NCBI GenBank assembly: GCA_945787655.1
Contig: CALZIJ010000016.1
Coordinates: 1 to 32,131, forward strand
Source: Nitrospiria bacterium
GTDB taxonomy: Bacteria; Nitrospirota; Nitrospiria; SBBL01; JAADHI01
Length of the DNA: 32,131 bases
Direction of reading: 5' to 3'
The notes under the pieces are model-generated. The model did not search any database. It saw only the letters and a list, made by a program, of their open reading frames with translations, and was not told the DNA's origin. Of the stretch, positions 1-32,131 are shown piece after piece. Position numbers and translations under genes: made by a program. Positions within the stretch are counted from its first letter, which is position 1. Every line of letters starts with the position of its first letter.

Positions 1-829
1 TAATCAGAAAAAACAGGACACCCAGACCAAAAAGCTTAAGATCCTTTTTAATAAAAGTGATCAAGTCGTCCGCAATCATGCTGACGCCCCCTAAAAACAG
101 GTCAGCCTCTTTCCGGTAAGCGTTCATGGCCGCGCGAATCTCGGTGATGTTACGATGCCGAATCACTTTCATTTTTTCATTGTGATCCCTTAAATCTTGC
201 CGAACTTGAGCATATTCCTTTTTTTCAGCAGCGGTCAGCATCCCTTCCCGTTCCTTTTCCCGAAGCGCCGTGCGCCGTTCAAGTAAGTCCTTCCCTCGGA
301 CATCCGTTGGAAAAAGGACTTGCAAGGCGGTGGTTTTCAAATCGGGGCTGATCAGCAGGTTTTGATAAATGGGGCTGTTTTGAAATTCGACCCGGGCTTT
401 TTGAAGATCCGCTTTAGGAGACCGAAGTGTAATGACTGTTTTTGCGAGTTCCTTAATGGGAATCAGCGGACTTTCCAAGAGCGGTACGTCTAACAGCGAA
501 AGCACAGACGACACCCCTTCAAGCGCAGTGAGATCGGTTTGAAGCCGGGCAATCCGGTCGAGGGTTTCCGGTGAAAACAGCTCGCCCTTTGGCGAATAGG
601 TCACCACCACAAAATCCTGCTCACCGTATCGATTCACCACCTCCCGCGTATTTTTGAGATCCTGATCATCTTCTAAAATCAGCGTATCTGCGGATGCGTC
701 CAAACGAAAATCTTTGGCCTGATATCCCAGAAAGGAAATAAAGACCAGGATGACCGCCAATACGATACGCGGATGCGCCAGCACCGTCTGATCAAAAAGA
801 CGTTCTATTGGAGATTTTGAGGATGTCAT
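1..829 (-). CDS. RND/MMPL-superfamily exporter, N-terminal part (cut by left edge)
   Basis: The frame runs from an ATG at 827-829 off the left edge and gives about 276 residues without a stop. After a short cytoplasmic start there is one hydrophobic segment (about residues 20-40, AHPRIVLAVILVFISFLGYQ), then a long hydrophilic region with DxSADTLxxEDD and YGEQDFVVV. This is the layout of TM1 plus the first porter domain of RND/MMPL transporters of the HpnN type. A second hydrophobic segment begins just before the edge. The start lies 29 bases after the mlaC stop and I see no strong Shine-Dalgarno, so translation may be coupled. Known relatives are inner-membrane pumps, some moving lipids such as hopanoids. 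The position after MlaA and MlaC suggests a lipid or hydrophobic substrate; that is inference. The C-terminal half is not visible. Confidence 0.85.
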   Translation of the reverse strand, partial: MTSSKSPIERLFDQTVLAHPRIVLAVILVFISFLGYQAKDFRLDASADTLILEDDQDLKNTREVVNRYGEQDFVVVTYSPKGELFSPETLDRIARLQTDLTALEGVSSVLSLLDVPLLESPLIPIKELAKTVITLRSPKADLQKARVEFQNSPIYQNLLISPDLKTTALQVLFPTDVRGKDLLERRTALREKEREGMLTAAEKKEYAQVRQDLRDHNEKMKVIRHRNITEIRAAMNAYRKEADLFLGGVSMIADDLITFIKKDLKLFGLGVLFFLI

Positions 830-858
830 AGAAACAGATGGGTCAAAATGGGAAACAG

Positions 859-1449
859 TTAATTGGACTCGGCTTCGGGCCGCTCCAGCTTGGCGAAAAG
901 GTCTTTCATCGTCCCCGTCTGAAGTACTTCATTAAACTGGGAACGATAAGTTGTAATCAGGCTCACCCCCTCCAACTCGACGTCATAGACCCGCCACCCT
1001 TCTTTTTTGGATTTGTAGAGTTTATAAAGCATGGTAATTTTATTGTCCTTGGACACCAGCTCTGTCAGCATTTGAACCTTGTTTTTCACCTGCTCAGGTT
1101 TGCTGTACACGATTTTTTCATCGTCATAAAGATCCAGTTTTTCTAAATAGGACGCCTTTAAACGCTCGATAAACAAATCGGTAAACCGCTTTTTCTCTTT
1201 GCCGCTAAGACCCGGCCAGTGTTTTTTACCCAGGCTTAATTTCGCCATGGTATCAAAATCAAAGGCTTCGGTGATAATGACCACGATTTTATCATTCCGC
1301 GTTTTTTTATCCAGTTTTTTGTCTTGCAACAAGGCCATGACACCATCCAGCCGCTGGGTCAAAAATGCTTCGACTTCGGCCACATCACTGGCCAACACCG
1401 GCTGGGTCAAGAGCATCATTCCGATCAACACAAAAACAGCTTTTTTCAT
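859..1449 (-). CDS. mlaC: MlaC/Ttg2D-family periplasmic phospholipid-binding protein
   Basis: This 196-residue protein has a signal peptide (MKKAVFVLIGMMLL...VLA) and the MlaC/Tol_Tol_Ttg2 pattern: an amphipathic N-terminal helix, FDFDTMAKLSLG, then W..LS..EK..F...F...L...Y, and a C-terminal VYDVELEGVSLITTYRSQF close to the family's VxDVxxEGVSLxxxYRxxF. MlaC carries phospholipids across the periplasm. It starts three bases after the mlaA stop and has a strong AAGGAG Shine-Dalgarno, so the two are surely co-translated. The next gene downstream encodes an RND pump, whereas canonical Mla operons encode an ABC/MCE complex. HpnM of hopanoid operons is a member of the same family and a possible alternative name, but no hopanoid synthesis gene is visible. 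Confidence 0.93.
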   Translation of the reverse strand: MKKAVFVLIGMMLLTQPVLASDVAEVEAFLTQRLDGVMALLQDKKLDKKTRNDKIVVIITEAFDFDTMAKLSLGKKHWPGLSGKEKKRFTDLFIERLKASYLEKLDLYDDEKIVYSKPEQVKNKVQMLTELVSKDNKITMLYKLYKSKKEGWRVYDVELEGVSLITTYRSQFNEVLQTGTMKDLFAKLERPEAESN

Positions 1450-1452
1450 AAG

Positions 1453-2304
1453 TCACTCCTTGATTTCTGCCGCACGGTTTCGTTCATAAGCATCCCTCAA
1501 AAAGGAGTAAAGATCAAGTGCGTCCCGACGCAGGCTTTCATATTCCTCCAAACTGAGAGAAGCGCTATTGAGTCTTCGGTAAGATTCCGCACCAACGGCG
1601 ATAAGTGTTCCGTCAGATTCCGAAACTCCGGAAATGTTCATCTCCGGAATATAGGCCAAAGGCACGGAATAGGCATCAGGAATCAGCCCGATCGCATCTC
1701 TTAAATTTGAAGGCCCGATAAAAGGCAATACAATATGAAAACCGGGGCCGACCCCGTATACACCCAGGGTTTGCCCAAAATCCTCCGGATGGGCTTCGAG
1801 TCCGAGCCACTCCTCGGCAGGATCAAAAAAACCCAGTAAGCCCACCGTGCTGTTGACAATAAATCGGGCGGTCTCGATCGCGGCCTGATCATATTTGACC
1901 TGTAAAACATTGTTGAGAAACCGCAGCGGATAAAACAGATTTTTAAAAAACCGGCGGATACCAATACGGCCCCCTTCCGGCACCACGAAACTGTATCCTC
2001 TGGAAACGGGTGAAAGCACATAGTCAAAAAATTTGTCGTTGAATGTCGTCATCGCCCGGTTGTAACCTGACAGCGGATCAAAAACCGTTTCCTCCGTCAC
2101 GGGAGAGAATTCATCCTCGAATTCATCAAAACCGATTTCATCCGAAGCATCCTGGGCCACAATGCTTAAATCGGACACAGTCAGCGGCTCCTGAAATCCC
2201 TTGGTCAATCCCTTTTGTTTCACGCCTGCACAGGAAACCATTAAAAAGGACATCACGGACAAAACAATAAAATGGCGGGCGCTTCTAGAGCTCGGGGTGT
2301 CCAC
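1453..2304 (-). CDS. mlaA: MlaA/VacJ outer-membrane lipoprotein
   Basis: This 283-residue protein starts with GTG and carries a lipoprotein signal (FLMVSC|AG, lipidated Cys near residue 25). A linker rich in acidic residues follows, then the MlaA domain: DPLSGYNRAMTTFND, GIRRFFKNLFYPLRFLNNVLQ, RFIVNSTVGLLGFFDPA, EDFGQTLGVYGVGPG and LPFIGPSNLRDAIG. These match the family's core motifs. MlaA forms a channel that removes phospholipids from the outer leaflet of the outer membrane and passes them to MlaC, which is the next gene. The acidic linker between lipidation site and domain is longer than in E. coli MlaA. The start has no strong Shine-Dalgarno, so the exact start is less certain than the identity. 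Confidence 0.94.
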   Translation of the reverse strand: MDTPSSRSARHFIVLSVMSFLMVSCAGVKQKGLTKGFQEPLTVSDLSIVAQDASDEIGFDEFEDEFSPVTEETVFDPLSGYNRAMTTFNDKFFDYVLSPVSRGYSFVVPEGGRIGIRRFFKNLFYPLRFLNNVLQVKYDQAAIETARFIVNSTVGLLGFFDPAEEWLGLEAHPEDFGQTLGVYGVGPGFHIVLPFIGPSNLRDAIGLIPDAYSVPLAYIPEMNISGVSESDGTLIAVGAESYRRLNSASLSLEEYESLRRDALDLYSFLRDAYERNRAAEIKE

Positions 2305-2335
2305 TCGGTATTCAGCACTTTCCGAAGTGTCCCGT

Positions 2336-3286
2336 TTAAGAGGTCACTTCTTTCAGCTCTTCATTCGAAATTGCCGAAGCGGACGTCTTTTTCCCCCACT
2401 GCAAGTATGCGACAAAGAGCGATTCAAGAGTCAGCCAGCCGGCGCAGGCCGACATGAGCAACGCAAGATCCATTTCCGGAGACAAGGTGATTTGAAAAAT
2501 AATACGAAGGAGATACGCTAAAATTAAAAAATAGGTCACGGCCATGGTAAAACCCGGCCAAATAAAATAGCGGATGAGTGTCCGGCGCGAGGGCGGCACA
2601 TCTAAAGCCCAGGCATAGGCCAAGGTTGCGACCACTCCAACGGCGATGCCCACAGCCACAGACTGATGCCGCGGATCGGGCAGGAGCGGCCCCAAATAAA
2701 GCCCGGTCAAGGCGCCGCCGATAATGGCCGTAGACACCAGCATGACGATTTTTTGGGCCGCAACGGGAAACATTTCCCGGATCGATCGGCCGTCAGGGAA
2801 GATTTTCATTTTGTGTTCACCGGATTGTTCCAAACGACGCAAATACCCGATTTCAAAACCGTCCCGCGCTGCCGCGCTCGCCACAAAACTGATTAACGCG
2901 GCCCGGAACGATTGATATCCGAAGAGAAATTCCACAATCCCCAAAATCATCCAGTACAGCGCAAAACCGTATAAAAAACCGATTTTGATCGAAAGCCATT
3001 TTAACTCTTCCGGCCGTTCCCGCCAAAGCTCACGAAAGGGACGGCCGAATCCTTTTGCATAGGCATAGAGTACCACAGGAACGCAGGAAAGGGCCGAAAG
3101 CAGGCCGATAATCAATAATTTCATGACGCGGGTTTCGGAAAACAAATAATAGGTGATGACCAGAAAAGGCAAAAATACCGCAAATCCGGCGATGAGAATC
3201 ACGCGCATTTTTAAGCGGTTTGAGACCTTGTCCGCCTTCAGCGCATCGCCGTAAACCACCTTTAATTTCAGCCGGTGCAACATCAT
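2336..3286 (-). CDS. Polytopic inner-membrane protein of unknown function, upstream of mlaA
   Basis: This 316-residue protein is strongly hydrophobic, with about seven to eight candidate membrane spans (around residues 28-48, 53-75, 99-135, 178-203, 211-230, 238-266 and 273-295). Between the third and fourth hydrophobic blocks lies a charged loop with ARDGFEIGYLRRLEQ and FPDGRSIREMF. I do not recognise a family. It ends 31 bases before the mlaA start and is on the same strand, so it is probably in the same transcript. A role in lipid or envelope traffic is only inferred from this position. The listed start directly follows the stop of the AT-rich gene upstream. A later Met (near residue 27, before the first span) is a possible alternative start. 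Confidence 0.8.
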   Translation of the reverse strand: MMLHRLKLKVVYGDALKADKVSNRLKMRVILIAGFAVFLPFLVITYYLFSETRVMKLLIIGLLSALSCVPVVLYAYAKGFGRPFRELWRERPEELKWLSIKIGFLYGFALYWMILGIVEFLFGYQSFRAALISFVASAAARDGFEIGYLRRLEQSGEHKMKIFPDGRSIREMFPVAAQKIVMLVSTAIIGGALTGLYLGPLLPDPRHQSVAVGIAVGVVATLAYAWALDVPPSRRTLIRYFIWPGFTMAVTYFLILAYLLRIIFQITLSPEMDLALLMSACAGWLTLESLFVAYLQWGKKTSASAISNEELKEVTS

Positions 3287-3287
3287 T

Positions 3288-3734
3288 TTAGGTTATTGCT
3301 CTCCTAGTCATGGTATTACTAATAGGCTCGGAACTACGATCCCTATAAATACTGTTACATTCATTGCATTTCCAGGCTCTGTTTTCTAAAGTTTGAAGAT
3401 GGATGAGCTTCCCTAGGCTATCATAGCATTTTTGACAATATGGCTCTTCCTTACTACCATCACTTTCAAGGCAATAAAATGGTCTTTTCCAAACGACATT
3501 TGCTTTTATTTGAAGCTCTTGTTTCAGTCTTTGTATCTCTGTGTCTTTTTCTGCAAGCAATTCCCGAATATTGGCAACTTCCATTTTTAAATCCGCCAAT
3601 GCACTGATTAATTCAGCCAGTTTTAATTTTACTTCGGCTTCTTCCAGAGAAGAACCACTTTGCTTAATAATCGTTACAATATCTGTAGCGCTCTTTATTG
3701 TAAATAACAGAGAATTTATTGAAGAAATGTCCAT
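3288..3734 (-). CDS. Hypothetical coiled-coil protein with C-terminal zinc ribbon
   Basis: I place the start at the second Met (MDISSINSLL), because AGAGAG lies about ten bases upstream. The first Met (at 3755) has no Shine-Dalgarno and would add seven residues. The protein is 148 residues: an N-terminal helical part, a predicted coiled coil (about residues 35-75, KLKLAELISALADLKME then LLAEKDTEIQRLKQEL), and a C-terminal CQKCYD...CNECN ribbon with two Cys pairs (CxxC...CxxC). It resembles a family of small hypothetical proteins often found as accessory cargo; I cannot name a function. Two 60-base lines counted by hand are 38% GC, well below the adjoining genes, and the codon choice is AT-rich. 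It sits exactly between the M16 gene and the membrane protein, with gaps of about 40 bases and one base. A late insertion is likely. Confidence 0.8.
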   Translation of the reverse strand: MDISSINSLLFTIKSATDIVTIIKQSGSSLEEAEVKLKLAELISALADLKMEVANIRELLAEKDTEIQRLKQELQIKANVVWKRPFYCLESDGSKEEPYCQKCYDSLGKLIHLQTLENRAWKCNECNSIYRDRSSEPISNTMTRRAIT

Positions 3735-3775
3735 TAACTTATTACTCTCTTTCATTAAGAAACAACAACATTACC

Positions 3776-5221
3776 TCAATCCTTCAACGCAATCTCTTCA
3801 ACCTTGCCCAAATCCGATAAGGGCTTGTCGAAAAGCGACTCGTCGCCCACGATCATCATGATCAAGCGGTCCGGGTGCAGGTATTTTTTCGCGACCCGCA
3901 GGATATCGGCCTTTGTCACTTTTTCAACATTGTCCCGGTATTGCTCCAGAAAATCTTCGGGCAAACCGTAATAATCCAGGGAAATCTGGCGCCCCACGAT
4001 TTGCGCGGGTGATGAAAAAGAAAAAATAAACGAATTCAGAAAAGCCTCCTTCGCGCGCGACAACTCTTCGTCGGTGACTTCCGCCTCACGGATTTTTCCA
4101 ATTTGATCAATCATGCTTGTGATCGCCTGTAAACTTTTTTCCGCCCGCGTCGCCCCGTAAGCCAGAAAAAACCCCCGCTCCAGCTTGCCCGGCTGAAACG
4201 CGCTGCCCACGGAATAGGCCAAACCCTGACGCGTCCGCACGTCCTGAAAAAGCCGGCTGTTTAATCCGCCGGAACCCAGAATATCATTCATGATGGAAAG
4301 CGCGAAAAAATCCGGGTTTTTCTGTTTAATACCAAGATGCCCGATACGGACCTGGGTTTGAGGAATGGCCTTGCTAATTTTATACACTGCCCCCGACATC
4401 CGCTCTTTCACCGGGGGAACGGCTGGAAAATCGATCTTTTTTTGCGCCCAGCCATTAAAGGCCTGTTCCAATATCGCGATCATTTCCTTTTTTTCAAAAT
4501 CGCCGGTCACCCCCAGGATGGTGTTGTTCGGGGCGAAATAGCGTTGATGATAGTCGAGCAAATCCGCCCTCGAAATCGCATTGATCGTGTCAACGGTGGT
4601 TTCGCGGGCATACGCGTTGTCTTCGCCATAAAGTTGTTTAAAAAATTCTCGTGTCGCAACCGAGGGCGGCCGGTCATTTCTACGCCGAATCGACTCCAGG
4701 GCCCGGTTTTTTGCAATATTAAGTTTCTCTTCCTCAAAGGCGGGAAAACGCAGGGTTTCGACAAAAAGCTTCAAACCCAGATCAAAATCTTTTTTAAGTA
4801 TATTCAGTGACGCACTGCCGGAATCCGTGCCAATACTCACCGACAAACGCGCGGCGATTTGATCCAGTATTTCATCCAGAGCCTCGCTCGAATGGCTGCG
4901 GTTTCCGCCGGAGCGCATGACGCTGCCCGTGATCCCCGCCAGGCCGATTTTATCCGCCGGTTCATAAATCGAGCCGGTGCGAATCATGGCCTGAAGTTGA
5001 ATGAGCGGCAGCTCGTGATCTTCAAGCAAGTACACTGTCATGCCGTTTGAAAGTGTGACTTTTTCCGCCATCGGCGGCTGAAACACGATGGGCGCGAAAG
5101 TCATTTTCCGGGGATCGATGGTTTCCGAAACTGCCGGAGCAGGAGTCAGTGAGAATCCAAGCCAGAAAACGGAGACGAAAAACGCGATACGGAATATGTG
5201 TTTGAACCGATTTGGATTCAC
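3776..5221 (-). CDS. M16-family peptidase-like protein, non-catalytic partner
   Basis: This 481-residue protein has a signal peptide or membrane anchor (about residues 9-31). It contains two M16-type halves. The first half has the usual LSNGMTVYLLEDHELPLIQLQAMIRTG opening in divided form, but GLAGITGSVM sits where the HxxEH zinc site should be, so this protein lacks the catalytic motif. The second half keeps the RLFQDVR...GLAYSV segment that carries the conserved Arg/Tyr pair of the substrate-binding partner. Pairs of one active and one inactive M16B subunit are known to form heterodimers. The start overlaps the stop of the upstream catalytic gene by four bases (ATGA), which supports translational coupling and a complex. 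It is probably periplasmic, possibly handling misfolded or small peptides; the substrate cannot be read from the sequence. Confidence 0.92.
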   Translation of the reverse strand: MNPNRFKHIFRIAFFVSVFWLGFSLTPAPAVSETIDPRKMTFAPIVFQPPMAEKVTLSNGMTVYLLEDHELPLIQLQAMIRTGSIYEPADKIGLAGITGSVMRSGGNRSHSSEALDEILDQIAARLSVSIGTDSGSASLNILKKDFDLGLKLFVETLRFPAFEEEKLNIAKNRALESIRRRNDRPPSVATREFFKQLYGEDNAYARETTVDTINAISRADLLDYHQRYFAPNNTILGVTGDFEKKEMIAILEQAFNGWAQKKIDFPAVPPVKERMSGAVYKISKAIPQTQVRIGHLGIKQKNPDFFALSIMNDILGSGGLNSRLFQDVRTRQGLAYSVGSAFQPGKLERGFFLAYGATRAEKSLQAITSMIDQIGKIREAEVTDEELSRAKEAFLNSFIFSFSSPAQIVGRQISLDYYGLPEDFLEQYRDNVEKVTKADILRVAKKYLHPDRLIMMIVGDESLFDKPLSDLGKVEEIALKD

Positions 5222-6729
5222 AATCCGCCTCCCTCGTTTGTTGCTTGCGCCGCATCCTTTTTAAGCAATGTCGCGACCGTTCGCTGCTTTTTGATAAAGT
5301 ATTTTCTAGCCACGCGTTTTACATCTTCCGCCGTCACTTTGGCGATGGCGTCCCGATTTCTAAGCGTGTAGCGCCAGTCCCCGGCCACGGCTTCAAAATA
5401 GGCCAGTCGACTGGCCAAACCGCTGTTGGATTGCAGGGAGCGGATCAGCGACGCATCGATGTTTGTGATCACTTTGTCCAATTCTTTCTGCGTCGGCCCT
5501 TCGTTTTTCAAACGGTTCAATTCTTCATAGATGGCCGCCTCGACTTCTGCCGTGGTGTGCGGCGCCCGGGGCGTTGCGAAAATCGTAAACAAATTCGGGT
5601 AACGCGGACCGGGGATACCTGCACTCGTGGAAACTGATACAACCAGTTTTTTTTCGACCACCAGCTTTTTATACAAGCGTGAAGTCCGCCCCATGGAAAG
5701 CAGGGAATCAATCACATCAAAAACCGGATCATCCGGGTGATGGAGGTTGGGCTTGTGAAACCCGATCATCATTTGCGGATTCGCCTCGTCCTCCACTTCG
5801 ACCCGCCGTTCGCCCCGTTGCGGAGGTTCAACGGTTTTGACCAGGGGCGGCGTGGGTGCGGTCGGAATTTTTCCAAAAGTGTTTTCCAGTTGCGGGATCA
5901 CTTCATCGGCCTTAAAATCCCCGACAATGGTGATAATCGTATTGCTGGGACCATAATAGATTTTAAAAAAAGCGCTGGTTTCAGTGGCTGAAAGCGTGCC
6001 GACATCGGAGGGCCAGCCCAATATCGGGTTGCCATAGGGATGCGCGGCAAACGCGGTGGACAAAAACGACTCGTACAGTTTGCCCCCGGGATTGGTTTCC
6101 ACACTCCGTCGGCGTTCCTCCATTACCACGTCCCGTTCTTTGTAAAATTCGCGCATGACCGGATTCGCCATGCGATCCGATTCAACGGCAATCCAGAGCG
6201 GCAGGCGGTTCACCGGAAAACTCACCATGTAGTTGGTGACGTCTTTCCCGGTGGATGCATTAAAACCCACTGCGCCGTTTCGGTCGTAAATTTCTCCAAA
6301 TTCATTGGGAATGACGTATTCCCGCGCCTCTTTTTGAAGGGCTTCAAATTCGGCCATCCATTTTTCAAGCCGTTTTTCATCAGCATGGATACCTTTGCGT
6401 TTTTCGGTTTCCATCGCTTCATAAACCGTTTCTATTTTTTCCAGAACCTTTTTTTCTTCAGCGTAATTTTTTGTCCCGATCGTCTTTGTGCCTTTAAAGG
6501 CCATGTGTTCGTAGAGATGAGCAATACCGGTATTGCCATTCACTTCGTTGGCGCCGCCCACCCTGTAAACAATACGGAGCGCAACGGTCGGCACCTGGTG
6601 TCGCTCAACCATTAACACGCGAAGGCCGTTTGAAAGCGTGTGCTCGATGACGCGGTCTGCGAGGCTTTGCGCGGAAACAGAAACCGGGACAAGGGCAAAG
6701 GCGATGATACTGAAGAACCACTTTTTCAT
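5218..6729 (-). CDS. M16-family zinc metallopeptidase, catalytic subunit, secreted
   Basis: This 503-residue protein has a clear signal peptide (MKKWFFSIIAFALVPVSVSA|Q) and a strong AAGGAG Shine-Dalgarno. The inverted zinc motif HLYEH is at residues 71-75, followed by MAFKGT. The ERDVVMEERR segment near 198-207 probably carries the third zinc ligand. About 70 residues rich in Lys and Glu are inserted between the zinc motif and YDRNGAVGFNAST, as in several bacterial two-subunit M16 enzymes. The C-terminal half has MGRTSRLYKKLV, the second M16 domain. It is co-translated with the inactive partner downstream, so a periplasmic heterodimer is the likely product. The gene upstream is phosphoglycolate phosphatase, 32 bases away, which does not point to a substrate. 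Confidence 0.94.
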   Translation of the reverse strand: MKKWFFSIIAFALVPVSVSAQSLADRVIEHTLSNGLRVLMVERHQVPTVALRIVYRVGGANEVNGNTGIAHLYEHMAFKGTKTIGTKNYAEEKKVLEKIETVYEAMETEKRKGIHADEKRLEKWMAEFEALQKEAREYVIPNEFGEIYDRNGAVGFNASTGKDVTNYMVSFPVNRLPLWIAVESDRMANPVMREFYKERDVVMEERRRSVETNPGGKLYESFLSTAFAAHPYGNPILGWPSDVGTLSATETSAFFKIYYGPSNTIITIVGDFKADEVIPQLENTFGKIPTAPTPPLVKTVEPPQRGERRVEVEDEANPQMMIGFHKPNLHHPDDPVFDVIDSLLSMGRTSRLYKKLVVEKKLVVSVSTSAGIPGPRYPNLFTIFATPRAPHTTAEVEAAIYEELNRLKNEGPTQKELDKVITNIDASLIRSLQSNSGLASRLAYFEAVAGDWRYTLRNRDAIAKVTAEDVKRVARKYFIKKQRTVATLLKKDAAQATNEGGGL

Positions 6730-6761
6730 AAATACTCCTTAATTCAACCCCACAGCCTGTG

Positions 6762-7406
6762 TCATGAAAAAAGGGTTGTCAATTCGACACTCGATTCAAT
6801 CAGAAAATCCGGCTCGGATGTTTTGAGTTCCGCCGCATGACCAAAACCGTAACCGACCCCACAGGAAAACACGCCCGCGGCCTTGGCCGCGTGAATATCA
6901 TTGAGAGAGTCCCCGATCATCACTGTTTTTTTCACATCCACATTCAGTGCACTCACTGTTTTTAAAAGCATTTCAGGGTGTGGCTTTAACTGCATTTTGG
7001 GCCCCGCGCCCAGAATGAGATCGAAGGCGCTTGATAAATTAAGGCCCGCGATAATTTTTTCGGTGTAATGCGCAGGCTTGTTGGTGACCAGTGCGGTTTT
7101 TTTATGTTCAAAGTGTGCAAGAACGTCTTCAATGCCAGGAAACAATTGCGTGTGATCCAGTAAATGTGAAAGATAGTGCTGCTCAAAACAATCCAGTGCA
7201 TCGTCGATTAACTTGGGGTCATCCGATCCAACGGCATCAATAATCAACTGACGGACACCGTTTCCCACATAAGTATAAATCAACTCATGCGGCTTCTCCG
7301 GCAATCCGACATCCCGAAAAGTTAAATTCACAGAATTGGCGATGTCCTTTTTTGAATCGATGACCGTGCCATCCAGATCAAAAATCAAAAGCTCAACGTA
7401 AGGCAT
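6762..7406 (-). CDS. gph: Phosphoglycolate phosphatase (HAD superfamily)
   Basis: This 214-residue protein is a complete subfamily I HAD phosphatase. It has LIFDLDGTVIDS (nucleophile and acid Asp, about residues 9-13), a helical cap with the Gph-like YVGNGVRQLI, motif II in LVTNKP, the motif III Lys in LKPHPEML, and GDSLNDIHAAKAAG for motif IV. The GxGVRxLI cap motif favours phosphoglycolate phosphatase over other HAD enzymes. It removes phosphate from 2-phosphoglycolate in the cytoplasm, a product of DNA repair or of Rubisco oxygenation; no Rubisco gene is visible. It lies between the UbiA-like gene and the M16 pair on the same strand. Confidence 0.88.
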   Translation of the reverse strand: MPYVELLIFDLDGTVIDSKKDIANSVNLTFRDVGLPEKPHELIYTYVGNGVRQLIIDAVGSDDPKLIDDALDCFEQHYLSHLLDHTQLFPGIEDVLAHFEHKKTALVTNKPAHYTEKIIAGLNLSSAFDLILGAGPKMQLKPHPEMLLKTVSALNVDVKKTVMIGDSLNDIHAAKAAGVFSCGVGYGFGHAAELKTSEPDFLIESSVELTTLFS

Positions 7407-7457
7407 ACAGGTCCATCGGATTGATTCTTAAACATTGCGGCATCGTTCTGACATCTT

Positions 7458-7471
7458 AGCCGCTAACGGCT
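7458..7471 (-). other. Short perfect inverted repeat in an intergenic gap
   Basis: AGCCG-TTAG-CGGCT lies between the UbiA-like gene and gph. It has a five-pair GC-rich stem, but no T-run follows on either strand, so it is not a good terminator. It could weakly attenuate transcription or be chance. Confidence 0.25.
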
Positions 7472-7487
7472 GTATTTTCAATCTCTT

Positions 7488-8198
7488 TTAAAAACCGATT
7501 CGCCAAACAAGCATCCCCGCGGCCAATGTTAAAACCCCCAGGCTAATCCCTTTCAAAATGTGTTCATATCGTTTTTGAAATTCAAGATGGGCTTTTGTAC
7601 CGGAACGCTTGATCCCCTTGTATGGACGCGAGGCGTTAATTTCCACATAACTGAGCAGCCCCATCGCCCCGCCCAAAATAAGTGCAGACAGTGACATTCC
7701 GTTCGTTTGAATCATATACCCTGCCCAAAGCGGCAAGGTACCCCATGAAAAGGCAAACCATTCGTCCGTATGAAAACGGCCGTTAAACAATTCAAGATTG
7801 TAGGCAAAAAGGAAAAATCCTTCCAAAAGCGCGATGACCGCGAGAGACGGGGTCACCGTAAAAATATAATACAACCCAATCCCGTAAGCCGGGATAAGCG
7901 AAAAAATGACCAGGATCCAGCCGGTTTTTCGGGAGAAATGATTGCCCCAGGGTTTGCCCGTTTTACCCCCGATGGCATCCAGGGCGTGTGCGGCAATTCC
8001 CAAACCAAAAAAATAAATCGTCACGACCGCGGCAACGCGGTCCCAATACACCGTTTCCGCCAGCATCGACCCGATTACGGTAAAACCAAGTACCATACCG
8101 GTATACGGCAAAAAAAGGAGTCCGATAAAAATGCGGAATTTCAGCGGACCGAATTGCGGGACAAACCATTCCGACCTTCGGTCTGTTAAAGAGTCCAT
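7488..8198 (-). CDS. Polytopic membrane protein, possibly UbiA-superfamily-like
   Basis: This 236-residue protein has roughly seven hydrophobic stretches. After the second there is a distinctive AAHALDAIGGKTGKPWGN, which recalls the Asp/Gly-rich loop of UbiA-type prenyltransferase relatives that carry an AHxxDEL-GRPL variant. The canonical NDxxDxxxD Mg-diphosphate motif is absent, so prenyltransferase activity cannot be claimed. A second polar segment, FNGRFHTDEWFAFSWGTLP, sits later. The start codon directly follows the stop of the Ycf48-like gene (TAA then ATG), so the two are translationally coupled. Function is unknown. Confidence 0.75.
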   Translation of the reverse strand: MDSLTDRRSEWFVPQFGPLKFRIFIGLLFLPYTGMVLGFTVIGSMLAETVYWDRVAAVVTIYFFGLGIAAHALDAIGGKTGKPWGNHFSRKTGWILVIFSLIPAYGIGLYYIFTVTPSLAVIALLEGFFLFAYNLELFNGRFHTDEWFAFSWGTLPLWAGYMIQTNGMSLSALILGGAMGLLSYVEINASRPYKGIKRSGTKAHLEFQKRYEHILKGISLGVLTLAAGMLVWRIGF

Positions 8199-10058
8199 TT
8201 ATCGCGCCAACCCAGCATTTTTTGAGCCAGGCTGTCCATCATATTGTAAAATAAGGCCGCCTTTTCCCACCGCAAACCCTTTGCTCCGGTCGAGAAAAAA
8301 GAGACTCGTGATCCGCTGCACCGTCCCGCTTTCCACCGGGGTCCAGCTTGTTCCGCCATCTGCGGTATACACCATCGTTCCCAAGTCGCCCGCGGCCCAT
8401 CCCTCATCTCCATTCATGACGATACTCCAAAGCGATTCTGTCGTGAAACTCCGCTGAAGCGCCCAATGTTCGCCGCCATCCTCTGTTTTGAGGATAATGC
8501 CGTTCCCACCAACAATCCAACCCCGTTTCGGGCCGTTAAAAAGAATTTTGGCGTACATGTCATTAAAGGGCAGTGGAAAATCCACCCAATTCTGCCCGCC
8601 ATCCTTTGTGCGCATGATCGTGCCGCCGTTCCCAATCAGCCAGCCGTTTTTTTCGTCTAAAAAGAAAACGTCGGTCAAGGCCCGGGTGACATGGCTAAAT
8701 TGTAATTTCCACGTTTTTCCACCATCGATTGTTTTAAAGATTAATCCTGATTCACCAACAATCCAGCCAATTTTTGAATTATAGAAATAGACATTTTCAA
8801 AACTGCCTTCCGTCAACTTGGGTTGGGTCACCCAGGTTTCTCCACCATCAGTGGTCTGTAGAATCACCCCCATGGCACCCACGGCCCAGCCTTCTTTTTC
8901 AGACACAAAATCAACACCGAACAGCCACTCTTCGGTCCCGCTTTCCTGAAAATCCCAGCTCTCTCCCCCGTCATCGGTATACATGATCGTACCGGCTTCG
9001 CCCACAATCCAGCCATGCCGGTCATCATAAAAATAATTACGGAAAAGCCGATCGTTAAATCCAAAGTTTTGGGCTTCCCAGGTTTTACCGCCGTCCGGGG
9101 TATGAATAATAAATCCGCCCCAACCCACGGCCCAGCCGTGGGTTGCGTCTCCAAACGATAAGGCTTCCATCGTTTTATCGGTCGGCACCTCTACCGGCTC
9201 CCAGGTTTCTCCACCATTTTCGGTTCTGAGAAAGACCCCCGACCCGCCTGCAATCCAACCCAGTTTCGGTGTGGCAAATTTCACGCCTAACAGCATGGAT
9301 TTATGAAAGTTGCTTTCTTGCGCGGACCAGGTTTTTCCACCATCTTTCGTATGTTGAATCACCCCTCTTCGGCCCACGGCCCAGCCGTGTAACTCATCCA
9401 CAAAGAAAATCGCTTCCAGTGGAATTCTGGTTCCGCTGTCTTGTTCTTTCCAGGTTTTTCCGCCATTTTGCGTATGAAACACCTTGCCGTCCCAGCCTGA
9501 AATCCAACCTTTTTTTTCATTGAGAAAATAAACCTCCAGCAAAGGCCCCTTCTTGTAACCGATATCCCTTTGAACCCAGGTTTTTCCGCCGTCTTTGGTT
9601 TGAATGACGGTGCCTTGCGCGCCCACGGCCCACCCGTTTTTGCGGTTGGTAAAAAAGATATTCCAGAGCCAGATTTTGAGCGGCCCCACTTGTTTTTCCC
9701 AATGTTTACCACCGTCGCGGGTATGAAAAACATTTCCCGACCAACTGGCCGCCCAGCCGTACTCCTCATCTGGAAAATGGACCGAAAAAAACCGTTCCCC
9801 GCGTTGCCGGTGCTGTGCAACCCAGTTTTTTCCACCATCCGACGTATGAAGGATTACACCAGTCGCGCCGACAGCCCATCCCTTGTTTTTATCAACAAAA
9901 TGCGTCCCCCAAAGCGCCGTTGAACTCACTTCGCCCTGTTTGACGCGCCATCGGCCGGAAGACACTCCTTTATTGGCAAACACAGACTCGCTTATACTCG
10001 CCATCAGGAGAATGTAAAATAAAAGCATCGAATATTTTTTGACTGTCTTTTTCATCAT
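8199..10058 (-). CDS. Secreted Ycf48/BNR-type beta-propeller with 14 repeats
   Basis: I chose the ATG at 10056-10058; a TTG three codons upstream is possible. The 619-residue protein has a signal peptide (hydrophobic about residues 11-26, ending SVFA). The rest is a run of 14 repeats of about 40-45 residues, each with the core GWxVGxxGxIxxTxDGGxTW. The last repeat is degenerate, with GFAVGKGGLILQYDG. Ycf48/HCF136 proteins are seven-bladed propellers that assist photosystem II assembly, and many non-photosynthetic bacteria have secreted relatives of unknown role. Fourteen repeats fit two seven-bladed propellers in one chain. No photosynthesis gene is present, so a PSII role is excluded here. 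It heads the minus-strand run and is coupled to a membrane protein, which suggests a membrane-associated assembly or scaffolding job; that is inference. Confidence 0.9.
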   Translation of the reverse strand: MMKKTVKKYSMLLFYILLMASISESVFANKGVSSGRWRVKQGEVSSTALWGTHFVDKNKGWAVGATGVILHTSDGGKNWVAQHRQRGERFFSVHFPDEEYGWAASWSGNVFHTRDGGKHWEKQVGPLKIWLWNIFFTNRKNGWAVGAQGTVIQTKDGGKTWVQRDIGYKKGPLLEVYFLNEKKGWISGWDGKVFHTQNGGKTWKEQDSGTRIPLEAIFFVDELHGWAVGRRGVIQHTKDGGKTWSAQESNFHKSMLLGVKFATPKLGWIAGGSGVFLRTENGGETWEPVEVPTDKTMEALSFGDATHGWAVGWGGFIIHTPDGGKTWEAQNFGFNDRLFRNYFYDDRHGWIVGEAGTIMYTDDGGESWDFQESGTEEWLFGVDFVSEKEGWAVGAMGVILQTTDGGETWVTQPKLTEGSFENVYFYNSKIGWIVGESGLIFKTIDGGKTWKLQFSHVTRALTDVFFLDEKNGWLIGNGGTIMRTKDGGQNWVDFPLPFNDMYAKILFNGPKRGWIVGGNGIILKTEDGGEHWALQRSFTTESLWSIVMNGDEGWAAGDLGTMVYTADGGTSWTPVESGTVQRITSLFFLDRSKGFAVGKGGLILQYDGQPGSKNAGLAR

Positions 10059-10075
10059 TTTTTCCAAACCAAATA

Positions 10076-10103
10076 TTGATCTTTAAGGTCTCAGCGTGCT
10101 AAT
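10076..10103 (+). promoter_or_regulatory. Weak candidate promoter for the small secreted-protein gene
   Basis: TTGATC (10076-10081), a 16-base spacer and GCTAAT (10098-10103) match sigma70 boxes at eight of twelve positions. The site is in the gap between two divergent genes and points to the ORF starting at 10126. The match is modest. Confidence 0.3.
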
Positions 10104-10125
10104 TTTTACACCATCTGAGGTTCAA

Positions 10126-10542
10126 ATGCAAAAACTTCGCATCCTCATAATTGCCGCTCTTTATATTCATTTCATCCCTGTTGCGGGGAAGGCGGCAGAG
10201 GACCCCATCCCGACTATCACGCAATTGGCCGACCAGGTTTACCGCTCTTCGCAGGACATGGTTATGCACGGCAGTGAAGGCCATACATGGGAAATTGTGC
10301 TTTACGGGAATAAAATGGTTCAGCGGGCCGAGATCCTGCTCAAAAAGGTTGAAGAGACGGACCCGGCTGTTTTTAATCAAAAAAAAGGGAAAATCATTGC
10401 ATCCATTAAAAAGACGCTGGAAAGAGCCAAAATGGCTGTCGAGCTGGGAGAACAGGATAAAGGTCGTATGGCCCTGACCGCAGCCAGAAAAGCATCGTTT
10501 CGCGCCAAACAAACCCGCCAGCGGCTTCATGCCTTTCGTTAA
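10126..10542 (+). CDS. Small secreted helical protein, possibly SmbP-like
   Basis: The frame is open from a GTG at 10096, but the ATG at 10126 is better supported: GAGG lies five bases upstream and a signal peptide starts right there (MQKLRILIIAALYIHF...GKAA|ED). The product is 138 residues. The mature part is helical with two similar segments: one containing MHGSEGHTWEIVLYGNKMVQRAE, one containing AKMAVELGEQDKGRMALTAA. That pattern recalls small periplasmic four-helix SmbP-like proteins, but the His-rich metal sites of SmbP are mostly missing. It may be a distant relative or only look alike. It is convergent with rhlB and divergent from the propeller gene. Confidence 0.75.
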   Translation: MQKLRILIIAALYIHFIPVAGKAAEDPIPTITQLADQVYRSSQDMVMHGSEGHTWEIVLYGNKMVQRAEILLKKVEETDPAVFNQKKGKIIASIKKTLERAKMAVELGEQDKGRMALTAARKASFRAKQTRQRLHAFR

Positions 10543-10560
10543 GCCTTATTGATCGGTTTC

Positions 10561-11862
10561 TTATTGCTCTTTATTTACTTCTGTCCGAGGAGGCTTGGGC
10601 TTGGAATGCGTTTTGTGACTCCGCCGGGGTTTGCTTTGTTTTGACGGAATAGGTTTTTTCCTTGAAGACTTTGATTCCTGGGCCTTGGGGCGCGGCACAT
10701 ACTTGGGTTTAATAAAAAGATCATCGTCCGGCCATTCCACTGGAATTTTCTGTTCAATATAGGTTTCCACTTCTTCAAGGCTCATGACATACTCTTCATC
10801 CGCAAGACTGATCGCTTTTCCCATTGCCCCCGCACGGGCTGTTCTTCCGATACGGTGAACATAGGCTTCACGGTCCTGAGGGAAATCGTAATTCACCACC
10901 AGATCGACGCCGTCAATATGTAATCCGCGGGATGCGACATCTGTCGCAACGAGGATATTGATCTCATTCCCTTTAAATTGCTCCAAAAACCGCAGTCTTT
11001 TTTTCTGCGGCAAATCTCCCGTGATCGCCTTGGCCGGATAGCCTTGCTCTGTCAGCCTGCGGGCCAGGGTTTCGCCCTGGTGTTTTGTATTCACAAAAAC
11101 CAGAATACGCTCCCATGACTCCCGTTTCAGTAAACCCAGAAAAAGGGCCAGTTTTTTAGAGCGCTCGACATGAAACAGCGTCTGGTTAATCTTTTCAGCC
11201 GTGACCTGCTCCGGGGTGACCTCGATCTTGACGGGGTTATTCATGTGTTCATAAGCCATTTCCATCACCCGAAACGACAAGGTCGCTGAAAAAAGCATGG
11301 ATTGACGTTGATGAAAGGGAGGCAGGCGACGAAGTAAATACCGGAGATCGGCGATGAAACCCATATCAAACATGCGGTCGGCTTCATCAATGACCAAAAC
11401 ATCCACCCGCCTGAGGTCATAAATTTTCTGTTTGAAATAATCAATCAGACGGCCCGGTGTCCCGATTAAAATATCAGTCCCCTCGGTTAGCTCTTCCCTC
11501 TGTTTTTCATAATCCACCCCGCCATACACCGCAAGCAGGCTAAAATCCGTGGACGAACCAATCGATTTGGCTTCTTCGTAAATCTGCACCACCAATTCGC
11601 GCGTGGGCGCTATCACCACAGCCCGTGGGGAAGCCCTTTTTGAACACGGTCGGGCCTTTTTATTAAGAAGTCTGGAAAAAAGGGCGATTAAAAAAGCGGC
11701 GGTTTTTCCGGTCCCGGTTTGGGCCTGGCCTGCCACATCCTTTCCGGAAAGCGTGAGCGGAAGGGTCTCCTCCTGTATCGGGGTACAGGACTTAAAACCA
11801 AGCTGATCAATTCCTTTCAGAACAGATGAAGGTATGGTAAGCGCGTGAAAATCAGTTGACAT
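10561..11862 (-). CDS. rhlB: DEAD-box ATP-dependent RNA helicase, RhlB-type
   Basis: This 433-residue protein has the full DEAD-box set: Q motif (FKSCTPIQ, about 23-30), Walker A AQTGTGKT, APTRELVVQI, TPGRLIDY, IDEADRMFDMGF (DEAD), SAT in LFSATLS, ILVFVNTKHQ, ATDVASRGLHI and YVHRIGRTARAG. The order PLTLSGKDVAGQAQTGTGKT, the RLPPFHQRQSMLFSATLSFRVMEMAYE stretch and QKKRLRFLEQF follow E. coli RhlB closely. RhlB unwinds RNA, often with RNase E or PNPase. The C-terminal tail (about 385-433) is Lys/Arg/Ser/Pro-rich and probably binds RNA. RhlE is the alternative name, but the pattern fits RhlB better. Confidence 0.9.
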   Translation of the reverse strand: MSTDFHALTIPSSVLKGIDQLGFKSCTPIQEETLPLTLSGKDVAGQAQTGTGKTAAFLIALFSRLLNKKARPCSKRASPRAVVIAPTRELVVQIYEEAKSIGSSTDFSLLAVYGGVDYEKQREELTEGTDILIGTPGRLIDYFKQKIYDLRRVDVLVIDEADRMFDMGFIADLRYLLRRLPPFHQRQSMLFSATLSFRVMEMAYEHMNNPVKIEVTPEQVTAEKINQTLFHVERSKKLALFLGLLKRESWERILVFVNTKHQGETLARRLTEQGYPAKAITGDLPQKKRLRFLEQFKGNEINILVATDVASRGLHIDGVDLVVNYDFPQDREAYVHRIGRTARAGAMGKAISLADEEYVMSLEEVETYIEQKIPVEWPDDDLFIKPKYVPRPKAQESKSSRKKPIPSKQSKPRRSHKTHSKPKPPRTEVNKEQ

Positions 11863-11995
11863 ACTATTGGAAAGAATACGCGCTCAAGGCTTAAAAAGCA
11901 AGAATTTTAAACCTTCAGGCTATTTTAAAAACACCCTGTGATGGTATTTTCATACCTTGTAAAACATTCCAGGCCATCCGGATACAAGGAAAATT

Positions 11996-13039
11996 TCACT
12001 CGGTTTCCGTGTCTCTGATCGCGAGTGGGATTTCTTCTCCACTCGCGATTGCCATCAGATCCATCACTGCCTGTTTGGCCTGTTTACCTTCAAACAACAC
12101 CCGGTGTATTTCGCGGGTAATCGGCATCCGCACCTTGTATTTCCTTGAAAGCGCCAATGCGGATTCCGTTGTGTAAACCCCTTCGGCCACCATATTCATC
12201 GACTTTTGTATTTCCTGAAGTGTTTTTCCTGAGCCGATTTCTTCACCGACTTTTCGGTTTCGTGAAAGCCCGCCGCTGCAAGTGAGGAACAGATCCCCCA
12301 TACCGGATTGTCCGTAAAAGGTGTTAATGTCCGCCCCCATCGCAATCCCCAGACGCGCCATCTCCCGAAGCCCCCGCGTCATTAATATGGCCTTGGTATT
12401 GGAACCAAACCCCAAGCCGTCCGCACCGCCCGCCGCTATGGCAATCACATTTTTAAGTGCCCCGCCTAACTGAACCCCGATGAGATCGGGACATAAAAAA
12501 AGCTTGAAAAAAGGGGTTGAAATGGCCGTTTGAAGACGAACCGCCAAACGATGATTCTCAGAGGCCAATGTGACCGCTGTCGGGTCTGAGCGCACGAGCT
12601 CTCTCGCAAAACTTGGACCTGACAACACGGCAATCTGGTCCCGTTTTTTCCGGCCCAATTCCTCGCAAATCACATCAGACATTAACATCAAGGTCTTTCG
12701 TTCAATCCCTTTAGTCGCGCTGATCACCGGAACCTTGGAAGACAGATGCGGCCGCATTAGAGATAAAACGCTTCTTGAAACATGTGAAGGGACGACAAAC
12801 AACACCCATTCGGCCTCATGAAGCACCTCTTCCATACTGGAACTTGCTTTTAGTGCTTCGGGAAGCAGTGTACCCGGCAGGTATAACTTGTTTTCGTGAT
12901 TTCGGTTAATAGAATCAACCGTATCTTTTTCATACGCCCACAGCCTAATCTTATGCGGCCCATCGTGGTCCCCGGCCTGGCAAAGCAGCCAGGCCAATGC
13001 TGTCCCCCAGCTTCCGGCGCCGATTACTGCAATTTTCAT
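11996..13039 (-). CDS. gpsA: NAD(P)-dependent glycerol-3-phosphate dehydrogenase
   Basis: This 347-residue protein has the N-terminal Rossmann motif GAGSWGTALAWLL (residues 7-19), VPSHVSRSVL, SATKGIERKT, LSGPSFARELV, GGALKNVIAIAAGGADGLGFG with the catalytic Lys, TRGLREMARLG, and GMGDLFLTCSGGLSRNRKVG. All are GpsA signatures. It reduces dihydroxyacetone phosphate to sn-glycerol-3-phosphate for phospholipid synthesis. Length is normal (family about 330-345). It is divergent from pyrF across about 190 bases and sits about 130 bases upstream of rhlB. Confidence 0.97.
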   Translation of the reverse strand: MKIAVIGAGSWGTALAWLLCQAGDHDGPHKIRLWAYEKDTVDSINRNHENKLYLPGTLLPEALKASSSMEEVLHEAEWVLFVVPSHVSRSVLSLMRPHLSSKVPVISATKGIERKTLMLMSDVICEELGRKKRDQIAVLSGPSFARELVRSDPTAVTLASENHRLAVRLQTAISTPFFKLFLCPDLIGVQLGGALKNVIAIAAGGADGLGFGSNTKAILMTRGLREMARLGIAMGADINTFYGQSGMGDLFLTCSGGLSRNRKVGEEIGSGKTLQEIQKSMNMVAEGVYTTESALALSRKYKVRMPITREIHRVLFEGKQAKQAVMDLMAIASGEEIPLAIRDTETE

Positions 13040-13161
13040 TCAACTCAGCCTATTCATTTAAAACCCTATGCTTTAAAGCACTGGTCCCATGTCTATGAAT
13101 TTCAGTGGAGCGTATCCTAGGATCTTTATATATTCATGTCAAGAAAGTCTTCCGCCGTGTC

Positions 13162-13190
13162 TTGACTTCAATCAGGCCGTGCCGTACTAT
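13162..13190 (+). promoter_or_regulatory. Sigma70-type promoter for pyrF
   Basis: TTGACT (13162-13167), a 17-base spacer and TACTAT (13185-13190) form a strong match with ideal spacing. Transcription would begin near 13197. This puts the upstream in-frame GTG at 13105 outside the transcript and supports the TTG start of pyrF at 13228, with a leader of about 30 bases. Confidence 0.6.
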
Positions 13191-13227
13191 TTTAATCAAT
13201 AATTTTCAGAGTCTCCTGGCGTATTCC

Positions 13228-13959
13228 TTGAAAAAAAAACCCCTTCAGGCCAAAGAACGCATTATCCTCCCACTTGATACCCCTTCCCTGGAGATGGCCC
13301 GCCCCCTGATTAGACTTCTAAAAGACCATGTCGGCATGTTTAAAATTGGCCTGACCCTTTTCATCAAAGAGGGCTTACACGTTATTGATCAGGTCCGGGA
13401 TCTCAGTGGGGGGCGTGAGATTTTCCTTGATTTAAAATTGTATGATACACCGATGCAGGTCGGCCGCGCCGCAGCGGCGCTGCATGCCGAAGTCCCGAAT
13501 TTACGTTTTTTAACGGTCCACTGCTCAGGAGGAATACGGGTCATCAAAGCCGTCGTGGACGCCATGTCCGGAGGGACGGATATTCTGGGTGTGACCGCCT
13601 TAACCAGCCAAAACGCATCAGACCGCAGCTACGTGGACAAGATAACCTCGATTAACGAACAAGTGCTTGCGCTTGCTAAAGTGGCCAAAGAAGCCGCTGC
13701 GGCAGGAATAGTCGCTTCTGCTCACGAAGCGTTTCATCTAAAAAAACATTTTGGAAACACCATGACCATCGTAACACCGGGTATCCGCCCCGCATGGGCG
13801 GGGATTAAAAATGATGATCAACGCAGAATCATGAGCCCCGCTGAAGCCATTTCAAAAGGGGCAGATTACCTCGTGATTGGCCGACCTATTTATGATCATC
13901 CCGACCCGGCAGGGGCGGCAGAAAAAGTGGCCGATGAGATTGCATCGGCCAGCCAGTGA
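13228..13959 (+). CDS. pyrF: Orotidine 5'-phosphate decarboxylase
   Basis: The frame is open from 13105, but the PyrF domain begins with RIILPLDTPS just after a TTG at 13228. That start gives 243 residues, the normal family length. Motifs are VGMFKIGLTLF, the catalytic FLDLKLYDTPMQV (Asp/Lys/Asp), FLTVHCSGG, GVTALTS, VTPGIRPAWAG and ADYLVIGRPIYDHPDP. The enzyme makes UMP in the last step of de novo pyrimidine synthesis. I see no Shine-Dalgarno before the TTG, so the exact start is uncertain by a few codons. It is monocistronic by its own promoter and terminator. Confidence 0.93.
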   Translation: MKKKPLQAKERIILPLDTPSLEMARPLIRLLKDHVGMFKIGLTLFIKEGLHVIDQVRDLSGGREIFLDLKLYDTPMQVGRAAAALHAEVPNLRFLTVHCSGGIRVIKAVVDAMSGGTDILGVTALTSQNASDRSYVDKITSINEQVLALAKVAKEAAAAGIVASAHEAFHLKKHFGNTMTIVTPGIRPAWAGIKNDDQRRIMSPAEAISKGADYLVIGRPIYDHPDPAGAAEKVADEIASASQ

Positions 13960-13974
13960 GGGGCTTGCCTTTTT
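13947..13974 (+). terminator. Intrinsic terminator at the end of pyrF
   Basis: GGCcAGCC, a seven-base loop and GGCTtGCC form an eight-position stem with one mismatch, followed by five T. The pyrF stop codon lies in the loop. This is the best sense-strand terminator I found in the window. Confidence 0.6.
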
Positions 13975-14016
13975 CATATGAAATCCCTAGACTACTCGGC
14001 TTTTAAAGAAAAGCTG

Positions 14017-14022
14017 TATAAT
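14017..14022 (+). promoter_or_regulatory. Candidate -10 box for ppa
   Basis: A perfect TATAAT lies 43 bases before the ppa start and just after the pyrF terminator. No good -35 box is seen 16-18 bases upstream, so this is a partial promoter call. Confidence 0.4.
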
Positions 14023-14065
14023 CAGTATCATCAACCAATCCATCAATAAAAAGAGGTTTTTTACA

Positions 14066-14668
14066 ATGAGCAAAGATTATTTTGAATCCCGTCCGCATCC
14101 CTGGCATGGCCTTGAAATTGGCGCCAATGTGCCGCAATCTGTTCGTGCCTACATCGAAATGACCCCTTTCGACACGGTCAAATATGAAATTGACAAAGAC
14201 ACCGGATACTTAAGTCTCGACCGTCCCCTGCGCGCCTCTTCTCAACTCCCTTCGCTTTACGGCTTTATCCCCAAAACCTATTGCGGGGACCGGGTTTCAA
14301 AGCTCATGGATAATGCAGAGATAGGCGATGGTGATCCGCTGGATATCTGTGTGTTCAGTGAACGGATCATTACACGGGCTGAAATTTTGATCAATGCCCG
14401 CGTCATTGGCGGGATTCCGATGCTGGATGATGGTGAAGCCGATGACAAAATTATTGCTGTTGTCGAAAAAGACGGCATCTGGGGCAATATTTCAGATATC
14501 TCTGAATTTTCAGAAATCCTGGTCGAACGGGTCAAGCATTATTTTCTAACCTACAAACTGGTTCCAGGCAAGGAAAACCGGGTGGTCATCGGGGACGCTT
14601 ATGGCAAAGCGCATGCAGAAGCCGTTATTCAGGCCTCAATTGACGATTACAACGAGAAATTCGTTTAA
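14066..14668 (+). CDS. ppa: Inorganic pyrophosphatase, family I
   Basis: This 200-residue protein has a good Shine-Dalgarno (AAGAGG). Family I features are [33 protein letters not shown], the metal-binding [13 protein letters not shown] (about residues 92-104), [13 protein letters not shown] and YKLVPGKEN. It hydrolyses pyrophosphate to phosphate in the cytoplasm and drives biosynthetic reactions. The N-terminal WHGLEIG is typical of the longer, eukaryote-like or chlamydial-like branch, with YCGDRV where E. coli has a shorter loop. It lies between pyrF and a DedA-family gene. Confidence 0.95.
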
Positions 14669-14722
14669 ACATGAACGGGCGGCTTGATCTCTATTAAGCC
14701 CTTAATCACCTTTTAGGAAATC

Positions 14723-15409
14723 ATGACGCAGTTCTTCATTCAATACATTGAATGGGGTGTACAATACGCCGCTGCATGGGGCTTTCTATTTGTTCTGGTT
14801 TTCATGACAATAGAAAGCTCCTTCATTCCCTTTCCGAGTGAAATTGTGATGATCCCGGCCGGGTTTCTCGCCTATCGTGGAGACCTTTTGTTTCATACCC
14901 CCTTTTTGGATCTGTTCATCGTTATCCTTTGTGGTATTTTGGGGTCCTTGATCGGGGCTTACCTGAATTATTTTTTATTTCTGAAACTTGGAAGACCCTT
15001 TTTATATCGTCATGCCAAATATTTTTTCCTTTCCCCCCCAACCATTACCCGTGCAGAAGAAATTTTTAACCGGCATGGTGAGATTGCCACTTTTGTCTGC
15101 CGTTTACTCCCGGGGATTCGGCAGTTGATCTCCATCCCGGCGGGCCTTGCCCGGATGCCTCTTTTTCGTTTTACCCTTTTTACAGGTCTGGGCGCGGGAA
15201 TCTGGACCCTCATACTGGCCTTCACCGGATTTTATTTTGCCTCCCTCACAGACGGGATGAGCTACGCCGACCTGGTGATTCAAGGCGGTGAAAGTATTCG
15301 GACATACTTCCCCGCTTTAATACTTTCACTTATCTTGATCGTCGTCCTTTATGTCCTCATACATCGGAAAATCATGCGTCTTCGTCCCCAGAACAAACCC
15401 TTCAAATAG
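14723..15409 (+). CDS. DedA-family membrane protein (SNARE-associated/VTT domain)
   Basis: This 228-residue polytopic protein has the DedA signature ESSFIPFPSEIVMIPAGFLA near residues 32-51, GSLIGAYLNYFLFLKLGRPFL, then FVCRLLPGIRQLISIPAGLARM, which contains the conserved Arg and the GxRxxxxxPAG motif. A final hydrophobic span is followed by a short basic tail. DedA proteins affect undecaprenyl phosphate or phospholipid flipping and envelope homeostasis. An AGGAAA precedes the ATG. The gap to ppa is 54 bases, so co-transcription is possible. Confidence 0.93.
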   Translation: MTQFFIQYIEWGVQYAAAWGFLFVLVFMTIESSFIPFPSEIVMIPAGFLAYRGDLLFHTPFLDLFIVILCGILGSLIGAYLNYFLFLKLGRPFLYRHAKYFFLSPPTITRAEEIFNRHGEIATFVCRLLPGIRQLISIPAGLARMPLFRFTLFTGLGAGIWTLILAFTGFYFASLTDGMSYADLVIQGGESIRTYFPALILSLILIVVLYVLIHRKIMRLRPQNKPFK

Positions 15410-15494
15410 CATCGGGCATCAGCAAAACAACCCGAAAGTTGATGAACAACCCCTGCACAAAGATGGGATAAAAAACAGGATTGGCAGTTACACC

Positions 15495-15523
15495 TTGTCA
15501 ACCACAGCCGTGTTTTATACAAT
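15495..15523 (+). promoter_or_regulatory. Sigma70-type promoter for the Bat operon
   Basis: TTGTCA (15495-15500), a 17-base spacer and TACAAT (15518-15523) match the consensus at ten of twelve positions. The start of transcription would be near 15530, about 28 bases before the MoxR-family start codon. Confidence 0.6.
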
Positions 15524-15557
15524 GGGGAGTTAGACTAAAACAAGGGCGGTACGCATT

Positions 15558-16526
15558 ATGACGACACATCAAGAAGCCATTCAAACACTGCAACAACACA
15601 TCAGCCAGAAAATTATCGGTCAGCACCTGCTGGTCAACCGATTGCTGATTGCCCTTTTAGCCGACGGCCATCTGCTGGTAGAAGGCGCACCCGGATTGGC
15701 CAAAACACGGGCCATCAAGGTTTTAGGAGAAGGGATTGAAGGTGATTTTCACAGGGTTCAATTTACACCGGACCTGTTGCCCGCCGACCTGACCGGGACC
15801 GAGGTTTTTCGTCCGCAGGACGGCTCATTCAAATTTCAGAAAGGGCCGCTTTTCCATAACCTGATCCTGGCCGATGAAATTAATCGTGCGCCGGCCAAAG
15901 TCCAGTCTGCCTTGCTGGAAGCCATGGCCGAACGACAAATTACCGTCGGCTCGGTGACTTACAAACTCCCTGACCTTTTTTTGGTCATGGCTACGCAAAA
16001 CCCGATCGAACAAGAAGGCACGTATCCACTGCCCGAAGCACAGCTCGACCGCTTTTTAATGCATGTCCGTATTGATTACCCCGATGCGGAATCCGAGCAG
16101 TCCATCCTTCACCTTGCACGCGGGGAAGCTCGAACACCTCACAACAACGAAGAAACCTTGACTCCTCTCACGCAAGACGTGATTTTTTCTGCCCGCGAAA
16201 CCATACTGGATCTTTATATGTCCAAGGACATCGAAACCTATCTTCTTCAAATCGTGTTAGCCACACGGCAGCCTGAAGTCCTTGATTCGTCCCTGGCCCG
16301 CTGGATTCAGTTTGGCGCCAGCCCGCGGGCAAGCATTGCCCTGGATCGCTGTGCGCGCGCCCATGCCTGGCTCGACGGACGGGATTTTGTCGCCCCTGAA
16401 GATATCCAAACGATGGCTTACGACATATTGCGTCACCGTATTATTCTCAGTTATGAAGCGGAGGCGGACGGGATAACCCCGGATCGATTGATCGAGGAAC
16501 TGATCAGCCGCATCGCCGTCCCATAA
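15558..16526 (+). CDS. MoxR-family AAA+ ATPase of the Bat operon
   Basis: This 322-residue protein has Walker A GAPGLAKT (residues 43-50), GEGIEGDFHRVQFTPDLLPADLTGTEVF, Walker B LILADEINRAPAKVQSALLEAM (about 102-123 region), sensor 1 in LVMATQNPIEQEGTYPLPEAQLDRF, and an arginine-finger-type GASPRASIAL. All are MoxR features. MoxR ATPases act as chaperones with VWA-domain partners. It is the first gene of a compact operon with DUF58, DUF4381, two VWA proteins and BatD, the Bat (aerotolerance) set. It ends nine bases before the next start. Confidence 0.95.
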   Translation: MTTHQEAIQTLQQHISQKIIGQHLLVNRLLIALLADGHLLVEGAPGLAKTRAIKVLGEGIEGDFHRVQFTPDLLPADLTGTEVFRPQDGSFKFQKGPLFHNLILADEINRAPAKVQSALLEAMAERQITVGSVTYKLPDLFLVMATQNPIEQEGTYPLPEAQLDRFLMHVRIDYPDAESEQSILHLARGEARTPHNNEETLTPLTQDVIFSARETILDLYMSKDIETYLLQIVLATRQPEVLDSSLARWIQFGASPRASIALDRCARAHAWLDGRDFVAPEDIQTMAYDILRHRIILSYEAEADGITPDRLIEELISRIAVP

Positions 16527-16535
16527 ATTCAGAAC

Positions 16536-17543
16536 ATGGACTTTGCGTTAAAACGGTTAAAAACCCGAAAAAAAAATCCCTCGAAAGAGGGAAACCCAGG
16601 GGGACAGGCTTCCGTTGACAGCCCCGTGCGGGTCAGTAAAACAACCCTGATTGCGCTCAACCGTCAGGCCGAGCGGCTGTCCTTGAAAACCGCAAAAATT
16701 CATGCCCAGCAAGGCGGACAATACCTCTCCCCTTTTAAAGGCCGAGGAATGGAATTTGATGAAGTCCGTCCTTATCAACCGGGTGATGACGTCCGAACCA
16801 TTGATTGGAGAGTCACGGCCCGAAGCGGTCAACCGCATACCAAACTCTTCCGGGAAGAACGGGAACGGTCAGTCCTGTTTTGGGTCGATTATCGTGCCCC
16901 AATGTTTTTTGCCACGCGGGGACGGTATAAATCCGTCATGGCGGCCCAGGCGGCGGCCCTGCTTTCTTGGAGCGCGGTTCATCACGGTGACCTGCTGGGA
17001 GGACTCGTCTTTTCAGAAACACAACATCAGGAAATGCGGCCCCAGCGCGGGAAAAAAGGCGTGCTGCATTTCATACAGCACCTGGTGGACCATTCAGCCT
17101 GGGATTTGTCCGAAACGGGGAAGTCAATTGAAGCCCGGGGAGAAGCCGCAAGGCAGGCGTTTATTCGGCTTCGCCGTGTGACACACCCCGGCAGCCTTAT
17201 TTTTTTAATCAGCGATTTCAGAACATTGGGAGACAATGCCGAACAACATTTGGCACAGCTCGGACGGCATAATGATGTCGTTTTAATCTTCATCCACGAC
17301 CAGCTTGAAAAATCCCTGCCCCCGCCCGGACTGTACCGGATCAGCAATGGACTAAAAGAACTGTCACTCGACACCACCAGCCGCTCACTTCACGATCGTT
17401 ACCAATTTAAATTTCAGCAGCGCACCGAGTGGCTCAAAACACTTTGCCGGCGGTACGGGCTTTCTTATTTACCTTGTGACACCTCAGCAGATTTATTTTC
17501 AGTCTTACAACGCGGACTGGGCATAAGAAGGGAGAACCGGTGA
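16536..17543 (+). CDS. DUF58-domain protein of the Bat operon
   Basis: This 335-residue protein has the DUF58 core: GMEFDEVRPYQPGDDVRTIDWRVTAR split over about residues 70-95, followed by KLFREERERSVLFWVD. A VWA-like fold follows, with SLIFLISDF. The first 30 residues are basic. DUF58 proteins sit next to MoxR in most genomes and are thought to act with it, though their biochemical role is not known. No clear Shine-Dalgarno precedes the ATG. Its stop overlaps the next start. Confidence 0.93.
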   Translation: MDFALKRLKTRKKNPSKEGNPGGQASVDSPVRVSKTTLIALNRQAERLSLKTAKIHAQQGGQYLSPFKGRGMEFDEVRPYQPGDDVRTIDWRVTARSGQPHTKLFREERERSVLFWVDYRAPMFFATRGRYKSVMAAQAAALLSWSAVHHGDLLGGLVFSETQHQEMRPQRGKKGVLHFIQHLVDHSAWDLSETGKSIEARGEAARQAFIRLRRVTHPGSLIFLISDFRTLGDNAEQHLAQLGRHNDVVLIFIHDQLEKSLPPPGLYRISNGLKELSLDTTSRSLHDRYQFKFQQRTEWLKTLCRRYGLSYLPCDTSADLFSVLQRGLGIRRENR

Positions 17544-18043
17544 TGGATGGCGCAGAGTCCTTGCCGCTTCGGGATATTCACCTACCCAACCCCGTGTCCT
17601 GGTGGCCGCCTGCCCTCGGCTGGTGGATGCTCATTATTCTGTTGATCCTTGTTATTTTATCTATAAAAATCTTTCTTGTTATAAAACGCCGGCGCAGCGT
17701 ACAAATTGCGGCGATCAAAGCACTTAAACAAATTTCGGAAGCATTCAAAACAGACCAGGATGCCCATCGTCTGGTGAAATCCCTTTCAATCCTCATGCGC
17801 CGAATTTGTCTCAGTTATTTCCCGCGTAAAAAAGTCGCGGCGCTCACCGGTGAAAAATGGCTTCTTTTTTTGGACGAATGCCTGGATTGGGGCAACCTGA
17901 CAGACCGTTTCAGCCAAGGCAGCGGGCGCGCACTCATCACCGCACCTTATCAAAAACGGGCGGAGATCGATGGCGACCAACTCCTGTTTTTATGTGGGCA
18001 CTGGATAAAAGCGCTGCCATTGCTTAAAGAGAAAAAACAATGA
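17543..18043 (+). CDS. DUF4381-family membrane protein of the Bat operon
   Basis: I place the start at the ATG at 17543, which overlaps the DUF58 stop by one base (TGATG) and has GGGAG about eight bases upstream. A GTG one codon earlier is the alternative. The product is 166 residues: a short N-terminus with LRDIHLPNPVSWWPPALGWW, one membrane span (about 26-48), a basic KRRRS and a cytoplasmic helical domain with FPRKKVAALTGEKWLLFLDE. This layout is that of DUF4381 proteins found between DUF58 and BatA. Function is unknown beyond its link to the Bat cluster. Confidence 0.88.
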   Translation: MDGAESLPLRDIHLPNPVSWWPPALGWWMLIILLILVILSIKIFLVIKRRRSVQIAAIKALKQISEAFKTDQDAHRLVKSLSILMRRICLSYFPRKKVAALTGEKWLLFLDECLDWGNLTDRFSQGSGRALITAPYQKRAEIDGDQLLFLCGHWIKALPLLKEKKQ

Positions 18044-19062
18044 TTCATTTTGAATGGCCCTGGTTATTTCTGCTGCTTCCCTTACCCTGGCTCGTACGTC
18101 TTTTTTTTCCGGCGACCGGCTCGGCCCGGGACGCGGCCCTTCGTGTTCCTTTTTTTGAAGAATTTGAAGAAGCCAAAACCCGCACAAGCCAGATTAAAAT
18201 TAAACAAAAAAGCCTGTGGTTCGCCGTCATCGCCTGGTTGTTACTGGTTGTCGCCAGCACACGGCCGCAATGGCTGGGAGACCCCGTCTCCCTTCCGGTC
18301 ACCGGGAGAAACCTGATGCTCGCCGTCGATCTTTCCGGCAGTATGGAGGTGGAGGATTTTACACTGGCCGGTCATCAGGTGACCCGGCTTTATGCCACAC
18401 AGGCGGTCGCAGGCAAGTTTATCGAACGACGCGAAGGAGATCGGCTCGGACTGATTTTATTTGGAAAACAAGCTTACTTACAAACCCCCTTAACCTTTGA
18501 CCGGGAAACCGTGCAGACTCTGTTACACGAAGCCGTCATTGGACTTGCCGGTCAGGAAACGGCCATTGGTGATGCCATTGGGCTTGCGGTCAAACGGCTC
18601 AGGGAAAATGATGCCGGTGAACGCGTACTCATTCTACTGACCGACGGGGCCAACACCGCCGGAGAAGTTGAGCCGATTAAAGCAGCGGAACTCGCAGCAG
18701 CGGAAGGCCTGAAAATCTATACGATCGGTATTGGCGCCGATGAAATGACCGTGCGTTCCTTGTTTGGATCAAGAAAGGTCAATCCTTCCGCCGACCTGGA
18801 TGAAGCCACGCTCACAGCCATTGCAGAAAAAACCGGCGGCCGATATTTTCGGGCGAAAAACACGGAGGAATTTGAGGAAATCTATCAACTATTGGATCAG
18901 CTTGAACCCGTCGAGCAAGAAAAACAACGGTTTCGGCCGGCAAGCGCACTTTATCCCTGGCCCTTGGGCGGCGCAATGTTGATTGCCGCTTTATTGATAC
19001 TGAACCGGAGTTTGACGGGGATTCAAATTCTCTCTCACGCCCCTTCAATAAAACAGGAATAG
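18040..19062 (+). CDS. batA: BatA-like VWA-domain membrane protein
   Basis: This 340-residue protein overlaps DUF4381 by four bases (ATGA). It has an N-terminal span (about 6-24), a second span (about 58-75), a VWA domain with MIDAS DLSGS at residues 97-101 and a later LTDGANTAGEV, and a final span near the C-terminus (LGGAMLIAALLIL). The VWA domain probably faces the periplasm and binds a metal and a protein partner. In Bat clusters, BatA works with BatB and BatD at the inner membrane. Bat genes have been linked to aerotolerance and stress survival, but their mechanism is not established. Confidence 0.93.
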   Translation: MIHFEWPWLFLLLPLPWLVRLFFPATGSARDAALRVPFFEEFEEAKTRTSQIKIKQKSLWFAVIAWLLLVVASTRPQWLGDPVSLPVTGRNLMLAVDLSGSMEVEDFTLAGHQVTRLYATQAVAGKFIERREGDRLGLILFGKQAYLQTPLTFDRETVQTLLHEAVIGLAGQETAIGDAIGLAVKRLRENDAGERVLILLTDGANTAGEVEPIKAAELAAAEGLKIYTIGIGADEMTVRSLFGSRKVNPSADLDEATLTAIAEKTGGRYFRAKNTEEFEEIYQLLDQLEPVEQEKQRFRPASALYPWPLGGAMLIAALLILNRSLTGIQILSHAPSIKQE

Positions 19063-19149
19063 CTTAAAGAAAGACCCAATACAAATGCAGGTACTTATCA
19101 ATCGTAATATTTTGATGTCCACCGACTTTTAAAATCAACAGGAGCACAT

Positions 19150-20970
19150 TTGGATTTCCAAAGTTTAAAGGACTTTCATTTTTTAAGGCCGGAATGGCTG
19201 TGGCTGATGCCCTTACTCGGTCTTCTGCTGTGGCTGTTTTATCGAAGAAAAGCCGTGAGCAAAAGCTGGCAGGCCGTATGCGATCCCGATTTGCTTCCGC
19301 ATCTACTCGTTGAACAATCAAAAGCAAAAAAAACACAGGATGCCGTTTATATATTATCGTTTGGCGGGCTGCTCGCTTTAATGGCCCTGGCTGGCCCCGT
19401 TTGGGAAAAACTGGAGCAACCCGTTTTTCGTGAGCAATCGGCATTGGTTCTTGTTCTGGATCTTTCCCGGTCAATGGATGCCGCAGATTTGAAGCCCACC
19501 CGCCTGGCGCGGGCACGGCACAAATTGATCGACATCCTTAAAAAGAGAAAAGAAGGGCAAACTGCGCTGATCGTGTATGCGGCAGAACCGTTTGTCGTCA
19601 GCCCGCTCACTCAGGACTCGGAAACCATTATTGCCCAGGTTTCAGCCTTAAAAACCGCATTAATGCCCAAACAGGGCAGCCGTTCAGATCTGGCTTTGGA
19701 GAAAGCCGAAGACTTGCTAAAACAGGCCAGCGTTTCCCAAGGCCGCATCCTCATCATCACCGACGGCATTGAAAACACACCATCGGAAGCACTCGAAACC
19801 GTCATCGCACGCTTGACCCTGAATGGACATCAAACTTCAGTATTGGGCGTAGGGACAGTGCAGGGGGCTCCCATTCCTCTGACCGACGGGGGTTTTGTAA
19901 AGAACCGGGCCGGTGAAATTGTCATTCCAAAGCTGGACATACTCAAGCTGCGTATGCTGGCCCTTCAGGGAGAAGGGAGATATCAGACCATACGGGTCGA
20001 TGAGTCGGATATCACGGCGCTTCTCTCTGAACGCCCATTGAAACGATTAAACAATCAAACAGAAGAAGTCGGCTTGAAGGCGGACCTTTGGCGGGAAGAA
20101 GGCCCCTGGCTGTTAATCCCGCTGCTTTTCCTCAGCGCATTGGCATTTCGCCGAGGCATTATCGCCGTCGTTTTTTTGGCAGCCGCACTGTCCTTCCCCG
20201 GTCTGGCGCTGGCCTTGAACTGGCAAGGGCTTTGGACCCGGCCCGATCAACAGGCCGCGAAACTGTTTTCACAGGGTGAAGAAGAAAAAGCCGCATCGGT
20301 TTTTCAAAACCCGGAATGGAAAGCCGCAGCCCATTACCGCGCCGGGCAATTTGAAGAAAGCCTCCGGGCTCTGGAAGGGCTCGATTCGCCGGATGCGCTT
20401 TATAACAAAGGCAATGCCCTGGCCAAACTGGACCGAATACCCGAGGCCATCCAAGCCTATGACGAAGCGCTGAAAATGGATCCGAAACACGCAGATGCAC
20501 GCCATAATCTGGAACTACTGAAAGCGCTTCAGGAAGAAGAGCAACCCCCTGAACAAAACAATTCGGAAGAAGGTGACCCCGCACAGGATGAACAAGACGA
20601 CCCTTCGGAAGAAAGCCAGGAAAATGCTGAGGGGGAACCCGGACAAACGGGGGAGCAAACCCCTTCGGACAATCCACAAGAAGACGGAAACAAGGGCCAG
20701 AAAAATGAAGACTCAGCGCCCCAATCCGCAGAAAAGCAGCCGGATCAAACAGAACAAAACGAACAGGCCCAACAACAAAAGGCAGATCAAGAAGGCGATC
20801 ACAAGCCCGAGCCAAGCGAAGGGGAATTGACGGAGCCGGATGAAATTCAGCTGGCCAACGAGCAATGGCTTCGACGCATCCCCGATGATCCCGGTGGTCT
20901 GCTTCGCCGAAAATTTTTATACCAGTCCCGACAACATCAAGTGGGACGAAATGAGGAGAATGCATGGTGA
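19150..20970 (+). CDS. batB: BatB-BatC fusion: VWA-domain and TPR protein
   Basis: The start is TTG, with AGGAG six bases upstream. The 606-residue protein has two N-terminal spans (about 17-31, 65-82), a VWA domain with MIDAS DLSRS at residues 104-108 and ITDGIENT, a second hydrophobic block (about 318-354), and a TPR unit (ALYNKGNALAKLDRIPEAIQ region, about 395-440). A tail of over 100 residues follows, very rich in Glu, Gln, Asp and Pro, then a short basic end. In many genomes BatB (VWA) and BatC (TPR) are separate genes, so this is a fusion of the two. An 87-base gap before it breaks the otherwise tight operon. BatD starts inside its last codons. Confidence 0.92.
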   Translation: MDFQSLKDFHFLRPEWLWLMPLLGLLLWLFYRRKAVSKSWQAVCDPDLLPHLLVEQSKAKKTQDAVYILSFGGLLALMALAGPVWEKLEQPVFREQSALVLVLDLSRSMDAADLKPTRLARARHKLIDILKKRKEGQTALIVYAAEPFVVSPLTQDSETIIAQVSALKTALMPKQGSRSDLALEKAEDLLKQASVSQGRILIITDGIENTPSEALETVIARLTLNGHQTSVLGVGTVQGAPIPLTDGGFVKNRAGEIVIPKLDILKLRMLALQGEGRYQTIRVDESDITALLSERPLKRLNNQTEEVGLKADLWREEGPWLLIPLLFLSALAFRRGIIAVVFLAAALSFPGLALALNWQGLWTRPDQQAAKLFSQGEEEKAASVFQNPEWKAAAHYRAGQFEESLRALEGLDSPDALYNKGNALAKLDRIPEAIQAYDEALKMDPKHADARHNLELLKALQEEEQPPEQNNSEEGDPAQDEQDDPSEESQENAEGEPGQTGEQTPSDNPQEDGNKGQKNEDSAPQSAEKQPDQTEQNEQAQQQKADQEGDHKPEPSEGELTEPDEIQLANEQWLRRIPDDPGGLLRRKFLYQSRQHQVGRNEENAW

Positions 20971-22688
20971 TCTTTATGCAGCGGCTCAGTATGGCAGTGC
21001 TTTGCATGGCCTTCACACTAACCGCTTTGTCTGAAGTCCGGGCCGCCACAATTCAGGCTGAACTGGACCGGGACCGAGTCTCCCTCCAGGAATCCTTTAC
21101 ACTCGTTTTTGAAGCCGAAGGCACGCTTGACGGCGAGCCTGATTTTAGCCCGATTGAACAACACTTTGACATTGTCCATAAAATGGAAGGCAGCCGGATG
21201 GAAATCATCAATGGGCAGATTTCCCAAAAAAAAGAATGGACCCTCACCCTCATGGGGAAAGAAGCCGGATTCTTTACCATACCGTCGATTTCATTCGGGA
21301 AAGACCAAAGCCCTGCTCTCCGTATCGATATCGAGAAAAAAATCCGGTCTGCAAAAAAAGAAGAACCGGAACTTTTAATGCTTGAAGTCACCGGGACCCC
21401 TGAATCGGGATACGTTCAGTCTCAATTTATTTATACCATTCGCTTTTACCGGTCCATTAACCTGTTAAGCGCACAAATTTCAGAACCTGAAATCAGCGGC
21501 ATCGACGCGGTCATCGAAAAACTCGGTGAAGACCGCCAATTTGAAATGCGGCGTGACGGAGAACGGTATCGTGTTATCGAGCGGAAATATGCAATCTTCC
21601 CTCAACAGAGCGGACAATTGACTATTTCTCCTATCACCTTTGCCGGCCAGCTTGCAGGCAGAGCGCGTTCGCAATTTAACCCCTTTCCCGGTGGAGGACC
21701 GATTAAACGGTTACGTTCCGAACCGCTTACACTGCAAGTCAATCCGGTTCCTCAAGATAAAATCAAGGGACAGTGGCTGCCGGCCCGCAATCTGTTGCTG
21801 ATGGAAAGCTGGACGGAAATGGAAAATGATGCTCTTACGGGTCAAGTGGGTGAACCTTTGACCTGGACCCTGCGCGTCGAGGCCGAAGGCTTGACCGCAG
21901 CACAAATCCCGGAAATCAACCCGGACATCCCCAAAGCCTTTAAAGCCTATCCGGATCAAGCGACCCTAAGAAATGAAACAACACCAGACGGACTGACCGG
22001 CATTCGCGAAGAAAAAATCGCACTCATTCCCACTGTGCCCGGAACCCTGGTCTTACCAAAAGTGGACGTTCCCTGGTGGAACACCCGGACGGGACAAATG
22101 GAAGTGGCCCAATTGCCTGCCCGTCAAATACAGGTTTCCCCGGCAGAGATCCCTTTGCAACCCGTTCTGCCGGCACCCGTGCCGGAAACGGCACTTCGAC
22201 AAAAAGCGCCTGCAAATCCGGCCCCTGCTCCCAGTGCGAAAACCACTCCGGGGTTCTGGCCCTGGGTGAGCCTTGCCCTGACCGTGGCCTGGGTCATGAC
22301 CCTGATGGGCTGGTGGCAGGCACATCGGAAGGCAAAACAAATACAAGCCTATTCCAAAGGCCCTGGAGAATCCTTGCCTGACTTCGGCCCGGTAAAAAGA
22401 CAACTGAAAAGAGCCTGCACCCAAAATGATACGGCGGCCGCCAAAGATGCCCTGCTTTCCTGGGGAAAACTCAAGTGGCCGGGACGGCCCCTTAGCCTGG
22501 GAGAGATTCAAAATCGGGTCGGACCAAGCCTGTCCAGCGAAATCAGAACACTCAATGCGGTATTATACAGTCAGTCTAAGACGTCCTGGGAAACGGGGAA
22601 TTTACTCTGGGCCGCTTTTGAAAAAGAAAAGAAGACGCAAAAAAAAGCCTCATCCAAACCTGAGGCTTTGGTGCCGCTCTATCCTTAA
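20964..22688 (+). CDS. batD: BatD-like oxygen-tolerance protein
   Basis: This 574-residue protein has a signal peptide (about residues 5-28, ending VRA), then Ig-like beta-rich repeats starting with LDRDRVSLQESFTLVFEAEG and including SPIEQHFDIVHKMEGSRMEI, typical of BatD. One C-terminal membrane span (WPWVSLALTVAWVMTLMGW, about 430-450) and a cytoplasmic helical tail follow. It overlaps the BatB-C gene by seven bases. A second Met at codon 5 is a possible start. BatD is thought to present its large periplasmic part to the VWA partners. A terminator-like hairpin lies in the last codons (separate entry). Confidence 0.92.
   Translation: MVIFMQRLSMAVLCMAFTLTALSEVRAATIQAELDRDRVSLQESFTLVFEAEGTLDGEPDFSPIEQHFDIVHKMEGSRMEIINGQISQKKEWTLTLMGKEAGFFTIPSISFGKDQSPALRIDIEKKIRSAKKEEPELLMLEVTGTPESGYVQSQFIYTIRFYRSINLLSAQISEPEISGIDAVIEKLGEDRQFEMRRDGERYRVIERKYAIFPQQSGQLTISPITFAGQLAGRARSQFNPFPGGGPIKRLRSEPLTLQVNPVPQDKIKGQWLPARNLLLMESWTEMENDALTGQVGEPLTWTLRVEAEGLTAAQIPEINPDIPKAFKAYPDQATLRNETTPDGLTGIREEKIALIPTVPGTLVLPKVDVPWWNTRTGQMEVAQLPARQIQVSPAEIPLQPVLPAPVPETALRQKAPANPAPAPSAKTTPGFWPWVSLALTVAWVMTLMGWWQAHRKAKQIQAYSKGPGESLPDFGPVKRQLKRACTQNDTAAAKDALLSWGKLKWPGRPLSLGEIQNRVGPSLSSEIRTLNAVLYSQSKTSWETGNLLWAAFEKEKKTQKKASSKPEALVPLYP
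22639..22669 (-). terminator. Intrinsic-terminator-like hairpin on the minus strand inside the end of batD
   Basis: On the minus strand AAAGCCTCA, an eight-base loop and TGAGGCTTT form a perfect nine-pair stem that runs into eight T in all. On the plus strand only three T follow, so sense termination would be weak. It would stop transcription coming from the right, antisense to the Bat operon. Confidence 0.45.
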
Positions 22689-22739
22689 TCAAACGCTAAA
22701 CCTTATCAACGCCAACCCGTAGAAGATCGAGAGGGAATC

Positions 22740-23501
22740 ATGTCAGAGCAGTATCATCGGCTTGCAATCGTCACGGGAGCCACATCAGGGATCGGGGAAG
22801 CCACGGTTAGAAAATTTATTTCCGCCGGTATCGGAGTGGTCGGCAATGGCCGTAACCATGAAAAACTGTCTGCCCTCGAAAAAGAGTTGGGTTCTGCGTT
22901 TCATGGCGTGTCAGGGGACGCAGCCGATCCGTCTACCCTGGACAAACTCTTTCTCTCGGTGAATCAACATTTTGGACAGTCGGCTGATATTGTCGTCGCC
23001 AATGCCGGGCAGGGCCTGGGCGGATCAGTTAAAGAGGCTGACCTGGAAAAATTTGAACACATCCTCAAGATTAATGTCACAGGAACACTCGCACTGCTTC
23101 AAAAAGGAGCAAAACAAATGATAAAGGATCGGTCAGCCCCCTACCCAGAATCGCCTGCCGATATCGTGGTCGTGGGATCGATTGTCGGGCGGCATATCTC
23201 CCCGTTCAGCGGCGTTTACGGCGCCACAAAATTTGCAGTCCATGCACTGGCGGAAGCCTTGCGCCGTGAGCTGGCTGGTGAAGGCGTCCGAGTTTCCCTA
23301 GTTGAGCCGGGATTTGTGCTAAGTGGATTTCAAGCCGGTGCAGGATACAGCGATCAACAGGTGGAGCAGTTCAAAAATAAATTTGGCCCGCTTTTGGAGG
23401 GGGAAGATATTGCTAATGCCATTCACTTCATCGTCACACAGCCTCCCTCAGTGCATATCAGTGACATTGTCGTTCGACCCACCCGGCAGGACTACCCATG
23501 A
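22740..23501 (+). CDS. SDR-family NAD(P)-dependent oxidoreductase
   Basis: This 253-residue protein has the classical SDR set: TGATSGIGEA (about 12-21), NGRN for cofactor choice, VVANAGQG, the catalytic Ser in VVGSIVG, and YGATKFAVHALAEALRREL with Tyr and Lys, followed by VEPGFVLSGF. The Asn-Gly-Arg after the second strand is compatible with NADP(H). The substrate cannot be told; it resembles serine/3-hydroxy acid dehydrogenase-like SDRs. GAGAGG precedes the start. It lies 51 bases after batD on the same strand, so it may be read from the Bat promoter. Confidence 0.92.
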   Translation: MSEQYHRLAIVTGATSGIGEATVRKFISAGIGVVGNGRNHEKLSALEKELGSAFHGVSGDAADPSTLDKLFLSVNQHFGQSADIVVANAGQGLGGSVKEADLEKFEHILKINVTGTLALLQKGAKQMIKDRSAPYPESPADIVVVGSIVGRHISPFSGVYGATKFAVHALAEALRRELAGEGVRVSLVEPGFVLSGFQAGAGYSDQQVEQFKNKFGPLLEGEDIANAIHFIVTQPPSVHISDIVVRPTRQDYP

Positions 23502-23558
23502 TACGAATGCCGTAAAATTCTTTACCCGAAAAGAATCAGGCAGGATTTGAAACAGGCC

Positions 23559-23588
23559 TTATCAATCGCGGGAAAAACCTTGTACAAT
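23559..23588 (+). promoter_or_regulatory. Candidate promoter for the secreted coiled-coil gene
   Basis: TTATCA (23559-23564), an 18-base spacer and TACAAT (23583-23588) make a fair sigma70-type match. The transcript would start about 75 bases before the ATG at 23671. Confidence 0.45.
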
Positions 23589-23670
23589 AGAGCGTCAGCT
23601 TAAAATGCAAGGGGATGTTAATAGAAGACCGTTTCTCCTTTTCAATCCAAATAAAACGAGGAGTTCAAAG

Positions 23671-24138
23671 ATGAAAACCCCAAAACAATGTGTTTATATT
23701 GTATTATTATTGCTTTTATTTTCAGGCTTTACTGCGCCGTCATTCGCCGCTCCCTCAAGTCATCCCGCTTCATTAGAGGAAGTTAAAAAAGAGACGCAGG
23801 ATGTATTGGATGCCCTTAAAAATTATACAGCGGACCAGCGTGACGAAGCCCTTCAAAAAACAAGAAAGGCCTTGGACAAGCTCGATAAACGCATTAAAAT
23901 TCTGGAAACCCAGGTCGGCGTGGACAGAGCGCAATTGAGTGAAACCGCCCGTAAAAAAACAGATGCGGCACTGAAAGAACTGCACAAGCAACGGCGTGAA
24001 GTGGCTGAATGGTCAAGACGCTTGAAAAACAGCTCGACAGACGCTTGGGATCAAATGAAAAAAGGGTTTACAGAAGCCTATCGCGCTTTTCATCATTCCT
24101 GGGAAAAAACTGAAAAAGAATTTTCGGAGCACCAATAA
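23671..24138 (+). CDS. Small secreted coiled-coil protein of unknown function
   Basis: The frame is open from 23605, but the ATG at 23671 has GAGGAG upstream and begins a clear signal peptide (MKTPKQCVYIVLLLLLFSGF, cleavage near SFA|AP). The product is 155 residues. The mature part is almost wholly helical and charged, with heptad-like KKETQDVLDALKNY, ALDKLDKRIKILETQ and ELHKQRREVAEWSRRL. It has no Cys and no enzyme motif. It is probably a periplasmic helical bundle. It faces the OmpA-family gene tail to tail. Confidence 0.82.
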   Translation: MKTPKQCVYIVLLLLLFSGFTAPSFAAPSSHPASLEEVKKETQDVLDALKNYTADQRDEALQKTRKALDKLDKRIKILETQVGVDRAQLSETARKKTDAALKELHKQRREVAEWSRRLKNSSTDAWDQMKKGFTEAYRAFHHSWEKTEKEFSEHQ

Positions 24139-24143
24139 TCCGC

Positions 24144-24183
24144 CGTTCTGAAGACCCGTAACGGGATCGGGGCAGAACGCCCC
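24144..24183. other. Overlapping hairpins between convergent genes
   Basis: Three inverted repeats overlap here: CGTTCTG with CAGAACG (24144-24150, 24173-24179), an inner CCCG-TAA-CGGG (24055 offset within, at 24155-24165), and an alternative GGGGC-AGAAC-GCCCC (24169-24183). The outer and alternative stems compete. No T-run follows on either strand. Placement between two stop codons suggests a transcript-end or mRNA-protecting structure. Confidence 0.4.
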
Positions 24184-24207
24184 CACCCCGTCATTTCACT
24201 TCACGGC

Positions 24208-25812
24208 TTACTCTGCTTTTAATGTCACCACGACACGACGGTTTTTCTCCCGGCCTTCGGGAGTATCGTTATCCGCGATCGGTCTGGACGCCCCATAACC
24301 TTTCGCCGTAAGCCGGGAAGGGTCAATCCCAAAACGGCTGATAAGATATTGCCGGACACTGTCGGCCCGCCTTTGTGAAAGCGTGCGGTTAACATGCTCC
24401 GGCCCGGTATTATCTGTATGCCCTTCCACTTCTGTGGTGGTGTTCGGAAACGCCTTCATGAAATCCGAAATTTTCCTTATTTCCGCATCATACTCCGGCT
24501 TCACCCGTGCCTTGCCCGTATCAAAGCGAATATTCAGATTAACGGTGGTTTGATCCGTGACCACCATACAGCCTCGATGATCAACCGTCGCACCTTCGAG
24601 TGAATCAGGACACTGGTCAAGGGCATCGGATACCCCATCGGCATCACGGTCTTTTTCAGGGGCATCAGGACAACCCATTGCATCCACAGTCACCCCTTCA
24701 GGCGTGCCAGGACAGTCGTCAATTTCATCATAAATCCCGTCCCGGTCATCATCCAATGGGCAGCCTTTTTCATTGACATGAATGCCAACAGGCGTATCGG
24801 CGCAGCGATCCCGGCTATCGGAGACCCCATCCCGGTCCGTATCCAAAGTACAGCCCTTGCCATCGGTAAGCAGCCCTCTCGGCGTATCCTGACATTCATC
24901 CACATGATCAGGGACGCCGTCACTATCGCTGTCCATCGGGCAGCCTTCTCCATCTACTTTGACCCCTGAAGGCGTTCCGGGACAAAAATCCTGACCATCG
25001 CTCACACCGTCCCCATCCACATCATCCACCGCAGATTCAACTTTTACAGAACAGCCTTTAGCGTCAACTTTGTCCCCCGCGGGTGAATCCGGACAACGGT
25101 CCAGGTCATCCCTGACACCATCCCCATCGCGATCCAAGGGCATTGCACAACCCGACTGATCGACAATCGTACCGGCAACAGAATTCGGGCATTGATCGAG
25201 AGAATCCCCGATCCCGTCTCCGTCACTGTCCTGTGGTAATACACTCACCGCTTCAACAGGTTCTGCTTGTTTCTTCGCTTGGCTTCCCCAGGCATAAACA
25301 AGCCCGACAGCCAGTTCCATATTATGCTGCGTCTGATGATCATCCACAAAAATAAACCGGAAATCCCCCCGGAGCCCAATGCGGTCCGATAGATGATATT
25401 GCGCCCCAAATCCATAGTTTGCCATAAAATTGGTGTCAGCCCCTCTCGGATTTGAATCCAGCGACAAACCGCCAAAGCCCACGGCCAAAAAAGGCACCAG
25501 CCGCTTGTCGGGCCTAAAATAATACAAGGCATCCATATGATAGAGCACCCCATGAATCGTACTGTCATTGTCCCCCAAAAAACTGGATTCAGTGGGAACA
25601 TATTCCAAGACCCCCTCAAGCCCAAAATGTGAGGTCAATGCATAACCCAAACGCAGACCCATCACTGGGCTGACATCCAGTTTTTGCTGATGATCAAATT
25701 CATAACGGCCGATGAACGGGCTCACCGAATAACGCTCCGGGCTGATTTGCGCCTGACTTTCAGCGGAAAGGATCAGGATAAAAACAAAAACGAACGCAAC
25801 AATGCTTTTCAA
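24208..25812 (-). CDS. OmpA-family outer-membrane protein with seven thrombospondin type 3 repeats
   Basis: The frame is open to 25929, but a TTG at 25810-25812 has GGAGG eight bases upstream and begins the signal peptide (LKSIVAFVFVFILILSAESQAQ), giving 534 residues. Domains in order: an N-terminal OmpA-like beta barrel (about 25-190, ending VGLVYAWGS), seven TSP3-type calcium-binding repeats of the form DxDxDGVxDxxDxCPxTPxG...DxxGC (about 205-420), then an OmpA C-terminal peptidoglycan-binding domain with NIRFDTGKARVKPEY, EVEGHTDNTG and LSQRRADSVRQYL. It links the outer membrane to peptidoglycan; the Asp-rich repeats probably form a rigid calcium-binding stalk. Confidence 0.94.
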   Translation of the reverse strand: MKSIVAFVFVFILILSAESQAQISPERYSVSPFIGRYEFDHQQKLDVSPVMGLRLGYALTSHFGLEGVLEYVPTESSFLGDNDSTIHGVLYHMDALYYFRPDKRLVPFLAVGFGGLSLDSNPRGADTNFMANYGFGAQYHLSDRIGLRGDFRFIFVDDHQTQHNMELAVGLVYAWGSQAKKQAEPVEAVSVLPQDSDGDGIGDSLDQCPNSVAGTIVDQSGCAMPLDRDGDGVRDDLDRCPDSPAGDKVDAKGCSVKVESAVDDVDGDGVSDGQDFCPGTPSGVKVDGEGCPMDSDSDGVPDHVDECQDTPRGLLTDGKGCTLDTDRDGVSDSRDRCADTPVGIHVNEKGCPLDDDRDGIYDEIDDCPGTPEGVTVDAMGCPDAPEKDRDADGVSDALDQCPDSLEGATVDHRGCMVVTDQTTVNLNIRFDTGKARVKPEYDAEIRKISDFMKAFPNTTTEVEGHTDNTGPEHVNRTLSQRRADSVRQYLISRFGIDPSRLTAKGYGASRPIADNDTPEGREKNRRVVVTLKAE

Positions 25813-26342
25813 TACTTTATCCTCCAAAAAACGAACAGCGATATGACTGCCGGGGTGAGAACAAGCGCCCGAAAGAATCAAGATGATCCATTCATACCGG
25901 AGTTTCTTCTGTAATAAACAGGGTAGCACCTGCTATTCAGGTTAAAGGGAGAATATTCCTAAAGTCAATATAATAATGTTTATTAACAACACGTTTACGC
26001 AAGCTGAGCGAGGGATATAAATTCCAATGTTTATAAATCTTTTTTGCTGATTGCATCCGAAAAAATCCACTCAAAAAGAAAGACACACTCCATTTCTTAG
26101 AATGACTTTGACTTTTTCTTTTCCTCGTGGCATAAAGATGTCTATCGAAAACCTGTCCCAAATCCATAACCCTTACCGGAATGGCAGTATCTGTTTCTGT
26201 ATGAACCTCATCACTTTTCTCGACCGCATTTTTCAGACCTCGCGATGAAAGCACGCTCAAACACACATCCGCCAACCGCCAGATTAAAGAACGCAGGATT
26301 TGAGTGCGGGATTCAAAAAACCAGAGAAAAAACACATTGCCT
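25813..26342. other. Gene-poor stretch of about 530 bases
   Basis: The left part holds the leader and possible promoter of the OmpA-family gene. The rest is AT-rich. The frames open in it (137 codons on minus, 65 on plus) lack a convincing Shine-Dalgarno, domain or normal composition, so I do not call a gene. A plus-strand TTGACT (26108-26113), 17 bases, CATAAA (26131-26136) could be a promoter for the methyltransferase remnant. It might be a decayed gene or a dispersed repeat; nothing in the window repeats it. Confidence 0.5.
25941..25968 (-). promoter_or_regulatory. Candidate promoter for the OmpA-family gene
   Basis: On the minus strand TTGACT (25963-25968), a 16-base spacer and TTTAAC (25941-25946) give a good -35 and a moderate -10. 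The leader to the TTG start would be about 120 bases. Confidence 0.35.
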
Positions 26343-26780
26343 ATGAACATTACGCAACAACAGGTTGAAGCCGGACAGGCGGTTTATACGAAACGTACGC
26401 TCGCAATATATGATCTTCTCGTGCTGGGCCTTTCAAACCGGCTGATTTGGAAATGCCCCACGCCGCAACTTATCACACACTATAATCAAAACGTGTCGGG
26501 AAACCACCTTGATGTCGGTGTCGGCACAGGGTACTTTCTGGATCACTGCCGTTTTCCTTCAGACACACCGCGTGTCGCTTTAATGGACCTGAACCCCGAT
26601 ACCCTGGAATTTGCCTCCCGGCGAGTGGCAAGATACCTTCCTGAAATCTACCCGCAAAATATTTTAGAACCCATCTCATTCGATGGAAACGGTTTCGATT
26701 CTGTGCAGCGCGGTTTTCCGGCCGAAAATGATCCCTCAGCCTCCCGCGCGCTTTACCGTCCAACCTTCTTTTTTGAGTAG
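26343..26780 (+). pseudogene. Class I SAM-dependent methyltransferase, truncated at its 3' end
   Basis: From the ATG at 26343 the protein reads MNITQQQVEAGQAVYTKRTL and then the SAM-binding motif I HLDVGVGTGYFLDHC and the acidic post-I strand VALMDLNPDTLEFA. Recognisable similarity stops after ISFDGNGFDSV (about base 26703), where family members go on into the central strand and the C-terminal half. The remaining 25 codons are unrelated and run into the 3' end of yciH on the other strand. The product would be about 145 residues, against about 200-220 usual for this group. It keeps SAM-site residues but lacks the rest of the fold, so it is most likely inactive. The cause may be a deletion or an assembly join. 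Confidence 0.8.
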
Positions 26781-27104
26781 TTCAATCAGTGTGTCTCGAT
26801 GATCACCCTGAATTTCGATCACCCCGTCTTTCACCGTACCCCCTGTGCCGCAATGGGTTTTAAGCCGCTTTCCCAAGGCCTTTAAATCTTCTACGGAGAG
26901 CGGAACCCCCTTAATCACGCACACGCCCTTTCCTTTTCGTCCTTTCGTTTCCCGCCAAACACGCACGACACCGTCACTCGACGGAGGCGCTTGCAATTTT
27001 TTGCAAATACACTGAGCGGAAAGATGACTGCAGACGGGACACATTTTCCCGAATTCGGTCGAATAAACGAGACCGCTGTTTTTATCGTGTTTTCCTGGTT
27101 TCAT
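26736..27104 (-). CDS. yciH: YciH/SUI1-family translation-factor-like protein
   Basis: The frame is open to 27407, but an ATG at 27102-27104 has GGAG five bases upstream and starts the conserved region (MKPGKHDKNSGLVYSTEFGK), giving 122 residues. The C-terminal half has the SUI1/eIF1 fold signature: GRKGKGVCVIKGV, THCGTGGTVKDGVIEIQGDHR and LLKKEGWTVK. The N-terminal half adds Cys22, Cys25, Cys32 and Cys34 (CPVC...CIC), a likely zinc knuckle that E. coli YciH lacks. Bacterial eIF1 homologues are thought to influence start-site fidelity under stress. Its 3' end overlaps the broken methyltransferase frame by 45 bases. Confidence 0.92.
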   Translation of the reverse strand: MKPGKHDKNSGLVYSTEFGKMCPVCSHLSAQCICKKLQAPPSSDGVVRVWRETKGRKGKGVCVIKGVPLSVEDLKALGKRLKTHCGTGGTVKDGVIEIQGDHRDTLIELLKKEGWTVKRAGG

Positions 27105-27255
27105 CGGTACTCCATCCATATTGACAGAAAACGAGCCAAAGCCGACCGGATCATCATACGATAAACCCGGCGGGCCTTTCCATGCTTCCCGAAAAACAAA
27201 AACTTTTAAAGCAACATGAATTCCCCTAAAATGGCGGCGCATAGGAGAATGACAG

Positions 27256-28866
27256 ATGATCCGCCTGACAGAAATCAAACTTCCACTGGAACATACGGAA
27301 GAAGACCTGATCGCGGTCGTCCTCAAAAAGCTCAAGATTCCGACAGATGCGCTCATCAATTGTACGGTTTTCAAGCGCAGTGTGGACGCCCGTAAAAAAA
27401 CCCGCATCCATTTGATTTACACGCTGGATCTCGAAACCCTCGATGAGGCGCGCCTGCTTCGCGCGAACCAACACGACCCGCATATTCGGCCCACGCCCGA
27501 CACAGCCTATCATTTCGTCGCGGAAGCACCCGCAGGTTTTAAGAAACGGCCCATTGTGATCGGCACCGGCCCTTGTGGTATATTCGCCGCCCTGTTGCTC
27601 GCGCAAATGGGCTTTCGCCCCATTGTCCTGGAACGCGGCAAGGCCGTTCGGGAGCGCACGGTGGATACCTTTTGTTTTTGGCGCAAACGCGTACTGGATC
27701 CGGAATCCAATGTGCAATTCGGCGAGGGCGGAGCCGGGACGTTTTCGGACGGAAAACTCTACAGCCAAATCAAAGACCCCGGACACCGCGCCCGAAAAGT
27801 CATGACGGAATTCGTCAAGGCTGGCGCGCCGACTGAAATACTGTATGTCAACAAACCGCACATCGGCACATTAAAACTGGTCGGCATCGTGGAAAAGATC
27901 CGCGCAGAAATTACCGCCCTCGGCGGTGAAATCCGTTTTCAAAAACGCGTTAAAATGCTCGACATCGACAAAGGCGCCGTTCAGGGCGTGACCCTCGCGG
28001 ATGGAGAGCAGATTCGGGGCGAACACGTGATTCTGGCCGTCGGGCACAGCGCGCGGGATACCTTCCAAATGCTTTTAACGCAAGGGGTTTATATCGAAGC
28101 CAAGCCCTTTTCCATCGGTCTTCGCATCGAACATCCGCAATCACTCATCGACCGCTGCCGCTTCGGCCCGCATGCGGGACATCCCGTGCTCGGCGCGGCG
28201 GATTACAAACTCGTGCACCACTGCAAAAACGGCCGCTCGGTCTACAGTTTTTGCATGTGTCCGGGCGGCACAGTCGTCGCGGCGGCATCAGAGCCGGGCG
28301 GAGTTGTGACCAACGGCATGAGCCAATACTCACGCCACGAACGCAATGCCAACAGCGGCATCGTCGTGGGCGTCACACCGGCAGACTATCCCGAAGGCCC
28401 ATTGGCGGGCATCGATTTTCAACGGCGCTGGGAACAACAGGCCTTTGATCTGGGCGGCCGGACTTATGATGCACCCGGCCAGCGTGTGGGAGATTTTCTC
28501 AAGAATCGCCCCACACCGGCTTTCGGAACCGTGCTGCCGTCCTATACGCCCGGCGTCATTCCGGGCGATTTAAGTGAAAGCCTGCCCGGTTACGCCATCG
28601 CGGCCATCCGGGAAGCGCTGCCCGTCTTCAATCAAAAAATCGAGGGGTTTGCGATGGACGATGCCCTGCTCACGGCGGTGGAAACCCGCACGTCCTCGCC
28701 AATCCGTATTAAACGAACAGTAGATTTCCAAAGCGTGAATACAGAAGGTTTATATCCCGCAGGGGAAGGCGCGGGTTATGCAGGCGGAATTCTTTCCGCC
28801 GCCGTGGACGGCATTAAAGCCGCCGAAGCGGTCGCGCTCAGCATGTTAAATGCAAATCAACCTTAA
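27256..28866 (+). CDS. FAD-dependent oxidoreductase, COG2509-like
   Basis: This 536-residue protein has AGGAGA seven bases before its ATG. An N-terminal domain of about 90 residues comes first, then a dinucleotide-binding motif VIGTGPCGIFAALLLAQMG (about 100-118), ERGKAVRERT, GEGGAGTFSDGKLYSQIKD and a C-terminal FAD motif YPAGEGAGYAGGILSAAVDG. The set fits the uncharacterised FAD-dependent dehydrogenase family (COG2509). Its FGEGGAGTFSDGKL and CMCPGG stretches are family hallmarks. Substrate is unknown. It faces SbcC; the two stop codons share TTAA. Confidence 0.93.
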   Translation: MIRLTEIKLPLEHTEEDLIAVVLKKLKIPTDALINCTVFKRSVDARKKTRIHLIYTLDLETLDEARLLRANQHDPHIRPTPDTAYHFVAEAPAGFKKRPIVIGTGPCGIFAALLLAQMGFRPIVLERGKAVRERTVDTFCFWRKRVLDPESNVQFGEGGAGTFSDGKLYSQIKDPGHRARKVMTEFVKAGAPTEILYVNKPHIGTLKLVGIVEKIRAEITALGGEIRFQKRVKMLDIDKGAVQGVTLADGEQIRGEHVILAVGHSARDTFQMLLTQGVYIEAKPFSIGLRIEHPQSLIDRCRFGPHAGHPVLGAADYKLVHHCKNGRSVYSFCMCPGGTVVAAASEPGGVVTNGMSQYSRHERNANSGIVVGVTPADYPEGPLAGIDFQRRWEQQAFDLGGRTYDAPGQRVGDFLKNRPTPAFGTVLPSYTPGVIPGDLSESLPGYAIAAIREALPVFNQKIEGFAMDDALLTAVETRTSSPIRIKRTVDFQSVNTEGLYPAGEGAGYAGGILSAAVDGIKAAEAVALSMLNANQP

Positions 28867-31800
28867 GGAACCACACATTCGATGCGGCTGCCGGTCCGGC
28901 CTGAAACCAGTTCAATACGGGTATTGATCCGTTCTTTGAGTTCCGGCACATGGGAGATCATGCCGATCATCCGTCCCCCCGACTGCAATTCCATCAAGGT
29001 ATCAATTGCGACATCCAGGGCCTCCGGGTCGAGGCTGCCAAAACCTTCATCGATAAATAATGTATCGAGACGAATCCCTCCGGCATAGGCCTGCACTACG
29101 TCCGATAAACCCAGCGCGAGAGAAAGCGCGGCAATAAAACTCTCACCCCCGGAAAGCGTGGATGCTGGCCGGACTTTTCCCGTAAATGCGTCTTCCACTT
29201 CCAAATCCAGACCGGCCTTGCTTCGGCGATCAGAAACAGCCTCGCAACGCCGAAGCTGATACCGTCCCCGGCTCATCTTGGCCAGACGCTGGCCTGCCTC
29301 AATTAACACATCATCCATTAACACACTCAGCACAAACCGATGCAGGCTGAGATTATAGTTATTTTTCCCGTTGGCGATCTCACTCAATTTTCCGACAATC
29401 CCATAAGATGCCTCAAGCGTTTTTTCTTTTTGAGCATGATTCTGCAATTTTTTCTGAAGGGCTGCAAGCTGGGTCTGACGATGCTCCACCGCATGAAATC
29501 CCTTTGTCGCAGCTTCTTTTTCCTTTTCGGCGCTTTGGTACATGGCCCTCAGCTTCTCCATATCCGGCCGACACAAGTTTTCAATGGCCTTCTTTTTTTC
29601 TGTCATTTCTTTTTCGGCCAGCCGTTGTTGGTCCTGATGTTCCCGTACAGTTTTTTCCAGCACTTCAAGTTCATCTTTCGGGCAGCGTGCGTCCAAAAAA
29701 GAGGACAATGATTCAAAACTGCTTTTTTTAAGACGAGTGGTCCAAGCGGCTTGGGCCACCTCATCGTGCGTGTTTGCCTCGGAAAAAGAACGGTCCGCCG
29801 CCGTTTTTGCGGCTTCTGCGGCAGATTTGTTTTCTCTGGCCTGCTGATGTGCTTGCTCGGCGGCCCGAACCCACTGTATCAGTTCATCCCGACCTTTAAC
29901 ACACCGGGCGATTGCTTTCTCCAGGTTGCCCGCGCCACGATAGGCTTCGGGCAGCTCGGCTTCCTTGTTTTTAAAATCCACGGATGCCGCCGTGAAATCA
30001 CTTTTGCAAAGACTCAAGTCTTGCTGTTTTTTTTCAAATTCAATCTGGAGTGACTGTGCTTTTTGTTGAAGTTGTTCCAGCGCCGCCTGCCATTTCGGAT
30101 ATTCAGAAGCTTTCTCAGTCAAGACAGTGATTTCTTGTTGAAGGGATTGAAGCTTTGTTTTACATGCCGCAACAGTGAGTTCTTTTTCCTCATCCTCAGT
30201 GCTTTGGAGTGCCTCCCGTTTGGCTGTTTCGACCTTTAATTCATTTTCGTAAGCCCCGAGTTTTTCACGAAATACATCCCGGACCTTCTGGCACTCCTCT
30301 TCCCGGAGACGGGCGGATGCCAGCTCTTCTTTTGATGGAACCTCAAACCTTTCGGGAAACGGCTTTCGATGCTCCCGGCTGCCACAAACCAGACAAGGCT
30401 CGCCCTCTTTCAGTTCCTGCGCCAGCAAGGCCGCCTGACCCTGCTGCCAGGACGCTTCACATTTTTTCCTCAGACAGACGGCTTCTTTATATTCAGTTTC
30501 CTTGTCCTGAAAAGCCGTTGTTCCTTTTGTTATATTTTTATGAAGTTCAAGTAAACGGCTGTCCTGCTGAATCCGGATCTGCATGTTTTTGAGCTGCTCT
30601 GAACATTTTTCAAAGGCAATGCGTTTTAAGGGGAGTTCACGAACGGCGGCCTCCAGATCCTTGATCTCCAGCTCCAGCTGCTCTCTTTGTTTCTTAAGGT
30701 CCACCATTTCTTTTTCCGATTGCCGGGCTTCAATTTCGGACTTTTTTAACCGGCTTTTGGCCTGAATCAAGCACTTTTCCGCGTCAAGCCATTGCCGATG
30801 CCGCGACTGATACCCCTCTAAAACAACGAACTCCTGCTTCAGTTTTTCGAGTCGTTGTTTTTTTTCGGTCATTTTTTGTTCGCCTGCGGCGGCCGTTTTT
30901 AACTGTTCAAGGGCTTTCTCAAATGCTTTCTGTTGAAATAAAACGGACTTCCGGGCCTTTTCCCATTCCGCCTTCCGCTGCAAACTCGCCTCGTAAACGG
31001 GCGCCAGTTCGCGGGCAGACCGGGCGTTTTGAAGCCGGAGAGCCTGCTCATCAACAAGGCCTTTCTTTCCTTGCAAAGCGGATAATATTTTTTGCGCTGC
31101 GTCAAAGTCTTGAAACTGCTTTTCCAGGGCCGTCGCCTGCTGAAGCTGCACCTGTTGATGATTAAACTGACGTTCCGCCGCCGCTTGAATCTGTTTCGCC
31201 TCAGTCATCTCTGCTGCGACAACAGCGCATTCTTTTTTTAACGCATCGATGGATTCAAGCCCTGCGGCTTCAAGTATTCCAGCCTGTTTTTGTTTCAAGT
31301 CCCGGACCTCGTTCTTCAGTGCATTGGCCTTGTCTCTTAATTGTTCTTCAAGCCGCGTGTAGACATGGGTTTGAAAGAGCTGGCGGAAGATGGCCTCGCG
31401 GTTTTGCGAATCCGCCAGTAAAAGTTCACGGAATTTTCCTTGCGGCAGCACCATGACCTGCCGAAATTGCGCCACACTTAAACCCGTCAGTCCCGTGATT
31501 TTTTCATTGGCTTCGGTGATTTTCCGTGGAACGAGCAGATCCTCCCTACCATCCGTACCCAGCCGCCACAATTGCGCCTCCGCAGATTGCGCCGTCGTGC
31601 CCTCGCCCCGCGCCTTGGGGCGCTCCTGATCAGGAATTCGGCGGATTTTATAGCGTTCTCCCGCCAGATTAAACACCAGAATGACTTCAGTTATTTGCCC
31701 CGGATCGGCATGATCACAGCGCATTTCCTTGCCGGAGCGCTCCGCCCCCGTGGTTTCGCCGTAGAGTGCAAAACAGATCGCATCCAGTATCGTGGTTTTT

Positions 31801-32131
31801 CCGGCCCCGGTCGGACCGTTGATCAGAAAAAGCGGGTGCTCTCCCAGCGAATCGAAATGAATGGTTTCCGTCTTCAGAATTTGATGTGTTTCATGTCCTT
31901 TTCCGGCGAGAATCACCACATCCCTTTTTCTGGATTTTTTTATAATATATTCGATTGCTTTTTTTCTGTCTTGAATCAGGACATAGTCTTGGAAATTAGG
32001 ATCTACGCCCTTCAGGATTTCGTGCATAATGCCCTGGCTGTCTTCCGAGCGCGGATTGTCATCGGTAATCACCAACAGGTCGGCGAAATCGCCGGCAATC
32101 TTGCCCATTTTAGGTCGCTTGCCGCGATCTC
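28863..32131 (-). CDS. sbcC: SbcC exonuclease subunit with N-terminus replaced by MurE C-terminus (chimeric frame, open at right edge)
   Basis: From about base 31853 leftward the frame is a full SbcC: LFLINGPTGAGKTTILDAI (Walker A), long coiled coils, zinc hook CLVC near 30383-30394, LSGGES signature near 29140-29158 and LFIDEGFGSLD (Walker B) near 29030-29062. SbcC with SbcD cuts hairpins and DNA ends. Family members have about 30 residues before Walker A (typically an FGPF stretch then ETIDFD). Here that part is missing and the frame instead continues upstream as MurE C-terminus through ETIHFD. No start codon of normal SbcC is present. The last domain is intact. SbcD is not in the window. 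The chimera would lack the first strands of the ATPase lobe and is doubtful as an enzyme. See the MurE entry. Confidence 0.85.
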   Translation of the reverse strand, partial: DRGKRPKMGKIAGDFADLLVITDDNPRSEDSQGIMHEILKGVDPNFQDYVLIQDRKKAIEYIIKKSRKRDVVILAGKGHETHQILKTETIHFDSLGEHPLFLINGPTGAGKTTILDAICFALYGETTGAERSGKEMRCDHADPGQITEVILVFNLAGERYKIRRIPDQERPKARGEGTTAQSAEAQLWRLGTDGREDLLVPRKITEANEKITGLTGLSVAQFRQVMVLPQGKFRELLLADSQNREAIFRQLFQTHVYTRLEEQLRDKANALKNEVRDLKQKQAGILEAAGLESIDALKKECAVVAAEMTEAKQIQAAAERQFNHQQVQLQQATALEKQFQDFDAAQKILSALQGKKGLVDEQALRLQNARSARELAPVYEASLQRKAEWEKARKSVLFQQKAFEKALEQLKTAAAGEQKMTEKKQRLEKLKQEFVVLEGYQSRHRQWLDAEKCLIQAKSRLKKSEIEARQSEKEMVDLKKQREQLELEIKDLEAAVRELPLKRIAFEKCSEQLKNMQIRIQQDSRLLELHKNITKGTTAFQDKETEYKEAVCLRKKCEASWQQGQAALLAQELKEGEPCLVCGSREHRKPFPERFEVPSKEELASARLREEECQKVRDVFREKLGAYENELKVETAKREALQSTEDEEKELTVAACKTKLQSLQQEITVLTEKASEYPKWQAALEQLQQKAQSLQIEFEKKQQDLSLCKSDFTAASVDFKNKEAELPEAYRGAGNLEKAIARCVKGRDELIQWVRAAEQAHQQARENKSAAEAAKTAADRSFSEANTHDEVAQAAWTTRLKKSSFESLSSFLDARCPKDELEVLEKTVREHQDQQRLAEKEMTEKKKAIENLCRPDMEKLRAMYQSAEKEKEAATKGFHAVEHRQTQLAALQKKLQNHAQKEKTLEASYGIVGKLSEIANGKNNYNLSLHRFVLSVLMDDVLIEAGQRLAKMSRGRYQLRRCEAVSDRRSKAGLDLEVEDAFTGKVRPASTLSGGESFIAALSLALGLSDVVQAYAGGIRLDTLFIDEGFGSLDPEALDVAIDTLMELQSGGRMIGMISHVPELKERINTRIELVSGRTGSRIECVVP
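31851..32131 (-). pseudogene. murE: MurE C-terminal fragment fused in frame to sbcC
   Basis: On the minus strand the last 280 bases read DRGKRPKMGKIAGDFADLLV, then ITDDNPRSED and DVVILAGKGHETHQIL. These are the C-terminal ligase-domain motifs of MurE, which adds the third amino acid to the peptidoglycan peptide. DNPR is the motif tied to meso-diaminopimelate. MurE normally ends about 10-20 residues after HETYQI, with IHFDDRE-like sequence; here IHFD passes straight into SLGEHPLF of SbcC. The upstream part of murE lies off the right edge. Confidence 0.85.

Follow-up and report, generated by a model that had tools for sequence, protein, structure and literature searches.

Respiration operates at a redox potential fixed by its quinones. 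The methyl-plastoquinone (mPQ) pathway is reportedly the subject of Elling et al. 2025. Nitrospira makes methyl-plastoquinones (PMC12324825), and MpqA-E are the mPQ enzymes homologous to ubiquinone-pathway enzymes (PMC13386864). Members of the UbiA superfamily (PF01040; 4tq4, 4od4, 7bpu, 8djk) form a helical bundle, with structures of about 270-290 aa, and the enzymes carry NDxxDxxxD and a second Asp motif. Ycf48/Hcf136 (PF14870, 2xbg) are photosystem II assembly factors with seven repeats in one propeller. An integrative element (ICE) figure of Candidatus Nitrosocaldus cavascurensis lists CHLP, GGPS, UbiC, UbiA, RmlB, and UbiE, and topoisomerase IA is placed in ICE-2 (PMC5797428).

We analyzed a window of 32,131 nucleotides that makes up contig 16 in full. 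The genome measures 3.04 Mb over 168 contigs, and its nearest named relatives are Nitrospirota MAGs, including Manganitrophaceae, Manganitrophus, and Troglogloeales. The window encodes a Ycf48-like protein (PROP), a UbiA-fold membrane protein (MEM), and a small secreted protein (U148) (Table 1). With modest confidence, we lean toward the reading that MEM and an unlinked UbiE-like methylase (MT) make or alter a second polyprenyl-aromatic, quinone-like membrane lipid besides the apparent mPQ set, with PROP as a periplasmic accessory. Our literature search, with full text mainly from open-access papers, listed no paper describing a MEM-MT module; the only trace was the annotation of the Nitrosocaldus ICE, where, in the accessible text, the genes are annotated only and the UbiA divergence, the cross-genome link, and the bacterial copies are not described (PMC5797428).

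Table 1. Features of the locus in window coordinates
Feature	Position	Strand	Basis
PROP, Ycf48-like, secreted, 618 aa, 14 repeats	8199..10055	(-)	ORF from ATG 10055, stop 8199-8201
PROP first seven-bladed propeller, residues 44-331	9063..9926	(-)	VIA-align to 7bie
PROP second seven-bladed propeller, residues about 337-606	8238..9047	(-)	model strand pattern and whole-length matches; exact boundary inferred
MEM, UbiA-fold integral membrane protein, 236 aa	7488..8198	(-)	ORF, model, structure matches
MEM residues 71-85, AHALD...GKPWGN region	7944..7988	(-)	alignments
U148, small secreted protein, divergent from PROP	10096..10542	(+)	ORF; ATG probably 10126

The PROP ORF in its longest form spans 8199-10067(-) from a TTG, and the in-frame ATG at 10058, the start given by the first-pass annotation, lies one codon upstream of the ATG at 10055. 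MlaA/MlaC lipid-transport genes (859-2304, (-)) and a MoxR-DUF58-VWA-BatD cluster (15558-22688, (+)) were also observed near the locus.

The double propeller PROP and its association with MEM

PROP shares the repeat and blade type of Ycf48. It passed Pfam PF14870 (Ycf48) with 276.2 bits (cut-off 27); against the NCBIfam Ycf48 equivalog NF010237 (cut-off 326) PROP scored 316.8 bits and its L060 relative 336, both scores being inflated by the repeated units. A simple repeat pattern detected exactly 14 repeats, the number given by the first-pass annotation, at a spacing of 40-42 residues and with an Asp box in 13, while 2000 shuffles of PROP yielded a maximum of 3. The AF2 model (mean pLDDT 88.6, pTM 0.78) agrees with the earlier suggestion of two seven-bladed propellers in one secreted chain: residues 44-331 aligned to the 7-bladed propeller 7bie (VIA-align, Z 33.8, rmsd 2.2 A, 279 aligned) and residues 31-606 to the repetitive propeller 2ymu (VIA-align, Z 33.8, rmsd 8.7, 557 aligned), and the helix at 7-26 is a putative signal peptide. 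The best Foldseek matches of PROP were GH74 xyloglucanases; AIP1 double propellers were also matched over the whole length, and YCF48 was a single-propeller match (TM 0.75 by target length, 23% identity). The repeat number was constant in the 12 full-length rows of the PROP ortholog alignment (13 rows, one cut by a contig end) and does not vary freely. In contrast to the single seven-repeat propeller of Ycf48, PROP has fourteen repeats in two propellers, and its neighbours are unrelated to photosynthesis; the Nitrospirota kin carrying PROP are not known to have a photosystem.

Other Ycf48-like sequences were observed. Contig 8 of the window genome holds further such sequence (L073 5835-8951), distributed over adjoining ORFs of about 340-370 aa. 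Family f10 has other double-length proteins of about 615 aa, 40-41% identical (L162 4475-6319, L163 5218-7065, L164), which were left out of the PROP ortholog count; the L162 and L163 genes are set among PD40 beta-propeller genes, and L164 is cut at a contig end.

The MEM start codon (8196-8198) abuts the PROP stop codon (8199-8201) with no gap, as first described. The survey of co-occurrence detected a PROP ortholog (at least 49% identity) in 17/17 MEM-bearing genomes of the window's order, in two pieces in G006 and G017, and PROP adjoins MEM in 14 of these genomes (14 of 18 PROP copies); G010 of the same order has neither MEM nor a PROP ortholog. This co-occurrence and the operon-like spacing in the window would fit the proposal of the first-pass annotation that PROP and MEM act together to assemble or stabilise some unknown membrane complex, like Ycf48 for photosystem II. 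We consider that proposal very unlikely, as common ancestry accounts for most of the co-occurrence within the order, where the two are jointly absent only once, PROP and MEM are apart in three members of the family to which the window belongs (G002, G004, and G005), and G008 has a second PROP copy with U148 but without MEM. Outside the order, no PROP was found beside MEM in 7/7 MEM-bearing Nitrospirota relatives or at the 7 archaeal loci examined. The proposal is further weakened by the constant partner of MEM, a UbiE-like methylase, and by the conserved MEM loops, which probably face away from the secreted PROP. PROP is a real but local, order-level companion of MEM.

The most constant neighbour of PROP is U148, found beside it in 16/17 assessable copies, compared with 14/18 for MEM, and MT is kept in MEM genomes even when far away. 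It is accordingly a real possibility, although we hold it to be less than probable, that PROP and MEM are passive neighbours, PROP acting with U148 (perhaps metal-binding) in a periplasmic or Mn-related task and MEM acting with MT. The likeness of U148 to the small metal-binding protein family PF16785 (SMBP) is weak and below cut-off. Passive neighbourhood is harder to reconcile with the 14 genomes, from several families, in which PROP and MEM stay adjacent while the other flanks change, which exceeds the expected chance retention.

U148 has a conserved HGxxGHTxEIVxYG-like stretch (window, L157, L158, L160, L161) and is divergent from PROP nearly everywhere. In G002 and G004 (L086, L087), where PROP is gone from MEM, a TauE exporter-type gene lies upstream of MEM instead (L086 by Pfam).

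The modelled UbiA fold of MEM and the loss of the Asp-rich motifs

The window MEM had no Pfam or NCBIfam match above cut-off. Its AF2 model (mean pLDDT 89.7, pTM 0.87) has 8 helices, and the top 10 VIA-align rows were all UbiA-fold (Z 12.8-16.1, 191-209 aligned), led by Z 16.1 (rmsd 5.4, 208 aligned), 15.6 (4.3, 209), and 15.3 (3.4, 198); soluble isoprenoid synthases reached a Z of up to 12.6, under all of these rows. The top 6 Foldseek rows were likewise UbiA-fold, the best being UBIAD1, an archaeal DGGGP synthase, and Archaeoglobus UbiA, with weak E-values (0.0055 at best) yet a probability of 1.0. PF01040 was detected at E <= 0.1 in 8/10 scanned MEM members and above cut-off in 0/10, and MEM of 10 relatives gave sub-threshold scores of 25-32 bits (cut-off 34.2). 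Profile-profile comparison by hhalign of MEM (32, then 74 rows) with canonical UbiAs of the relatives gave no alignment (probability <1%), and the MEM sequence profile against PDB chains gave chance matches only, with no UbiA among them; the UbiA link therefore comes from the modelled fold together with the sub-threshold PF01040 matches. By its model, MEM belongs to the UbiA superfamily at the fold level, with the helical bundle over residues 16-236, as the first-pass annotation had proposed for a UbiA-like protein with an AHALD...GKPWGN loop (residues 70-86) and no prenyltransferase motif.

Both NDxxDxxxD and the second Asp motif (DxxxD) are missing from MEM, and 32/32 rows of the first alignment have AHxxDxxG instead, whereas NDxxDxxxD was found in 16/22 canonical UbiA loci examined in the relatives. 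MEM is also shorter than the known UbiA structures and never exceeded the PF01040 cut-off in the scanned sets. In an alignment of 73 rows from bacteria and archaea, conservation reaches 95% or more at 52 positions, including H71, D74, E126, N134, E136, H143, S190, and K194; H71 and D74 are kept in all 73 rows besides that of the distant archaeal L134, and H71, D74, P83, W84, and G85 are fully or nearly invariant in the alignments. From the helix order, rather than a residue-level alignment, residues 71-85 would take the place of the first Asp-rich motif of UbiA enzymes. The positive charges of loops 71-90 and 186-214 suggest that the conserved loops are probably cytosolic, as in the UbiA superfamily, and on the opposite membrane side from the secreted PROP.

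The loss of both Asp-rich motifs makes ordinary Mg-dependent prenyl transfer by MEM doubtful, and the most serious doubt about our reading is that MEM may act as a holder and have no enzymatic activity. If MEM were a UbiA relative without catalysis that serves as a membrane scaffold, holding or presenting a quinone to MT, this would explain why it has kept the fold and the MT link but not the motifs, and a canonical 4-hydroxybenzoate prenyltransferase of the window genome could do the transfer. We regard such a scaffold as unlikely: the polar conservation among the 52 positions seems greater than passive holding would require, and in archaea a lyase-like gene, a possible acceptor maker, is often next door.

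A distant archaeal MEM relative was detected at L134 7211-7927 (E 5e-30), which keeps the H71 position and the PYT stretch and has N at D74; in the 14 kb read at this locus, no gene was labelled as MT or as lyase-like. It is a possible outgroup for tracing the lost MEM motifs.

The methylase partner MT and the distribution of the module

MT is a UbiE-like methylase, passing PF01209 (Ubie_methyltran, cut-off 20.1) with 104.6 bits for a bacterial and 76.7 bits for an archaeal member. In the window genome it is unlinked to MEM (contig 17, G000:C17:47276-47953). We demonstrated its co-occurrence with MEM in two sets of genomes. MEM was detected in 24/58 relatives, and MT (E below 1e-40) in 23/24 MEM-bearing Nitrospirota relatives versus 0/34 without MEM, the sole MEM-bearing relative without MT being an 82%-complete genome. 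A strong MEM match was found in 59/150 genomes drawn evenly from a larger archaeal class (genomes without a match listed only in part), counting E below 1e-40 only and dropping 13 weaker ones of the 72 genomes that matched at E <= 0.001. MT at E <= 1e-35, a threshold that drops G084 (5e-26), was present in 51/59 of these MEM genomes versus 0/91 others; one of the 8/59 MEM genomes without MT at this threshold, G208, has a weaker MT next door.

The two genes also cluster. MT adjoins MEM in Nitrospirota outside the window's order, and 49/51 archaeal pairs are within 2.5 kb, the cluster persisting despite a varying gene order: the genes run in the same direction or converge, and the lyase-like gene may or may not stand between them. 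MT is the constant and deep partner of MEM, and this partnership favours a role in making polyprenyl-aromatic lipids over one in assembling a complex. G399, the only MEM carrier of its genus among the listed genomes, has MEM and MT convergent and side by side, and in G008 MEM occurs twice, next to PROP in one copy and next to MT in the other (contigs C147, C165, and C81).

Like the mPQ pathway of Nitrospirota, the MEM-MT set combines one UbiA-type and one UbiE-type protein. The window genome holds its own MpqE besides (contig 40; 378.2 bits, NF052510 cut-off 335) and its own canonical 4-hydroxybenzoate prenyltransferase, UbiA (contig 6; TIGR01474 306.0, cut-off 275.45), close to which lies an ORF weakly matching chorismate lyase. 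MT was rejected as MpqE, with 78.1, 70.4, and 83.3 bits, far under the cut-off of 335, so MEM and MT constitute an additional set.

A short chorismate-lyase-like gene accompanies the MEM-MT pair in 25/30 archaeal loci. Among 11 of these proteins tested against PF01947 (cut-off 22 bits), 3 were above, 4 were just below, and 4 had no match; the HMM that labelled the genes was seeded with one of the PF01947-negative outliers, so that for the outlier group the label is led by position. In the L126 cluster, ORFs read by eye as an epimerase, a GGPP synthase, and a geranylgeranyl reductase accompany MEM, MT, and the lyase-like gene, with a topoisomerase-like ORF nearby, and this is apparently the same gene set as the Nitrosocaldus cavascurensis ICE cargo (PMC5797428).

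Archaeal AmoA was detected in 57/59 archaeal MEM genomes and in all seven archaeal MEM genomes first found. MEM does not mark ammonia oxidisers in general, since it is present in 57/107 AmoA-bearing genomes. Among 295 genomes drawn from the Nitrospirota phylum, 11 have MEM, and in family f6 MEM and MT are missing from most genomes. The FastTree tree of 74 MEM rows, some of which are the same gene reached by two routes, was rooted on L134; in it the 25 bacterial rows together form a single clade (support 0.82) nested among the archaeal rows. With this weak root, the tree suggests one transfer of MEM from archaea to bacteria, and the MEM-MT module is probably of archaeal origin.

Proposed function and its meaning

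According to the reading we favour, the helical bundle of MEM would accommodate the polyprenyl chain, with a reaction site at the conserved cytosolic loops (H71, D74, KPWG, and S190-x-x-YK), and the ring would receive its methyl group from MT on the cytosolic side. The archaeal chorismate-lyase-like protein could supply 4-hydroxybenzoate as the acceptor. We show the modelled fold, the motif loss, and the co-occurrence and clustering with MT, and we infer the lipid product, the catalysis by MEM, and the role of PROP. PROP in the periplasm would be an accessory specific to the order that may assist a quinone-reactive complex (our first guess) or the MEM site; what ties it to lipid synthesis is position alone.

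A wider hypothesis, which we put forward tentatively and consider rather doubtful as a whole, is that an undescribed lipid, benzoquinone-like or otherwise prenyl-aromatic, is made in many ammonia-oxidising archaea and in some Nitrospirota, among them the Manganitrophaceae kin, by a UbiC/UbiA/UbiE-like module, whose UbiA-like enzyme would use an invariant His/Asp site without the Asp-rich motifs, and that bacteria acquired this module from archaea in a single transfer, after which a periplasmic double propeller was added in one order.

The claim is directly testable by lipidomics with strains already in culture. If true, it would provide an example of a UbiA-fold protein that functions in the absence of the Asp motifs regarded as essential, and a second quinone-like module, distinct from menaquinone and methyl-plastoquinone, in ammonia-oxidising archaea and the kin of the manganese oxidisers, which would bear on reverse electron flow for carbon fixation in organisms living on high-potential donors.

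Follow-up and report, generated by a model that had tools for sequence, protein, structure and literature searches.

An open MurE–SbcC reading frame at a contig end of a Nitrospiria bin is probably an assembly chimera

Short-read metagenome assembly can produce chimeric contigs (PMC8172020), whose joins lack evident biological support. A join of this kind may lie near the end of the stretch of DNA analysed here (the window, 32,131 nucleotides), where sequence of MurE, the UDP-MurNAc-tripeptide synthetase (TIGR01085), passes into sequence of SbcC (TIGR00618/NF041751). The window is the entire contig C16 of a bin of 168 contigs and 3.04 Mb (98.3% complete), and base 32131 is the contig end. The join resembles those of the described chimeric contigs in that it lies at a contig end and on a short word that either of two genomes could plausibly contain; unlike those, it is probable rather than proven, being judged from sequence comparison. 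Literature searches for a MurE–SbcC fusion and for chimeric contigs with short repeats returned nothing relevant. As set out below, we assign a probability of roughly 0.88 to the reading that the join is an assembly chimera at the contig end, in frame but artificial.

In the assembled sequence, a single uninterrupted open frame of 1,088 codons runs from 32129 to 28863 on the minus strand; the first-pass annotation had the coordinates right and left the strand unstated. Residues 1-93 of the frame match murE (TIGR01085 positions 371-462 of 472, E 2.6e-33); the SbcC match (TIGR00618, NF041751) extends over residues 86-1076. The two profile matches overlap at ETIHFD and bear out the earlier claim that MurE lies upstream of SbcC in one frame. 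About 86 codons of the MurE C-terminus (32129–31872) thereby lead in frame into SbcC (31868–28863). Since base 32131 is the contig end, the MurE sequence amounts to a terminal stub of ~260 bp (31872..32129, minus strand; assigned by TIGR01085) that runs off the contig. It has the C-terminal DNPR and GKGHE motifs of MurE, and it differs from full MurE in the absence of positions 1-370 and of the last ~10. The SbcC part is nearly full-length and has the Walker A motif, coiled coils and Walker B motif of known SbcC proteins. In contrast to these, its first ~17 residues are replaced by MurE sequence, and sbcD is not adjacent to it in the assembly.

A genome of the same genus (G003) carries an ordinary sbcD–sbcC pair within a 118-kb contig, in which sbcC starts MRPVILTLSAFGPFPRRETIHFDTLGQHPLFLINGPTGAGKTT, directly behind sbcD. 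Compared with this gene, the sbcC of the window has 77.7% DNA identity, and the similarity begins exactly at 31868, at GAAACCATTCA, the codons for ETIH; the two proteins are 86% identical over the N-terminal 223 aligned residues. The sbcC of the window (28863..31868, minus strand; NCBIfam and Pfam matches and DNA identity to G003) is collinear with G003:C61 4754-7767, and the blocks 28855–31868, 26736–28850, 24165–25826, 23762–24131 and 17049–23501 of the window are ordered as on that contig. Because the window follows the gene order of G003:C61 from 31868, the SbcC part is native, with only its first ~17 codons missing. The corresponding ~17 N-terminal residues of the G003 protein are absent from the window, in agreement with the proposal that the fusion removes the start of SbcC. 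A close SbcC (86%) was found in only one of four genomes of the genus (G001-G004), the rest giving no or a weak match, and sbcDC of the type in this bin looks patchy in the lineage.

The native sbcD of the bin is located on contig C141 (3582 bp), where it runs off base 1 toward sbcC, and its product is 84% identical to SbcD of G003. C141 is collinear with the G003 contig down to 4643 and C16 resumes at 4754, leaving a gap of 110 bp in G003. A DNA query across the sbcD–sbcC link returned nothing within the bin beyond the two contig ends, apart from a weak match on C34 attributed to chance. A search for the 5' end of sbcC next to sbcD had been suggested earlier; what it revealed is sbcD at the edge of C141, exactly opposite the break, which is where a chimera would leave the native neighbour of the joined gene. 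In the simplest reading of these alignments, C141 and C16 would be neighbours and the murE tail would sit where the end of sbcD belongs. In the true genome, sbcD and sbcC most likely form a normal pair.

The joint itself is a word of 18–21 bp, GACGGAAACCATTCATTTCGA (T-ETIHFD; 31852..31872, minus strand), which is plausible in both parents and, with up to 3 mismatches allowed, has a single occurrence in the bin. ETIHFD is present at the joint position in SbcC of G003, and the MurE proteins of relatives often end in EKIHFDDR or TEKLHFDDR, so that the junction residues fit both families, as had been noted before; this fit is judged from residues of relatives and not from the true parental sequences. 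A small-k de Bruijn step depends on a word of this length that each parent could contain. Once the strand agrees, an in-frame join arises by chance in about 1 of 3 cases, a point counted against a misjoin, and it would be unsurprising if both genes carry the shared word in frame.

With MurE proteins of the genus and family, the murE tail shares 39–48% identity. Its best identity is 56%, taken over the matches listed from a pattern-seeded search of ~85,000 species together with 396 genomes from the phylum, and a donor was found neither among those matches nor in those genomes. The bin has its own murE in a dcw cluster on contig C112 (mraZ, mraW, an ftsI-type gene, murE, murF, mraY, murD, ftsW, murG; named by position and sequence, murE also by NCBIfam), and the product of this murE is 72% identical to MurE of G003. 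Judged by these identities (39-48% versus 72% for the native MurE), the joined piece appears to derive from a different genome. In codon usage the tail is ordinary for the window (at the 66th percentile), and in GC content it is lowish (5th percentile); as signs of foreign origin, these two measures were considered and are not decisive. No complete murE frame, as expected of a fusion gene, lies upstream, the contig ending inside murE, and the search of the bin (98% complete) yielded no 5' part of a second murE. Of the other Mur-family matches in the bin, those examined proved to be murF, murD and two murC, none of them the 5' part of the foreign murE; weaker matches on C4 and C68, which were not typed, lie in frames of their own (499 and 453 codons). 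Among the Mur-family matches of the bin there is no foreign murD or murF.

The native murE (L025, G000:C112 4543-6029) is interrupted in frame by a TGA after codon 448 and lacks the GKGHE segment through in-frame losses; it may be a pseudogene or an assembly fault. According to the first-pass annotation, a true fusion would need a second intact murE. A distinct native murE does exist, and as assembled it is broken rather than intact. If the defect is real, another murE would be needed, and a real event therefore keeps some probability.

A second foreign tail was found on contig C67, where the native sequence ends 57 bp upstream of purA (product 85% identical to PurA of G003). Beyond this joint are a foreign murB and a foreign murC, 36% and 42% identical to the native genes, respectively, and the joint cuts an ftsQ-like frame (first ~60 codons; ftsQ by position and sequence). 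These foreign genes and the cut frame make up L167 (G000:C67 10113-12405), and the native murC, murB and the genes after them are on C84. The foreign murC is closest to that of genome G316 (55%), a genome that likewise ranks among the better matches of the murE tail. The tails of C16 and C67 may have one co-occurring organism as their source. The idea that one inserted foreign dcw cluster joins the two contigs was rejected on gene order and orientation: outward on C67 the cluster would run through murG to murE, and on C16 the gene after murE is sbcC, not murF. Random misjoining does not predict that both foreign tails should derive from dcw clusters, a coincidence to be read with the fact that foreign tails were searched for with Mur ligases only.

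By frame lengths and a motif scan, a MurE–SbcC fusion was found in none of 57 other genomes, the source bin being the only one among 58, and in the scan of the fetched loci MurE and SbcC motifs occurred in one frame only in the window's own copies. The murE frames of relatives are of ordinary length except in G032 (1041 codons; G032:C16 7658-7960) and G023 (783 codons; G023:C9 14848-15144). These two long frames are possibly fusions of the MurE-MurF type, not of SbcC.

Two origins had been proposed for the join, a real short-homology deletion and a k-mer misjoin. The misjoin is favoured over a deletion within one genome because sbcD faces the break, the native murE on C112 is distinct and the tail is foreign to the genus. 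Coverage or the graph connection would probably have failed over the ~110 bp that lead from the end of sbcD into the start of sbcC, and the assembler would then have extended the sbcC contig via a short word common to murE of another organism, run ~260 bp into this foreign murE and stopped. The k-mer step and the co-occurring donor are what we infer, and in the assembly graph two paths would be expected to enter a node around GAAACCATTCATTTCGAT. The native-to-foreign dcw switch on C67, which likewise cuts a frame, counts for a misjoin, and the unremarkable composition of the tail, the broken native murE and the failure of the searches to find a donor count against it. The broken native murE leaves some room for real recombination, in which the lineage gained a foreign murE that became linked to sbcC via the short word and took over from the decayed native gene. 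The in-frame TGA and lost GKGHE segment on C112 and the foreign murC-murB on the native contig C67 are consistent with this, and an insertion would also explain the break between C141 and C16. However, the foreign murE would have lost its last residues and sbcC its start, neither a 5' part of that murE nor a foreign murD or murF is found in the 98% complete bin, and the order and orientation of the two tails misfit one inserted cluster, which makes such an event unlikely.

Even less likely is that the function of the native murE was lost and that short-homology recombination placed a foreign murE in front of sbcC, making an essential ligase and a DNA-repair ATPase one chain. An established fusion gene with a working bifunctional product is scarcely credible: the open frame and the intact SbcC Walker A, MurE DNPR and MurE GKGHE motifs would suit it, but the fusion is absent from the 57 other genomes and from the relevant literature retrieved, SbcC of the same genus is normal in G003, and the first ~17 SbcC residues and the last MurE residues are gone.

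In summary, the MurE–SbcC fusion is very probably not a real feature of this organism. A misjoin that stays in frame by chance mimics a convincing fusion of an essential gene, and protein databases would come to list the artefact as a MurE–SbcC protein of more than 1000 residues. The bin is flagged by at least one more foreign contig tail, that on C67. The join is of little biological interest, and its value lies in the warning that it gives about the bin.
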